This document shows, piece after piece, positions 1-64,000 of a stretch of DNA of 64,000 bases. The stretch is from Paramagnetospirillum kuznetsovii (GTDB lineage Bacteria; Pseudomonadota; Alphaproteobacteria; Rhodospirillales; Magnetospirillaceae): contig NZ_PGTO01000001.1 in assembly GCF_003284725.1 (NCBI RefSeq), positions 124,001-188,000 of the forward strand, read 5' to 3'. Both the position numbers and the translations under genes were made by a program. Every line of letters starts with the position of its first letter. Within the stretch, counting starts at the first letter, position 1. Under the pieces are notes generated by a model that was not told the origin of the DNA, ran no database searches, and saw only the letters and a list, made by a program, of their open reading frames with translations.

Positions 1-766
1 TGGCCGACTTGCCGTAGGAGGCGGCCACGTTGTGGACCACGTATTTGTAGATCTGGATCCAGTCGGCGGCCTGGACCAGGCTGCCGAACTTGATGCCCAG
101 TTCGTGCTGCGACGAGGCCACTTCGTGGTGATGCTTCTCGATGGGCAGGCCCATCTCGCCCATGACGGTCAGCATCTCGGCGCGCATGTCGACGTGGCCG
201 TCAACCGGCGGAACCGGGAAATAGCCGCCCTTGACGCCCGGACGGTGGCCCAGATTGCCCTCGGCGAAGTCGCGGCCCTGGGCCTCGACGCCGTCTTCCG
301 AGCACAGCTCGTAATAGCCCTTGTTCATGCCGAGTTCGTACTTGACGTCGTCGAACACGAAGAATTCGGCCTCGGGGCCGAAATAGGTGGAATCGCCCAC
401 GCCCGACGACTTCACGAAAGCCTCGGCGCGCTTGGCGATGGAACGGGGGTCGCGGTCATAGAGCTGGCCGGTGGCGGGCTCGACGATGTCGCAGTTGATG
501 ATCAGCTGCGGCTGCGCGGCGAAGGGGTCCATGACGGCGGAAGCCGGGTCGGGCTTCAAGATCATGTCGGACTCGTTGATGCTCTTCCAGCCAGCGATGG
601 ACGAGCCATCGAACATGATGCCTTCGTTCAGCATCTCGGCGTCGACGGTGGAGACGTGCTGGGCGGTGTGCTGCCACTTGCCGCGCGGATCGGTGAAACG
701 GAAATCGACGTATTTCACGTCGTTTTCCTTGATCAGTTCGAGGACCTTCTTGACGTCGTCGGACAT
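1..766 (-). CDS. glnA: Glutamine synthetase type I, N-terminal part (gene runs off the left edge)
   Basis: Condenses ammonia and glutamate into glutamine with ATP; the main cytoplasmic ammonium-assimilating enzyme. The visible 255 codons start MSDDVKKVLELIKEND and carry the beta-grasp domain (FDGSSIAGWK at about 53-62) and the start of the catalytic domain, with FGPEAEFFVF at about 130 and the metal-binding stretch EKHHHEVASSQHELG near 216-230. The Tyr adenylylation site lies outside the window. The start is ATG at 764-766, preceded by AGGA. It lies 61 bp downstream of glnB on the same strand, so the pair is probably one nitrogen-regulated operon read from the -24/-12 promoter at 1222-1237. 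Identity is secure; only the 3' part is missing. Confidence 0.97.
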   Translation of the reverse strand, partial: MSDDVKKVLELIKENDVKYVDFRFTDPRGKWQHTAQHVSTVDAEMLNEGIMFDGSSIAGWKSINESDMILKPDPASAVMDPFAAQPQLIINCDIVEPATGQLYDRDPRSIAKRAEAFVKSSGVGDSTYFGPEAEFFVFDDVKYELGMNKGYYELCSEDGVEAQGRDFAEGNLGHRPGVKGGYFPVPPVDGHVDMRAEMLTVMGEMGLPIEKHHHEVASSQHELGIKFGSLVQAADWIQIYKYVVHNVAASYGKSA

Positions 767-827
767 GGTCAGATTCCTGATAGCTGAGAGTTGGTACGGA
801 TAGAATTAAGGTGAGGTGGCGCGGAGC

Positions 828-1237
<410 letters not shown>

Positions 1238-1457
1238 GTTCTACCACCGGGAAAAGTGGGCAATATCAGTCCGGTCGCCAGGATTTATGCCGTAAATTCG
1301 GGCAAACCAGCCTAAATCTTGGGCAGCCGACCTAAGAGCGGCGTGCTGGCATGCGCGAATTCGCTGTTGCCAGCGTGGGATTCACCTGGAACCATGGGAT
1401 CAGCGCGGCCAAGGGGAATATCGGCCGCGACCCATAAGATCGACGTCCGGAGGGTTC

Positions 1458-3485
1458 ATGACCGCCAAGTCTCCATCCCTGCCCCGCGCCTGTGCCCTGG
1501 TGGGCCCGTTCGCCAGCGGCAAGACCAGCCTGCTCGAAGCCCTCCTGCTGGCCTCGGGTTCCATCACGCGCCAGGGCCGCATCAAGGACGGCACCACCGT
1601 CGGCGATTCCAGCGCCGAGGCGCGCGCCCGCTTCATGAGCGTCGAGCCCAATATCGCCACCACCACCTATCTGGGCGAAAGCTGGAGCTTCATCGATTGT
1701 CCCGGCTCGGTGGAATTCCAGCAGGACGCCTATAACGCCCTGATGGCGGTGGACGCCGCCATCGTGGTGTGCGAGCCCGATCCCGCCCGCGCCGTCATGG
1801 TGGCGCCGGTGCTGAAATTCCTCGACGAGCGCAAGATCCCGCACATCTTGTTCGTCAACAAGATCGACGCCGCCGGCACAAGGCTGAAGGAGACCCTGGA
1901 CGCGCTGCAGGCGGTGTCCGACCGGCCGCTGATCATGCGCGAGATCCCCATCCGCGAGGGCGACGCGGTCACCGGCTATATCGATCTGGTGTCCGAGCGC
2001 GCCTATAAATACCGCCCCGGCCAGACCTCGCAGATGATCAAGATCCCCGACGCGCTGAAAAGCGAGGAGGCCCTGGCCCGCCAGGAGCTGCTGGAGCATC
2101 TGGCCGATTTCGACGACCATCTGATGGAAGAGCTGCTGGAAGACATCCAGCCGCCCACCGACGAGGTCTATGCCGATCTGGGCAAGGATCTGGCCGAGGA
2201 TCTGATCGTGCCGGTGTTCTTTGGCTCGGCCGAGAACGACGGCGGCATCCATCGCCTGTTCAAGGCGCTGCGCCATGACGTGCCCGATCCCGGCGTCACG
2301 GCGGCCCGCCTCGGCATTCAATCCTCCGGCGGACCCTTGGCCCAGGTGTTCAAGACGGTGCATGCCGCCCATACCGGCAAGCTCAGCTTCGTGCGCGTCT
2401 GGCGCGGCGAGTTCACCGACAACCAGACGGTGGGTGGATCGCGCATCGGCGGCCTGTACGCCATGACCGGCGGCACGCCCACCAAGACCGCCAAGGCCGC
2501 CAGCGGCGAGTTGGTGGCGTTCGGCCGTCTCGATCCGGTGGCCACCGGTGACGCGCTGGGCTCCGACGAACCCGGCCTGGCGCCCTGGCCGGAGCCCCTG
2601 AAGCCCCTATTCGCCTTCGCCCTGGAGGCCGAGAAGAAGGGCGACGACGTCAAGCTGACCGGCGCGCTCGCCAAACTGTCCGAGGAAGACCCCTCGCTCG
2701 GTCTGGAACATGGCGAATTCGGCGAGTTGGTGCTGCGCGGCCAAGGCGAGATCCATCTGCAAGTGGCCATCGACCGGCTGAGAAGCCGCTTCAACATGCA
2801 GGTGGTGACCAAGAAGCCGACGGTTCCCTATAAGGAAACCATCCGCAAAGCCGTCTCGGTCCACGGCCGCCACAAGAAGCAGTCCGGCGGCCACGGCCAG
2901 TTCGGCGATGTTCATCTGGATATCGCGCCGCTGCCGCGCGGCCAGGGCTTCCACTTCATCGACAAGATCGTCGGCGGCGTGGTGCCGCGCCAGTACATTC
3001 CCTCCGTCGAGCACGGCGTCGCCGAATTCCTCCACCAGGGTCCGTTCGGCTTTCCGGTGGTGGACCTGTCGGTGACCCTGACCAGCGGCAGCTATCACGC
3101 GGTGGACAGCTCCGACATGGCGTTCAAGACGGCGGCCCGCATCGCCATGAGCGAAGGCATGCCCCAATGCGACCCGGTGCTGCTGGAACCCATCCTGCTG
3201 GTGGAGATTTCGGTTCCCGCCGATTTCACCGCCAAGGCCCAGCGCATCGTCTCCGGCCGCCGCGGCCAGATCCTCGGCTTCGACGCCAAGGCGGGCTGGC
3301 AGGGTTGGGACACGGTGTCGGCCTATCTGCCCCAGGCGGAGATGGACGATCTGATCGTCGAATTGCGTTCGCTGACCATGGGAGTCGGAACCTTCTCCTG
3401 GGCTTTCGACCATTTACAGGAATTGATCGGCCGTGTTGCCGAAAAAGTTGTGGAACTCCGCAAGCAGGCGCTGGAAAACGCCTGA
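1458..3485 (+). CDS. Elongation factor G-like GTPase (EF-G paralogue)
   Basis: 675-residue translation-factor GTPase with the full EF-G layout: G domain (about 1-270), domain II, and domains III-V to the end. Visible G motifs are the P-loop GPFASGKT (16-23), DCPG (about 79-82) and NKID (about 133-136). The switch-I motif RGITI of housekeeping EF-G is absent; the equivalent stretch reads EPNIATTTY. Domain IV is present (GGHGQFGDVHLDIAPL). This fits the EF-G-like paralogue family found beside normal fusA in many Proteobacteria, whose role is unsettled. The start is ATG at 1458, six bases after GGAGG. It is monocistronic, with a strong terminator at 3508-3547. It should not be named fusA, since the housekeeping gene normally sits with rpsL/rpsG. 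Confidence 0.9.
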   Translation: MTAKSPSLPRACALVGPFASGKTSLLEALLLASGSITRQGRIKDGTTVGDSSAEARARFMSVEPNIATTTYLGESWSFIDCPGSVEFQQDAYNALMAVDAAIVVCEPDPARAVMVAPVLKFLDERKIPHILFVNKIDAAGTRLKETLDALQAVSDRPLIMREIPIREGDAVTGYIDLVSERAYKYRPGQTSQMIKIPDALKSEEALARQELLEHLADFDDHLMEELLEDIQPPTDEVYADLGKDLAEDLIVPVFFGSAENDGGIHRLFKALRHDVPDPGVTAARLGIQSSGGPLAQVFKTVHAAHTGKLSFVRVWRGEFTDNQTVGGSRIGGLYAMTGGTPTKTAKAASGELVAFGRLDPVATGDALGSDEPGLAPWPEPLKPLFAFALEAEKKGDDVKLTGALAKLSEEDPSLGLEHGEFGELVLRGQGEIHLQVAIDRLRSRFNMQVVTKKPTVPYKETIRKAVSVHGRHKKQSGGHGQFGDVHLDIAPLPRGQGFHFIDKIVGGVVPRQYIPSVEHGVAEFLHQGPFGFPVVDLSVTLTSGSYHAVDSSDMAFKTAARIAMSEGMPQCDPVLLEPILLVEISVPADFTAKAQRIVSGRRGQILGFDAKAGWQGWDTVSAYLPQAEMDDLIVELRSLTMGVGTFSWAFDHLQELIGRVAEKVVELRKQALENA

Positions 3486-3507
3486 CCAAAATGCATGGCA
3501 GCAATGT

Positions 3508-3547
3508 AAAGGCGCGCTATCTCATGGCGCGCCTTTCTTGTTTTTTG
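3508..3547 (+). terminator. Rho-independent terminator after the EF-G-like gene
   Basis: A perfect 10-bp stem, aaaggcgcgc (3508-3517) with gcgcgccttt (3527-3536), and a 9-base loop are followed by a T-rich tract (cttgtttttt). It lies 22 bp after the stop codon of the EF-G-like gene and upstream of the next receptor gene. Confidence 0.9.
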
Positions 3548-3717
3548 ATCAAAGACTGGAAACGGCTGGAAATTTATTGCTCGGATTCAGGTGTGGATTT
3601 TGTCTGTGCGAAACCGGGCATCCTGGCCAATACCTTGCGCATAGACGAAAATATGGCATGACCCATAGCCGTCGCCCCTTGGGGCGGTTTTCTGTCCAGG
3701 GTCCGAGGAACTCCGCC

Positions 3718-5421
3718 ATGTTCGCCAATCTCCGCATTTCCACCCGTCTGTTGGGGCTGACGGTCTTGACCGTCGTCCTTACGGTGGTCGTCGCCTCGCT
3801 CGGCATCAACGGCATGGGCGTCATGGAAGCGCGCATGAAGTCCATTTACGAGGATCGGGTGATTTGTCTGGGACAACTGGCAAATATCCAGAACGCGTTC
3901 CAGCGCATCCGCACCCGACTGATGTGGGCCGTCGACGCACCGAGCGATGCCCAGCGGCAAGCTCACCTGGGCAAGATCGCCGAATACGACAGCCTCATCA
4001 ACAAGGAATGGAAGGATTATACCGCCACCAACCTGGTGCCCGAGGAAAAGATCCTGGCCGACCGTTTCAGCGCCGGTCTTGCCGCCACTCGTGCCGATCG
4101 GGCGATGGCCATGGCCGCGATCCAGGGCGGCGATCTGGCCGGAGCCAAGGCCATGACGTCTCCCGACCACAAGATTGCGAAACGATTCGTCGCCGCCACT
4201 GACATCCTGTCCTCCCTGGAGCAGCTTCAGATCCGGGTCGGCAAGATGGACTTCAACGCGGCCGAGGAGACCTATGCCGCGACCCGGACCTTCTCCGTCG
4301 CCGTATCGGTGGTCGGCCTGGTCGGCGCCCTGGTCATGACCCTGCTGATCATCCGCTCCATCACGGTGCCGGTGGCGGCGTCCATCGCCGTGATGGAACG
4401 CCTCGCCAAGGACGACACCTCGGTGGAGGTAGGCGGCCAGGACCGCAAGGACGAGGTGGGCGACATCGCCCGTTCCGTCCAGGTGTTCAAGCAGAATGCC
4501 CTGGACAAGAAGCGCTTGGAAGCCGAGGCGGCCGCGGCCAAGCACCGCGCCGAGGAGCAGAATCGGGCCAATATGAACCGCATGGCCGGCGAGTTTGAAA
4601 CCAGCGTGGGCCAGGTGGTCGATAGCGTCGCCAGCGCGTCGGGCGACATGGAGCAGACGGCACAGACCATGTCGGCCCTGGCCGGTCAGGTGGCGGCCCA
4701 GGCCACCGCCGTGGCCGCCGCTTCCGATCAGGCCGCCGCCAATGTGCAGACGGTGGCCGCCGCCGCCGAGGAACTGTCAAGCTCGGTGGGCGAAATCGGC
4801 CGTCAGGTGAGCGAATCCGCCCAGGTCGCCCGCAGCGCCGTGGAGGAGACCGCCCATACCGATGCCATCGTGCGCGGTCTGGCCGAGGCGGCCGGCCGTA
4901 TCGGCCAGGTCATCAGTCTGATCAACGACATCGCCAGCCAAACCAATCTTCTGGCGCTGAACGCCACCATCGAGGCGGCGCGGGCGGGCGAGGCGGGCAA
5001 GGCGGGCAAGGCGGGCGAGGCGGGCGAGGCGGGCGAGGTCAAGAATCTGGCCAATCAGACGGCGCGGGCCACCGACGAGATCGCCCAGCAGATCAATTCG
5101 GTTCAGACCGAGACCGGTCGGGCGGTGGAAGCCATCCGCAACGTCAGCGCCACCATCGGCCGCATCGACGAGATTTCCTCGGCCATCGCCTCGGCGGTGG
5201 AGGAGCAATCGGCCGCCACCCAGGAAATCGCCCGCAACGTGGAAGAGGCCGCACGCGGCACCCAGGAGGTCTCGTCCAATATTTCCGGCGTGACCAACGC
5301 CGCCGGGGAGACTGGGCAAGCCTCGGCCACCGTGCTGGACGCCGCCCGCGCGCTGTCGGCGCAATCGGGAACCCTGCGCCGCACCGTGGGTGATTTCGTC
5401 GCCAAGGTGCGCGCCGCCTGA
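3718..5421 (+). CDS. Methyl-accepting chemotaxis protein, 4-helix-bundle sensor, altered hairpin tip
   Basis: 567-residue inner-membrane chemoreceptor. It has TM1 at about 12-34, a periplasmic four-helix-bundle-type sensor (about 35-190), TM2 at about 191-213, HAMP (about 213-265) and the cytoplasmic signalling domain. The start chosen is ATG at 3718 (MFANLRISTRLLGL), behind GAGG; the frame is open further upstream but has no receptor-like sequence there. The conserved hairpin begins normally ([25 protein letters not shown]). The GFAVVA that should follow is replaced by an AGK/AGE tripeptide repeat (codons 423-440) before [16 protein letters not shown] resumes. The other two receptors in the window keep GKGFAVVA. 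The reading frame is intact, so a full-length protein is made, but coupling to CheA/CheW may be changed or lost. The ligand is unknown. Confidence 0.93.
   Translation: MFANLRISTRLLGLTVLTVVLTVVVASLGINGMGVMEARMKSIYEDRVICLGQLANIQNAFQRIRTRLMWAVDAPSDAQRQAHLGKIAEYDSLINKEWKDYTATNLVPEEKILADRFSAGLAATRADRAMAMAAIQGGDLAGAKAMTSPDHKIAKRFVAATDILSSLEQLQIRVGKMDFNAAEETYAATRTFSVAVSVVGLVGALVMTLLIIRSITVPVAASIAVMERLAKDDTSVEVGGQDRKDEVGDIARSVQVFKQNALDKKRLEAEAAAAKHRAEEQNRANMNRMAGEFETSVGQVVDSVASASGDMEQTAQTMSALAGQVAAQATAVAAASDQAAANVQTVAAAAEELSSSVGEIGRQVSESAQVARSAVEETAHTDAIVRGLAEAAGRIGQVISLINDIASQTNLLALNATIEAARAGEAGKAGKAGEAGEAGEVKNLANQTARATDEIAQQINSVQTETGRAVEAIRNVSATIGRIDEISSAIASAVEEQSAATQEIARNVEEAARGTQEVSSNISGVTNAAGETGQASATVLDAARALSAQSGTLRRTVGDFVAKVRAA
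4984..5037 (+). repeat. Six tandem 9-bp repeats inside a chemoreceptor gene
   Basis: Six in-phase copies of gcgggcgag or gcgggcaag (pattern E, K, K, E, E, E at the third codon) encode Ala-Gly-Glu/Lys repeats. They sit exactly where the chemoreceptor family has the tip motif GFAVVA. A 9-bp unit lets the number of copies change by slippage without a frameshift. Confidence 0.95.
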
Positions 5422-5424
5422 ATT

Positions 5425-6339
5425 TCAGGAGATCCGGTCGAGGGCATGGACCTCGACCGGCTCGGCTCGGCCCTTGACCACCGCCGTCCTCAGGCTCTCG
5501 GCCGGAAGCGAAAGCCCCGCCAGTTCGGCGGCATGGCGGGAAATCACCACGGAACAGCCGTAATCCTTGGTCAGCCCCTCCAACCGGGCGGCGGTGTTCA
5601 CCATATCGCCGATGGCGCTGACGATCTGGGCCATGGGCGGTCCCATGGTGCCGACGATGGCCTCGCCCGCATGGATGCCGATGCCGATGCGCAGCGGTTG
5701 GGCCAGTTCGGTGGCGAGGTCTCGGTTGATGCGCTCCATGGCCGCCAGCATGGATTTGGCCCCGGCCAGGGCGTCGCGCACCGCCTGGGCGGGGTCGTCA
5801 CGTTCCAGTCCGTACAAGGCCATCAGCCCGTCGCCGGTGAAATTGGAATAATGGCCATTGGTTGCCACCAGGGCGCGGTTCATCTCCAGAAAGAAGCGGT
5901 TGAGGATGAACAGCACGTCGTAGGGCAGCCGCGCCTCTCCCAGGGTGGTGGAGCCGCGCAGGTCGACGAACAGCACCGCCACCTCGCCCTCGCGGCCATC
6001 CAGACCGCCCTTGCCCATGACATCCTCGGCGGTGGCGTCGGCGGGCAGCAGCGGCATCACCGTCAGATCGGCGGTGGGGCAGAGCTGGCAGGCCAGCCGC
6101 ACTTCCGGCGGCGCCCCGATGCGGGCCAGGGCGTCCACCTCCAGCGGCCCGGGTGCCGCCACGAATTCCAGTCCATGCAGCACCCGCACCCGGCAGGTGG
6201 TGCAGCGCGCCTTGCCGCCGCACACCGAGGCATGGGCAATGCCGTGAGCGCGAAAGGCGTCCAGCACGCTGGCGCCTGTGGGCACCGCGATGCGGGTGCC
6301 GCAGGATCGGGTCAGGATGATGGGTTTGCGATCGGGCAT
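5425..6339 (-). CDS. 2Fe-2S ferredoxin domain fused to a class III nucleotidyl cyclase
   Basis: 304 residues. The N-terminal adrenodoxin-type ferredoxin domain has cluster ligands Cys40, Cys46, Cys49 and Cys84. The C-terminal class III adenylyl/guanylyl cyclase domain (about 117-300) has metal-binding Asp126 (FVDLRGST) and Asp170 (NFTGDG) and a later NTAARLE motif with the transition-state Asn and Arg. The usual base-selecting Lys, four residues before the second Asp, is Asn166, and the second selector position (before IGDMVN) is not Asp, so the product nucleotide is uncertain. The start is ATG at 6337-6339, with AAGGAAG upstream. It is convergent with the receptor gene, 3 bp away. I infer a redox- or oxygen-responsive soluble cyclase. 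The fusion occurs in other alphaproteobacteria. Confidence 0.88.
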   Translation of the reverse strand: MPDRKPIILTRSCGTRIAVPTGASVLDAFRAHGIAHASVCGGKARCTTCRVRVLHGLEFVAAPGPLEVDALARIGAPPEVRLACQLCPTADLTVMPLLPADATAEDVMGKGGLDGREGEVAVLFVDLRGSTTLGEARLPYDVLFILNRFFLEMNRALVATNGHYSNFTGDGLMALYGLERDDPAQAVRDALAGAKSMLAAMERINRDLATELAQPLRIGIGIHAGEAIVGTMGPPMAQIVSAIGDMVNTAARLEGLTKDYGCSVVISRHAAELAGLSLPAESLRTAVVKGRAEPVEVHALDRIS

Positions 6340-6371
6340 TGGGCTTCCTTGCGGATAAGCTTTTGATTCAG

Positions 6372-6448
6372 CCACAGATGAACACAGATAAGCACAGATG
6401 AATTTCCTATCTGTGTCCCGCGCAGCGGGTATCTGTGTTCATCCGTGG
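6372..6448 (-). repeat. CACAGAT-type palindromic element, copy A
   Basis: Outer arms ccacagatgaacacagata (6372-6390) and tatctgtgttcatccgtgg (6430-6448) pair at 18 of 19 positions. Inside are a second cacagat/atctgtg pair and a small cccgc-gca-gcggg hairpin. The minus-strand reading aligns closely with copies B (22144-22224) and C (63310-63386). It lies between the cyclase gene and trpS. Confidence 0.9.
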
Positions 6449-6483
6449 CAATTTTCAAGCCTTCTCCCGGCTGCTCAGGTGTC

Positions 6484-6511
6484 TTGACGCTGCCGCCTCG
6501 CAGGGTATACC
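6484..6511 (+). promoter_or_regulatory. Probable sigma-70 promoter of trpS
   Basis: TTGACG (6484-6489) and TATACC (6506-6511) are spaced by 16 bp, about 38 bp before the trpS start. An 8-bp inverted repeat, gctcaggt (6473-6480) with acctgagc (6509-6516), flanks it and could be an operator or mRNA hairpin. Confidence 0.55.
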
Positions 6512-6548
6512 TGAGCCCGATAGAATTCTCCCGGAGCCATGATCAGCC

Positions 6549-7547
6549 ATGCAGCGCATTTTTTCCGGCGTTCAGCCGACCGGAAACCTCCATCTCGGCA
6601 ATTATCTCGGGGCCATCCGCAACTGGGTGCGCCTGCAATCCGAGTACGAGTGCATCTTCTGCATCGTCGACATGCATGCCATCACCCTGTGGCAAGACCC
6701 CAAGGAACTGGTGAAGAACACCCGCGAGGTAGCCGCCGGCATGATCGCCGCCGGAGTGGACGCCTCCAAGCACATCGTGTTCAACCAGTCCATGGTGCCC
6801 GCCCATGCCCAGTTGGCCTGGATCTTCAACTGCGTCGCCCGCATGGGCTGGCTGAACCGCATGACCCAGTTCAAGGACAAGGCGGGCAAGCATAAGGAAA
6901 ACGCCTCGGTCGGCCTGTTCGCCTATCCCAATCTGATGAGCGCCGACATCCTGGCCTACCGCGCCACCCATGTGCCGGTGGGCGAGGACCAGAAGCAGCA
7001 TCTGGAACTGGCCCGCGACACCGCCCAGAAATTCAACAACGATTACGGCGTCGACTTCTTCCCGCTGCCCGAGCCGCTGATCTTCGGGGCGGCGGCGCGC
7101 ATCATGTCCTTGCGCGACGGCACCAAGAAGATGAGCAAGTCCGACGAATCCGATTATTCGCGCATCAATATGACCGATGATGCCGACACCATCGCCTTGA
7201 AGATCCGCAAGGCCAAGACCGATCTGGAACCGTTGCCGGGCGGTATCGAGGGTCTTGAAGGCCGTCCCGAGGCCTCCAATCTGCTGGGCATTTACGCCGC
7301 CCTGGCCGACAAGGAAAAGACCCAGGTGATCGCCCAGTTCGAAGGCCGCCAGTTCTCGGACTTCAAGAAGGAACTGGTGGATCTGGCCGTCTCGGTGCTG
7401 GGCCCCATCAATACCGAGATGAAGCGGCTGATGAGCGATACCAGCCATATGGACGCCGTGTTGCGCTCGGGCGCCGAGCGGGCCGACGCCATCGCCCGGC
7501 CGATCATGTCCGAGGTCTACGAGATCGTGGGGTTCCATAAGCCGTGA
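6549..7547 (+). CDS. trpS: Tryptophanyl-tRNA synthetase
   Basis: Class I aminoacyl-tRNA synthetase that charges tRNA-Trp in the cytoplasm. The 332-residue protein has the normal bacterial length and starts [20 protein letters not shown], containing the HIGH-equivalent GNLHLGNY. The KMSKS loop ([10 protein letters not shown]) is at about 195-204. CGGAG lies 13 bases upstream of the ATG. The stop codon overlaps the GTG start of the next gene (GTGA), so the two are translationally coupled. Confidence 0.97.
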
Positions 7548-8551
7548 AGAAAATCCTCGACACCGCCCTGTTCGCGACCATCGGCCTGCTGCGGCTGCTG
7601 GGCGAACTGCTGCGCCATCCGTCGCGCCGCTTCGTGATCTGGGCGGTGGCGGCGGTCGTGGTGCTGGTCTTCCCGGTGATCATGCTGATCATCAGCAAGA
7701 TCGACGACAATCCCAATTTCACCGTTTCGCCCAATTCCACCGTTCAGACGGCGACCGGCAATCGCTCGCGGGCGGTCGCGGTGGCCGCCGCCCTGATCAA
7801 CCGCGAGCTGGAGGTCAGCCGCTGGCGGGCCAACGACCCGTTCTTCACGCCGGGCGGCTGGCTGCGCGACATGCCCGCCTTCCAGCTGGGTCTGGTGGGC
7901 GCCCTGTCCAAGGTCACCGCCGCCATGGCGGGCGAGAAGGGACCGGGCTATGGCCCCAATGGTCCCGACAGCGATCTCAACAACGCCGCCGGTCTGCTGA
8001 AATATCCCGGCACCGTGTGGAAGTTCGACACCCGCACCAGCTGGCTGCCCACCGCCTCGGCGGAAAAGCAGTATCGCAACGCCCAGCGCTCGCTGGACCG
8101 CTTCAACGACTATCTGTCGGCGGGAACCGCCAGCTTCGACCGTCGTCCGGAAGCCCTGGCGGCGGTGGTCGAGGCGGTGATCCGCGACCTGGACGACTGC
8201 GCCGCCGCCATCGACCATCATCTGGCGGCCGAACGCTATCCCTTCCTGGATTTCACCGTCGCCGGGGTGTTCTACGGCAACAAGGGGCGCCTTTACGCCC
8301 ATTCCATCGTGCTGCGCGACCTGGGTCGCGATTTCGAGACGGCCTTGGCCGAGCGCCGCCAGACCGAGAACTGGACCCGTCTGGTGGAACAACTGGCCGC
8401 CGCCGCCCATCTGCGTCCGTGGATGGTGTGGAGCGGGGCGCCGGATTCCAGCTTCCTGCCCAACCATCTCGCCGCCCAGGGCTACCTGACGCTGCGGGCC
8501 AGGATGCAAGCCGCTGAAATGCTGGCGGGACTAAATATTAGAAAACCGTAA
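7544..8551 (+). CDS. DUF2333 family membrane-anchored protein
   Basis: 335 residues starting at GTG 7544, which overlaps the trpS stop. One strong transmembrane helix at about 29-50 ([19 protein letters not shown]) follows a short cytoplasmic N-terminus, so most of the chain should be periplasmic. It contains repeated Trp/Arg-rich stretches ([20 protein letters not shown]) typical of the DUF2333 family, which has no assigned biochemical function. Coupling to trpS suggests co-expression rather than a shared pathway. Confidence 0.8.
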
Positions 8552-8643
8552 AATTCCTATTGCCTTCCGCCTCGGTTGGAGCGAAAACCGAGATAGCCCA
8601 GATGCGCCGGGAGAGCGCAGGGGGGGCACGGGGGACGGCGGGA

Positions 8644-9579
8644 ATGCAGATCTACCTTCCCATTGCTGAAATGTCGGTCAACGTCTTCGTCATCCTTGGA
8701 CTGGGTGGCGGCGTCGGCTTCATGTCGGGCCTGTTCGGGGTCGGCGGCGGCTTCCTGATGACGCCGCTGCTCATATTCCTGGGCGTGCCGCCAGCGGTGG
8801 CGGTGGGAACCGAGGCCAACCAGATCGTCGCCTCGTCGGTGTCCGGCGTGCTGGCCCATTGGCGGCGCGGCAACGTGGATATCAAGATGGGGCTGATCCT
8901 GACCGGCGGCGGCTTCGTCGGCTCGACATTCGGCGTCTTTCTGTTTCGCTGGCTGCGCAGCCTGGGCCAGATCGATCTGGTCATCTCGCTGTGTTACATC
9001 GTTTTCCTGGGCATCGTCGGCGGCTTGATGCTGATCGAAAGCATCCAGGCGCTGAACACCAGCCGCAAGCATGCCGCGGGCGGAACCGTTGCGCCCAAAC
9101 GCAAGCTGCACCAGCATAGCTGGCTGCACGGCCTGCCGCTCAAGGTGCGCTTTCGCCGCTCCAAGCTCTATATCAGCGCCATCCTGCCCGCCATCATCGG
9201 CCTGTTCGTCGGCATCCTGGCCGCCATCATGGGCGTCGGCGGCGGCTTCATCATGGTTCCGGCCATGATCTATCTGTTGGGCATGCCCACCGCGGTGGTG
9301 GTGGGCACCTCGCTGTTCCAGATCATCTTCGTCACCGCCAACGCCACCTTCCTGCAATCGACCATGAACCACACCGTGGACGTGGTGCTGGCCCTGCTCT
9401 TGCTGCTGGGCGGCGTGGTGGGCGCCCAGGTCGGCGCCCGTTTCGGCGTCAAGCTGAAGGGCGAGCAGCTGCGCTCGCTGCTGGCGCTGATGGTGCTGGG
9501 CGTCTGCGCCAAGCTGCTGTTCGACATGGTCACCGTGCCGGGCGAACTGTTCGCGGCCGGAACCGGGGGCAAGCACTGA
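8644..9579 (+). CDS. TauE/SafE family anion permease
   Basis: Inner-membrane protein of about 311 residues with the two-fold inverted repeat of the TauE/SafE family. The glycine-rich signature GLFGVGGGFLMTPLL, near residue 26, recurs as AAIMGVGGGFIMVPAMI in the second half. I see seven to eight hydrophobic segments and a basic cytoplasmic loop in the middle (SRKHAAGGTVAPKRK). The family exports or imports sulfite, sulfoacetate and related anions. The start chosen is ATG 8644 (MQIYLPIAEM), after a G-rich ribosome site; the frame is open 28 codons further upstream but that stretch looks non-coding. Its stop overlaps the next ATG (TGATG), a pairing often seen with TIGR02186 proteins. Confidence 0.88.
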   Translation: MQIYLPIAEMSVNVFVILGLGGGVGFMSGLFGVGGGFLMTPLLIFLGVPPAVAVGTEANQIVASSVSGVLAHWRRGNVDIKMGLILTGGGFVGSTFGVFLFRWLRSLGQIDLVISLCYIVFLGIVGGLMLIESIQALNTSRKHAAGGTVAPKRKLHQHSWLHGLPLKVRFRRSKLYISAILPAIIGLFVGILAAIMGVGGGFIMVPAMIYLLGMPTAVVVGTSLFQIIFVTANATFLQSTMNHTVDVVLALLLLLGGVVGAQVGARFGVKLKGEQLRSLLALMVLGVCAKLLFDMVTVPGELFAAGTGGKH

Positions 9580-10394
9580 TGGGTGGTGTTCTGTCGCATA
9601 GTCCCTCAAGCGCCGGGCTTTGCCCGCAACTCCGAGCCCAAGGGCTCGTTCGGATCGTCCTTCTCTGCGTCGCCATGGCATGGGCGCTTCCCGCCCGCGC
9701 GGTCGAGCCGCTGGTGGCCGATCTGTCCAGCCATCTGGTGGCCATCACCACCGGTTTCGCCGGAACCGACGTGCTGCTGTTCGGCGCCATCGAGGAAGTG
9801 GACGGCAAGAGCGGCGGCGACGTGGTGGTGGTGGTGCGCGGCCCCGCCAAGCCCGAGACCCTGCGGCGCAAGGCACGCACCAGCGGGATCTGGATCAATT
9901 CCGGCACCGGCAAGGTGGACAGCGCGCCCTCCTTCTATCGGGTGGCGGCGACTCGGCCACTCGAGGACATCGCGCCGACGGTCATCCTGGATCGTCACCA
10001 GATCGGGCTTGACCATCTGGACATCGACATCGCGGTCAAGGACGGCGACGTGGACAAGGCGGACTATCGCCAGGCCCTGTTACGCCTGAAGCAGAAGTCC
10101 GGCCTTTACGGCACCGGCGTGCAGGAAATCGGCATGCTCAGCCAGCGCCTGTTCCGCACCGACATGCATTTTCCCGCCAATGTGCCGGTGGGAACCTATA
10201 TGGTCGAGGTCTATCTGGTGGTTGACCGTCAGGTGGTCAGCGCCCAGACCACGCCCCTGGTGGTGAGCAAGATCGGCGTCGGCGCCGATGTCTACGATTT
10301 CGCCCATCATCAGGCCGCCGCCTACGGCATCATCGCCATTCTGCTGGCCGCCGGTGCCGGTTGGCTGGCGGCCGTGGCGTTCAAGAAGGGATAA
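9579..10394 (+). CDS. TIGR02186 family membrane-anchored protein
   Basis: 271 residues. An N-terminal signal-like helix (VRIVLLCVAMAWALPARA, about 24-41) is followed by a beta-rich periplasmic domain (LVADLSSHLVAITTGFAGTDVLLFG) and a C-terminal transmembrane helix at about 248-267. The start at ATG 9579 overlaps the stop of the TauE/SafE gene. Family TIGR02186 is a conserved alphaproteobacterial protein usually next to a TauE/SafE permease and is presumed to be its partner; the biochemical role is unknown. Residues 8 to about 25 are encoded by the antisense strand of a dispersed repeat (9601-9650), so the pre-signal segment looks like repeat-derived sequence. Confidence 0.82.
   Translation: MGGVLSHSPSSAGLCPQLRAQGLVRIVLLCVAMAWALPARAVEPLVADLSSHLVAITTGFAGTDVLLFGAIEEVDGKSGGDVVVVVRGPAKPETLRRKARTSGIWINSGTGKVDSAPSFYRVAATRPLEDIAPTVILDRHQIGLDHLDIDIAVKDGDVDKADYRQALLRLKQKSGLYGTGVQEIGMLSQRLFRTDMHFPANVPVGTYMVEVYLVVDRQVVSAQTTPLVVSKIGVGADVYDFAHHQAAAYGIIAILLAAGAGWLAAVAFKKG
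9601..9650 (-). repeat. TGAGGGAC-terminated structured repeat, copy 1 (inside a CDS)
   Basis: On the minus strand this reads ...ggagttgcgggcaaagcccggcgcttgagggac, matching the 3' part of the dispersed element seen at 38471-38585 and 56769-56860. Here it is antisense to, and translated as part of, the TIGR02186 gene leader. Confidence 0.75.
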
Positions 10395-10400
10395 CTCCGA

Positions 10401-10495
10401 CAAGCGAATGAGGTTTCATTCGCTTGGAGGCAAGGCCAAGGCCGCCGCGCCTCATGGCGCGTAAGCCAAGCGAGAGCGCCCGGCATTTGAGGGAC
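10401..10495 (+). repeat. TGAGGGAC-terminated structured repeat, copy 2
   Basis: Begins with an 11-bp perfect hairpin (caagcgaatga, ggtt loop, tcattcgcttg), then gcgcc-tcat-ggcgc, then GTAAGCCAAG, and ends CGCCCGGCATTTGAGGGAC. It lies between the TIGR02186 gene and the universal stress gene, on their strand. Confidence 0.85.
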
Positions 10496-10544
10496 AATTA
10501 GGCGGGCCAAAGCATTTGGACCGCCGGATAAGGGAGGCGAGATC

Positions 10545-11012
10545 ATGCCGTCCAGTCGTGTCTTCCTGGTGGTGGTCGATGATTCCCCCGAAATGCGGGC
10601 GGCGCTGCGATTCGCTTGCCGCCGCGCCCGCTCTTCCGGCGGTCAGGTGGCCTTGCTGCGCGTCATCGAACCGGCGGAATACCAGCATTTCGCCTCCATC
10701 GGCAATCTGATGCGCCAGGAGGCGCGCCAGGCCGCCGAGGAATTGCTCGATCGTCTGGCCGGCGAGGTCAATTCGGTGTCCGGCCATATGCCGGTGCTCT
10801 ATGTGCGCGAGGGCGACCCCCGCGAGGAACTGATCAAGGTCATCACCGAGGAACCGTCCATTTCGGTCCTGGTTCTGGGCGCCGACACCGGGTCCAAGGG
10901 GCCGGGGCCGCTGGTCACCGCGCTGACCGGCAAGTATGTGGGCAAGCTTCGCGTGCCGGTGACCATCGTTCCCGGCAGCCTGACCGCCGAGCAGATCGAC
11001 CAGATAACGTAA
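10545..11012 (+). CDS. Universal stress protein, UspA family
   Basis: 155-residue single-domain Usp protein with the alpha/beta fold of the family. It has an N-terminal strand with conserved Asp (RVFLVVVDDSPEM), a mid-region RVIEP, and a C-terminal ISVLVLGADTGSKGPGP stretch where ATP-binding members carry the G-2X-G-9X-G motif. Here that motif is only partly conserved, so nucleotide binding is unsure. Start ATG 10545 follows GGGAGG by a good spacing. The family helps survival under starvation and oxidative stress. No operon partner; flanked by two copies of a dispersed repeat. Confidence 0.88.
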   Translation: MPSSRVFLVVVDDSPEMRAALRFACRRARSSGGQVALLRVIEPAEYQHFASIGNLMRQEARQAAEELLDRLAGEVNSVSGHMPVLYVREGDPREELIKVITEEPSISVLVLGADTGSKGPGPLVTALTGKYVGKLRVPVTIVPGSLTAEQIDQIT

Positions 11013-11017
11013 TATGT

Positions 11018-11094
11018 GTCCCTCAGGCGCCGGGCGCTCCCTGCGGGCAATTGCCCGCCCGGGTCTAAAGACAATGCGCCAGTCGCTACGCTCC
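11018..11094 (-). repeat. TGAGGGAC-terminated structured repeat, copy 3
   Basis: Minus-strand reading: ggagcgtagcgact, then a gcgggcaattgcccgc hairpin, ending GCGCCCGGCGCCTGAGGGAC. It shares the GGAGCG(C/T)AGCGACT start with the copy at 55607-55692. It lies downstream of uspA, antisense to the flanking genes. Confidence 0.8.
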
Positions 11095-11183
11095 ATTCAA
11101 TTCATCAATGCCCAAGTCCTTGACTCCAGATGGTCGGAGCGCCATTTCTAAGAGCCAATGCAGCGCCGACCATAAGGATCGCC

Positions 11184-11732
11184 ATGTTCATCCAGACCGA
11201 ACCCACGCCCAATCCCACCACCTTGAAGTTCCTGCCGGGAACCGTCGTGATGGGTCATGGCACCGCCGATTTCGCCGATTCCTCCCGCGCCGCCCGCTCG
11301 CCGCTGGCGACCCGCCTGTTCGCGGTCGAAGGCGTGACCAGCGTCTTCCTCGGCACCGATTTCATCACCGTCGCCAAGGCCGATGCCGCCGACTGGCAGG
11401 CGGTCAAGCCGCAAATCCTGGCCGCCATCATGGAGCATTTCTCCTCGGGCCAGCCGGTGATCAACGAGGGCGAGGACGATGCGGCCGCCTCGGGCGACGA
11501 CGACGGCATCGTCATGCAGATCAAGGAACTGCTGGACACCCGCGTGCGTCCGGCGGTGGCCCAGGATGGCGGCGACATCATCTTCCGCAGCTTCGAGGAC
11601 GGCATCGTCTATCTGCATTTGCAGGGCGCCTGTTCCGGTTGCCCCAGCTCCAGCGCCACCTTGAAGCATGGCATCGAAAACATGCTGAAGTACTATGTCC
11701 CCGAGGTGATGGCCGTTCAGGCCGTCGACTAA
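11184..11732 (+). CDS. nfuA: NfuA/Nfu1-type iron-sulfur cluster carrier
   Basis: 182-residue cytoplasmic Fe-S carrier with an N-terminal Nfu domain (MFIQTEPTPNPTTLKFLPG) and a C-terminal NifU-like domain. The cluster-binding CxxC is in GACSGCPSSSATLKHGIENM. The layout matches mitochondrial and alphaproteobacterial Nfu1 rather than enterobacterial NfuA, which has a degenerate A-type N-domain. ATG 11184 is preceded by AAGGA; the frame is open 18 codons further upstream without family similarity. It is followed at once by a strong terminator, so it is probably monocistronic. Confidence 0.92.
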   Translation: MFIQTEPTPNPTTLKFLPGTVVMGHGTADFADSSRAARSPLATRLFAVEGVTSVFLGTDFITVAKADAADWQAVKPQILAAIMEHFSSGQPVINEGEDDAAASGDDDGIVMQIKELLDTRVRPAVAQDGGDIIFRSFEDGIVYLHLQGACSGCPSSSATLKHGIENMLKYYVPEVMAVQAVD

Positions 11733-11756
11733 CTCCTTGAAATAAAACAAGTCCTG

Positions 11757-11796
11757 ACACCCTTCGCGGGTCGGCCGCGAAGGGTGTTTTGTTTTT
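11757..11796 (+). terminator. Rho-independent terminator after nfuA
   Basis: A 13-bp perfect stem (11757-11769 with 11775-11787; acacccttcgcgg / ccgcgaagggtgt) and a 5-base loop are followed by tttgtttttgtt. It lies 24 bp past the nfuA stop. Confidence 0.95.
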
Positions 11797-11862
11797 GTTC
11801 CAAGCCCCGGCGACGGTTAGGGTTGCTTTTTCGAAAACAAGCCGCTACGGTACCGCTTAATA

Positions 11863-11875
11863 TTGCACTGCAACA
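11863..11875 (+). promoter_or_regulatory. TTGCACTGCAACA palindromic motif, possible PhaR-type site
   Basis: The motif TTGCA-C-TGCAA, extended by CA, lies 20 bp before the glucosaminidase start. It resembles TGC-N3-GCA sites bound by the polyhydroxybutyrate regulator PhaR in alphaproteobacteria. Only one site is seen and the downstream gene is not a PHB gene, so this is suggestive only. Confidence 0.25.
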
Positions 11876-11894
11876 TAAAGCGAGGTGAGCCGAC

Positions 11895-12830
11895 ATGGCG
11901 CACGGGTCAATCGGATCCCGACTATTCATAGCCTTCAGTTTGGTCGCCGTTCTCGGTGCCGTTGGCGGGCTGTTTACCATGGTTCTCCAGGGTTCGCGTC
12001 CGCCGGTCCGGATCGCCGAGCGGGCCATGCCGTCGGCGGCGGAAACCGCCTATCTCAGCCGGGAAGACATTTCAAGCGCCGCCCGCCTCGATCGGGCATT
12101 CCAGCGCATGGGTTACAGCCTCGACGATGTCGGCCAGGGCTTGACCGACGTGCCGCCGCTGTTCCTGGCCCAGGTTCCCAAGGATCTGGACGACCTTCCC
12201 GATACCGACACCAAGAAGGCGGTGTTCCTGCGCGTCATGCTGCCGCTGGTGCTGGCGGTGGACGAGGAAATCGCCAACGACCGCGCCCGTCTGCTGGACC
12301 TGGCCGCCCGCAAGTCGGCCGGCCAGTCCCTTTCGCCCAGCGACAGTCAGTGGCTGAACGCCTTGGCGCGCCGCTATGACGTGGAAGACGGCAATCTCAA
12401 GAAGCTGATCAGCCGTGTCGACGTGGTGCCGCCGTCCCTGGCCTTGGCCCAATCGGCCGAGGAATCCGGCTGGGGCACCTCGCAACTGGTGCGGCGCAGC
12501 CAGAATCTGTTCGGCCATACCGTCGAGGTGCCGGGCGAGGAAACCGCCATGCGCAATTTCGCCTCGCTTTACGAGGCGGTCCGCGCCTATGTCCATAACC
12601 TCAACACCCATCGCGCCTATGACGAGCTGCGCCGCGCCCGCGCCACCGCCCGCGCCCGCGGCATCGCGCCGGACGGCCAGGCCTTGGTGGCGGCGTTGCA
12701 CGGCTATTCCGAACGGGGCGACGCCTATGTCGGCACCATCCGGGCGCTGATGCGGCGCAATGATCTGGTTCGCTTCGACCGCGCCCGCCTGGGCCGGGCA
12801 TTGCCCGGACGCATGGCCTCGGCCAGTTGA
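11895..12830 (+). CDS. Membrane-anchored or secreted peptidoglycan glucosaminidase (GH73/Bax-like)
   Basis: 311 residues. An N-terminal hydrophobic helix at about 11-31 (FIAFSLVAVLGAVGGLFTMVL) acts as signal anchor. After a spacer of about 140 residues comes a glucosaminidase domain (about 160-290) with the family signature LALAQSAEESGWGTSQLVRRSQNLFG, which carries the predicted catalytic Glu. Such enzymes cleave the N-acetylglucosamine-beta-1,4 bond of the glycan strands in the periplasm, similar to E. coli Bax. Start ATG 11895 follows GAGGTGAG. Monocistronic or first of a unit with the following broken gene; a 9-bp hairpin separates them. Confidence 0.85.
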   Translation: MAHGSIGSRLFIAFSLVAVLGAVGGLFTMVLQGSRPPVRIAERAMPSAAETAYLSREDISSAARLDRAFQRMGYSLDDVGQGLTDVPPLFLAQVPKDLDDLPDTDTKKAVFLRVMLPLVLAVDEEIANDRARLLDLAARKSAGQSLSPSDSQWLNALARRYDVEDGNLKKLISRVDVVPPSLALAQSAEESGWGTSQLVRRSQNLFGHTVEVPGEETAMRNFASLYEAVRAYVHNLNTHRAYDELRRARATARARGIAPDGQALVAALHGYSERGDAYVGTIRALMRRNDLVRFDRARLGRALPGRMASAS

Positions 12831-12852
12831 GCTGAGTCTTTCCAAGCTCCAA

Positions 12853-12890
12853 CCCTCGGCGTAGCATCGCTCTTCCGCTTTCGCCGAGGG
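12853..12890 (+). other. Hairpin that could cover a Shine-Dalgarno
   Basis: ccctcggcg (12853-12861) pairs perfectly with cgccgaggg (12882-12890). The right arm overlaps the GAGGGAGGAG ribosome site of the GTG-started reading frame at 12899. There is no T-tract, so this looks like a translational control hairpin or a remnant rather than a terminator. Confidence 0.45.
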
Positions 12891-12898
12891 AGGAGCCC

Positions 12899-13140
12899 GT
12901 GCAGGGTCGTACCGCCTTTGCCATCCTGGGACTTGCCTTGCTGTGTCCGGCGGCGGTCCTGGCCCAAGCCCTTCCCTATGCCTTACTTTTTGACCGGGAC
13001 CACCCATCTTGATGGAAGGGCGCCCGGTGACTTCGCCGTCTACATCGCCTTCGGCCGCGCCCAGGGCTATATGCGGCCGGGCGGCCCCCCAGGGAGACGT
13101 GCCGCGCATCCATAACTTCGACCGCTGCGTGAGAGGTTGA
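12899..13140 (+). pseudogene. Remnant of a small secreted-protein gene, apparently frameshifted
   Basis: A GTG start with a strong GAGGGAGGAG ribosome site opens a clear signal peptide (TAFAILGLALLCPAAVLAQA), but the frame stops after 37 codons at 13012. Coding-like sequence continues in a second frame (DGRAPGDFAVYIAFGRAQGY, about 13008-13070) and then in a third (QGDVPRIHNFDRCVRG), whose stop at 13138-13140 is 2 bp from the next ATG. The arrangement suggests one secreted protein of about 80 residues broken by two frameshifts, one near a run of six C. I do not recognise a family. Alternatively, only the 37-residue peptide is real. Confidence 0.45.
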
Positions 13141-13142
13141 TC

Positions 13143-16100
13143 ATGACCACGTCCAGCATCGCTGTATTGATCATTGCGGTGGCCATGGCCGCCCCCGCCT
13201 GGGCGCAGGAGAGCGTCGGCGAGCCCATGCAGCGCAAGGCCACCGAGGCCTCGGCCGACCGATTGCTGGATGATGCCCTGCTCAGCAGCCCGGAAAAACG
13301 GGCCGAGGCCCAGGCGCTTCTCGGCCAGGCGCCGCCGACAACCGGCGACAGGGACGAGATGGGAGCCGCCCATTACAAGCGCGGTCTCGCCGCCCTCCAG
13401 CTTGGCCGCCAGTCCCAGGTGGTCAGCGAGATGGGCAAGGCGGCCGAGTTGCTGAGCCATCCCGGAGAACGCTCCGATGCCCACTATTACCAAGGCCAGG
13501 CCATGCTCAACATAGGCCAGTGGGCCAAGGCCATTCCCGTCCTGCAAGCCGCCAACCGGGACGAACAGGCCCCCAGTTCGGTCATGCGCAATCTGGCGCT
13601 GATCGCCGAGCAATACGGCAAGCTGGGGAATATGGAAGGGGCGAGCGCCACGCTCAAGGACTGTCAGGCGCAAAGCGGCCGCATGGTGTCCATGCAGGCG
13701 GAAACGCGCAATCCCACGTTTTCCACCTGGCGACGGGTCAATCTGATGCGCTGCGAGATCGCGCTGCACGCCGCCCAGGGACAGGTGGCGGAGATCGAGC
13801 CCCTGATGCGCAAGGTCATCGCCGCCTACGAGGACGCCCCCAACACCCGCAACACCTATGTGGTGGGCAACCGCTATCAGCAGCTGGCCGAGAATCTGCG
13901 CGCCCAGGACAAGCTGGCCGAGGCGGAGAATGAAGCGCGCACCGCGCTGGCCATCTTTCAGCGCACGGTCGGTCCCGCCTCGCAGCGGACCGGGGCCGCC
14001 TTGCAGGCCTTGGGCCGCATCATCGCCGAGCAGGGCCGCGTCAAGGACGGCGAGGCCCTGGCCCGCAAGGGGCTCGACGTCATCCAGGCGGCGGGCCTGA
14101 ACGGCAACGGCACGCCCCGCGTCATCATCGCCGATATCCTGGCCATGGATTACCGCTGGAAGGACGCGCGGGAACAGTTCGAGATGGTGCGCAAGGCCAA
14201 TGCCGACGATCCCGAGACCTTCGAGGGTATCGCCCGCCGCGACCCCAACTATCCCCTGGCGCTGCTCAAGACCGGCAGTCCCGATCAGGCCCTGGGCTAT
14301 TTCAACAGCAGTTACGACACCTTAAGGGCCAAGCTGGGAGACGGCGCCTATGCCACCGCCCAGGCACGCGGCCTGATGGGAGCGGCGCTGGCGGCGCTGG
14401 GACGCGGCGGCGAGGCGCTCGCCCATTTCCAGGCCGCCGTGCCGGTCCTGACCGCCCAGGACGACGAGGAAGACCAGGAAACCGGCAACCGTGCCCGCGA
14501 CCAGAAGCTGCGCCTGATCCTGGAATCCTATATGGATTTGCTGACCTCGTCGCGTGGCGTGGCCCAGGCGGCGGGGATCGATCCGGTGGCCGAGAGCTTC
14601 CGGCTGGCCGACGGCGCCCGTGGCCGCAGCGTCCAGCGCGCCTTGGCCGCCTCGGCCACCCGCGCCGCCGCCGATAACCCGGCCGTGGCCCATATGGCAC
14701 GCCGTGCCCAGGATGTGGAAAAGCAGATGGCGGCCCTGTCGGGCCTGCTGGCCAACGCCATCAGCGCCAGGGCCGAGGATCAGGACGGCGATGCCATCGA
14801 GGGGTTGAAAAAGCGTATCGCCGCGCTGCGGGCCGAGCGCGCCGACACCATGAAGCAGATCGCCGCCAAATTCCCCGATTACGCCCGCATGCTCAATCCG
14901 CAGCCCTTCACCGTGGCCGATGTCCAGGCCAAGCTGCGCCCCGCCGAGGCCATGCTGGCCTTCTACAGCGCCGAGGAGCGGCTTTACGCCTGGGCGATCC
15001 CGGCCAGCGGCGCCGCCGGTTTCGCCTCGGCGCCGCTGGGTCGGATCGATCTGGAGGCCAAGGTCAAGCATCTGCGCGACGCCCTCGACCTGTCGGTCAG
15101 CGGCATCGACGAAATCCCCGATTTCGATCTGAAGACCGCGTCCGATATCTATACCGCCGTCATCGCGCCCACCGAGGCGGCCTGGACCCAGGCGGAAACC
15201 CTGTTCACCGTTCCCCACGGCCCGCTGGGGCAATTGCCCCTGGCGCTGCTGCCCACCCGGCCGGTGGTCGCGGCGGCGGTCAAGACGGCGGCAAAACCGG
15301 CGGCAGGGCCGCTCTTCGCCAAATACCGCGACGTGCCCTGGCTGGCCCGCAAGGCCGCCATCGCCCAATTGCCCTCGGTGGGCGCCCTGGTGACGCTGCG
15401 CGCCTTGCCCGAACGGCACACGCCCCGGCGATCCTTCATCGCCTTCGGCGATCCGCTGTTTTCCAAGGAACAGGCGCTGGAGGCGGCGGGCGATGGCTCG
15501 GCCCTCGCCACCCGTGGGGTCAAGCGCCGCTCGGCGCCGAAACCCAATCCCGACTTCACCTCGGATCTGGGACAGTTGCCGCGCCTGCCCGACACCGCCG
15601 AGGAGGTGAAAAGCATCGCCGCCGTGCTGGGCGCCGAGCCCGACCAGGATCTGTTCCTGCAAGCCCGCGCCTCCGAGGCCATGGTGCGCAAGACCGACCT
15701 GTCCAAATGGCGGGTCGTCATGTTCGCCACCCACGGTCTGGTGCCCGGCGATTTGACCGGCCTCGACCAGCCCGCCCTGGCGCTGACCAGCCCCGAGGTC
15801 AGCGGCGACGGCTCAAGCGGCGTCTTGACCATGGAGCGGATCATGGGCCTCAAGCTGGATGCCGACTGGGTGGTGCTGTCGGCCTGCAACACGGCCGCCG
15901 GGGAAGGCTCGGGGGCGGAGGCGGTGTCCGGCCTCGGCCGCGCCTTCTTCTATGCCGGAGCGCGCGCCCTGCTGGTCAGCAACTGGCCGGTGGAGACCAT
16001 CTCGGCCCGGCTGCTGACCACCGATCTGTTCCGCCGCCAGGCCGCCGACCCCCAACTGTCGCGCGCCCAGGCCATGCGCAAGGCCATGCTGGGGCTGATG

Positions 16101-16199
16101 GACGGGCCGGGACCGCTGGACGGGGCGGGCAAGGAGCAGTTCGTCTACGCCCATCCCACCTTCTGGGCGCCGTTCTCCCTGGTGGGCGACGGCGGTTGA
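13143..16199 (+). CDS. Exported TPR-CHAT domain protein
   Basis: 1018 residues. Signal peptide ([19 protein letters not shown], about 4-22), then a long helical TPR-like region (about 25-480), a coiled linker (about 490-600) and a C-terminal CHAT domain (about 720-1015). CHAT is a caspase-like peptidase fold. The expected dyad is present: His864 in FATHG and Cys915 in [20 protein letters not shown]. The start is ATG 13143, with GAGAGG upstream; an in-frame TTG lies two codons earlier. Export to the periplasm is predicted from the signal peptide and is unlike the cytoplasmic Craspase-type TPR-CHAT proteins. Substrate unknown. The broken secreted gene just upstream may have been its partner. 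Confidence 0.88.
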
Positions 16200-16251
16200 G
16201 GCGGCACGCGGGTTCCGTTACAGTTCGCACTCGAAATTTCGGAGAGCGGCC

Positions 16252-17340
16252 TTGAAGATCAACGGAACCCCCTATCGCACCATCTGGCTGGCCAAGGATG
16301 GCGATTGTGTCGAGATCATCGATCAGACAAAGCTGCCGCACGAATTCGTTACGATAACGCTCCGAAGCTTGAACGACGCGGCCTTGGCCATTGGCGACAT
16401 GTGGGTCAGGGGGGCGCCGCTGATCGGGGCCACCGCCGCCTATGGCATGGCGCTGGCGACGCTGGCCGATGCCTCCGACGCCGCCCTCAAGACCGCCTAT
16501 GACACCCTCCACGCCACCCGGCCCACCGCCATCAACCTGAAATGGGCCTTGGACGAGATGATGGCGGTGCTGTCGCCGCTTCCCGTCGCCCAGCGCCGCG
16601 CCGCCGCCTATTCCCGCGCCGCCGCGATCTGCGACGAGGATTCGGCGGCCAATGCCGCCCTGGGCGAGCACGGCGCCAAGATCATCGCCGAGATCCACCG
16701 CAAGACCGGCAAGACCGTCAATATCCTGACCCACTGCAACGCCGGCTGGCTGGCCACGGTGGATTGGGGCACCGCCATCGCTCCCATCTACAAGGCCTTC
16801 GATGCCGGTATTCCCGTCCATGTCTGGGTCGACGAGACCCGGCCGCGCAACCAGGGCGCCAGCCTGACGGCGCGTGAGCTGAACTGGCACGGGGTGCCCC
16901 ATACGGTGATCGCCGACAATACCGGCGGCCATCTCATGCAGCACGGCATGGTGGACCTGTGCATCGTCGGCACCGACCGCACCACCCGCAACGGCGACGT
17001 CTGCAACAAGATCGGCACCTATCTCAAGGCCCTGGCCGCCAAGGACAACAATGTTCCGTTCTATGTGGGCCTGCCCAGCCCCACCATCGACTGGAATGTG
17101 GCCGACGGCGTCAAGGAGATCCCCATCGAGCAGCGCTCGGCCCGCGAGCAAAGCCACATCTTCGGCAAGGACGAATCCGGCAAGGTGGTGGAGGTCCAAG
17201 TCACCCCCGACGGCTCGGCCTGCATCAATTACGGCTTCGACGTGACGCCCGCCCGGCTGGTCACCGGGCTGATCACCGAACGCGGCGTTTGCGAGGCCAG
17301 CCCGGCGGGGTTGAAGGCGCTGTTCCCCGAACGGGCATGA
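16252..17340 (+). CDS. mtnA: Methylthioribose-1-phosphate isomerase
   Basis: 362-residue cytoplasmic isomerase that converts 5-methylthioribose-1-phosphate into methylthioribulose-1-phosphate for methionine salvage or, in Rhodospirillaceae, related MTA shunts. The eIF2B-like family motifs are present: [14 protein letters not shown] near 50, the catalytic Cys in [17 protein letters not shown] near 160, and the Asp in [19 protein letters not shown] near 240. The start is TTG 16252, with GGAGAG eight bases upstream; no ATG gives the conserved N-terminus ([13 protein letters not shown]). No other salvage gene is adjacent. Confidence 0.95.
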
Positions 17341-17366
17341 TTTCAATACCATAGGGAGGGAAAACC

Positions 17367-17678
17367 ATGGCGACGGTAATTCAGATGACGCATCCCCAGA
17401 CCGGAATCGTCAAGAAGGGCATCTATGGCTTCAGCTGGACCACGCTGTTCTTCGGCGGATTTCCGGCCATCTTTCGCGGCGAGATCGTCATCGGCCTGGT
17501 GGTGCTGGTCATCAATTTGCTGACCTTCGGCGTGGCCGGTTTCATCTGGGCCTTCATCTACAACAAGCAATATACGCTGCGGCTGGTGGAGCAGGGCTAC
17601 CAGTTCAATGGCGGCGAAGCCGAAATCGCCGCCGCCCGGACCAAGCTGGGCATCATCACCGTCGGCGCGGCGGGATAA
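17367..17678 (+). CDS. Small two-helix membrane protein, conserved hypothetical
   Basis: 103 residues starting MATVIQMTHPQTGIVKKGIYG, with a good AGGGAGG ribosome site. There are hydrophobic segments at about 25-38 (LFFGGFPAIFRG) and 40-66 (IVIGLVVLVINLLTFGVAGFIWAFIYN), then a short charged tail. The KKGIYGFSWTTLFFGGF stretch is found in conserved small membrane proteins of unknown function, sometimes named HrgC or TM2-like; I cannot assign a role. It lies 26 bp after mtnA and could share its transcript. Confidence 0.75.
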   Translation: MATVIQMTHPQTGIVKKGIYGFSWTTLFFGGFPAIFRGEIVIGLVVLVINLLTFGVAGFIWAFIYNKQYTLRLVEQGYQFNGGEAEIAAARTKLGIITVGAAG

Positions 17679-17710
17679 CGCCCGTTTGGCTGGGGCAGAA
17701 TGCTTTTCTT

Positions 17711-17770
17711 CGTCACCCTCGGGCTTGACCCGAGGGTCCAAGGATTGTCGGGTCAAGCCAGGCAATGACG
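17711..17770. repeat. Dispersed alphaproteobacterial palindromic repeat (cgtcaccc...aatgacg type)
   Basis: The unit contains accctcggg-cttga-cccgagggt, a 9-bp hairpin, and an alternative long pairing of ggcttgaccc with gggtcaagcc (17750-17759). The ends cgtca and tgacg are also inverted. This belongs to the common repeat type of Rhodospirillales intergenic regions and may end the transcript of the small membrane protein. Confidence 0.75.
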
Positions 17771-17811
17771 GAACGAAAAAAATGCCGCCGTACTGGATAA
17801 CACCGGTAATG

Positions 17812-17870
17812 GGGAACACGGATAAACACAGATGCCGCTTCGCGGCTCACGGATGAACGGGGATGAGGGA
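17812..17870. repeat. Diverged CACAGAT-type element, copy D
   Basis: Reads aacacggataaacacagatg, then a gccgc-ttc-gcggc hairpin, then ctcacggatgaacggggatg. The layout matches the better-kept copies at 6372, 22144 and 63310, but the arms are decayed. Confidence 0.6.
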
Positions 17871-17940
17871 AATCGGACTCTGACCCCATCACTTCTTGCG
17901 GTTTAAATTTGCCGACACGATCCGCTGGCTGCCGAGGGTA

Positions 17941-18173
17941 TTGACCACCAAGGCACCAAGGACACCAAGAGCACCAAGAGGCCGACACGGTTTTTTGCCT
18001 TCCGTCATGCCGGTGCTTGTCACGGGCATCCACGCCCATCCGTCTGGATTATCGGCTCAAAAGGCTTTCAAGCGGAACCGCGTGGGTGGCCGGGACACGC
18101 CCGGCCATGACGAACGAGTGCGGCTTGGCCGTTTGCTCCGCCCTCTTGGTGTCCTTGGTGCCTTGGTGGTCAA
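17941..18173. repeat. Perfect 31-bp inverted repeat enclosing 171 bp
   Basis: Left arm 17941-17971 (ttgaccaccaaggcaccaag...) is the exact reverse complement of 18143-18173. The arms hold tandem CACCAAG motifs. A weaker outer pair, cggtttaaatttg (from 17898) with caatttaaaccg (near 18249-18260), nests around it. The enclosed segment carries cgtcatgcc-type repeat pieces and no convincing gene, so the whole looks like a non-autonomous mobile or palindromic element. Confidence 0.8.
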
Positions 18174-18302
18174 TCGGCTTTCGAGTCCCATACCGAAGGT
18201 GACGGCCTCAAATACAGGCAGACTCAGGCGCTCGATGAAACCACGCCAATTTAAACCGGACAGCCGTGTGACGAGTACGGGCATGACGGAACGACAGCCC
18301 AG

Positions 18303-18343
18303 CCGAGAAAAAGGGCGCCGCCGCATGACACGGAGGCGCCCTT
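18303..18343 (-). terminator. Terminator of the adenosine kinase-typA unit
   Basis: On the minus strand a 9-bp stem, aagggcgcc/ggcgccctt (18335-18343 with 18311-18319), and a 15-base loop are followed by TTTTCTCGG. It lies 58 bp past the typA stop. Confidence 0.85.
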
Positions 18344-18400
18344 GATTCATGGGCGGGTAGGATTGGGGGTTTGGGGGCCGCGCCCCCAAGGCCTTGATCC

Positions 18401-20221
<1,821 letters not shown>

Positions 20222-20225
20222 GGGA

Positions 20226-21227
20226 TTAGACAGTCTCGGGAAGTTTGGCGCGGGCCAGATCCTTGAGCGGGTGCTCGGGGCGGGCGCCGAAATGGGAGAT
20301 GATTTCGCCGGCGGCGATGCCGCCCAGCATGGCGCAGACGGGCAGATCCTGGCCCGTCGTGAAGCCGTAGAGGAAGCCGGCGGCGTAAAGATCGCCGGCG
20401 CCGGTGGTGTCGATCACTTGGTCAATGGGGTCGGCGGCCACCACATGGGTGTCCTCGCCCGCCACCACCACGGAGCCCAGGGCGCCGCGAGTGATGGCGG
20501 CAACCGTGCAATGGCCGCGCACGGCGCGGATGGCGTCGTCGAAAATCTCGGTCTGATACAGCGAGCACAGCTCGGCTTCGTTGGCGAACAGGATGTCCAC
20601 ATGGCCGGAGACCAGTTCCAGGAAGGCGGCGCGGTGACGATCGACACAGAACGGATCGGACAGCGACAGCGACACCAGCTTGCCCGCCGCGTGGGCGCAG
20701 GCGGCCGCTTCCAGGAAGGCCTGCTTGGCGCCGGGCGGATCGTAGAGATAGCCTTCCAGATAGGTGACGGCGGCGGCGGCGATCACCGCCTTGTCCACGT
20801 CCTCGGGACCGAAATCCACGCAGGCGCCCAGATAGGTCAGCATGGTGCGCTGGGCGTCGGGAGTAACCAGCACGAAACAGCGCGCCGTGGACGGGCCGGA
20901 TGCGGCCGGCTTGGTCTCGAAACCGACGCCGGCATTGCGGATGTCGTGACGGAATACCTGGCCCAGTTGGTCGTCGCGCACCTTGCCCATATAGGCGGCG
21001 CGGCCGCCCAGGGCGGCGATGCCGACGACGGTATTGGCGGCGGAACCACCGGAACACTCGATGCCGGGGGGAAGCTGGGCATAAATGGCCTCGGCCTGCC
21101 CGGCGTCGATCAAGGTCATGACGCCCTTGGTCAGCCCCAGCTTGTGCAGCAACAGATCGTCGGCATGGACAAGCACATCGACGATCGCGTTGCCGATTCC
21201 GGCGACGTGGATGGATTGGTCAGCCAT
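20226..21227 (-). CDS. PfkB family carbohydrate/adenosine kinase
   Basis: 333 residues with the ribokinase fold. N-terminal GIGNAIVDVLVHADD, substrate-site CSGGSAANTVVGIAALGG near 58-75, and the ATP-binding, anion-hole motif DTTGAGDLYAAGFLYG near 275-290 carrying the catalytic Asp. Alphaproteobacterial proteins of this length and pattern are annotated adenosine kinase, which phosphorylates adenosine to AMP in purine salvage; a different sugar or nucleoside substrate cannot be excluded. First gene of a two-gene unit with typA, behind the promoter at 21319-21346. Confidence 0.87.
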   Translation of the reverse strand: MADQSIHVAGIGNAIVDVLVHADDLLLHKLGLTKGVMTLIDAGQAEAIYAQLPPGIECSGGSAANTVVGIAALGGRAAYMGKVRDDQLGQVFRHDIRNAGVGFETKPAASGPSTARCFVLVTPDAQRTMLTYLGACVDFGPEDVDKAVIAAAAVTYLEGYLYDPPGAKQAFLEAAACAHAAGKLVSLSLSDPFCVDRHRAAFLELVSGHVDILFANEAELCSLYQTEIFDDAIRAVRGHCTVAAITRGALGSVVVAGEDTHVVAADPIDQVIDTTGAGDLYAAGFLYGFTTGQDLPVCAMLGGIAAGEIISHFGARPEHPLKDLARAKLPETV

Positions 21228-21318
21228 GGTCGGTGCAGCCTTTCGCGGGTCCGGCCCGGAACCATATCGGGCCGCCTCCGGGGCGCTTCAAGCGGCCCAG
21301 GGAGTAATTTTGCGGCGC

Positions 21319-21346
21319 AGTATACTGTCCGGCCCGCCATAAACAA
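21319..21346 (-). promoter_or_regulatory. Probable sigma-70 promoter of the kinase-typA unit
   Basis: On the minus strand TTGTTT (21341-21346), a 16-bp spacer and TATACT (21319-21324), about 92 bp before the kinase start codon. No other structure is evident in the divergent gap 21228-21444. Confidence 0.55.
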
Positions 21347-21444
21347 CAAAAACTCCTGCATTGGACTTGGCCGAAAACGCTGGGGGGCTTGGCCGAAAGC
21401 GCGGGGCGTGCTTGAATCACTGGGATTCCATGGAGTTGCACCGG

Positions 21445-22113
21445 ATGTTTTCCGCCCTGGTCAAAGCCTTCGCCCAATTGAGCGATCCCCGTCTGCGCCG
21501 AATCCTCAAGATCGGGGTGGCGGTGGCCCTGGCCTGCTGGGTCGGATTGGCCATGGCGGCGTCTTGGGCTCTGTCCCATGTGCGGCTGTTCGAGAACAGT
21601 TGGGCCGATACCGGCGCCGGGGTTGTGCTGGGCCTGTCGGCCCTGGTGGTGCCGCTGCTGTTCTTCTCGGCGCTGGCCACCTTCGTCATGAGCTTCTGGC
21701 TGGACGAGGTCTGCGACGTGGTGGAGGCGCGCCACTATCCCGGCCTCGGCCCCGCCCGCGATCTGTCTTGGACCGAGGTGCTGATCGCGTCGACCCGCTT
21801 CCTGCTGGTGATGGTGGCGGTAACCCTGGCGGCGGCGCCGCTTTACGTGGCGCTGCTGTTCTTCGGCCTTGGCGTCATCCTCAATTATGCGGTCAACGGC
21901 TATCTGCTGGGCCGCGAATATTTCGAACTGGTGGCCAGCCGCCGGATGGAGGCCGATCAGGCCCGGCTGCTGTTCCAGCACAATCTGGGCAAGGTCTGGC
22001 TGTGCGGCGCGGTGATCAACCTGCTGTTCCAGATCCCCCTGCTGAACCTGACGGCGCCGGTGACGGCCGCCGCCTTCATGGTGCATGTGGTGCAGGGATT
22101 GCGGCGGCGGTGA
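21445..22113 (+). CDS. EI24/CysZ-like integral membrane protein
   Basis: About 222 residues. Four hydrophobic spans at about 20-45, 60-88, 120-152 and 188-210 flank the family region LGREYFELVASRRM. The EI24 domain is shared with the sulfate transporter CysZ; alphaproteobacterial members lie away from cys genes and have no proven substrate. The start chosen is ATG 21445 (MFSALVKAFAQL); ATG 21430 is in frame and possible, and the track is open to 21361 without membrane or family features. It is divergent from the kinase-typA unit. Confidence 0.75.
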   Translation: MFSALVKAFAQLSDPRLRRILKIGVAVALACWVGLAMAASWALSHVRLFENSWADTGAGVVLGLSALVVPLLFFSALATFVMSFWLDEVCDVVEARHYPGLGPARDLSWTEVLIASTRFLLVMVAVTLAAAPLYVALLFFGLGVILNYAVNGYLLGREYFELVASRRMEADQARLLFQHNLGKVWLCGAVINLLFQIPLLNLTAPVTAAAFMVHVVQGLRRR

Positions 22114-22143
22114 CAGCGGGCGGAAAGGTGATACATCAAGATT

Positions 22144-22224
22144 AGCCACAGTTGCACACAGATCCCCGCTATGCGGGACACAGATAAGAATTTCATCTGT
22201 GCCTATCTGCGTTCATCTGTGGCT
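22144..22224 (+). repeat. CACAGAT-type palindromic element, copy B
   Basis: Arms agccacagttgcacacagat (22144-22163) and atctgcgttcatctgtggct (22205-22224) pair at 17 of 20 positions. Inside are a cccgc-tat-gcggg hairpin and acacagataagaatttcatc, identical over this stretch to copy C at 63310. Confidence 0.9.
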
Positions 22225-22288
22225 GAATTTTAAGCATTCATGGTTTTGCTCCGTCCCATCCGTGTTCCCTGACGAGGCCTGAAACGTT

Positions 22289-22711
22289 ATGATGCAAACC
22301 ATGACCAAGCTCCGCCCCCTGCTCCTGCTTCCCCTGATGGCCCTGGCCGCCTGCAACGGCGCGGCGCAGACCGGCGGCGGCCCGGCGGTGGAATCACCGT
22401 CCCAGCGCACCGAGACCGCCGCCCTGCCGCGTGTACAAAGCGGGCCGTTGACGCCAGAGGGGCTGAAGGGGCTGAGTGCGGCGCAGGTGGAGGATGCCCT
22501 GGGCACCCCCGGCTTCCGCCGCCGCGATCCACCGGCCGAGATTTGGCAGTACCGGGTCAAGTCCTGCACCTTGGACCTGTTCCTCTATGTCGAGACCGCC
22601 GGGCGCATGGTGGCCCATTACGCCGTGCGCAGCCCTGTCGGCAGTCCGGTCTCGGACCGGGCCTGCCTGGATGAGGTGCTGAATGCCAAGACCGAACGGC
22701 CGGTGAGTTAG
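22289..22711 (+). CDS. Small predicted lipoprotein
   Basis: 140 residues. Signal sequence with lipobox (LLLLPLMALAAC, cysteine at about 22), a low-complexity linker, then a compact domain (about 52-135) reading PEGLKGLSAAQVEDALGTPGFRRRDPPAEIWQYR and CTLDLFLYV. The pattern of L-x-x-L...ALGxPxxxRxDxPAxxWQY resembles the BamE/SmpA-like fold seen in many alphaproteobacterial lipoproteins. Role unknown; probably envelope-associated. The start could also be the third Met (22301). It is convergent with the receptor gene downstream; a weak AT hairpin (gtttttcga/tcgaaaaac, 22732-22758) lies between them. Confidence 0.72.
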   Translation: MMQTMTKLRPLLLLPLMALAACNGAAQTGGGPAVESPSQRTETAALPRVQSGPLTPEGLKGLSAAQVEDALGTPGFRRRDPPAEIWQYRVKSCTLDLFLYVETAGRMVAHYAVRSPVGSPVSDRACLDEVLNAKTERPVS

Positions 22712-22763
22712 AGCGCCGCTCGGGCTTGAGCGTTTTTCGACCTTCCGATTCGAAAAACTCTGG

Positions 22764-24173
22764 CTAGCCCACCTTGCTGATATAGTCCTCGACCTGCTTG
22801 GACAGCGCGTCCACCACCGCGCTCAGTTTTCGGGCGCTCCAGATCACCCGGACGGTGCCGCCGCAGGCCTCGGCCGAGGATTTGGACAGATGGGCGACAT
22901 TTTCCGACACTTCGCCCGCCTTGGTGGCCACATCGTCGATATGGCTGGAGATTTCGCGGGTCACCGCTTCCTGCTCCTGGACCGCCCCGGCGATGGCGGC
23001 GGAAATGCTGTCGATGCGGCGGATGGTTTCCACCACCCCTTTGATGCCGTTCGCCGCCGATCGCGCCGCGTCCTGCACCGCCGCGACCTGGCGGGTGATA
23101 TCGTCGGTGGCGCGCGCGGTCTGGTTGGCGAGGTTTTTCACCTCGCCCGCCACCACGGCGAAACCCTTGCCCGCCTCACCGGCCCGCGCCGCCTCGATGG
23201 TGGCGTTCAGCGCCAAGAGATTGGTCTGTGACGCGATATCGCTGATCAACTGGACCACCTCGCCGATCTGACTGACCAAATCGGCCAGACCGTTCATGCG
23301 TTCCACCGTCTCGCCGATATCGCCCACCGCCGATTGCGCCACCTGGGCCGACATGCCGACCTGCTGGGCGATTTCATTGATAGCGCTGGCCAGTTGGCGG
23401 CTGGCGTCGGACACCGCGCCCGCCCGCTCGGTGGTGATCTCGGCCGCCTCGCCCACGTCCAGCGAACGGCCGCCGGCATTTTCCGACCGGTTGGCCATGG
23501 TGCTGGCGGTCAGACCGATGCTCTTGGTCGCCACCGCCACGTCGGACACCAAGGAATGGACCGACTGCTCGAAGCGCCGGGTTTCCTGATCGCGGGCGTC
23601 CATGTCGGCCAGCACCTTGTTGATGCCCTCGGCATAGCCGAGATAGTCGCCGCGCAGGCCCTGCAGCGGAATATGGCGGAAATACTGCTTTTGGCCCGCC
23701 ATCTTCATGGCGGCACCGGCATCCTTGGCGAATTCCTCGGTCAGATCGAGAACACGGTTGAAGCCGATCATCATGCGGCCCAGCTCATCCTTGCGGCCGA
23801 TCAGCAGAACGCGGGCGTTGAAATCGCCTTGGGCGGCCTGGGAGGCCACCTTTTCGCCGCGCTCGATGAGATCGATGATCTCCAACCGCTTGCGATGGGA
23901 GCCGATGGTCAAGACGAACAGGGCGCCGCCCGACAGGACCGCCAGGGCCACCATGATCCAGCCGAAGCTGCGATGGCTTTGCGTCGCGCCCTCCAGCGCC
24001 TGGCGCCAGGAATCGCCGCCCTTGGCCGATTCCGCCAGGGCGTCGGCGATGGCGCCGTCCATGACCAGGCCATAGAAGATGGAGGCATAGGCCACCGCGC
24101 CGGTGACCAGCAGGGCGACCATGGTCATGGTGGTGGCGCTGCCGATGGAGCGGCGGAGCGAGGATGAGGACAT
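22764..24173 (-). CDS. Methyl-accepting chemotaxis protein (partner of the PAS protein)
   Basis: 469 residues. Two transmembrane helices (about 17-37 and 70-93) enclose a very short periplasmic loop of about 30 residues, so it cannot hold a usual ligand domain. A HAMP-like segment and a signalling domain follow, with the intact tip [39 protein letters not shown]. The PAS gene ends 11 bp upstream on the same strand. Short-loop receptors with a separately encoded Aer-type PAS protein form a split energy or oxygen sensor; this is inferred from gene order and domain content. The N-terminal Ser-rich start at 24173 is the first plausible ATG. Confidence 0.92.
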
Positions 24174-24184
24174 GGAGAGCGCTC

Positions 24185-24715
24185 CTACCGACTAAGCGTC
24201 ATGATGAGGCGGTCATAGCTGTCGAAGCCCAGATCGCCGATGGTCTTGACCAGCGCGGCGAAGGATTGCTCGACCCCCAGCTTGCGGTCACCCGCCTTTT
24301 CCTCGATACCCAGCAAGGTCTGATACAGCGGGGCGATGGTGGCTATGGCCTCGTCCTTGGGCACCCGGCGGTTGGAATGATAGCCGACAATCTTGCCGGT
24401 GTGGTCGGTGCAGGGGGTGACATGGGCAAAGACCCAATAATGATCGCCGTTCCGGGCGCGATTGATCACATAGGCGAAGACCTCGTGGCCATCGGCGATC
24501 CTGTCCCACAGGAATTTGAAGACGCAGCGCGGCATGGCGGGATGACGCAAGATAGAATGTGGCGCGCCCAACAACTCTTTTTCCGTGTATCCGCTGATAT
24601 CGATGAAGACCTCGTTGGCATAGGTGATCTTGCCGGTGAGATCCGTCTTGGAGACGATGACGTCATCCCACTGAAAAGTCCTAGCCACATTGGTCAGTGA
24701 TCGGTCGATCGCCAT
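24185..24715 (-). CDS. Aer-type PAS sensor protein
   Basis: 176-residue soluble protein with one PAS domain (about 18-125): [44 protein letters not shown], then [18 protein letters not shown]. This matches the Aer/energy-taxis PAS group, whose members bind FAD, and is clearly similar to the N-terminal PAS of the receptor at 40617-43577. The last 45 residues are helical and could contact the receptor HAMP. Upstream gene of a pair with the chemoreceptor at 22764-24173. Start ATG 24713-24715. Confidence 0.87.
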
Positions 24716-24796
24716 GCCCCATCGCCTTCCCTATTTCCCGCCGTCCCCACGGGGCTTCGCGTATACAGTCAATACGCAAATCTGCATACTAAAGTT

Positions 24797-24811
24797 GTAA
24801 CATTCTGTTAC
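24797..24811. promoter_or_regulatory. Perfect palindrome GTAACA-TTC-TGTTAC in a divergent promoter region
   Basis: A 15-bp perfect palindrome sits 82 bp before the PAS gene and about 170 bp before hsp20. A second inverted pair, gcgtat (24759-24764) with atacgc (24772-24777), is close by. Together they look like operator sites for a dimeric regulator; which of the two divergent units it controls cannot be told from sequence. Confidence 0.45.
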
Positions 24812-24874
24812 TCTTGTCAAATGGATCTGAACTTTACCCGCACCTGCCCGATCGCCTCGGGTCCACGCATGGCG

Positions 24875-24904
24875 CTTGACGAAACCTTAATCAGACCCAA
24901 GATA
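24875..24904 (+). promoter_or_regulatory. Possible heat-shock (RpoH-type) promoter of hsp20
   Basis: CTTGAC (24875-24880) followed after 15 bp by CCCAAGAT resembles the alphaproteobacterial RpoH pattern CTTGAA...CCNNAT. The same bases also give a weak sigma-70 reading. It lies about 75 bp before the hsp20 start codon. Confidence 0.4.
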
Positions 24905-24977
24905 GTATATGTGAAAGGTGCCGATGGTCGGGCCTTTCGTCACCGGACTCGCTCACGCACGAGGAGGACGACGCCCG

Positions 24978-25493
24978 ATGTCCCGTATGTCCGCATTCAA
25001 CAGCCCCTTGCTTCTCGGCTTCGATCACTTCGAACGGGTGCTTGACCGCATCTCGAAGACCTCGGCCGAGGGCTATCCGCCCTACAACATCGAACAGACT
25101 TCGGAAAACGCCCTGCGCATCACCTTGGCGGTGGCGGGTTTTTCCATGGACGACCTGTCGGTGGCCCTGGAAGACAACCAATTGGTCATCCGTGGGCGCC
25201 AGAACGAGGAGGAAGACGGTCGGATCTTCATCCATCGCGGCATCGCGGCACGCCAATTCCAGCGCGCCTTCGTGCTGGCCGAAGGCATCGAGGTCAGGGG
25301 CGCCGCCCTGGACAACGGATTGCTGCACGTCGACCTCAAACGCGAAGTCCCCGAGCCGCGCATCCGCACCATTCCCATCGAAGGCGCCGGGGCAGCCCGC
25401 GCGACCGCCAAGACCATCACCGTCGCTGCCGAAGGCGAGGGCGAGGATACTCATAAATCCCGGGCCAGAACCGGCCAGAAGAGGGAGGTCTGA
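24978..25493 (+). CDS. Small heat shock protein, Hsp20/IbpA family
   Basis: 171-residue cytoplasmic holdase chaperone. The alpha-crystallin domain spans about 35-130: YPPYNIEQTSENALRITLAVAGFSMDDLSVALEDNQLVIRGRQNEEEDGRIFIHRGIAARQFQRAFVLAEGIEV. It includes the class A proteobacterial signature (GIAARQFQRAFVL) and a C-terminal EPRIRTIPIE carrying the I-x-I/V-type tail. Start ATG 24978 (MSRMSAFNSP) follows GAGGAGG; the frame is open 20 codons earlier but lacks family similarity. One base separates it from the DUF1150 gene, so they form an operon. Confidence 0.93.
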   Translation: MSRMSAFNSPLLLGFDHFERVLDRISKTSAEGYPPYNIEQTSENALRITLAVAGFSMDDLSVALEDNQLVIRGRQNEEEDGRIFIHRGIAARQFQRAFVLAEGIEVRGAALDNGLLHVDLKREVPEPRIRTIPIEGAGAARATAKTITVAAEGEGEDTHKSRARTGQKREV

Positions 25494-25494
25494 C

Positions 25495-25731
25495 ATGAAA
25501 ACCGCAGACAACAAACAGCATGACGGCATGGCCGCCGAAATCATGACCACCGCCGATCTGGCCAGTTGGGGCCTGCCCATCGTCGCCTATGTGCGCCATC
25601 AGGGCGAGCAGGGGGCCGGTAGCTGGACCATTCACGCCGCCGACGGCACCACCATCGGCGCCGCGCCGGACCGCGCCACCGCCTTCGCGGCGGTGCGCCA
25701 GCACGAGCTGGAACCGCTGAGCGTGCATTGA
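25495..25731 (+). CDS. DUF1150 family protein
   Basis: 78 residues starting MKTADNKQHDGMAAEIMTTADL at ATG 25495, with GAGGGAGG upstream. The sequence DLASWGLPIVAYVRHQGEQGAGSWTIHAADGTTIGAAPDRATAFAAVRQHELEPLSVH is characteristic of DUF1150, a small alphaproteobacterial family almost always placed directly after hsp20, as here. Function unknown; co-expression with the chaperone is implied by the 1-bp gap. Confidence 0.88.
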   Translation: MKTADNKQHDGMAAEIMTTADLASWGLPIVAYVRHQGEQGAGSWTIHAADGTTIGAAPDRATAFAAVRQHELEPLSVH

Positions 25732-25738
25732 AAGGGAG

Positions 25739-25805
25739 AGGGTGCGGGCGGGACGCCCGCGCTCCGAACACCGTCTTGGGAGCGCGGGCGTCCCGCCCGC
25801 ACCCT
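25739..25805. repeat. 27-bp perfect inverted repeat between convergent genes
   Basis: Arms 25739-25765 and 25779-25805 (agggtgcgggcgggacgccc... and its exact complement) pair perfectly around a 13-base loop. It sits exactly between the DUF1150 stop and the ptsN stop and may act as a bidirectional terminator. A related, less perfect copy lies at 58859-58922. Confidence 0.9.
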
Positions 25806-25807
25806 TG

Positions 25808-26272
25808 CTACGCCGCCCGGCTTGCCGGTGATTCGGTCAGCAGGGCATACAACGCGTCGGCGTTGTCGGTGCCGCGCAGCTTTTCGCACACGCTTTTATC
25901 GCGCAACAGCCGCGAGACGCGGGCCAAGGCCTTCAAGTGATCGGCGCCCGCCGATTCCGGGGCCAGCAGCAGGAAGATGAGATCGACCGGCTGCTCGTCG
26001 ATGGATTCGAAATGGATCGGCTTTTCCAGCCGGGCGAACAAGCCGTAAAGCCGGTCCAGGCTGGGCAGCTTGCCGTGGGGAATGGCGATGCCGTTGCCCA
26101 CGCCGGTGGTCCCTAAGCGTTCACGCTCCAGCAGCACGTCGAAGATGGCCCGCTCGTGTAGGCCGGTGATCTCGGCGGCGCGCCGCGCCAGATCCTGCAG
26201 CGCCTGCTTTTTCGAGGTGGCGCGCAGATTGGGTATGACGGCGGCGGGGCTGATCAGGTCGGTGATTTCCAT
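25808..26272 (-). CDS. ptsN: Nitrogen PTS EIIA protein
   Basis: 154-residue PTS_EIIA type-2 domain protein, phosphorylated by NPr/EI-Ntr; it regulates rather than transports. The phosphorylated His is in TGVGNGIAIPHGKLP, near residue 65, and the typical LLLAPESAGADHLKALARVSRLLRD follows. Start ATG 26270-26272. Last gene of the kdsD-lptC-lptA-lptB-rpoN-ptsN order. The hibernation factor hpf that usually separates rpoN and ptsN is missing; the 134-bp gap holds only a ctcccgac/gtcgggag hairpin (26347-26390). Confidence 0.95.
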   Translation of the reverse strand: MEITDLISPAAVIPNLRATSKKQALQDLARRAAEITGLHERAIFDVLLERERLGTTGVGNGIAIPHGKLPSLDRLYGLFARLEKPIHFESIDEQPVDLIFLLLAPESAGADHLKALARVSRLLRDKSVCEKLRGTDNADALYALLTESPASRAA

Positions 26273-26406
26273 GAATCCACCCTATTGTGCGGATATGCGT
26301 GATCCGCGAATTCTCTGCCCGGGCCGGAGTGGCCTCCCCTCTCCTGCTCCCGACAGAAGGGCCGGAAAATAGTTCCGCCCCGGTCGGGAGTCAAGCTTGA
26401 CGGGAG

Positions 26407-27918
26407 TCACATCCCCATCGACTTCTCGCGGCGGCGTTGAACCGACGACGCGATGTTCATGGCCTCCCGGTATTTTGCCACCGTTCGCCGTGCGATGTCG
26501 ATGCCGTCGGCCTTGAGCGCCACCACAATTTGATCATCGGACAGCACCGCGCGTCCCTCCGCGTCGATCAGGGCCTTGATGCGGTGGCGCACCGCCTCGG
26601 CGGAATGGGCGTCGCCGCCATCGGCGGAATTGATGGATTGGGTGAAGAAGTATTTCAGCTCGTAGATGCCGCGCGGCGTGGCGATATATTTGTTGGAGGT
26701 CACCCGGCTGACCGTGCTTTCGTGCATGGAGATGGCCGTCGCGATATCGCGCAGCACCAGCGGCCGCAGATGCTGGACTCCGTGGCGGAAGAAGGCGTCT
26801 TGCTGGCGCACCAGTTCGGTGGCCACCTTCAAGATGGTGGTGGCGCGCTGGTGCAGCGATTTGACCAGCCAATTGGCCGACTGGAAGCGCTCGCTGATAT
26901 AGGTCTTGTCGTCGCGCGATCGCGCCGCGCCCGCGATCTTGGAATAATAGCGGGTGTTGACCAGCACGCGGGGCAGGGTGTCGGAGTTCAGTTCCACCAG
27001 CCAGCCGCCGTCCTGGGCACGGCGCATCAACACCTCGGGGGTGATGGGCTGGGCGACCACATGGTCGAAGCGCAGCGCGGGCTTGGGGTCCAGCGCCTTG
27101 ATCTCTCCGATCATTTCGGCCAGATCCTCGTGATCGACGCCGCAGACCCGCGTCAGACCCGGCAGATCACGCCGCGCCAGCATTTCCAGATTGTCCAGCA
27201 TGGCCTGCATGGCGGGATCGAGGCGATTGCGCTCGGCCAGTTGCAGCGCAAGGCATTCCTTGAGCGAGCGGGCGAACACGCCGACCGGGTCGAAGCCCTG
27301 GACTCGGGCCAGCACTTGTTCCACCCGTGAGGCCGCGCAGCCCAGCCGGGCCGCCAGTTCCGCCAGATCGCCGATCAGATAGCCAGCCTCGTCCAGCATG
27401 GAAATCAGGTGCAGGCCGATGATGCGGTCGCCGGGATCGGGCACATCCATGTTGAGCTGGGCCACCAGGTGGTCGCGCAAGCTGATTTCGCCCGCGATGG
27501 TGGCTTCCAGGCTGGATTCGGAATCGTCGAAGCCGTGGCTGCCGCCGTTGCGCGAGCTCCATTGGCCGAAGGCTTCGCCGTCGGTGCCGTCGGACGGGCT
27601 GTCGTTGTTGAAGGTGTTGTCGTAATCCACGTCGAGGCCTTCACTGGCCGAGGTGGAGGTTATGCCGTCCAGCAGCGGCACATCGGCGGGCATGGAATCC
27701 AGCACCGGCAGATCGGCGGCATCGGCTTTGGGCTCGGCGCGTTCCACCGGCCGGTCGGCGTCTTCGCGCTCCAGCAGGGGGTTGCGTTCCAGTTCCTGGT
27801 CGATGAAGGCGGTCAGTTCCATATTGGACAACTGCAGCAGCTTGATCGCCTGCTGCAGCTGCGGCGTCATCACCAGGGATTGGGTCTGGCGGATATCCAG
27901 CCGGGGACCGAGCGCCAT
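26407..27918 (-). CDS. rpoN: RNA polymerase sigma-54 factor
   Basis: 503-residue alternative sigma factor for -24/-12 promoters, working with AAA+ activators. Region I is Gln/Leu-rich (RQTQSLVMTPQLQQAIKLLQLSNMEL). Region II is acidic (about 50-125). Region III has the core- and DNA-binding parts with the HTH (about 385-405). The RpoN box is present as ARRTVAKYREAM near 480. The glnBA promoter at 1222-1237 is a likely target. It lies 11 bp after lptB, in the conserved LPS-transport order. Confidence 0.96.
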   Translation of the reverse strand: MALGPRLDIRQTQSLVMTPQLQQAIKLLQLSNMELTAFIDQELERNPLLEREDADRPVERAEPKADAADLPVLDSMPADVPLLDGITSTSASEGLDVDYDNTFNNDSPSDGTDGEAFGQWSSRNGGSHGFDDSESSLEATIAGEISLRDHLVAQLNMDVPDPGDRIIGLHLISMLDEAGYLIGDLAELAARLGCAASRVEQVLARVQGFDPVGVFARSLKECLALQLAERNRLDPAMQAMLDNLEMLARRDLPGLTRVCGVDHEDLAEMIGEIKALDPKPALRFDHVVAQPITPEVLMRRAQDGGWLVELNSDTLPRVLVNTRYYSKIAGAARSRDDKTYISERFQSANWLVKSLHQRATTILKVATELVRQQDAFFRHGVQHLRPLVLRDIATAISMHESTVSRVTSNKYIATPRGIYELKYFFTQSINSADGGDAHSAEAVRHRIKALIDAEGRAVLSDDQIVVALKADGIDIARRTVAKYREAMNIASSVQRRREKSMGM

Positions 27919-27929
27919 GGCGATGTCGT

Positions 27930-28748
27930 CTACAGACTGAACCGTTCGCCGAGATAGACCCGCCGCACCCCTTCGTGGGCGACGATCTCGGCCGGGCGAC
28001 CCTCCATCAGGACCGCGCCGTCGTGCAGGATATAGGCGCGGTCGATGATATCGAGGGTTTCGCGCACATTGTGATCGGTGATCAGCACGCCGATGCCGCG
28101 ATCCTTGAGATGCGACACCAGGTCACGGATATCGGAAACCGCGATGGGATCGATACCGGCCAGCGGCTCGTCCAGCAAAATGAAATGGGGCCGCGACGCC
28201 AGGGCGCGGGCGATTTCCACGCGGCGGCGTTCGCCGCCCGACAGCGCCATGGCGGGAGCGCGGCGCAGATGGCTGATGGAGAATTCGGCCAGCAGGCTTT
28301 CCAGATCGTGTTCGCGCCGCTCGCGGTCGGGTTCGACCACTTCGAGGACGGCCAGGATGTTGCCCTCCACCGACAGGCCCCGGAAGATGGAGGCTTCCTG
28401 CGGCAGATAGCCGATGCCGAGACGGGCGCGACGATACATGGGCAGGGCGGTGATGTCCTCGCCGTCCATCAAGATAGCGCCGGTATCGGGCGAGATCAGG
28501 CCGGTGATACAGTAAAAGCAGGTGGTCTTGCCCGCGCCGTTGGGCCCCAGCAGGCCCACCGCCTCGCCGCGCTGGACGGAAATGGAGACGTCGCGCACCA
28601 CGGGGCGCTTCTTGAAGCTCTTGCCGAGCCCCTTCGCCATCAGACCGGCGTTGGCGGTCACCAGACGCGGTCCGGCCTTGCCCTTGTCCGGAGCACCGCC
28701 CGGGTGCCCCTTGTCCAGGGACAGCGGCGCATGGGTTACAGGCTTCAT
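27930..28748 (-). CDS. lptB: LPS export ABC transporter ATP-binding protein
   Basis: 272-residue cytoplasmic ATPase of the LptB2FG complex that extracts LPS from the inner membrane. Walker [10 protein letters not shown] near 71-79, Q-loop in [12 protein letters not shown], signature [15 protein letters not shown] near 168-182 and Walker [14 protein letters not shown] are all present. About 33 residues ([20 protein letters not shown]...) precede the usual N-terminus and may be a natural extension. ATG 28748 overlaps the lptA stop by 4 bp. Confidence 0.95.
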
Positions 28749-29752
28749 CTCTCCCCTTCCCTCTTGAAGCCGGGGACGCTGCCGGAGAAGCTGGCGCGGC
28801 CCTTGGGCTCCGTATCCGCGGCGTCGCCTTTGTCGCCCTTTTTCTGGGGGATGAAGACGCCTTGCACCCGCTTGCCGGTATCGGCGCCGCCGGGCGTTCC
28901 GGGGAACAGCTTGCTCACCCCGGTGTTGAGGTTGACATGGGCCCAGCCGCCTTCGAGCTGATTGCCACCCTCGCGGCTGATCTTAACCGAACCGGAGACG
29001 GTGGCGATACCGGTTTCGGCGTTATAATCGCCGCGCTCACCGGTCACCACTTCGGTGGGGGTGATGATCTGGACATGGCCATAGGCGTCCGAGCGTTGCA
29101 GTTCAAGGCCGCCGCCGGAGTCACTCTTGGCGCCCGGCTTGCCATCCATCGGCTTGGACTGAGGCGCAGCGGGCTTGGCCCCCGGTTTGCCCTTGGCCCC
29201 GGCATTGGGATCCTTGTCCTTGAAATGGGCGGTCAGCACGTCGCCCTTCAGGGTCTTGGTATCCTGCGTCGCGACGGCGTCGCCGCGCAAAACCGCCATG
29301 CGCTTCAGTTCCCAGTATTCCAGCGAGTCGGTGGCCTGGAAGCTGTCGGTGGGGGTGACCAGCTTGGCGGGGCTGCCCTTCAGCACGAACACCGCCTTGT
29401 CCAGGTCGTAGATGGCCTTGTGGCCGGTGGCGGTATCGTTGGGGGAACGGATCACCACATTGCCGTCGGCGTCGAGGCGCCAGATCTCGTCGCCCTTGGC
29501 CCCCTTGCGGTAATGGGCGGTCAGCACGTCGGCGTCGATGGTCATGTCGCCACGGATGGCGTGGGCGTTGCCGCGCGCCACCACCCGCAATTCCTCGGAA
29601 TGCCATTCGATGCCGTTGTCGGAATAGACCTGAATCTGCTGGTCGCCGGACTTGCTCATCTCGAAGCCCTGGGCAAGGGCGCCCGTCGTCAGGCCCATTG
29701 ACGCCAAACCCAGCGATATCTGCACGCTCAGTAAGAGGGCGGTCGGCTTCAT
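28745..29752 (-). CDS. lptA: Periplasmic LPS transport protein LptA (OstA-like)
   Basis: 335 residues, with a signal peptide of about 28 residues ([24 protein letters not shown]). OstA/LptA jelly-roll repeats follow ([31 protein letters not shown], then GVFVLKG-type and [35 protein letters not shown]). These form the periplasmic bridge that carries LPS to LptDE. A Lys/Pro/Gly-rich insertion (about 190-220) interrupts the fold, and the protein is longer than E. coli LptA (185), as in other alphaproteobacteria. Overlaps lptC and lptB by 4 bp each. Confidence 0.9.
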
Positions 29753-30438
29753 CGACTTTTGGCTCCCTTGCCCTGGCCCTTCGGCGAGGCACCCTTCAAG
29801 CTGAGATGGGCCTTGCCGGTGAAAATGATTTCGCGTCCCTTGCCCGCCAGCTCGAAACCGGTGGATTCGATGCGGCCTTGCGGGCCGTGTCCATCCACCG
29901 GATCGAACCCCTTGCCCGAATTATGCCCCAGATCGATCACGGCGGTCGGCGTGTGAAGTTCGTAACCGGCATCGTGGTACAGATTCACCCCGCCGGAAAG
30001 ATCAAGAATCTTGGTGGACTGGTGATAGAGGCCGGTGACCGCGTCCACCACGATATTGGCGCCCGACGACGAGGTGAAGTCCGCCTTGGGCGCCTGCAGG
30101 TGAATCAGATCCGAATTGCCCGGTTCCTGGACCGCCAGATCCGAGGTCACCGCGAAGGGCCGGTTGGATTCGTCGACGCCGAAATACCGGGCGTTCTGCA
30201 TGGCCAAGGTCTCCACCTTGGCGGAGGGCAGGTTGGCGAAGCCGATCTGGAAGCGCTTGTCCTCCATGGCCAGCTTGGGCCAGACCACCACGAGGGCCAG
30301 CAGCAGCGCCGCCAGACTGGGCAGCAGCACCTTCATGAAGCCGACGAAACGGGAATAGCGGGCGAAAGGCCCGGTCAGCGGCGCCCGCAGCCGCCGCCTG
30401 ATCATTTCCATGGGATTGGCACCCGCCCGCGGAACCAT
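29749..30438 (-). CDS. lptC: LPS export protein LptC
   Basis: 229-residue bitopic protein with one transmembrane helix at about 36-56 (MKVLLPSLAALLLALVVVWPKL) and a periplasmic LptC/OstA-type domain that passes LPS from LptFG to LptA. Start ATG 30438 (MVPRAGANPMEMIRRRL) lies 4 bp after the kdsD stop; the frame is open upstream but overlaps kdsD. The stop overlaps the lptA start (ATGA). Confidence 0.88.
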   Translation of the reverse strand: MVPRAGANPMEMIRRRLRAPLTGPFARYSRFVGFMKVLLPSLAALLLALVVVWPKLAMEDKRFQIGFANLPSAKVETLAMQNARYFGVDESNRPFAVTSDLAVQEPGNSDLIHLQAPKADFTSSSGANIVVDAVTGLYHQSTKILDLSGGVNLYHDAGYELHTPTAVIDLGHNSGKGFDPVDGHGPQGRIESTGFELAGKGREIIFTGKAHLSLKGASPKGQGKGAKSR

Positions 30439-30442
30439 GGCG

Positions 30443-31408
30443 CTATGCCACCCCCGCGCGCAGGCAGTCGTGCACATGCAGCACCCCCACCGGTGTGCCG
30501 TCATCTTCCACCACGAACAGGCTGGTGATGGATTTGGTGTTCATGATGCGCAGCGCCTCGGCCGCCAGCGAATTGGGCCCGACCGTCTTGGGCGCCACGG
30601 TCATGGCGGCCTCGGCCGACAGGTTCAGCAGATCCGAGCGCATGTGGCGGCGCAGATCGCCGTCGGTGATGATTCCGGCCAACCGGCCGCCCCGATCCAC
30701 CACGCCGGCGCAGCCCAGGCTCTTGGCGGTCATCACCAGTAGAACCTCGGACATGACGGTTTCCAGCGATACCAGTGGCAGGCGGTCGCCGCCATGCATC
30801 AGATCGCGCACCTTGAGCAGGCGCTGACCCAGCTTGCCGCCGGGATGAAAGACCTTGAAATCGGCGGCGGTAAAGCCCTTGCGCTCCAGCAGGGTCACCG
30901 CCAGGGCATCGCCCAGCGCCAGCATCATGGTGGTCGAGGTGGTGGGCGCCAGCCCCATGGGACAGGCTTCCGGGATGGGTGGCAGTACCAGGGCGATGTC
31001 GGCCGAGGTGGCGAGCGTGCTGCCGTCCCGCGCCGTGATGCCGATCAGCGGGATTTCGAAGCGCCTTGTATAGGCGACGATGTCGCCCAGTTCCGGCGTC
31101 TCGCCCGAATTGGACAGCGCCACCACCGCGTCGTCGGCCGTCACCATGCCAAGATCGCCGTGGCTGGCCTCGGCGGGATGGATATAGAAGGCGGGCCGAC
31201 CGGTCGACGCCAGGGTGGCGGCGATCTTGCGTCCCACATGGCCGCTCTTGCCCATGCCGGTGACGATGACGCGGCCCTTGGCCGCTTCCAGGATCCCCAC
31301 CGCCGCCAGGAAGGCATCGCCCAGACCGGCGGCAAGGGCGCTCAGAGCCTCCGCCTCGATGGCGAGCACCCGGCGGGCGGTGGCGATATCATCGGCGGCG
31401 GATGTCAT
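30443..31408 (-). CDS. kdsD: Arabinose-5-phosphate isomerase (KpsF/GutQ family)
   Basis: 321 residues: SIS domain (about 30-180; GKSGHVGRKIAATLASTGRPAFYIHPAEASHGDLGM) and two CBS domains (about 205-320; the last with DGTPVGVLHVHDCLRAGVA). Converts ribulose-5-phosphate to arabinose-5-phosphate, the first step of Kdo synthesis for LPS, which fits its place ahead of lptCAB. Start ATG 31406-31408. It is divergent from the TetR gene. Confidence 0.94.
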   Translation of the reverse strand: MTSAADDIATARRVLAIEAEALSALAAGLGDAFLAAVGILEAAKGRVIVTGMGKSGHVGRKIAATLASTGRPAFYIHPAEASHGDLGMVTADDAVVALSNSGETPELGDIVAYTRRFEIPLIGITARDGSTLATSADIALVLPPIPEACPMGLAPTTSTTMMLALGDALAVTLLERKGFTAADFKVFHPGGKLGQRLLKVRDLMHGGDRLPLVSLETVMSEVLLVMTAKSLGCAGVVDRGGRLAGIITDGDLRRHMRSDLLNLSAEAAMTVAPKTVGPNSLAAEALRIMNTKSITSLFVVEDDGTPVGVLHVHDCLRAGVA

Positions 31409-31520
31409 GGCGATTCAAAACCTAGCGGCGGTGCAGCCCTAACTATACGAATCCGGGTTTAGACGGAAAGGCAAAAGCAAGCGGCTGGTCCGTTTCCTGC
31501 ATAAAATTCCGGTTCTTTCA

Positions 31521-31544
31521 AAACTGAACCGGATGGTTTAGTTT
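31521..31544. promoter_or_regulatory. TetR-type operator palindrome
   Basis: aaactgaacc (31521-31530), spacer ggat, ggtttagttt (31535-31544): arms match at 9 of 10 positions. It lies 28 bp before the chosen TetR start and between that gene and kdsD, as expected for an autoregulatory operator. Confidence 0.65.
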
Positions 31545-31572
31545 CATGGAAGCGTGTGGAGCAACCCAGTCT

Positions 31573-32193
31573 ATGGCCAAAGTCGGACGCAAACCCTCGG
31601 CGAAACGGGAAGCCATTCTCGACGCCGCCCAAGCCGCCTTCCTGGAGGACGGCTATGCCGCCACCAGCATGGATGGGGTGGCGCTGGGCGCCTGCGTGTC
31701 CAAGGCCACCATCTATGCCCATTTCGCCAGCAAGGATCAGCTGTTCGCGGCGGTGATCCAACGGCGTTGCGAGCGGGAATCCGTCTTCCAGGCCCCGGAG
31801 GGACTGCCCGACGCCAGGACCGCCCTGACCCAGGTCGCCAGGCGGCTGTTGGGGCTGCTGCTGTCGCCCGAGGCCCTGGCCATGTATCGGGTGGTGGTGT
31901 CCGAATCCATGCGCCAGCCCGATTTGGCCCGCGCCTTCTATGAATCCGGTCCCGCCGCGGGCAAGGCTCAGATCGCCGAAATCATGGCGGAACTGGCGCG
32001 GCGCGGCGCCTTGACCCTGTCCGATCCCTGGCAGGCCACCGACATGTTCATCGGCATGCTGCGCACCGATCTGTTCATGCGCAAGCTGCTGGGCCTGCCC
32101 CTGCGCGAGGATCAATCGCCGGAGCAGGTCATCGACACCGCCGTGGACATCATGATGCGGGCCTATGGGCCTGTTCGGCCGCCCGTCGCTTGA
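31573..32193 (+). CDS. TetR/AcrR family transcriptional regulator
   Basis: About 206 residues. The N-terminal helix-turn-helix domain reads AILDAAQAAFLEDGYAATSMDGVALGACVSKATIYAHFASKDQLFAAVI, followed by a helical ligand-binding domain with a TetR_C_33/AefR-like pattern (FQAPEGLPDARTALTQVARRLLGLLLSPEALAMYRVVVSES). I chose ATG 31573 (MAKVGRKPS), which has GGAG upstream; ATG 31546 abuts the palindromic operator and lacks a ribosome site. No efflux operon is adjacent, so the target may be elsewhere or only itself. The gene is convergent with leuB, 4 bp away. Confidence 0.88.
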   Translation: MAKVGRKPSAKREAILDAAQAAFLEDGYAATSMDGVALGACVSKATIYAHFASKDQLFAAVIQRRCERESVFQAPEGLPDARTALTQVARRLLGLLLSPEALAMYRVVVSESMRQPDLARAFYESGPAAGKAQIAEIMAELARRGALTLSDPWQATDMFIGMLRTDLFMRKLLGLPLREDQSPEQVIDTAVDIMMRAYGPVRPPVA

Positions 32194-32197
32194 TGCT

Positions 32198-33304
32198 TTA
32201 ACTGATCTTGTCCAGCTCGCGGACCACGGCTTCGCCCATGACGGTGGTCGAGACCTTGGCCTTGCCCGCCTGCATGATGTCGGCGGTGCGCAGGCCACCC
32301 TTCAACACGGTCTTGACGGCGGTCTCGATCATCTCGGCCTCGGCGTCCATGTTGAAGGAATAGCGCAGGCACATGGCGAAGGACAGGATGGTGGCCAGGG
32401 GATTGGCCATGTCCTTGCCCGCGATGTCGGGCGCCGAGCCGTGCACCGGCTCGTAGAGCGCCTTACGGCGTCCTTCGGCGTCGGCGGCGCCCAGCGAGGC
32501 CGACGGCAGCATGCCCAGCGAGCCGGTCAGCATGGCGGCACAATCAGACAGGATGTCGCCGAACATGTTCTCGGTGACCATGACGTCGAACTGCTTGGGA
32601 TTGCGCACCAGCTGCATGGCGGCGTTGTCCACGTACATATGGGTCAGTTCCACGTCGGGGAACTCTTCCTTTTGCAGTTTGATCATCTCTTCGCGCCACA
32701 GCACGGTGCATTCCAGCACATTGGCCTTGTCCACCGAGCACAGCTTCTTGTTGCGCTTGCGGGCCAGCTCGAAGGCGACGCGGCCGATGCGGACGATTTC
32801 CGGGGTGGTGTAGACCAGGGTGTTGAAGCCCTTGCGGCTGCCGTCGGCCAGGGTCTCGATGCCGCGCGGCTCGCCGAAATACAGGCCGCCGGTCAGCTCG
32901 CGCAGGATCATGATGTCCAGGCCCGCCACCACGTCGTGCTTCAGGGTCGAGGCGTCGGCCAGGGCGTCCAGCACGGTGGCGGGGCGCAGATTGGCGAACA
33001 GGCCCATATCCTTGCGGATGCCCAGCAGGCCGCGCTCGGGCTTCTTGTCGAACGGCAGATCGTCCCATTTCGGGCCACCCACCGCGCCCAGCAGCACGGC
33101 ATCGGCGGCCAGGGCGGCTTCCAGCGTCTGGGTGGGATAAGGCGTGCCGTGGACGTCATAGGCGGCACCGCCTAGCAGGCCCTCGGAGATGTCGAACTCG
33201 ATCTTCCGCTTCTTCGCCATCCAATCGATGATGCGGCGAACCTGGGTCATGACTTCGACGCCGATGCCGTCACCGGGCAGAATCAAGAGCTTCTTGGCGG
33301 CCAT
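32198..33304 (-). CDS. leuB: 3-isopropylmalate dehydrogenase
   Basis: 368-residue NAD-dependent beta-decarboxylating dehydrogenase in the third step of leucine synthesis. It begins [19 protein letters not shown], with the conserved substrate residues in [20 protein letters not shown] and the metal and cofactor region [33 protein letters not shown] 33304 follows GGGAGAG. Last gene of the leuC-leuD-leuB run. Confidence 0.97.
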
Positions 33305-33346
33305 GCTACTCTCCCACAAAGATCGAATGCGTGTGATGGGCTGTGA

Positions 33347-33952
33347 TTACAGCCAAGGGGTGGAGGCCTTGCGGGCGTCCTCGAAGGCGGTGATCTTGGC
33401 TTCGCGCTGCAAGGTCAGGCCGATATCGTCCAGACCATTGAGCAGGCAATGCTTGCGGAAGGGATCGACCTCGAACGTGATGCAGCCGCCGTCGGGGCCG
33501 GTGATGGTCTGCTTTTCCAGATCCACCGTCACGATGGCGTTGGAGCCGCGCGAGGCGTCATCCAGCAGCTTGTCCACCTCGTCCTGGGGCAGGACGATGG
33601 GCAGGATGCCGTTCTTGAAGCAGTTGTTGAAGAAGATGTCGGCGAAGCTGGGCGCGATGACGCAGCGGATGCCGAAATCATTGATGGCCCAGGGCGCATG
33701 CTCACGCGACGAACCGCAGCCGAAATTGGCCCCGGCCACCAGGATCTTGGCGGCACGGTAGGCGGGCTTGTTCAGCACGAAGTCGGGAACCTCGGCGCCT
33801 TCGGGCGTGTAGCGCATCTCGTCGAACAGGTTCTTGCCCAGCCCGGTGCGCTTGATGGTCTTCAGGAACTGCTTGGGGATGATCATATCGGTATCGATAT
33901 TGATCATGGCCAGCGGCGCCGCGACGCCGGTCAGGGTGGTGAACTTTTCCAT
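33347..33952 (-). CDS. leuD: 3-isopropylmalate dehydratase small subunit
   Basis: 201-residue swivelling-domain partner of LeuC. Signature [31 protein letters not shown] and the loop [46 protein letters not shown] chose the start at MEKFTTLTG (33952); ATG 33964 (MEEQMEK) is also in frame, but AAGGAG directly touches it, which favours the inner start. It is separated from leuC by about 700 bp carrying a DUF559 gene and repeats, unusual for a two-subunit enzyme. Confidence 0.95.
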
Positions 33953-33969
33953 CTGCTCTTCCATCTCCT

Positions 33970-34223
33970 TGCACCCCCACCCCCGGCCCCTCCCCACAAG
34001 GGGGAGGGGGGGAGCGAGATGACCCCAACCCCCCTCCCCTTTGATGGGGAGGGGGGCCTTATCTCTTGCTTTCCTCCCCTTGATGGGGAAGGGGCACCTT
34101 AGTTTTGCTCCCCTCCCCTTGATGGGGAAGGGGCACCTTCGTTTTGCTCCTCTCCCCTTGATGGGGAGGGGGCACCTTCGTTTTGCTCCCCTCCCCTTGA
34201 TGGGGAGGGGTCGGGGGTGGGGT
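33970..34223. repeat. 39-bp tandem hairpin array (VNTR) between leuD and DUF559
   Basis: The core gatgggg recurs at 34043, 34082, 34121, 34160 and 34199, exactly 39 bp apart. Each unit carries a cccctccccttgatggggag-type hairpin plus a (c)accttcgttttgctc spacer with small differences between copies. A further ggcccctccccacaaggggg hairpin (about 33985-34012) precedes it, and gtcgggggtggggtg ends it. No coding sense; 285 bp between genes. Confidence 0.95.
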
Positions 34224-34237
34224 GATACCGCGTCGGC

Positions 34238-34597
34238 CTAGGCCTGAAGACCCAGCGTCTCGCGCACCACCCGCATGACCCCATCCATATTACCCAAGAC
34301 ATCGGAATTCCAGAATCTCAGAACCCGATATCCTTGCCCTTCAAGCCAAACCGTCCGCCGCGTATCGGCGATAACACCGTCTTCCAATCCGTGCTGGCCG
34401 CCATCGACCTCGATGATCAATCGCGCCGCGTGACTGGCGAAATCAGCGATATAGGGTCCAATGGGGGCCTGACGCCTGAAATGGAACCCGACGGTCTTCA
34501 ACTCCCTCAAACATTTCCAAAGGGCGCGTTCGGCATCGGTCTGATTGGCCCTGAGCCACCTTGCCCGCGTGTCGGCCACCGTCCGCGCCCTCTTCAA
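34238..34597 (-). CDS. DUF559 endonuclease-like protein
   Basis: 119 residues with the PD-(D/E)xK-like DUF559 fold related to very-short-patch-repair nucleases: LRANQTDAERALWKCLRELKTVGFHFRRQAPIGPYIADFASHAARLIIEVDGGQH, with the probable catalytic Asp and Glu in ADFAS and IIEVDGGQH and the later YRVLRFWNSDVL. Starts at TTG 34597 (or GTG 34579); no good ribosome site is seen. It sits inside the leuCD gap, with a 39-bp repeat array on one side and a perfect hairpin on the other, as if it arrived as a cassette. Substrate and role unknown. Confidence 0.82.
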   Translation of the reverse strand: MKRARTVADTRARWLRANQTDAERALWKCLRELKTVGFHFRRQAPIGPYIADFASHAARLIIEVDGGQHGLEDGVIADTRRTVWLEGQGYRVLRFWNSDVLGNMDGVMRVVRETLGLQA

Positions 34598-34602
34598 GCA
34601 TC

Positions 34603-34645
34603 CCCCGCCTCCCCCCTCCCCACGAGGGGGAGGGGGGAGGCGGGG
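34603..34645. repeat. 19-bp perfect hairpin bordering the DUF559 gene
   Basis: ccccgcctcccccctcccc (34603-34621), loop acgag, and its exact complement 34627-34645. It lies 10 bp from the leuC stop and 5 bp from the DUF559 start, in the same sequence style as the array at 33970-34223. Confidence 0.9.
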
Positions 34646-34655
34646 TAATCCAAGT

Positions 34656-36059
34656 CTACAACGACCTCACATCCGTCAGCTTGCCGGTGATGGCGGCGGC
34701 GGCGGCCATGGCGGGGCTGACCAGATGGGTGCGGCCGCCGCGACCCTGGCGGCCCTCGAAATTGCGGTTCGAGGTGGACGCCGAGCGCTGGCCGGGCTTC
34801 AGCTGGTCGGCGTTCATGGCCAGGCACATGGAGCAGCCGGGCTCGCGCCATTCGGCGCCCGCCTCGATGAAGACCTTGTCCAGGCCTTCCGCTTCCGCCT
34901 GTTCCTTGACCAGACCGGAGCCGGGCACGATCAGCGCCTGGACGTTCGCGGCCACCTTGCGGCCCTTGAAGATTTCGGCGGCGGCACGGAAGTCCTCGAT
35001 GCGGCCGTTGGTGCACGATCCGATGAACACCACGTCCACCGCGATGTCGGTGGCCTTCATGCCCGCCGTCAGACCCATATAGTCCAGCGAGCGCTGCACC
35101 GCCTTGCGCTTGGCCTCGTCCTTGATGTCGGCGGGATTGGGCACGGTGCCGGTGATGGCGATGACGTCCTCGGGGCTGGTGCCCCAGGTGATCTGCGGCA
35201 CCAGGGCGGCGGCGTCGATGGTGATTTCGCTATCGAAACGGGCGCCGTCGTCGGTGTGCAGGGTCTTCCAGTAATGGACGGCGGCTTCGAACGCGGCGCC
35301 CTTGGGGCTGCGCGGCTTGCCCGCGATATAGGCGAAGGTCTTCTCGTCGGGGGCGATCAGCCCCGCCCGCGCACCCGCCTCGATGGTCATGTTGCAGACC
35401 GTCATGCGGCCTTCCATGGACAGGTCGCGAATGGCCTCGCCCGCGTATTCCACCACATAGCCGGTGCCGCCGGCGGTGCCGATCTTGCCGACGATGGCCA
35501 GCACGATGTCCTTGGCGGTGACGCCGGCGGGCGCCTTGCCGTTGACGGTGATGCGCATGTTCTTGGCGGGCTTTTGCACCAGGGTCTGGGTGGCGAGCAC
35601 ATGCTCGACCTCAGAGGTGCCGATGCCGAAGGCCAGCGAACCGAAGGCGCCGTGGGTCGAGGTGTGGGAATCGCCGCAGACGATGGTGGTGCCGGGCAGG
35701 GTGAAGCCCTGTTCCGGCCCGATGATATGAACGACGCCCTGGCGGATATCGTCCATGCCGTAATATTCGACGCCGAACTTCTTGGCATTGGCGGCCAGGG
35801 TTTCCACCTGGACCCGGCTTTCCTCGTTCTCGATGCCCTTGGACCGGTCGGTGGTCGGCACGTTGTGATCGGCCACGGCCAGGGTCAGCTCGGGATGGCG
35901 GACCTTGCGGCCGCTCATCTCCAGGCCCTCGAAGGCCTGCGGGCTGGTGACCTCGTGGACCAGATGGCGGTCGATATAGATCAGACAGGTGCCATCGTCT
36001 TGGACATCCACCAGATGGGCGTCCCAGATCTTGTCGAACAACGTGCGGAGCTTGGCCAT
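34656..36059 (-). CDS. leuC: 3-isopropylmalate dehydratase large subunit
   Basis: 467-residue aconitase-family subunit holding the 4Fe-4S cluster. Begins [17 protein letters not shown]. The substrate loop [29 protein letters not shown] and the cluster cysteines are visible: [20 protein letters not shown] near 350 and [11 protein letters not shown] near 410. It makes 3-isopropylmalate from 2-isopropylmalate with LeuD. It follows rplS by 192 bp of repeats. Confidence 0.97.
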
Positions 36060-36116
36060 GGCAGTTCCCTAACTAAACCCAATAACCATCGGAGCGGACG
36101 ACCGGCATCCAGCCCC

Positions 36117-36228
36117 CCTCACCCCGACCCTCTCCCCCCAAAAGGTGGGAGAGGGAGCGATGCACTATGCCCTCGCCCGCTTGCGGGAGAGGGAGGGCCC
36201 CACGCCATGAGGCGTGGGAGGGTGAGGG
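36117..36228. repeat. Mosaic palindromic repeat between rplS and leuC
   Basis: Outer arms ccctcacc (36117-36124) and ggtgaggg (36221-36228). Inside lie ccctctccc/gggagaggg, ccctcgcccgcttgcgggag and cccacgcc-atga-ggcgtggg hairpins. This is the CCCTCACCCC/GGGAGAGGG repeat style common between genes of GC-rich Proteobacteria. Confidence 0.8.
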
Positions 36229-36251
36229 CCGGACGACGAAAGTCGCCCGTC

Positions 36252-36725
36252 CTATTCCTCGGCGCTGGCGCTGGCGGCGGCCTTGGCGGCGCTTTCCACC
36301 TTGGCCGAGGCCTTGGCGGCGGCGGCATCGGCGCGCTCACCGGCGGAGACCTTGCCGGAATGGCCGGTGGTCTGCTCGGCGATACGGGCCGACTTGCCGC
36401 GACGGTCGCGCAGATAGTACAGCTTGGCGCGCCGCACATCGCCGCGACGGATCACGTCGATGGAGGCGATGTTGGGCGAATACAGCGGGAAGATACGCTC
36501 CACGCCCTCGCCGTAGGAAATCTTGCGGACCACGAAGGAGGAATTCAGGCCGTCGTTCTTGCGGGCGATGCAGACGCCTTCATAGGCCTGCACGCGCTCG
36601 CGATTGCCTTCGATCACCTTCACGTTCACCTTCACCGTGTCGCCCGGAGCGAAGCTGGGCACGCCGCGCGTGGCGGTCAGCTTCTCGATCTGCTCCTTCT
36701 CGAGCTGCTCAATGATGTTCACCAT
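36252..36725 (-). CDS. rplS: 50S ribosomal protein L19
   Basis: 157 residues; core [115 protein letters not shown]. The last 45 residues are an Ala/Lys/Glu-rich extension typical of alphaproteobacterial L19. It binds at the 30S-50S interface. The start lies 3 bp after the trmD stop. Confidence 0.97.
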
Positions 36726-36728
36726 GGC

Positions 36729-37445
36729 TCAACCCTCACCTACTTTAGTGGCAGCGCGGTACCGATCCCACAGATCGGGCCGGCGCTGCCGGGTTATGTC
36801 CTCCGCCTGACGCTTTCGCCAGGCGCTGATCTTCTCGTGGTGACCGGACAGCAACACGTCCGGCACCGCCCGCCCGTCCCAAACCTGGGGGCGGGTATAG
36901 TGGGGATATTCCAGCAATCCCCACTCGAAGCTCTCTTCCGCCAGCGACTCCTGCTTGCCGATGACACCGGGAAGCAGCCGCACGATGGCGTCCAACATCA
37001 CCAGCGCCGCCGTCTCGCCGCCCGAAAGGACGAAGTCGCCGACGCTGACCTCGAGCGCCCGGTGGGCCTCCAGCAACCGCTGGTCGACGCCCTCGAAACG
37101 CCCGCACAACACCCTGACGCCCGGCCCTTCGGCCAATTCGCGGACCAGCGACTGGTCCAGCAACCGCCCTCGCGGCGTCATATACACCAACGGCCCGACC
37201 CCCGGAGTTCCCCGGATGGCGGCGTCCAGCACGTCGGGACGCATCACCATTCCGGCCCCGCCGCCGAAGGGCGAATCGTCCACGTTGCGGTGCTTGTCCG
37301 TGGCGAAGCCCCGGATGTCCACCGCGTCCATGGACCAGATCGCGTCCTCCAGCGCCCGGCCCGCCAAAGACAGACCGAGAGGCCCCGGAAACATCTCGGG
37401 GAAGATGGACAACACGGTCGCCCGCCAGGGCTGCCTATTCTCCAC
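36729..37445 (-). CDS. trmD: tRNA (guanine-37-N1)-methyltransferase
   Basis: About 238 residues. SPOUT-class enzyme making m1G37 in tRNAs with [27 protein letters not shown] starts the domain. The trefoil-knot SAM site includes [39 protein letters not shown] and [32 protein letters not shown] chose GTG 37445, preceded by GAGGAG, overlapping rimM by 11 bp; an ATG 8 codons upstream is deeper inside rimM. Confidence 0.95.
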
Positions 37446-37959
37446 CGTCCCGCTCCTCTTCGGCCGCATAGACCGGCGGGATCACCACCAGCCGTCCACC
37501 CGGCACATCCACCTCGGGCACCTGCGCCTTGGTGAAGGGGACCATCAGGTTTCCCTTCGGCGCCAGCGCGATGTCCAACACGTCACCGGCTCCGAAATCG
37601 TGCACCGCCGAAACGGTTCCCAATCTGGTTCCGGCCAAGTCCTCCACCGCCAATCCGATCAGGTCGGAATAGAGGAACTCGTCCTCCTCGACCTTCGGCA
37701 GGCGATGACGGGCCACCCAAAGCTTGGTGCCCTTCAACGCCTCGGCGGCATCGCGGTCCGCGATCCCCTCCAGGGTGGCGATGACCGAACCCTTGGCCTC
37801 GCCCGTCACCTTGAGACGGATCTTGCGGCTTCCGGTCTCGTCCTCCACCGGGGAGTAAAAGCCGATATCCTTCGGCTCCTCGGTGAAGCTCTTGATCCGG
37901 ACCGCGCCCCTGACCCCATGCACGCCAACGATCAGGCCGACGCACACCCGGTCCGTCAT
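37435..37959 (-). CDS. rimM: 16S rRNA processing protein RimM
   Basis: 174 residues: N-terminal RimM beta-barrel ([25 protein letters not shown]) and C-terminal PRC-barrel ([31 protein letters not shown]... [15 protein letters not shown]). Helps 30S maturation by binding S19. Standard place in rpsP-rimM-trmD-rplS. Confidence 0.95.
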
Positions 37960-37976
37960 GGCTTACTCGGCGCCCG

Positions 37977-37998
37977 CGATCCGATAAATCGGATCGCA
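37977..37998 (-). other. 10-bp perfect hairpin between rpsP and rimM
   Basis: gcgatccgat-aa-atcggatcgc lies 20 bp before the rimM start on the transcript. Together with the hairpin over the rpsP stop codon it may slow ribosomes or mark an RNA processing site. No T-tract, so it is not a typical terminator. Confidence 0.6.
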
Positions 37999-38014
37999 TT
38001 CGTCAAACATGGCC

Positions 38015-38040
38015 AGCGCGGAATACATTTATTCCGCGCT
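38015..38040 (-). other. 11-bp perfect hairpin enclosing the rpsP stop codon
   Basis: agcgcggaata (38015-38025), loop catt, tattccgcgct (38030-38040). The UAA stop of rpsP (38029-38031) is at the top of the stem, so the hairpin involves the last codons of the gene. Confidence 0.65.
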
Positions 38041-38409
38041 GGCGGGAGCTTCGGCTTCGGCGGCCAGGGCGGCGGCGCGTTCGGCGTTGTCCTTGGCGCG
38101 CTGCTGGGCCTTGGCCTTGGGCTGCGGCTTCTTGGTCTGCTCGGGCTTGGCGGTCTTGGCCACCAGGCCGCGATCGGCGAAGAAGCGGATCAGGCGGTCG
38201 GTGGGCTGGGCGCCGACCGAGAGCCAATGCTTCACGCGCTCGTCATTGAGGATCCAGCGCTGCTCGGATTCGACCGGCAGCATGGGGTTGTAGGTGCCCA
38301 CCTTCTCGATGAAGCGGCCGTCACGCGGGCTGCGCGCGTCGGCGACGACGATCTTGTAGAAGGGGCGCTTCTTGGCGCCACCGCGGGAGAGACGAATCTT
38401 CAGAGCCAT
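38029..38409 (-). CDS. rpsP: 30S ribosomal protein S16
   Basis: 126 residues: S16 core [44 protein letters not shown] (about 1-85), then an Ala/Lys/Glu-rich tail of about 40 residues typical of alphaproteobacteria. First ribosomal gene after ffh, separated from it by a dispersed structured repeat. Confidence 0.97.
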
Positions 38410-38470
38410 TGGTCTGTCTTCCTCTATAAAAAATTTTCCGACGGCAATTCCCTGGCGGGTTTCACCGAAT

Positions 38471-38585
38471 GTCCCTCAATCGCCGGGCGGGTGGCTCCGC
38501 CACCCTTGGCTCCCGCGCCATGTGGCGCTGCCTAAGCCTTGCCCGCAACTCCTCGCCAAGGGCTTTACGCCCATGGCTCGTCGGG
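38471..38585 (-). repeat. TGAGGGAC-terminated structured repeat, copy 4
   Basis: Minus-strand reading: gcgaggagttgcgggcaagg..., hairpin gcgcc-acat-ggcgc, GGAGCCAAG, hairpin GGGTGGCGGAGCCACCC, end GCCCGGCGATTGAGGGAC. It lies between ffh and rpsP in their direction of transcription. Confidence 0.9.
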
Positions 38586-39950
38586 CTAGCGCCCGAACCT
38601 CATGGTGGGCGGCAAAAGTCCGCCGATGCCGTGACGCATCAGCCCCTTCTGACCCAATTTGCCGACCTTCTTCATCATGTCGGCCATCTGCTGGTACTGC
38701 TTGAGCAGCTTGTTGACGTCCTGCACGCTCATGCCCGACCCGGCGGCGATGCGCTTCTTGCGCGACGCCTTGATCAGGTCGGGATTCTTGCGTTCGGCCG
38801 GAGTCATGGAGGAGATGATGGCTTCCTGGCGGGCCACCATCTTGTTGTCGATATTGGCGTCCTTCAACTGGTTCGCCATCTTGCCCATGCCGGGCAGCAT
38901 GCCGAGGATGCCCTTGAGATCGCCCATCTTCTTCACCTGGGCGAACTGCTTGCGCATGTCTTCCAGGTCGAACTTGCCCTTCTCCATGCGCTTGGCAAGA
39001 CGCTCGGCCTCTTCCTGGTCGAGGGTCTCCATGGCCTTCTCGACCAGGCCGACGATGTCGCCCATGCCGAGAATGCGCCCCGCGATGCGGTCGGGGTGAA
39101 AGACTTCCAGGGCGTCCAGCTTCTCGCCAGCGCCGAGGAATTTGATGGGACGCCCGGTGACGGCGCGCATGGACAGCGCGGCGCCGCCCCTGGCATCGCC
39201 GTCGATGCGGGTCAGCACGATGCCGGTGACGCCGACCTTTTCGTTGAATTCGCGCGCCAGGGTGACGGCGTCCTGGCCGGTCATGGCGTCGGTGACCAGC
39301 AGGGTCTCGGTGGGCTTGGCGGCGTCGCGCACATTGGCGACCTCGGCCATCAGCTCCTGGTCGATATGCAGGCGACCGGCGGTGTCCAGGATGACGACGT
39401 CGTAGCCTTCCTTGCGGCCCATATCGAGGGCGCGCTTGGCGATGGCGACCGGCATCTCGCCCATGACGATGGGAAGCGAGCCGACCTCGGCCTGGCCCGC
39501 GAGAATCTGCAACTGCTGCTGGGCGGCGGGACGATAGACGTCGAGCGAGGCCAGCAGAACCTTCTTCTTCTCGCGCTTCAGCTTGAAGGCGATCTTGGCC
39601 GAGGTGGTGGTCTTGCCCGAGCCTTGCAGGCCGACCATCAGGATCACCACCGGCGGCACCGCCGACAGATTCAGCTCGGTGCCCTTGGTGCCCAAGGTGG
39701 CGATCAGTTCGTCATGGACGATCTTGATCACCATCTGGCCCGGGGTGACCGACTTGATCACCTCCTGGCCGACGGCGCGGGCCTTGACCCGGCCGATGAA
39801 GTCCTTGACCACCGGGAGAGCCACATCGGCTTCCAGCAGGGCGACGCGCACTTCGCGCAGGGCCTCGGTGACGTCGGCCTCGGTCAGCGCGCCGCGCCCC
39901 GTCAGCTTCTCGAACACCTGCCCCAGTTTTGAGCTTAAGCTCTCGAACAT
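38586..39950 (-). CDS. ffh: Signal recognition particle protein Ffh
   Basis: 454-residue SRP54 GTPase that targets nascent membrane proteins to FtsY. N domain (MFESLSSKLGQVFEKLTGRGALTE), G domain with GLQGSGKTTTSAKIA near 105-119, DTAGR and TRIDGDARGGAALS. The Met-rich M domain has GMLPGMGKMANQL and the RNA-binding SGMSVQDVNKLLKQYQQMADMMKKV near 400-430. No gene follows closely upstream; a gtctccaga-flanked ggtgggg/cccacc hairpin lies at about 40048-40067. Confidence 0.97.
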   Translation of the reverse strand: MFESLSSKLGQVFEKLTGRGALTEADVTEALREVRVALLEADVALPVVKDFIGRVKARAVGQEVIKSVTPGQMVIKIVHDELIATLGTKGTELNLSAVPPVVILMVGLQGSGKTTTSAKIAFKLKREKKKVLLASLDVYRPAAQQQLQILAGQAEVGSLPIVMGEMPVAIAKRALDMGRKEGYDVVILDTAGRLHIDQELMAEVANVRDAAKPTETLLVTDAMTGQDAVTLAREFNEKVGVTGIVLTRIDGDARGGAALSMRAVTGRPIKFLGAGEKLDALEVFHPDRIAGRILGMGDIVGLVEKAMETLDQEEAERLAKRMEKGKFDLEDMRKQFAQVKKMGDLKGILGMLPGMGKMANQLKDANIDNKMVARQEAIISSMTPAERKNPDLIKASRKKRIAAGSGMSVQDVNKLLKQYQQMADMMKKVGKLGQKGLMRHGIGGLLPPTMRFGR

Positions 39951-40097
39951 GCGAACCCGACACCCATAAGCAATTACACGCCGGTGCGCGTAAATTCGCG
40001 GACCGACGGGCCTCCGTGGAGGCGATGGTCTCCAGACATCTGAAGAGGGTGGGGTTGTAGTCCCACCCGGTCTCCAGAGTCAAGCGTCAAGACGAAT

Positions 40098-40517
40098 TCA
40101 GGCCGCCCTGTCGATCAGATCGTACAGACTGTCCTCTTCCCGCCGCACCCGTGTCTTGAGCGAGACCAGCATTTGCCGCGTCGCGGCGACGAAGGCCGTG
40201 GGATCGCGGCCGATGGCGATGGGGCCTGCCCAATCCCGCTTATAGGCGTCGAAGGTCTTGGACAAATCGCCCATCTCGGTCTGGAAACTCAGCGCCACAT
40301 GGCGCAGTTTGGGGTCGTCGGCGACGGCGCATTTCGGATAAAGCGCACTGTCCTCCATGGCCAGATGCAGCGAGAACTTGCCGAACAGATCGCGGACCAC
40401 CGTCGCCACCAGGGCCGGGTCGGCGGTGATGCGGGCCACGTCGAGCATGGGCTCGAGCCGACCGACAATGGCGCGCAGCTCGTCATGATGCTTGCGGTAA
40501 TGGTCTGTCTTTTTCAT
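40098..40517 (-). CDS. Hemerythrin-like (HHE) domain protein
   Basis: 139 residues. HHE cation-binding motifs are seen in KKTDHYRKHHDELRAIVGRL and DLFGKFSLHLAMEDSALYPKCA, followed by late acidic residues (RREEDSLYDLI). Such single-domain proteins bind a di-iron centre, and in magnetotactic and other motile alphaproteobacteria may carry or sense oxygen or nitric oxide. Start ATG 40517 follows AAGGA; the frame is open 25 codons earlier without similarity. It is next to an unusual chemoreceptor but has no proven link. Confidence 0.82.
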   Translation of the reverse strand: MKKTDHYRKHHDELRAIVGRLEPMLDVARITADPALVATVVRDLFGKFSLHLAMEDSALYPKCAVADDPKLRHVALSFQTEMGDLSKTFDAYKRDWAGPIAIGRDPTAFVAATRQMLVSLKTRVRREEDSLYDLIDRAA

Positions 40518-40616
40518 GGCGGAAATCCTTGGTTCTGATGTCGTATGGCGACAATAACCAAGCAAAATGATCAGGTAATTGACGGCGATCAAGCCCCGCC
40601 GATGGGCGCTACGGCA

Positions 40617-43577
40617 TCACAGTTTGATGGCGTAGCGCAGCGCGCCCCAGTGGCGTTCGCCGATCATGATGGGGCAGTCGATTTCCTTGAGCAGCACGAA
40701 AGCACCGCCGCCCATGTTGCGGGCATAGGTCTGGGCCAGATAGGGCTGGAGATTGCGCGACGCCAGGATACCGGTGCGGTCGTCGAAGATCCTGCGGTTG
40801 CGGCTGTTGGCCATGTTCCACACCGGATCGCCCGGCCGCTGCGGATGCGCGCACTTTTTGTTATGGGTGGCGATATAGCCGTTGCGGTCCGAGGCACAGC
40901 ACAGCACCACGGCGGGGTCGCGGGCCAGTTCGGCTTCCAGGATATCGGGCAGGATCTGGTCGGTCAGCAAGGTGTGCTTGGACATCACCTGCAAGGGATC
41001 GGATTCGGGTATGGGGGTATAGTCGCTGTCGAACATGTCGGCCAGGGAGATACGGCCGGCATTGATGGCCTGTTCCATGGCGTTCGCGATCTTGGCGGCG
41101 GCTTGCTGGGCGGCGGCGATATAGGGCAGGTCGCGCGCCTTGCCGGATTCGATGGTGTCGGCCAGGGCCTGCTTCTGCTCCTTGCTAGTCTTGACGAACT
41201 GGCATTGGATTCCCAGCGGACTGCCCAAGATGGCCTTGGATGGCAAGGGTTCCATGCCGGGAAAGGTGATGGTGCCCAAGGCGCCTTCCATCTTGGGCGC
41301 GTTTCCCACCACCAGCAGGGCGCCCATGACGGAAAGGTCGCCGGTATGGCCGCTGAAGGCTTCGCCGTTGAACGTCGCGGTGAATTCCACCGAGACCGGG
41401 ATGCGTTCCACCGTCCGGCGATTGCCGCCGTAGGAGGTGCGCAGAATGACGTTGAGGCGGCGTTGCAGGGCGCCGATATCGTGGTTGACCAGGGTGGACA
41501 GTTCGCTGACCTTGCGGGCGGTGACGCCGGTCTGCTCGGCGCCGCTCAGCACGGCCGCGGCATTCACCGCCACGTCGCGGGTATGGTCGGCGGCCTGGAC
41601 GGCGCTGGCCATGATCTCGGCGGTGGCGGCCCGCTGCTGGTCGGCGGATTCGGCGATCTGGCCCGCGATGGCGTCGATGTCGCGGATGGTTTCCGCCACC
41701 GCCTCGACGGTGGAGACCGCCTCCCTCGTGGTGCGTTCGATCTCTTGAGCTTGGGCATTGACGCGGCCGATGGCGTCCTCGGTCTGACCGGCCAGTCCCT
41801 TGACCTCGCTCGCGACCACGGCGAAGCCCTTGCCGGATTCACCGGCACGGGCGGCCTCGATGGTGGCGTTGAGCGCCAGCATGCGGGTCTGGCCGGCGAT
41901 GGCCTGGATCAGGGCCACCACGTCGCCGATGCGAGCGGTTGCCTCGGTCAGGGTGCCGACGCTGGCGCTGGCGGCGTCCACCTTGCGCCGCGCCGCCTCG
42001 CTGTAGTCCGAGCTGCTTTGAATGCGCGCCGTGATCTCGCGCGACGAGGCCTCCAGTTCCTCGGTGGCGCCGGCCACGGTCTGGACATTGCCGCTGGTGA
42101 TCTCGATGGCGCCGGTCATGGCCTGCGCCATCTTGCGCGATTCCTCGGCGGTCTGGAGCAGCTTGCTGGCCCCTTCCTTGAGCCGGTCCGCCTGGGTGGA
42201 GATCTCGGCGACGGTGGTTTCCACCTCGCCCTCCAGCAAGACGGTCAGGTTCAGCATTTCCGTCTTCAGATGGGCCTCGGCCTTGCGGGAGTTTTCCTGG
42301 CGCTCCAGCGCGGCATAGCCCAACTTGGCCTTCATGGCGCGCAATTGGGCATTGGATCGCTGGAACTCGATCACCGGCTCCAGGGGAATTTCGTAAGTGA
42401 AATCGCCGCCCGCGATGGCGTTGAAATGCAGTTCTTGACGGGCGATGGGCTGTCGGAGATAGCGGATCAGAAAGGCCGCGAGGGCCACCGACAGGGCAAT
42501 GGCCGCCAGCAAGATCGCCAATCCAAGGCCGGAATGGTGGGTGTAGTCCTTCTTGGCCTCTTCATATTTTTCGCTCGCCACCCGCAATTGCAGGATCAGC
42601 AAGTCCTTTTCCACCTCGTGGACCTGATCGAACAGCATGTGCAAGGTGTTGGCGCTGTGGCGCCGCAATCCTTCCAGATCCTTGGCTTCGGCGAGGGCGA
42701 TGGCCACGTCCAGGCCGTTGACCACGTAGTTCTTTCGCTTGATCTCGAAATCCTCGGCCAGTTCCTTTTCGTCGTCGGCCAACGGGTTGCGGCGATAGGC
42801 GGACCAGACGGTGGCGATGTGGTCTCGGTTGGCGTGGATGCGGAGCGCGCGCTTTTGGACTCCCGCCGCGTTGCCGATGGCGACCTCGGTTTGCAGCAGC
42901 TCGGCATTGAGAAGATTCTCCCGCATGCGGTCGAGGATGTCGGCCAATTGCCCGGCCGGGACCGTGCGATCCTCGTAGACGGTCCGCAGCGCCTCGTTGG
43001 AATCGCCCATGCCGTCCAGCACGATCCATGTGGCGGCGCCCATCAAACCCATCAGAACGCATACGATGGCCATCAGGCGGCCTGCGATGCTGCTGGACCA
43101 GCGTGCCAAGCGGGCGGCCAGGGTGGTGCCGAGCACCAGGCCTTCCTCCACCTTGATGTTGCGGGCGGTGCCGTTGCGGATCTTTTCGTAGAGGCTTTCC
43201 GCCGCAGCCACCTGGGCACGGGTGGGGGCGGAGCGGATGGAGATGAAGCCGGTGATCTCGCCGTCGGTGATCTCCGGGGTGGCGTTGGCGCGCACCCAGT
43301 AATAATCACCGTTCTTGGCGCGGTTCTTGACGATGCCTTCCCACGGCTTGCCCGCCTTGATGGTTCGCCACAGATCGGCGAAGGCGGCGGCGGGCATGTG
43401 CGGGTGGCGGACCAGATTATGGGGCGCGCCGATCAGCTCTTCCTCGGTAAAGCCGCTGATATCGACGAAGGCTTGGTTCACGAAGGTGATGCATCCGGCC
43501 AAATCCGTCTTGGAGACCAGGATGGTGCCTTCCGGGAGTTCGATCTCCTGGTCGGTGTTTGGTTCATTGACCCGCAT
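40617..43577 (-). CDS. Chemoreceptor with N-terminal PAS, 4-helix sensor, PilZ and a C-terminal sensory domain
   Basis: 986 residues, nearly twice a usual chemoreceptor. In order: Aer-like PAS (about 15-115); TM1 (about 168-188); periplasmic helical sensor (about 190-348); TM2 (about 349-373); signalling domain with intact tip [30 protein letters not shown] near 570; PilZ domain (about 717-815) with the c-di-GMP motif RRTVER (from 719) and DLSVMG; then a conserved C-terminal domain (about 855-986) with CCASDRNGYIATHNKKCAHPQ and NRRIFDDRTGILASRN. The PilZ motif suggests direct c-di-GMP control of taxis. The C-terminal domain is found at the end of some other alphaproteobacterial receptors and looks Cache-like, but I cannot name its ligand. 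Confidence 0.9.
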   Translation of the reverse strand: MRVNEPNTDQEIELPEGTILVSKTDLAGCITFVNQAFVDISGFTEEELIGAPHNLVRHPHMPAAAFADLWRTIKAGKPWEGIVKNRAKNGDYYWVRANATPEITDGEITGFISIRSAPTRAQVAAAESLYEKIRNGTARNIKVEEGLVLGTTLAARLARWSSSIAGRLMAIVCVLMGLMGAATWIVLDGMGDSNEALRTVYEDRTVPAGQLADILDRMRENLLNAELLQTEVAIGNAAGVQKRALRIHANRDHIATVWSAYRRNPLADDEKELAEDFEIKRKNYVVNGLDVAIALAEAKDLEGLRRHSANTLHMLFDQVHEVEKDLLILQLRVASEKYEEAKKDYTHHSGLGLAILLAAIALSVALAAFLIRYLRQPIARQELHFNAIAGGDFTYEIPLEPVIEFQRSNAQLRAMKAKLGYAALERQENSRKAEAHLKTEMLNLTVLLEGEVETTVAEISTQADRLKEGASKLLQTAEESRKMAQAMTGAIEITSGNVQTVAGATEELEASSREITARIQSSSDYSEAARRKVDAASASVGTLTEATARIGDVVALIQAIAGQTRMLALNATIEAARAGESGKGFAVVASEVKGLAGQTEDAIGRVNAQAQEIERTTREAVSTVEAVAETIRDIDAIAGQIAESADQQRAATAEIMASAVQAADHTRDVAVNAAAVLSGAEQTGVTARKVSELSTLVNHDIGALQRRLNVILRTSYGGNRRTVERIPVSVEFTATFNGEAFSGHTGDLSVMGALLVVGNAPKMEGALGTITFPGMEPLPSKAILGSPLGIQCQFVKTSKEQKQALADTIESGKARDLPYIAAAQQAAAKIANAMEQAINAGRISLADMFDSDYTPIPESDPLQVMSKHTLLTDQILPDILEAELARDPAVVLCCASDRNGYIATHNKKCAHPQRPGDPVWNMANSRNRRIFDDRTGILASRNLQPYLAQTYARNMGGGAFVLLKEIDCPIMIGERHWGALRYAIKL

Positions 43578-43793
43578 GGGACCCTCGCTCCATTTGAACC
43601 GCCTTCTAATACATTAGCCGTATGCAAGATGCCAGGGTTTGCCGTGAAAAAAGGCAATTGCCCGCTTTATGAGCCGCACGGCAGTGGCTGAAGTCCGGCA
43701 CCGCGCCGGGTGCCGAACAGGTACACCTCTTGCATCAATGTCCGCACCTGGGAAGGCAACCGACCGCGAAGGCGGCAAATTAGGAACACCGAG

Positions 43794-44213
43794 ATGGCGG
43801 TAATCGTCTTCTACGAAAAGCCGGGCTGCGCCAACAACACCCGGCAGAAGCAGGCTTTGCTTCGATCGGGGCATGACGTGGTGGCCCTGGACATCCGCGT
43901 ACAGGCCTGGACTCCCGAGACCTTGCGGCCATTCTTCGCCGGTCGGCCGGTGGCCGAATGGTTCAATCGGGCGGCGCCCAGGGTCAAGTCGGGCGCCGTG
44001 GTGCCCGAGCTGATCCAGGCCGATGAGGCCCTGGCCGCCATGTGCATGGACCCGTTGCTGATCCGCCGCCCGCTGATGGAATCCGACGGATCCCGCATGG
44101 CGGGTTTCGACGAAGCCGCCGTCGATGCCTGGCTGGGACTGGTGCCGGAAGGCGCGCCGCTGACGGAGGTCTGCCCTCGCAGCGACGGCGCCTGCCCGCC
44201 GCCGAAGATTTAG
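43794..44213 (+). CDS. ArsC-like thioredoxin-fold protein (nitrogenase-associated type)
   Basis: 139 residues starting MAVIVFYEKPGCANNTRQKQALLRSGHDVVALDIR. It has the ArsC/Spx fold with a single N-terminal Cys (PGCANN instead of CxxC) and IRRPLMESDGSRMAGFDE near the end, the pattern of the nitrogenase-associated protein family TIGR01616 (NifO-like). No nif gene is nearby in the window. The frame is open 28 codons upstream, but ATG 43794 begins the fold. The Cys-containing tail VCPRSDGACPPP is unusual. Confidence 0.8.
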   Translation: MAVIVFYEKPGCANNTRQKQALLRSGHDVVALDIRVQAWTPETLRPFFAGRPVAEWFNRAAPRVKSGAVVPELIQADEALAAMCMDPLLIRRPLMESDGSRMAGFDEAAVDAWLGLVPEGAPLTEVCPRSDGACPPPKI

Positions 44214-44343
44214 CAAACTGGTGACGACGAGGGCGCCTTTGGCGGCGTTCCCGTCTTTTCGCCGTGCCTGGTTTCCACTATGGTAGCGCCGCCACCGAGA
44301 TTAGCTGCGGTCGGCCTGGGTGTTCACAATTTTTGGGGACGGT

Positions 44344-45579
44344 ATGGCGGGGCAGGATTCCAGGCGACAGGCAACCGGCCTTGTCCGAGGTCTGGCGTCG
44401 GCGGTGTTTGGACTTCTCGCCGCCCTTTTGCCGAGCGCCTGCGGTTCGCTGTCGACCACCGAGCTTGATTCCGGCCAGATCGCCGCCCTGGGCCAAGCGC
44501 CCGCCGCCCCCGTTCAGATCGAGATCGATACCCTGGCTCGGCCCATGGTCGAGAGCGGCTATACACCGGGGTTGGTGGTCGGCGTCCTGCTGCCCGACGG
44601 AACCACCCGCTTCGCCGGTTATGGCGTCACCGACCAAGACAGCGGCCGCCGGCCCGATGCCGACACCCTGTTCGCCATCGGCTCGCTGTCCAAGGGGTTC
44701 CTGGCGGCTTTGACCGCGCAGTTGGTGGAACAAGGCGTCCTGTCCTGGGACGAAACCCTGCCCGCCCTGTTGCCGCCCGGCACCCCACTCAGCGAGGATG
44801 CGCGGCGGATCACCCTGCGCCAGTTGGCCACCCACACCTCGGGCCTGCCGCGCCAGCCCATCACGCTGCGGATGCTGCGCTATTTCGTCGAGTATCTGTT
44901 CGACGGCGAGAATTTCTATCGCCATTTCAACGCCGCCACCGTGTTCGACTATCTGGCCGAAGTGGAGATCGACGAGCCGGGACAGCCGCAATATTCCAAT
45001 ATCGGATATGCGCTGCTTGGCCATGCCGTCGAGCGCCGCACCGGGCGCTCGCTGGAAGACCTGTTGGAGGACCGGCTGGCCCGGCCCCTGGGATTGGCCT
45101 GCACCGGCTATCTGCCCGAGGCGCTGCCCTGTCATGCCCAGCGCGCCTTCGGCCATGCGGGCGACCAGCCCAAATTCATCGCCCGCGGCAAGCCCGCCCC
45201 CGATTGGCGCTTCACCCCCCTGATGCGCGGGTCCGCCGCCCTGTCGTCCACCGCCCGCGACCTGCTGCGTTTTGCCGCAGCCCATCTGAACGAGCGCGAC
45301 AGCGCCCTTGCGGCCAATCTTCGGGTCCAGGTGCCGCGCGACAAGGAAGCCGCCGCCACCGCCTGGGTGGTGGACCGGTTGGATGGGCACGCCATCACCT
45401 ATCAGATCGGCATCGTCGCTGGCTATACCAGCTATATGGGCCTGGACCTGGAGCGAAAGACGGCGGTGGTGGTGCTGCAGAACGCCTTCAACTGGGACAA
45501 CAGCCTGGGCCACAAGCTGTTGCTGCGGTTGGCGGTACGGCCGGACTCTCAGCCGATCAATCTGAGCCTGAGCCAATAG
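44344..45579 (+). CDS. Serine hydrolase / beta-lactamase family lipoprotein
   Basis: 411 residues. Signal sequence with lipobox (LAALLPSAC, Cys near 33), then a class C beta-lactamase-like serine hydrolase domain: SxxK as SLSK in LFAIGSLSKGFLAALT (nucleophile Ser), and YSN in QYSNIGYALLG. The third, HxG/KTG-type element near VAGYTSYMGLDLERKTAVVVLQN reads QIGIVAG, with Gln where His or Lys is expected. Probably anchored in the envelope; it could be an esterase or D-aminopeptidase-like enzyme rather than a resistance gene. ATG 44344 follows GGGGAC; an upstream ATG 44320 is less likely. Confidence 0.82.
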   Translation: MAGQDSRRQATGLVRGLASAVFGLLAALLPSACGSLSTTELDSGQIAALGQAPAAPVQIEIDTLARPMVESGYTPGLVVGVLLPDGTTRFAGYGVTDQDSGRRPDADTLFAIGSLSKGFLAALTAQLVEQGVLSWDETLPALLPPGTPLSEDARRITLRQLATHTSGLPRQPITLRMLRYFVEYLFDGENFYRHFNAATVFDYLAEVEIDEPGQPQYSNIGYALLGHAVERRTGRSLEDLLEDRLARPLGLACTGYLPEALPCHAQRAFGHAGDQPKFIARGKPAPDWRFTPLMRGSAALSSTARDLLRFAAAHLNERDSALAANLRVQVPRDKEAAATAWVVDRLDGHAITYQIGIVAGYTSYMGLDLERKTAVVVLQNAFNWDNSLGHKLLLRLAVRPDSQPINLSLSQ

Positions 45580-45635
45580 CCCGCCAGTACGGCGGCGAAG
45601 GCCAGAACCGCCAGGGTGAAGGCTCTGGGGGTCAT
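45549..45635 (-). CDS. 28-residue single-helix membrane micropeptide after cobN
   Basis: Starts MTPRAFTLAVLAFAAVLAGY at ATG 45635, which overlaps the cobN stop (ATGA), with GGAGG twelve bases upstream in the last cobN codons. The rest is a WLRLRLIG tail and a TGA stop at 45549-45551. One hydrophobic helix of about 17 residues is flanked by a Met-Thr-Pro-Arg start and a basic tail. It overlaps the 3' end of the convergent hydrolase gene by 31 bp. Similar tiny membrane peptides occur near cobalt-uptake genes, but I cannot assign a family. Position, ribosome site and coupling support it being translated. Confidence 0.6.
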   Translation of the reverse strand: MTPRAFTLAVLAFAAVLAGYWLRLRLIG

Positions 45636-48600
45636 GGCGTGCCTCCCTCATCCAGCAATTGAAAGAACAGGTTGCGGCGCGGATGCCACAACCCGCGATC
45701 CAGCGCTTCCCGAAGGCGGGCGCGGATATCGGCCAGGGCGGCGGGATTGTTGTCTTCCAGGAAGGCCCGCACCGCGTCGTCTTCCAGATAGGCCTGGGCC
45801 ACCAGATCGAAGTGATGGTCCTTGACCGCGTTGGTGGTGGCCGCGAAGGCGAACAGGTAATCCACGCCGGCCGCCATCTCGAAGCCGCCCTTATAGCCGT
45901 GGCGCATCACTCCCTTGATCCATTTGGGATTGACCACCCGGGCGCGCACGACGCGGGCGATCTCCTCGTCCAGGGTACGGATGCGCGGCGTCTCGGGCCG
46001 CGAATGGTCCGAGTGATAGACCATCGGCGCCCGGCCCGATTCCTGCTCCACCGCCGCGCTCAGGCCGCCTTCGAACTGGTAGTAGTCGTCGGAATCCAGC
46101 AGGTCGTGCTCGCGGTTGTCCTGGTTGTGGACCACCGCCTCCACCTTGGACAGACGCTGGCGGAACAGCCCGTGACCGGCCTCACCCTCGGACCCGGCGC
46201 CATAGGCCCAGCCGCCCCAGGCCACATAGGATTCGGCCAGATCGCCGCGCGTGTTCCAGCCCTTCTCGTCGATCAGGGCCTGCAATCCGGCGCCATAGGC
46301 GCCAGGCTTGGAGCCGAACACCCGGAACCCTGCCTGGCGGGCGGCATCCATCTCGCTCAAGCCCTCGGCCATCAGGCGGGCGCGCTCGGACGCCACCCGC
46401 TCGGCCAGGGGATTGATGTCGGCGGGCTCGTCCAGGGCGGCGACGGCGCGGGACGCCGAATCGAACAGGTCGATCAGACCGGGAAAGGCGTCGCGGAAAA
46501 AACCCGACACCCGGAGCGTCACATCCACCCGCGGCCGATCCAGCAGCCCGGCGGGAATGATCTCGAAGCCGGTGACCCGGCCCGAGCCTACTTCCCATTG
46601 CGGCTTGACCCCCATCAGGGCGAGGCCCTGGGCGATATCGTCGCCGCCGGTGCGCATGTTGGAGGTGCCCCAGGCGGTGAGCACCAGGGATTTGGGCCAG
46701 GCGCCATGATCCTGCAGATGACGTTCCACCAGCAATTGCGCCGACTTCCAGCCCAGGCTCCAGGCGGCGGACGTGGGCACGGCGCGGGTATCCACCGAAT
46801 AGAAATTGCGGCCGGTGGGCAGCACGTCGGGCCGCCCCCGCGTCGGCGCCCCCGAGGGACCGGGGGGGACAAAGCGCCCAGCCAGCCCGGTCAGCAGACC
46901 GGCCAGTTCGGCGGCGCCGCAGGCCTCCACCGCCGGGCCCATGGTCCCGGCGATCCAGTGCAGCACCGCCTGGGTCCGGCTCCAGCCCGGCTCCGCCACC
47001 CGTTCGCCTGCCACCAGGGATTTGGCCAGGGCTTCCAGCCGTTCCACCGTGTCGCCCAGGCTGCGCCACGGCGCGTCCCCGGCCAGGGCGGCGGGGCGAG
47101 GGCCGGTCCAGTCCTCGGCCAACACGCAATCCAGCGGATCGAAATCCAGCCCCAGATCACCGGCCAGGGCGCGCAGGATGGACTCGTCGGCGGGCTGTCC
47201 CCCCCGGCGGACACGGGCCAGCGCCACCAGCAGGTCGGTCCGTTGCTCGCCCTGGGGCGAGACACCGAAAATGTGCAGGCCGTCGCGGATCTGAAGCTCC
47301 TTCAGCTCGCATAGATGGTTGTCCAGCTTCTTCAGCGCGTCGTCGGGGGCGTCGTCGGGACGGATGCCGAGATCCACGTCGAGACCCGCCACGGCGGTGA
47401 GACTAAGGATTTCCCGCCGCAGCACCGCCAGACGCCGTGGATCGACGCCCGCCGCCTCGTAATATTCGTCCACCAGCCGTTCCAGCTCGCGCAGCGGGCC
47501 GTAGCTTTCGGCGCGGGTCAAGGGCGGCGTCAGATGGTCGATGATCACCGCGCCCGAGCGCCGCTTGGCCTGGGTGCCCTCGCCGGGATCGTTGACGATG
47601 AAGGGATAGAGATGGGGCAGCGGACCCAGTGCCGCTTCCGGGAAACACTCGGCCGACAGCGCCAGGGCCTTGCCCGGCAGCCATTCCAGATTGCCGTGCT
47701 TGCCCATATGGACCACCGCGTCGGCGCCAAAGCCCTCGGCGAGCCAGGCATGGAAGGCCAGATAATTGTGGGGCGGCGGCAGGTCGGGATCGTGATAGCT
47801 GGCGGAAGGGTCGATATTATAGCCCCGCGCTGGCTGCACCGCGATTGTTACGTTGCCGAAACGCGTCGCGGGAAGCACGAAATCGCCGCAATGCAGACGT
47901 CCCTTGACGAAGAAGGGATCACCCTCCGGCGGCCCCCAGCGCCCGGTCACCCGGTCGCGCAAGGATTCGGGCAGGGCATTGAAATAACTGTAGTAATCGG
48001 GCAGTGACAGGGTCTCGCGCACTTCGCGCGCCGCCAAGGCCCGCCAGTCGTTGGTGGCGCCTTGCCGCATATGTTCGATCAGGGAATTGCCGGTCTCGGG
48101 AATCTCCCCCACCCGGTAGCCCGCCGCCGCCAAAGCGCGCAGGACTTCCACCGTGGCCGCCGGGGTGTCGAGGCCGACGCCGTTGCCGAGGCGGCCGTCG
48201 CGATTGGGATAATTGGCGAGAATCAAGGCCACACGACGTTCCGAGGCCGCCTTGCGCCGCAGTTTCGCCCAATTGGCCGCCAGCCGGGCGACGAAGTCGA
48301 CGCGATCCGTCACCGGGGCATGCACGGCGAGGTCGCATTGGGTGGCCACGTCACGCCGCGCCGATTTGAACGAGACGGCCCGGCTGAGAATGCGGCCGTC
48401 CACCTCGGGCAGCGCCACGTTCATGGCGATGTCGCGCGGCCCCAGGCCCTGGTTGCCGTCGCGCCACGCCGCCTCGGTCCCCGCCGCCAAGACCACCTGC
48501 AGGACCGGACAATCGGCGGGGCCGAAGGGTCCGGCCTCGGCCTTGCCCGGCGAGGAGACCGCGAAACCGGTGGCGTTGAGGATCACGTCGGCGGGCCTCT

Positions 48601-49324
48601 CGGCCAGCAACGCGGTGACGGTCGCGGCGCTCAACCCGTCCTTCAGGCTTTGCACGAAGACGGCGGTGACCGCCATGCCCCGATCACGCAAGGCCAGCAT
48701 CAACGCATCCACCGGAGCGCAATCGCCCGCCAGCACCAGGGCGCGGTAGAACACCAGCAGGGCGCGGGGCCGGTCATCCGCCGGATCGGCGATGCCATAA
48801 ATCCCGGCGGGCGGCAGCAGACGCGGCTCCAACCACTCGGCATTCTTCCGCCCCATCAGGCTGGCGGCATAGGCCAGGACGTTGCGGGCATTGTCGGGAC
48901 CGCCGTGCAGCAGATAGCGCCACAGCCGATCCACCGCCTCGGGCGGCAAGGTCGAGTCCTGGCTGAGATCGGGATCGGGCTGGTCTGCGCCGGGCAGCAG
49001 GGCCAGTTTGATTCCCTTGCGCTTGCAGGCCGAAGCGATCTGCTCGATTCCATAAGGCCAATAGCCGCGTCCGCCCAGCAGACGGACCACCACCAGCTTG
49101 GCCGGTTCGATCATCCGCTCCACATAGAGGTCCACCGACATGTGGTGGCCGAGACGCAGCAGATTGGCGAGGCGCAGGGAGAACGCGCCGTCATGGGCCG
49201 CCGCCAGGCAGGCCAGTTCCGTATCGGCGGCGGACAGCACCACCATCTCGGCGGGCGTCTGGCCGAGATCCACGGCCTCGGCCCCGTCGGAGATGGTCCC
49301 GGCCTGGGCGGCGAGGAGGTGCAT
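45632..49324 (-). CDS. cobN: Aerobic cobaltochelatase subunit CobN
   Basis: 1230-residue large subunit that inserts Co2+ into hydrogenobyrinate a,c-diamide with CobS and CobT. It begins [14 protein letters not shown]. Family blocks are seen in [82 protein letters not shown] and [20 protein letters not shown]. Related to the Mg-chelatase H subunit. The start is directly after the cobW stop. CobS/CobT are not in the window. Confidence 0.96.
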   Translation of the reverse strand: [1230 protein letters not shown]

Positions 49325-50329
49325 CTATCCCCTCACCACCGCCTCGATGGCGACGCGGTCGAGGCCCTTCTGGCCGATCACCACCAGACGGCTCTGGCGC
49401 GCCTCGCCCGACTTCCACGGCCGGTCGTAGTATCGTTCCACCCGCGTACCGACCGCCTGGACCACATGGCGGGCGGGCTTGCCCTCCACCGCCAGGAAGC
49501 CCTTGAGGCGCAAGATGGCATGATCGGCGATGGCCTGGATCAGCCGGACTTCCAGCGCCGCCGGATCGGCGATTTCAGCAAGATGGATGGCGAAGCTTTC
49601 GAAATCGTCGTGGTCGTGGCCGTCCTCGGCGTCGTGGCAGGACGGGCGGGCATCGAGATCCTCCTCGGCGCCCGCGCTGAGACCCAGGATCACCAGCGGG
49701 TCCAGGGCGCTGTGCCGCGTCGCCATGGCCTTGACGCCGGGGCGCAGACGGGCCTGGATGTCGCCCTGAAGCGCGGCCAAATCCGCCGCATCCATTAGAT
49801 CCGCCTTGTTGAGCAGCACCATGTCGGCGCAGGCCAGTTGGTCCTCGAACACCTCTTCCAGGGGATTATCGTGGTCGGGCCGCGCCCGCTCGATCTCGGT
49901 GCTGGCGAAGAAGCCGGTGGCCGCCGTGGGGGAATCCACCACCGCCACCACCCCATCGACGGTGACGCGCGAGCGGATTTCCGGCCAGCGGAAGGCCTTG
50001 ACCAGCGGCTTGGGCAGCGCAAGCCCCGAGGTCTCGATGATGATGTGCTCGGGCGGGTCGGCGCGGTCCAGCAGGGCGGAGATGGTGGGCAGGAACTCGT
50101 CGGCCACGGTGCAGCACAGGCAGCCATTGGCCAGTTCGATGATGTCGTCCTCGGCGCAGCCAGCCACGCCGCAGGCGGCCAGCAATTGGCCATCGACGCC
50201 CAGATCGCCGAATTCATTGATGATCAGGGCGATGCGGCGGCCCTGGTTATTGGCCATCAGGTGGCGCACCAGGGTGGTCTTGCCAGCCCCCAGGAAGCCG
50301 GTGATCACAGTGGCGGGAATCTTGCGCAT
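49325..50329 (-). CDS. cobW: CobW-type GTPase (metal chaperone family)
   Basis: 334 residues of the G3E/COG0523 family: P-loop GFLGAGKTTLVRHLM near 11-25, metal-binding CxCC in ANGCLCCTVADEFL near 70-80, NKAD near 180, a His/Asp-rich linker (SCHDAEDGHDHDDFE near 238-252) and the CobW C-domain. It delivers metal (cobalt here, by context) to the chelatase. ATG 50329 overlaps the cobU stop by one base (TGATG). Confidence 0.95.
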   Translation of the reverse strand: MRKIPATVITGFLGAGKTTLVRHLMANNQGRRIALIINEFGDLGVDGQLLAACGVAGCAEDDIIELANGCLCCTVADEFLPTISALLDRADPPEHIIIETSGLALPKPLVKAFRWPEIRSRVTVDGVVAVVDSPTAATGFFASTEIERARPDHDNPLEEVFEDQLACADMVLLNKADLMDAADLAALQGDIQARLRPGVKAMATRHSALDPLVILGLSAGAEEDLDARPSCHDAEDGHDHDDFESFAIHLAEIADPAALEVRLIQAIADHAILRLKGFLAVEGKPARHVVQAVGTRVERYYDRPWKSGEARQSRLVVIGQKGLDRVAIEAVVRG

Positions 50330-50850
50330 CAGGCTACGTCCTTCAAGATAAGCGGCAGACCGGCGGCGACGAACACCACCTTGCGACAGACGGCGGCCAC
50401 CCGCTGATTGACCCGGCCTTGATGGTCGCGAAAGTCGCGGCCCAGCTTGGTCTCAGGCACCAGACCCAGTCCCACCTCGTTGGAGACCAGCACCACCGGA
50501 CCGGCGGGCTCGGCCAAGACCTGGCACAGACGGGCCGTCGCCTCGTCCACGTCGCGCCCCGCATGCATCAGATTGGAGATCCACAAGGTCAGGCAGTCCA
50601 CCAGCACCGGTCGGTCGGGACGCGGGAGTCCGGCCAGCGTCTCGGGCAGGTCCAGCGGCTCTTCCAGGGTGCTCCAAGACTCGCCGCGACGGCGGCGATG
50701 ATGGTCGATGCGTTCCGCCATCTCGCCGTCCAGGGCCTGACCGGTGGCGAGATAGAGCGCCGGACGACCGGCCAGCAGTCCCTCGGCGTAGCCGGACTTG
50801 CCCGAGCGCGCGCCGCCCAGCACCAAGGTCGTCACGGCCAGCGCGGTCAT
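50329..50850 (-). CDS. cobU: Adenosylcobinamide kinase / adenosylcobinamide-phosphate guanylyltransferase
   Basis: 173 residues starting MTALAVTTLVLGGARSGKSG, with the P-loop GGARSGKS. ALYLATGQALDGEMAERIDHHRRRRGESWSTLEEP carries the His that becomes guanylylated. VLVDCLTLWISNLM and VVLVSNEVGLGLVPETKLGRDFRDHQGRVNQ follow. It links the aminopropanol-armed corrinoid to GDP in the lower-loop assembly (CobP in the aerobic-pathway naming). Start overlaps the cytochrome c stop (ATGA). Confidence 0.95.
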   Translation of the reverse strand: MTALAVTTLVLGGARSGKSGYAEGLLAGRPALYLATGQALDGEMAERIDHHRRRRGESWSTLEEPLDLPETLAGLPRPDRPVLVDCLTLWISNLMHAGRDVDEATARLCQVLAEPAGPVVLVSNEVGLGLVPETKLGRDFRDHQGRVNQRVAAVCRKVVFVAAGLPLILKDVA

Positions 50851-51437
50851 TTCCGTTTCGATTGCGACAGGAATTCGGCCACATCGTCCACCTGGGCGTC
50901 CTTCAGGGTTCGGACATTGGCGACCATGAGGCGCGCCCGCCGGGTGGAGCGCACTTCGTCGCGGATCGCCTTGATCTGAGCGGCGAGGTAGTCCTTGCGC
51001 TGGCCCGCCAGCACCGGATAGTCGGACAGCGGCTTGGCCCCGTTGGCGCCGTGGCAACCGATGCAGCCCTGTTCGTCGAACAGTTCCTCGCCCCGGGCTA
51101 TCTTGGCCGCATCGCCGGTCCCGCTGTCGGCGGGAGGCTGCGCGGCCAGCCAATCGGCCATGGCCTTGCGCTCCTCGGCGGCGGTCTTGTCGATGAAGGG
51201 CTTCATGGGCTTGAGGGCCGGGGCGGCGCGCAGACCCTCGGCGATCTCGTTCATCTGGCGCGTCAGATAGACGGCGTTCTGCCCGGCCAGATGGGGGGTG
51301 GCGGCCAGGGCTTTGCGGCCCTCGGCGCCATGGCAGGCGGTGCAGCCCTTGGCGGCGAACAGCGCCTTGCCGTCGGCGGCTTCGGCGGTCCCGGCGGCCA
51401 GCACCATCATGACTCCTGCCAGTATCCACCGCATCAT
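50847..51437 (-). CDS. Di-heme cytochrome c (c4-like), periplasmic
   Basis: 196 residues. Signal peptide to about residue 20 (ILAGVMMVLAAGTAEA), then two class I cytochrome c domains with heme sites CTACH (Cys32-His36) and CIGCH (Cys125-His129). Met ligands are probable in KPMKPFID and the later RARLMVANVRTL. The spacing fits cytochrome c4-type electron carriers to oxidases. It overlaps hemY and cobU by 4 bp at either end, an odd place for a respiratory carrier. Start ATG 51437 or the next codon, also ATG. Confidence 0.9.
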   Translation of the reverse strand: MMRWILAGVMMVLAAGTAEAADGKALFAAKGCTACHGAEGRKALAATPHLAGQNAVYLTRQMNEIAEGLRAAPALKPMKPFIDKTAAEERKAMADWLAAQPPADSGTGDAAKIARGEELFDEQGCIGCHGANGAKPLSDYPVLAGQRKDYLAAQIKAIRDEVRSTRRARLMVANVRTLKDAQVDDVAEFLSQSKRK

Positions 51438-52711
51438 CGCCACTCCATCCGGCCCGCCGCGTGACAGGCGGGGCAATTGACCGAGAACACCGAGGCCGGA
51501 TGGCCGCAAGACCCGCAGGTCCAGGCGGATTCCGGCTTGGCCTCGCCCGCCTTGGCCAGCCATGCCACGGCGGCGGCCTCGTCCTTCCGTTCCTCGCGCT
51601 CCAGCCGGGCCAGCAGGGTCAGCGTCCTGAGCGTCGGCCGCTGGTCGCGGGCCTTGTCCAGATGGGTGCGGGCCTGACCCCACAGCTTGGCGGCCAGGGC
51701 GGCCTCGGCCAGACCCATATGGCCGTCGGGAGAGGCCGGGTTGGCCTCCACCAGCTTCTGCATGCGCTTGACCCGTTCCAGCGCCGAATCATTGGGTCCG
51801 AGCGCCGCCCATTGGGCCACCAGATCGGGATGCGGCGCGGTCTTGAAGGCCGACAGGATCAGGGCGGCGGCCTTGCGGAGCTTGCCCCTGGCGCCAAGAA
51901 GCGCGGCGGCCAGAACCACCGCCGGGACCAGCGACGGGTCGCAATCGCGGGCGTCCTCGGCCAGCGACAGGGCGGAAGCGGTATCGCCCGAGGCCTGGGC
52001 CGCCTCGGCGCGGGCGAACAGCAGCAGGGCGCGCAGCCGCGACGGATCGTCGCCGGTCAGGGCGGAATGGCGGCGCGCCGTGGCCAGGGTCAGCGCGGCC
52101 TCGGGCCATTGGCCTGCTTCCAATTGCAGTTCGAACAGACCGGCGGCCAATCCCTCGGCGCCGGGCTGCAGGGTGAAGGCGCGGGCGCCATGATCGAGGG
52201 CCGCCTTGCGCTCGCCCGCCTTCAGCGCCTGATCCATCAGGCCCCGATGGCCGAGATAGGCGGTTTCCGAACGCTCGGTCATGGCCTGGAAACGGCTGCG
52301 CAGCGCATCGGCATCGCCGCTCATCTGGGCCGCCTGGACGCTCAACAGCCCAGTCACGGCCGAATCGGCCAACAGCTTGTCGGCCCGGCGCGCCAGCTTG
52401 GCCGCCTGGCGCGAATCGCCCGCCGCCACCGCCGCCAGCCCGTCGGACAGGGCCACATAGCCCTTGCGGGTGCGCCGGGCACGCCGTGCTGCCAGGAAGC
52501 GGCCGGGGGCGCCGAACACCAGCCGGAGCAGGCGCCCCAACAGCGACAGCGCCGCCACCAGCACCACCAGGACGGCCAGCAGAACCGGCACGCTGGTATC
52601 GGCCCGCCAGCCCTGCCAGCGGATGGTCACCTCGCCCGGCCGGTCGGCCAGCCAGACGGCACCGGCCACCACGATTGCGGTGATCAGCAGAAAGGCCAGC
52701 AGCCGCCTCAT
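51434..52711 (-). CDS. hemY: HemY-type membrane TPR protein with C-terminal zinc ribbon
   Basis: 425 residues. Two N-terminal transmembrane helices (about 3-22 and 40-62), a HemY_N domain (DRPGEVTIRWQGW) and TPR-like helices follow. At the C-terminus a CGSCGHP...CPACH knuckle (about 395-415) can bind zinc, as in the rubredoxin-like metal sites of LapB. HemY (not the protoporphyrinogen oxidase of Bacillus) is linked to heme genes in Proteobacteria, with unclear mechanism. Overlaps mic60 and the cytochrome gene by 4 bp. Confidence 0.88.
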   Translation of the reverse strand: MRRLLAFLLITAIVVAGAVWLADRPGEVTIRWQGWRADTSVPVLLAVLVVLVAALSLLGRLLRLVFGAPGRFLAARRARRTRKGYVALSDGLAAVAAGDSRQAAKLARRADKLLADSAVTGLLSVQAAQMSGDADALRSRFQAMTERSETAYLGHRGLMDQALKAGERKAALDHGARAFTLQPGAEGLAAGLFELQLEAGQWPEAALTLATARRHSALTGDDPSRLRALLLFARAEAAQASGDTASALSLAEDARDCDPSLVPAVVLAAALLGARGKLRKAAALILSAFKTAPHPDLVAQWAALGPNDSALERVKRMQKLVEANPASPDGHMGLAEAALAAKLWGQARTHLDKARDQRPTLRTLTLLARLEREERKDEAAAVAWLAKAGEAKPESAWTCGSCGHPASVFSVNCPACHAAGRMEWR

Positions 52712-53718
52712 GGCTTGACCCCGGCCTGGGCGAGAACCTGGGCGGTGATCTCGGACAGCGCCTTTTCGGCGGCCAGCCGGGCCTTGGCCTCGGCCAACCA
52801 GGGGGCGGCCGCCTCGGCCGGTCCGACACCCAAGGAGTCCATCTGGGAAATGGCGCCAGCCAGATCGGCGCGGGACAGCGCCGCCTGGGCGCGGCCCACC
52901 ACGGCCGCGGCATTGCTTCCGGCGGCGCTGCCATCCTCGCGGCGGATGGTCACCAGGGCCAGCAGCTTGTCCATCACCCGGCGCTGCCAGCTTTCGCCCT
53001 CGGGCAGGATTTCGGCCCGGATGACGCGGGGCGCCAGGATTTCGAAACCGTCGACCAGGGTCGGTCGCGTGCTGATGCCGGTTGCCGCCTTGTCCTTGAG
53101 GACGTCGACGGGTTTGGCCAGCGCCGCATCCTCGCCCGCCAGCAGCTTGACGGTGCGCAGCTCGGCGTCGAACGCCATGCCCAGATTGACGGCCTCGCGC
53201 AATTGCCCCACCGCCAGCAGCAGGGCGACGGCGGACGAGCGCTTGGCCTGCATCTCGCGCAGGGACGCTTCCACCTGTTCGACCCGGTCGGCCAGACGCA
53301 GCAGGGTGGCGGCATCGGCGGCGGTCTTCCTGACCTCGGTGATTTGTTTCGAAAGCGCATCGACATCGGCGGCCAGATGGGAGGGCGCCGCCGCCTGGGT
53401 CTGGGCGGTCTTCACCGCCTGTTCCAGGGCGCTCAGGCGGCCATCGTCCGCCGCCACCGCCGGGCGCGCTTCCAATTGGGCCAGTCTTTGGGTGGCGGCG
53501 GACAGTTCGGCCCGCAGATCCTCCACCTCGAAACCGCCCGCATCCAACGGATATCCCGCCCATTCCCGCCACAGCGGGAAACTGGCCAAGGCGGCGGCGA
53601 ACAGCAGCAGCCCCAGCAGCAGGGCGACGGTGCCCCGAGACGACTTACGGCCCAAGGCGGCGGTATCGGGCTCGGCGCTCTCCGGCGCGGCATTCTGGGC
53701 GGTAGGCTCTGGCGTCAT
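52708..53718 (-). CDS. Mitofilin/Mic60-family inner membrane protein
   Basis: 336 residues: cytoplasmic Pro/Ala-rich start, one transmembrane helix at about 28-48 (VALLLGLLLFAAALASFPLW), coiled coil (about 66-160; EVEDLRAELSAATQRLAQLEARP...) and a mitofilin-like C-terminal helical domain. Alphaproteobacterial Mic60 is the bacterial ancestor of the mitochondrial crista-organizing protein and is known to lie in heme operons, as here between hemD and hemY. It probably shapes intracytoplasmic or inner membranes. Overlaps both neighbours by 4 bp. Confidence 0.88.
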   Translation of the reverse strand: MTPEPTAQNAAPESAEPDTAALGRKSSRGTVALLLGLLLFAAALASFPLWREWAGYPLDAGGFEVEDLRAELSAATQRLAQLEARPAVAADDGRLSALEQAVKTAQTQAAAPSHLAADVDALSKQITEVRKTAADAATLLRLADRVEQVEASLREMQAKRSSAVALLLAVGQLREAVNLGMAFDAELRTVKLLAGEDAALAKPVDVLKDKAATGISTRPTLVDGFEILAPRVIRAEILPEGESWQRRVMDKLLALVTIRREDGSAAGSNAAAVVGRAQAALSRADLAGAISQMDSLGVGPAEAAAPWLAEAKARLAAEKALSEITAQVLAQAGVKP

Positions 53719-54464
53719 GAAGCTCGTCCCCGTGCGAGGTCTTGATCGAGAACCGCGAGCAATGCGGCCTGGGTGGGCTCGGCGGCGATGCGAACCGCCG
53801 CCCAGGGCAACGGTTCCAGCTTGGCCGATACATTGGCGGACAGACCATAGGCCCGAATCCGGGCCACATTCTCCCCCAGCCCGGCCGCCTGAACCAGCCT
53901 AACAAAGGTGGCGGCGGTGCGGGGAGAGAAAAACAGGGCCAGTTGGATGGAGCCATCTTCCAGGGCATGGCGCAAGTCCCCGCTCAGCGCCTCGGCGGCG
54001 ACCGCCCGGTACAGCACCTGCCGTCGCACCTGAAACCCGCATTCGCCCAGCCGCCCCGCCAGATCACCGGCGTTGACGGTCCCGGCGGCGTGCAGCAGCA
54101 CCCCCTTGGCCGGATCGGCGCGGGCAGCCACCAGCGCGGCCAGGGTGTCCACATCGCCGTCGGCGCTTTCCACCTGCCCATAGCCCAGGTCGCGGGAAAC
54201 CTTGGCCGAGGCGTCACCCACCGCCCAAACCGGCAGCGAGCGGTCGGCATGCAGCCGGGCCAGGGCGCGAATGCCATTGGCGCTGGTCACCAGCACCCCC
54301 TGGGCGCCCGAGGCATCCACCACGGCGCCGGGAACCGGCTCGATCTCCAGCAAGGGCTCGATCATCACGGCGAGGCCGCGTTCGGCCAAGGCCAGCGCGA
54401 CACTTTCCGAATCCTCGCGGGGACGGGTGACCAGGGCGAGGAGGTTGGACGCAGTGTTATGCAT
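53715..54464 (-). CDS. hemD: Uroporphyrinogen-III synthase
   Basis: 249 residues. Starts MHNTASNLLALVTRPREDSESVALALAERG. The low-identity HemD fold is recognised by LVTSANGIRALA, VWAVGDASAKVSRDLGY, HAAG and RRQVLYRAVAA. It closes and isomerises hydroxymethylbilane from HemC. The start chosen is ATG 54464; the frame opens 15 codons earlier, inside a palindromic element. It overlaps mic60 by 4 bp and is 149 bp after hemC, the only large gap in the unit. Confidence 0.9.
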   Translation of the reverse strand: MHNTASNLLALVTRPREDSESVALALAERGLAVMIEPLLEIEPVPGAVVDASGAQGVLVTSANGIRALARLHADRSLPVWAVGDASAKVSRDLGYGQVESADGDVDTLAALVAARADPAKGVLLHAAGTVNAGDLAGRLGECGFQVRRQVLYRAVAAEALSGDLRHALEDGSIQLALFFSPRTAATFVRLVQAAGLGENVARIRAYGLSANVSAKLEPLPWAAVRIAAEPTQAALLAVLDQDLARGRAS

Positions 54465-54491
54465 AAGCTTGATCGTCTTATGGTTTGTTAA

Positions 54492-54609
54492 TTGTCCACG
54501 AATGAACACGAATAAACACGGATTTTAAAATTAATATTGAACCCACCCCAATCATCAGTGGGTCTAATTATTACTACATTCGTGTTTATTCGTGTTCATT
54601 CGTGGACAA
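54492..54609. repeat. Perfect 29-bp inverted repeat between hemC and hemD (element E)
   Basis: Arms 54492-54520 (ttgtccacgaatgaacacg...) and 54581-54609 are exact reverse complements. A second hairpin, acccac/gtgggt (54541-54546 with 54558-54563), lies inside an AT-rich core. The arm motif CCAC-GAATGAACAC-GAATAAACAC is a relative of the CACAGAT elements at 6372, 22144 and 63310. In the hemC-hemD mRNA it would form a very stable stem. Confidence 0.93.
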
Positions 54610-54613
54610 AACT

Positions 54614-55692
<1,079 letters not shown>

Positions 55693-55696
55693 ATCA

Positions 55697-56752
55697 ATGG
55701 TGATTTTGGGCATCGAGACCAGTTGCGACGAGACCGCCGCCGCCGTGGTGGACGCGGAACGCCGCATCCTGGGCGAGGTGGTGCTGTCGCAATTGGAGGA
55801 GCACCGTCCGTTCGGCGGCATCGTGCCGGAAGTGGCGGCGCGCTCCCATCTCCAGCATATCGACCGGCTGGTGGCCGAGGCCATGAAGCGGGCCGGTCTC
55901 GGCTTTCACCAGCTGGACGCGGTGGCGGCTACCGGCGGGCCGGGCCTGATCGGCGGCGTCATCGTCGGCGTCATGACCGGCAAGGCCCTGGCCCTGGCCT
56001 CCGGCAAGCCCTTCCTGGCGGTCAACCACCTGGAAGGCCATGCCCTGACGGCGCGCCTGACCCATGGCATCGACTTTCCCTATCTGCTGCTGCTGGCGTC
56101 CGGCGGCCATTGCCAATTGCTGGCGGTGGAAGGGGTCGGCCGCTACACCCGCCTGGGCACCACCATCGACGACGCGGCGGGCGAGGCCTTCGACAAGGTC
56201 GCCAAGATGGCGGGCCTCGGCTATCCCGGCGGCCCCTTGGTGGAACAGGCGGCGCGGGTGGGCGATCCCGCCCGCTTCACCCTGCCCCGACCCATGAAGG
56301 GCAAGCCCGGCTGCGATTTCAGCTTCTCCGGCCTGAAGAACGCCACGCGCCTGCTGATCGAAAGCCTGCCCAAGCCCTTGAGCACCCAAGACGGCGCCGA
56401 CGTCTGCGCCGCCTTCCAGATCGCGGTGGCCGATTCCATCGCCGATCGCACCCGGCGCGCCATCCGCGACTTCAAGACCCGCTGGCCCACCGGCCGCCAT
56501 CTGGTGGTGGCGGGCGGCGTCGCCGCCAATACCCTGCTGCGCCAGACCTTGATTCGGCTCGGCAATGACGGCGGCCTGGAATTCCTCGCCCCGCCGCTGT
56601 CGCTGTGCACCGACAACGCCGCCATGATCGCCTGGGCCGGGCTGGAACGCTTCCGCCTGGGGCTGGTGGATGGCCTCGACTTCGCCCCCCGACCGCGCTG
56701 GCCGCTGGACCCCCACGCCAAGAAGGTCGGTTTCGCCGGGGTGAAGGCATGA
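55697..56752 (+). CDS. tsaD: tRNA N6-adenosine threonylcarbamoyltransferase
   Basis: 351-residue essential enzyme that transfers the threonylcarbamoyl group to A37 of ANN-decoding tRNAs with TsaB/TsaE. ASKHA fold: [19 protein letters not shown], metal-binding [11 protein letters not shown] (HxxH-type in [12 protein letters not shown]), [12 protein letters not shown] and the C-terminal [13 protein letters not shown] and [11 protein letters not shown]. The ribosome site is inside the preceding repeat. Confidence 0.97.
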
Positions 56753-56768
56753 GCAAGACGGGATCGAC

Positions 56769-56860
56769 GAGCGTCAGCGAGGAGTTGCGGCCACAGGCCG
56801 GCGCGGCTCGTGCCGCGAAAGCCAAGGGTTTCGGAGAAACCCGCCCGGCGCCTGAGGGGC
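56769..56860 (+). repeat. TGAGGGAC-terminated structured repeat, copy 6 (carries the greB ribosome site)
   Basis: gagcgtcagcgaggagttgc, hairpin cgcggc-tcgt-gccgcg, AAAGCCAAG, hairpin GGGTTTCGGAGAAACCC, then GCCCGGCGCCTGAGGGGC. GAGGGG at 56854-56859 lies 8 bp before the greB ATG. Confidence 0.92.
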
Positions 56861-56867
56861 ATTTGCA

Positions 56868-57416
56868 ATGAGCAAGGCGTTTACCAAGGAAACCGATGGC
56901 GACGAGGATGACGGTGCCGAGCCGCAGGGCCTGCCGCCCGGCACCAAGAACTATATCCGGCCCCAGGGTTATCAGGCCCTGAAGGATGAACTCAACCATC
57001 TCAGCCGCACCGAGCGGCCCAAGGTGGTGGAGGTGGTGTCCTGGGCGGCGGGCAATGGCGACCGTTCGGAAAACGGCGACTATCTCTACGGCAAGAAGCG
57101 GCTGCGCGAGATCGACCGCCGCATCCGCTTCCTGACCAAGCGGCTGGAATCCGCCCATGTGGTGGATTCATCCCTGCAAAAGAACCGCGACCAAGTGTTC
57201 TTCGGCGCCACCGTGACCTATGCCAATGCCCGCGACGAGGAAATCACCGTGACCATCGTCGGCGTGGATGAGGCCGATCTGGAAAAAGGCCTGATCAGCT
57301 GGATCTCGCCGGTCGCCCGCGCCCTGCTCAAGGCCACCGAGGGCGATTTGGTCGCCGTCCGCACTCCGACCGGGATCGAAACGATCGAGATCGTCGCCAT
57401 TGCCTATGAGGGCTGA
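56868..57416 (+). CDS. greB: Transcription elongation factor GreB
   Basis: 182 residues. Acidic N-terminus, then the coiled-coil with the acidic catalytic tip GNGDRSENGDYLYGKKRLREIDRRIRFLTKRLE, and a C-terminal FKBP-like domain (VFFGATVTYANARDEEITVTIVGVDEADLEKGLISWISPVARALLKATEGDLVAVRTP). SENGDY plus YGKKRLREIDRRIRFL distinguishes GreB from GreA. It stimulates RNA cleavage in backtracked polymerase. Start ATG 56868. Confidence 0.95.
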   Translation: MSKAFTKETDGDEDDGAEPQGLPPGTKNYIRPQGYQALKDELNHLSRTERPKVVEVVSWAAGNGDRSENGDYLYGKKRLREIDRRIRFLTKRLESAHVVDSSLQKNRDQVFFGATVTYANARDEEITVTIVGVDEADLEKGLISWISPVARALLKATEGDLVAVRTPTGIETIEIVAIAYEG

Positions 57417-57436
57417 TGCGCATATATTATGCGCAT
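57416..57436. promoter_or_regulatory. Probable ccdAB operator (ATGCGCAT-N5-ATGCGCAT)
   Basis: Two copies of the self-complementary octamer atgcgcat (57416-57423 and 57429-57436), with atatt between, lie 21 bp before the antitoxin start. This fits a ribbon-helix-helix antitoxin operator that overlaps the promoter. Confidence 0.65.
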
Positions 57437-57457
57437 GATCCATAAAGGAAGTGGGCC

Positions 57458-57703
57458 ATGAACACTCTGTTCGATCCCAAGGCGCCCAAGAAGGCGGTCA
57501 ATCTCTCCATCAATTCCGATCTGCTGCGCCAGGCCCGCGAGCTGGGACTCAATCTCAGCCAGGCGTTGGAGCAAGGCATCGGCGAGGCCGTGCGTGCCGC
57601 GAAGGCCAAGGATTGGAGCGAGGAAAACCGCGAGGCTATCGAGGCCCGCCATCGCTGGGTCGAGGAGAACGGTCTGTGGAGCGACGGACTGAGGCTGTTC
57701 TGA
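57458..57703 (+). CDS. ccdA: CcdA-like antitoxin
   Basis: 81 residues. N-terminal ribbon-helix-helix DNA-binding part (KKAVNLSINSDLLRQARELGLNLSQALEQGIGEAVR) and a C-terminal acidic tail (ENREAIEARHRWVEENGLWSDGLRLF) of the kind that wraps the toxin. Classic type II antitoxin; should repress its own operon through the palindrome just upstream. It overlaps ccdB by one base (TGATG). Confidence 0.9.
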   Translation: MNTLFDPKAPKKAVNLSINSDLLRQARELGLNLSQALEQGIGEAVRAAKAKDWSEENREAIEARHRWVEENGLWSDGLRLF

Positions 57704-58017
57704 TGGCCCAATTCGACATTCATTCCAATCCCAACCGCAAGGGTGGCGATCTCGTCCCCTATGTCATGGATATTCAGGCCGATTGCCTGCATGGCCTTCC
57801 CACCCGGATTCTGGTGCCGTTGGCCCGTCCGGGTCCAGGGGTCATGCCCACGCGCCATCTCAATCCAGTGGTCGAGGTGAATGGCGAGGCCCTGGTGATG
57901 CTGACCGATCAACTGTCCGCCATCCCCGCCAAGATTCTCGCTCCTCCCGTCGCCTCGCTCGCGGCGAGGCGCCATGATATGATTGCCGCCCTGGATTTCC
58001 TGTTCACCGGCATTTGA
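57703..58017 (+). CDS. ccdB: CcdB-like toxin
   Basis: 104 residues: MAQFDIHSNPNRKGGDLVPYVMDIQADCLHGLPTRILVPL and LAARRHDMIAALDFLFTGI. Clear CcdB fold by length and the P-Y-M-D-I-Q block. In plasmid-F CcdB the gyrase-poisoning tip is Trp99-Gly100-Ile101; here the same place reads Thr-Gly-Ile. The toxin may act differently on gyrase or be attenuated. It is chromosomal, between greB and dapB. Start overlaps the antitoxin stop. Confidence 0.88.
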   Translation: MAQFDIHSNPNRKGGDLVPYVMDIQADCLHGLPTRILVPLARPGPGVMPTRHLNPVVEVNGEALVMLTDQLSAIPAKILAPPVASLAARRHDMIAALDFLFTGI

Positions 58018-58034
58018 GAAAAGGACACACCGCC

Positions 58035-58832
58035 ATGAAGATCGGAATCGTCGGCTGCGCCGGGCGCATGGGTCGCATGCTGATCAATGCCGTGCTGGAC
58101 ACCGAGGGCTGCGCCCTGTCGGGCGGCACCGAGCGGCTGGGCAGCGATTCCCTGGACGATGACATGGGCGAGCTGGTGGGCCGCGACCATGCGGGCGCCG
58201 TCATCGAATCCGACGCCAAGGCGCTGTTCAAGCGCTCGGACGCCATCATCGACTTCACCGCCCCCGCCGCCACCCTGGCCCATGCCGCCCTGGCCGCCGA
58301 ATTCGGCACCGTCCTGGTGGTGGGCACCACCGGCATGAGCCCCGAGGACGAGATCGCGCTGGCCAAGGCGGCGGAGCGCTGCGCCATCGTCTATGCGCCG
58401 AATTTCAGCGTGGGCGTCAATCTGCTGATGGCCCTGACCGAGCGCGCCGCCGCCATCCTGGCCGATGATTACGATATCGAGATCGTCGAGATGCACCACC
58501 GCCACAAGGTGGACGCCCCCAGCGGTACCGCCTTGGGCCTGGGCCGCTCCGCCGCCAAGGGCCGCGACGTGGCCTTGGATTCGGTGTGGCGCAAGAGCCG
58601 CGACGGCCATACCGGCGCCCGCCCCAAGGGCGAGATCGGCTTCGCCACCCTGCGCGGCGGTGACGTGGTGGGGGATCACACCGTCATGTTCGCCGCCGAG
58701 GGCGAGCGGGTGGAACTCACCCACAAGGCGTCAAGCCGCGCCGTCTTCGCCAAGGGCGCCGTGCGCGCCGCCCTATGGGCCAAGACCCAGAAGCCGGGCC
58801 TTTATTCCATGCGCGACGTGCTGGGGCTGTAA
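58035..58832 (+). CDS. dapB: 4-hydroxy-tetrahydrodipicolinate reductase
   Basis: 265-residue NAD(P)H enzyme of lysine and diaminopimelate synthesis. It begins MKIGIVGCAGRMGRMLINAVL, with the dinucleotide loop GxxGRMG. VGTTGMS, the catalytic EMHHRHKVDAPSGTAL with the His-Lys pair, and the later DHTVMFAAEGERVELTHKASSR follow. Start ATG 58035 follows AAAGGAC. Confidence 0.97.
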   Translation: MKIGIVGCAGRMGRMLINAVLDTEGCALSGGTERLGSDSLDDDMGELVGRDHAGAVIESDAKALFKRSDAIIDFTAPAATLAHAALAAEFGTVLVVGTTGMSPEDEIALAKAAERCAIVYAPNFSVGVNLLMALTERAAAILADDYDIEIVEMHHRHKVDAPSGTALGLGRSAAKGRDVALDSVWRKSRDGHTGARPKGEIGFATLRGGDVVGDHTVMFAAEGERVELTHKASSRAVFAKGAVRAALWAKTQKPGLYSMRDVLGL

Positions 58833-58858
58833 AACCCGCTCGTCACGTGATGTGCCCT

Positions 58859-58922
58859 GCGGGCGGGCGAGACGCCCGCGCTCCGAACGGCGGCTATTCT
58901 CGGAGCGCGGCCGCCCCGGCCG
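58859..58922. repeat. Imperfect inverted repeat between convergent dapB and grpE
   Basis: gcgggcgggcgagacgcccg... and tcggagcgcggccgccccgg: related in sequence and position to the perfect repeat at 25739-25805 (shared gacgcccgcgctccgaac), and likewise between convergent genes. Confidence 0.75.
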
Positions 58923-58949
58923 CTTTCACGGGAATTTTTCCGCAAGCCG

Positions 58950-59552
58950 TCAGGCGCTGGTATCCACATTGGCGCCCGTCGCCTTGGGGCCGCCCTTGGA
59001 GACGCCCACCAAGGCGGGGCGCAGCAGGCGGTCGTGCAGGGTATAGCCCGCCTGCATCACCAGCACGCAGGTGCCGTCCGGCTGGGCGGCGTCCTCCACC
59101 TCCATCATGGCCTGATGCAGATTGGGGTCGAACCGTTCGCCTTGGGCGGCGATCTGCTTGATGCCGTAACGTTCCATGGTGGTCAGCAGCTCGCGCTCGG
59201 TCATCTCGACGCCGATGGTCAGGGTATTGACCCCTTCATTGGCTTCGCGGGTTCCCGGCGGCACCGCATCCAGGGCGCGGCGCAGATTGTCGGCCACCGC
59301 CAGAACGTCCTTCGCGAAATTGGCCACGGCGTATTTGCCGCGATCCTCGGCCTGCTGTTCCAGCCGACGCCTTGTGTTCTCGGTTTCGGCCTTGGCGTAA
59401 AGCACATCATTCTTCAGCTTGGCGACCTCGGCCTCCAGTTCGGCGAGGCGATCGGATGCCGGGGCGGCCACGTCCGGGGCGGCCGCGACAGCCTCGATGG
59501 GCGCGGTCTCGACGACGTCGGCGGGCGTTTCGCTGGTCTGGTCCTGGGTCAT
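58950..59552 (-). CDS. grpE: Nucleotide exchange factor GrpE
   Basis: 200 residues. Acidic N-terminus (MTQDQTSETPADVV), long coiled coil (SDRLAELEAEVAKLKNDVLYAKAETENTRRRLEQQAEDRG) and the beta-domain with IGVEMTERELLTTMERYGIKQIAAQGERFDPNLHQAMMEVE. Releases ADP from DnaK. ATG 59552; an in-frame ATG 7 codons earlier (59573) is also possible. It lies 17 bp after hrcA. Confidence 0.96.
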   Translation of the reverse strand: MTQDQTSETPADVVETAPIEAVAAAPDVAAPASDRLAELEAEVAKLKNDVLYAKAETENTRRRLEQQAEDRGKYAVANFAKDVLAVADNLRRALDAVPPGTREANEGVNTLTIGVEMTERELLTTMERYGIKQIAAQGERFDPNLHQAMMEVEDAAQPDGTCVLVMQAGYTLHDRLLRPALVGVSKGGPKATGANVDTSA

Positions 59553-59569
59553 GGTCTTGCCTTCGGTCC

Positions 59570-60628
59570 TCACGGTTGTCCAATAAGTCGGCCGATCACC
59601 TTCGCGGTGTAATCGACCATGGGAATGATGCGGGCGTAATTGATGCGCTGGGGACCAATCACCCCGATGGCGCCGACGATGCGTTCACGGGCATCGCGAT
59701 AGGGCGCCACGATCATCGAGCAGCCGGTGACGCCGAACAGGTCGTTCTCGGCCCCGATAAAGATCTGCACGCCGTCGGCGGTCTGGGTCAGATCCACCAG
59801 CCGCAGGAACTGTTCCGAGGTTTCCAACGCCTCGAACAGGGTGCGGATGCGTTCGAGATCCTCGACGGCGGTGACGTCTTCCAACAGATGGGACTGGCCG
59901 CGCACGATCAGCGCGGAATGATTGTCGCCGCCGCCCCAGGTGGCCAATCCCGCCTCGACCACCCGTTTCGTCAGCGAATCGAGCAAGCTGCGCTGCTGTT
60001 CCAGCTCGATGGCGATCTCGTCCTTGACCGCGTCCAGCGAGCGGCCCGCCAGCCGGGAATTCAGGAAGTTGCCCGCCTCGATCAGGGTGGACATCTCGAC
60101 ACCGTCGGGCAGGTCGAGAATGCGGTTCTCCACCATGCCGTCCTCGGTGACCAGCACCACCAGGGCGCGGTTGCGGCCCAGCCAGACGAATTCCACATGC
60201 TTCAGGGTGCGCTGGATCTTGGGCGCCACCACCACGCCCGCGCAGCGCGACAGGCCAGAGAGCGCCGACAGCGCCTCGGTCAGCGCCTGCTCCATGCTCT
60301 TGCCCGCCGCCCGGCATTGGACGTCGATGGCCGAGCGCTCTTCCTCGGCCATGCGGCCCACTTCCAGCAGACCGTTGACGAACAGCCGCATGCCCGCCTG
60401 GGTGGGCAGCCGCCCGGCCGAGGTATGGGGCGCGTAAAGCAGCCCGAAATCCTCGAGATCGGCCATGACGTTACGGATGGTGGCGGGCGACAGGGCGACG
60501 TTGAGGCGGCGCGACAGGGTGCGCGAGCCGATGGGCTCGCCGGTGGCCACATAGGCCTCGACGATCTGGCGAAAGATTTCGCGCGAGCGGTCGTTCAGCT
60601 CGGTTATGACGGGGCTCTTGCCGCGCAC
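59570..60628 (-). CDS. hrcA: Heat-inducible transcription repressor HrcA
   Basis: 352 residues. N-terminal winged helix ([62 protein letters not shown]), GAF-like core and dimerization domain. It represses groESL and related promoters through CIRCE. No CIRCE element (TTAGCACTC-N9-GAGTGCTAA) is visible upstream of hrcA-grpE, so it probably acts on other operons. The start is GTG 60628, with AAGGGA nearby. Confidence 0.95.
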
Positions 60629-60764
60629 CGGAATTCCCTTTTCATTGCGGCCAATATCTAGTGGGCCGTGGCGGGTCCGTCAATGCAGGAGCCCGCAATG
60701 CTGGACGCACCCCGTGCAAAGCGCTAGGGTGCCGCCCCGAATTATCCACAGGAAACCGCCCCCC

Positions 60765-61481
60765 ATGAGACCGTCCGGCCGCGCCCCCGACCAGCTTCGC
60801 ACCATCGTCCTGGAGACCGGGTTCTCCCGCCATGCCGAGGGTTCCTGCCTCGCCAAGTTCGGCGACACCCATGTGCTGTGCACCGCCTCCATCGAGGAGA
60901 GGGTGCCGCCCTTCCTGCGCAATTCCGGCAAGGGCTGGGTCACCGCCGAATACGGCATGCTGCCGCGCTCCACCCACACCCGCACCGACCGCGAGGCGGC
61001 CAAGGGCAAGCAGTCGGGCCGCACCCACGAGATCCAGCGCCTGATCGGCCGAAGCTTGCGCTCGGTCACCGATCTGGTGGCCATGGGCGAGCGTCAGATC
61101 AAGGTCGATTGCGACGTCTTGCAGGCCGATGGCGGCACCCGGACCGCTTCCATCACCGGCGCCTTCGTGGCGCTGCATCTGGCCTTCCAGAAGCTGGTGG
61201 CCGAGGGCAAGCTGGCCAGCGTGCCGCTGACCGACCATGTGGCCGCCATTTCCTGCGGCATCTATGAAGGCGTCGCGGTGGCCGATCTGGACTATCCCGA
61301 AGATTCCAACGCCCAGGCCGACGCCAATTTCGTGCTGACCGGCAATGGCGGCATCGTCGAGGTCCAGGGCACCGCCGAGGAACGCCCGTTCAGCCATGCC
61401 CAACTGCTGGAGCTGCTGGCCCTGGCCGATAAGGGCGTCGCTCAATTGGTGGCGGCCCAGAAGAAGGCGCTTGGACTGTGA
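60765..61481 (+). CDS. rph: Ribonuclease PH
   Basis: 238-residue phosphorolytic 3'-exonuclease that trims tRNA 3' ends. Starts [28 protein letters not shown] at ATG 60765; the frame is open upstream with non-coding character. Motifs [45 protein letters not shown] (phosphate-site Arg) and [26 protein letters not shown] carrying the metal Asp are present. Divergent from hrcA. Confidence 0.96.
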
Positions 61482-61484
61482 GCA

Positions 61485-61574
61485 AGGCGAAGCCGCGGCG
61501 CGGGCGCATTGCGCGCCCCGGAGCGCAGCGGAGGAGCCAAGGGGTCGTGAGACCCCGCCCGGCGCTTGAGGGAC
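61485..61574 (+). repeat. TGAGGGAC-terminated structured repeat, copy 7 (carries the rdgB ribosome site)
   Basis: ggcgcgggcgcattgcgcgc hairpin region, GGAGCGCAGCGGAGGAGCCAAG, hairpin GGGGTCGTGAGACCCC, then GCCCGGCGCTTGAGGGAC. GAGGG at 61568-61572 lies 9 bp before the rdgB ATG. Confidence 0.92.
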
Positions 61575-61581
61575 TTGAACA

Positions 61582-62178
61582 ATGACCCGTAAATTTCCGG
61601 GCGGCAGGCTGGTGATCGCCAGCCACAATGCAGGCAAGGTCCGCGAGATCGGCGAACTGCTGGCCCCGTTCGGCGCCGAGGTTGTCTCGGCCGGAACCCT
61701 GGGCCTGCCCGAGCCGGAGGAGACCGGCGAGAGTTTCGTCGCCAATGCCGAGCTGAAGGCCAGGGCCGCCGCCCTGGCCTCCGGCCTGCCCTCGCTGGCT
61801 GACGATTCCGGTCTGGCGGTGGACGCGCTCAACGGCGCCCCCGGCATCTATTCCGCCCGTTGGGCGGGCGAATCCAAGGACTTTTCCCAGGCCATGGCCA
61901 AGGTCCATACCGCCATGGGGGCCGAGAAGGACCGCCGCGCCCGTTTTGTCTGCGCCCTGTCGCTGGCCTGGCCCGACGGGCATTGCGAAAGCTTCGAGGG
62001 CGTGGTCGAGGGCGAGATCGTCTGGCCCGCCCGGGGCGGCCAAGGCTTCGGCTACGACCCCATCTTCCTGCCCCGGGGCGGCAGCCTGACCTTCGGCGAG
62101 ATGGAGCCCGCGGCCAAGCACGAGATCAGCCATCGCGCCCATGCGTTCCGCAAGCTGGTGGCGGCTTGCTTCGGCTGA
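61582..62178 (+). CDS. rdgB: dITP/XTP pyrophosphatase
   Basis: 198-residue house-cleaning enzyme that hydrolyses deaminated purine triphosphates. It begins [27 protein letters not shown]; substrate motif SHNAGK, the metal site in [28 protein letters not shown], and the base-specific SHRAHAF near the C-terminus are present. Its end overlaps hemW by 13 bp. Confidence 0.96.
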
Positions 62179-63275
62179 CCCAGCCCGGCTTCGGACTCTA
62201 TATCCACTGGCCGTTCTGCCTGTCCAAATGCCCCTATTGCGATTTCAACAGCCATGCCGGATCGGTGATCGACCATGGACGCTGGCGCGCCGCGCTGCTG
62301 GCCGAGCTGGATCATTTCGCCTCCGAAACCCGTGACCTTGCCCCCACCAGCGTCTTTTTCGGCGGCGGCACCCCATCCCTGATGGAGCCCGAGACGGTGG
62401 CGGCGCTGATGGAGGCCATTGGCACCCATTGGCCGGACAGTGATTTGGAAGTCACCCTGGAAGCCAATCCCACCAGCGTCGAGGCCGGGCGCTTCCGCGC
62501 CTTTCGCGACGCCGGGATCAATCGGCTATCCCTGGGCATCCAGGCGCTGAACGACGAATCTTTGCGCTTTCTCGGCCGCCAGCATTCGGCGGCGGAAGCC
62601 CTGACGGCGCTGGCGACCGCCCGATCCACCTTCGAGCGGGTGTCCTTCGACCTGATCTATGCCCGTCCGGGCCAAAGCGTGGCGGCGTGGCGGGATGAAC
62701 TGGCCCGCGCCTTGGACCTGGCGGGCGAGCATCTGTCGCTCTATCAGCTGACCATCGAGGACGGCACCGCCTTCGCCCATCAAGACATCGCCCTGCCACG
62801 GGACGATGACGCGGTGGCGCTGTACGAGCTGACCCAGGAGATGACCGAGGCCGCCGGGCTGCCCGCCTATGAAATTTCCAACCACGCGCGTCCCGGTTCG
62901 GAATGCCGTCACAACCTGACCTATTGGCGGGGCGGAGATTGGCTGGGCATCGGTCCCGGCGCCCATGGCCGCATCCGGGGCGAGGCCATTGTGCAGCTGC
63001 GCAATCCCGGCCCCTGGCTGGCGGCGGTGGAGCAGTCGGGCCACGGCACCGAAAGCCGGGAAAGGCTGGATCCGGGTTCGCTGCGGGAGGAGCGGGTGAT
63101 GATGGGGCTGCGCCTGACCCGGGGCATCGACGGCGAACTGGCCGACAGCCTGGACCCGGCGGCGGTGGCATCCCTGGCGGAGGACGGATTTCTGGTCCGC
63201 GACGCGGTCGGCCTGCGGGTCACCCCAAAGGGGCGGCTGATCCTTAACGCTGTCTTGGCGAAGCTATTGGCCTAG
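62166..63275 (+). CDS. hemW: Radical SAM heme chaperone HemW
   Basis: 369 residues, starting at TTG 62166 inside the rdgB end. [21 protein letters not shown] carries the CxxxCxxC cluster motif with the following HemW-type Cys missing, and the [26 protein letters not shown] and [30 protein letters not shown] blocks follow. HemW binds heme for respiratory enzymes and is distinct from HemN. No ATG gives the conserved N-terminus. Another heme-related gene, but far from the hemC unit. Confidence 0.93.
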
Positions 63276-63309
63276 GCGGTTCCACAGTCGGGCCAACAGA
63301 AGAGTTTTA

Positions 63310-63386
63310 CCGCAGATGCACACAGATTCCCGCTGCGCGGGACACAGATAAGAATTTCATCTGTGCCTATCTGTGTTCATCTGCGG
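63310..63386 (+). repeat. CACAGAT-type palindromic element, copy C
   Basis: ccgcagatgcacacagat (63310-63327) and atctgtgttcatctgcgg (63369-63386) pair at 17 of 18 positions. Inner tcccgc-tgc-gcggga hairpin, then acacagataagaatttcatc as in copy B. Lies between convergent hemW and the LpoA-like gene. Confidence 0.92.
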
Positions 63387-63400
63387 CTGAATCCCCATCC

Positions 63401-64000
63401 TTACCGCCCGAACGCCGCCGGAGCCGGGGCTACCTCGCGGGCGCCGGTAGGCGCGATCTCCTTGATGGTCAGGCCCCGTTCGGACATGCCCGAGGCAAGC
63501 AGACGGAAGATGCCGTCCACCCCGGCGAAACCGTTGGGATTCTGCAACGTCAGGCTGGCGTAGTCGCCCTGGCCGTTGCGGGCCAGGGCGGCGGCCAGGG
63601 CGGCGGCGTCATAGGCGATACCGGCCAGACCGCCGGTGCGTGGCGGCACCGGCCCGAAGGCCTTGGCATAGCGCTGCTCGAACTCGCCATGTCCGGCGGC
63701 GGGCGGTGCCGGATACCAGCCCCCGGCCAGGGCCGGTTCCGTGATCAGCCGCGCATCGTCCCACAACAGGCTGCCCAGCAGCTTGGGCGGCTCCATGCCG
63801 CCCTCGCTGAGGAAATAGGTCAGCAGCGAGGCGATATTGCGCAGCCGGGTGCCGTCATCGGGAACCAGGACGGCGTCGAACGGAGTCTTGGAGCCCGGCG
63901 GTGGGCGCCGCGCACTGAACCGTTTGACCACGGTGGTGAAATCGGTGGCGGCGGGATCGTAATACTCCAGCGCCACCAGCTCCAAACCCAGGGCGGTGAT
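63401..64000 (-). CDS. LpoA-like penicillin-binding protein activator, C-terminal part (runs off the right edge)
   Basis: The visible 199 codons read ...ITALGLELVALEYYDPAATDFTTVVKRFSARR and KTPFDAVLVPDDGTRLRNIASLLTYFLSEGG, ending LTIKEIAPTGAREVAPAPAAFGR. This is the C-terminal half of the type I periplasmic-binding fold in the LpoA/COG3107 family (QRYAKAFGPVPPRTGGLAGIAYDAAALAAALARNG). In E. coli LpoA activates PBP1a; alphaproteobacterial members often precede rsmI, outside this window. The N-terminus and any lipobox are not visible. Confidence 0.85.
   Translation of the reverse strand: MTALGLELVALEYYDPAATDFTTVVKRFSARRPPPGSKTPFDAVLVPDDGTRLRNIASLLTYFLSEGGMEPPKLLGSLLWDDARLITEPALAGGWYPAPPAAGHGEFEQRYAKAFGPVPPRTGGLAGIAYDAAALAAALARNGQGDYASLTLQNPNGFAGVDGIFRLLASGMSERGLTIKEIAPTGAREVAPAPAAFGR

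Follow-up and report, generated by a model that had tools for sequence, protein, structure and literature searches.

Few stretches of bacterial signalling proteins are as strongly conserved as the hairpin tip of chemoreceptors. It holds the contacts for the receptor trimer, CheA and CheW (PMC4692393, PMC5706961), and in Tsr the stacking phenylalanine of the tip is F396 (PMC8144572), substitution of which by tyrosine alone gives a mutant defective in cooperativity (PMC13019169). Mutant receptors have also been described that, in mixed trimers, jam the other receptors or override them (PMC4692393). The conserved tip is typical of methyl-accepting chemotaxis proteins (MCPs), and natural departures from it exist.

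Here we describe a receptor with an altered tip, encoded in a stretch of 64,000 nucleotides from Paramagnetospirillum kuznetsovii (the window; Table 1). The altered receptor has the same domain order as E. coli Tsr and other 4HB-HAMP MCPs (PF00015), and both the N-helix of the tip and the C-helix beyond it are unchanged. It differs from Tsr-type MCPs in having nine Gly/Ala-rich residues for GFAVV, which we take to be Tsr G395-V399 (including F396 and V398), so that the turn is four residues longer. Pfam searches with the product matched the MCP signalling domain (9.6e-24, 84.6 bits, against a gathering score of 34.6) and the 4HB_MCP_1 sensor domain (1.3e-24, 87.2 bits). The HAMP match (1.2e-4, 22.8 bits) falls slightly under the cut-off of 25, and the HAMP segment aligns across orthologues, giving the sensor and HAMP architecture of the family. 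At the hairpin tip the N-side is kept and GFAVV is replaced; this loss leaves the product within the family.

Table 1. Receptor genes of the window and the parts of the altered tip, with the basis of each assignment.
Feature	Position	Strand	Basis
Methyl-accepting chemotaxis protein gene, 567 aa (altered receptor)	3718..5421	+	Open frame; Pfam domains 4HB sensor, HAMP, MCP signalling
MCP signalling domain, residues 366-526	4813..5295	+	Pfam PF00015 match
Six in-frame 9-bp units AGE AGK AGK AGE AGE AGE, replacing the usual tip	4984..5037	+	Direct reading, TRF, codon alignment with orthologues
Units 1-2 (AGE AGK), corresponding to Tsr A389-R394; N-side of the hairpin turn, ancestral	4984..5001	+	Codons as in orthologue G003 save one silent difference; identical in sister L050
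Units 3-5 (AGK AGE AGE), 27 bp for the 15 bp of GFAVV, Tsr G395-V399	5002..5028	+	Codon alignment, seven relatives
Unit 6 (AGE), corresponding to Tsr A400-E402; Ala-Gly-Glu kept from the ancestor, then unchanged sequence	5029..5037	+	Codon alignment
Second receptor, intact tip; control for structure prediction	22764..24191	-	Open frame
Third receptor, intact tip	40617..43613	-	Open frame

The DNA of the tract reads GCGGGCGAG GCGGGCAAG GCGGGCAAG GCGGGCGAG GCGGGCGAG GCGGGCGAG, that is, in-frame copies of the unit GCGGGC(G/A)AG, and Tandem Repeats Finder (TRF) reported a 9-bp unit in 7.6 copies (score 106, 4971-5038). The six Ala-Gly-Glu/Lys units described by the initial annotation were thus borne out by direct reading as well as by TRF. 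Codon alignment with seven relatives likewise confirmed the proposed local, in-frame replacement with normal flanks and a net gain of four residues, GFAVV (five residues) having given way to AGKAGEAGE (nine residues) with a net addition of 12 bp. The loss of GFAVVA that had been read at the tip needs correction in one respect: the replacement stands, but only five residues are gone, not six, because the alanine that ends GFAVVA survives as the Ala of unit 6, a unit that the ancestral tip already possessed.

GKGFAVVA is kept in the codon alignment in all seven full-length relatives, two of which have AGD or AGV for the first AGE, and some of which have AN or AS for the AG of the last unit. An EF-G-like gene lies upstream in five of the seven, and two of these five also share the downstream adenylate-cyclase-like gene and TrpS, indicating that they are positional orthologues. 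Orthologues therefore do not share the repeat, and a change common to the orthologues or the genus is ruled out by the seven normal tips. Both other receptors of the window read GKGFAVVA, as had been noted. The genome holds 43 MCP signalling-domain matches (41 over the family cut-off), and all other readable tips are GF(A/T)VVA bar one divergent RRFSVVA, two matches having no tip readable by the pattern used. A tip pattern with Ala-Gly for Gly-Phe gave no match in 54 other genomes of the family. Across 385 genomes of the class its only other match (genome G125, locus L208) was rejected as a second case, since that locus is not a receptor. The form I-EAARAGExGxAG was absent from an exact scan covering about 85,000 species, with Val forms and the window's own genome outside its scope, and a literature search on in-frame tandem repeats in chemoreceptors returned nothing relevant. 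The altered receptor is an unusual natural mutant and no new system; its replaced tip is probably a real and rare lesion, confined to one site in a receptor of known type.

A broader scan of the collection for tips whose codon at the F396 position does not begin with T (loci L078-L195; 118 stretches, 119 matches listed) worked as a positive control. Among the 119 matches listed, 65 are simple changes of F to L, V, I or M with the tip otherwise kept, 46 either drop out of the receptor frame directly behind the tip or stop at gaps, N or contig edges, 4 have an insertion followed by an unaltered GFAVV and 4 are other in-frame changes, under a sorting rule that is crude, the substitution-only L115 being placed in the last class and L099 losing normal sequence further on. 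GFAV is deleted in frame at the hairpin turn in Aeromonas salmonicida (L136), F is deleted in frame at the tip in a Pseudomonas MAG (L180), and there is an in-frame deletion at the turn in a Selenomonas MAG (L171); GFAVVA is kept beside a short tandem duplication, AGDAG, in a Verrucomicrobium MAG (L173) and beside five inserted residues in Salinibacter (L157). All of these share with the altered receptor an indel that keeps the frame at this turn, with readable flanks, but only in the altered receptor does an expanded repeat stand in for GFAVV. Their occurrence in unrelated bacteria suggests that the codons around the turn are a mild hotspot for small indels. Synoicihabitans (L114) has an independent in-frame indel at the receptor hairpin turn. 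Leu stands at the F396 position, as a naturally occurring F396L, across many species in a receptor group of the Acetobacteraceae (Roseomonas and relatives; L080, L084, L086, L089 and many others).

Three near-copies of the 9-mer are already present in the tip of close relatives. Two sister receptors in the present genome carry GCGGGCGAGG, a 10-bp direct repeat, on both sides of GFAVV, and the orthologue G003 shares this repeat; the tip codons of sister receptor L050 exactly match the expected ancestor. Mispairing across the GCGGGCGAGG copies could remove GFAVV, and the tandem units left by this deletion, resting on the pre-existing 9-bp near-repeat, could then expand. Judged from these sequences, slippage or recombination may thus have given the lesion by a simple route. 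We consider it likely that a recent in-frame event of this kind destroyed the C-terminal side of the tip in one of about 40 receptors, probably weakening or silencing its signalling.

Outside the tip the gene looks normal. Its 567 codons are open, GC3 is 0.848, which is normal, and the relative-rate test on the signalling part gave 10 versus 11 changes (p=1.0), with no acceleration outside the tip; relative-rate tests were not significant. Decay of the whole receptor as a pseudogene was rejected on relative rates and GC3. Since the gene outside the tract has an open frame, a normal composition and a rate no faster than that of its orthologues, the change is probably recent, a term that dates it only loosely because the nearest orthologue is as divergent as 70% identity over the protein. 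The lack of any speed-up outside the tip indicates either that the lesion is recent or that the receptor is still of some use, and a receptor that still works would equally show no decay elsewhere in its gene. Of the three explanations in the initial annotation, an inactivated receptor under repeat drift fits best, in the form of an impaired receptor with a recent lesion made by slippage; decay beyond the tip, for want of acceleration, is unsupported.

AlphaFold2, run on 16 sequences, provides weak evidence for a local lesion. In the model of the altered receptor the hairpin is kept and a loop is opened at the tip, with a pLDDT of 72-78 over the block against 94-96 in the control, which is helical and confident throughout. 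The fit to the E. coli core-unit tip was 2.1 Å for the altered receptor and 1.0 Å for the control. On its N-helix side the tip retains the equivalents of E385, R388 and N381, which leaves room for partial coupling. The altered receptor would still be made, inserted and able to form the four-helix bundle. With F396, V398 and V399 (Tsr numbering) absent, the four extra Gly-rich residues would break the register of the turn, and the lost contacts together with the broken register would probably weaken or abolish CheA/CheW coupling and trimer signalling. As F396Y alone is already defective, replacement of F396-V399 with the addition of four residues should do more. Redundancy of the other receptors would allow the lesion to persist, and with about 40 sisters neutral loss is the simplest reading. 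By analogy with the mutant receptors described above, a dominant effect on neighbouring receptors is possible. With F396 and V398 lost through expansion of a repeat and the rest intact, this natural receptor offers a ready-made test of how much of the tip trimers, kinase control and the binding of CheW require, and of whether defective receptors jam those around them.

The same tract could be an assembly or consensus artefact, in which tip DNA common to about 40 receptors was mis-resolved by the assembler. The genome is a draft of 69 contigs, and the 46 listed matches that break after the tip suggest that breaks in assemblies are frequent at this shared sequence. However, the frame is exactly kept through the tract, and the site lies about 129 kb into a 546-kb contig without N. 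Pattern searches for k-mer uniqueness placed the junction 15-mer GCGGGCAAGGCGGGC, within the whole genome, only in this tract, and gave GCGGGCGAGGCGGGCGAG only one other place (C22:103380), outside the located receptor domains. A join of two sister tips holds only their k-mers, so the uniqueness of GCGGGCAAGGCGGGC means that the tip is no chimera of sister receptors; with the junction k-mers absent from sister tips, a paralogue misjoin cannot supply the sequence at k of at least 15. The assembly error that the initial annotation had entertained is therefore unlikely. The tract was also considered as a copy of another repeat or of a paralogue, and this was rejected, as its four 27-base matches all fall inside the tract itself and no other place in the genome holds the junction 15-mer.

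Two further readings give the tract a function. The annotation's frame-preserving contingency locus would have unit number varying between cells and receptor output tuned in three-residue steps. Phase-variable loci made of coding simple sequence repeats are likewise tandem coding units that could slip, and the near-perfect, in-frame 9-bp units of the tip could be added or removed by slippage without frameshift. In contrast to those loci, the unit here is a multiple of three, which keeps the frame and cannot give the on/off switching of classical phase variation, and the tract is known from a single species, with none in orthologues or sister receptors. Moreover, GFAVV is not restorable by a change in unit number, so that every length is already tip-less, and the GAG/AAG differences between units should lower slippage. 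TRF reported no array directly upstream of the gene. We regard a contingency locus as unsupported and quite improbable. Alternatively, the Ala-Gly-Glu/Lys tract might be an adaptive, functional tip that has changed its partner specificity or signals at constant output, in keeping with the normal evolution of the rest of the receptor, the hairpin still predicted by AlphaFold2 and the retained N-helix contact residues. However, no relative shares the tract, which thus bears no sign of selection, its Gly-rich period of three mismatches the heptad packing of the bundle, and the F396 and V398 contacts are absent; a functional new tip appears highly improbable. Least probable of all is a length-variable, frame-preserving tuner of the tip, with unit numbers differing between cells and receptors that co-assemble and jam or bias others while themselves unresponsive.

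The tract fits the G-quadruplex pattern G3N1-7 on the + strand; as the window holds ten such motifs, this was rejected as a distinctive feature. Within 464 kb of the contig, the tip array is one of only four that reach four or more copies with a period that is a multiple of three. The strongest tandem array of the window is a 39-bp repeat in 4.6 copies at 34031-34210 (CCCCTCCCCTTGATGGGGAGGGG...), and the same contig carries a perfect 15-bp repeat, GCTTTCGTGCCCCTG, in 4.7 copies (L225:3285-3355).
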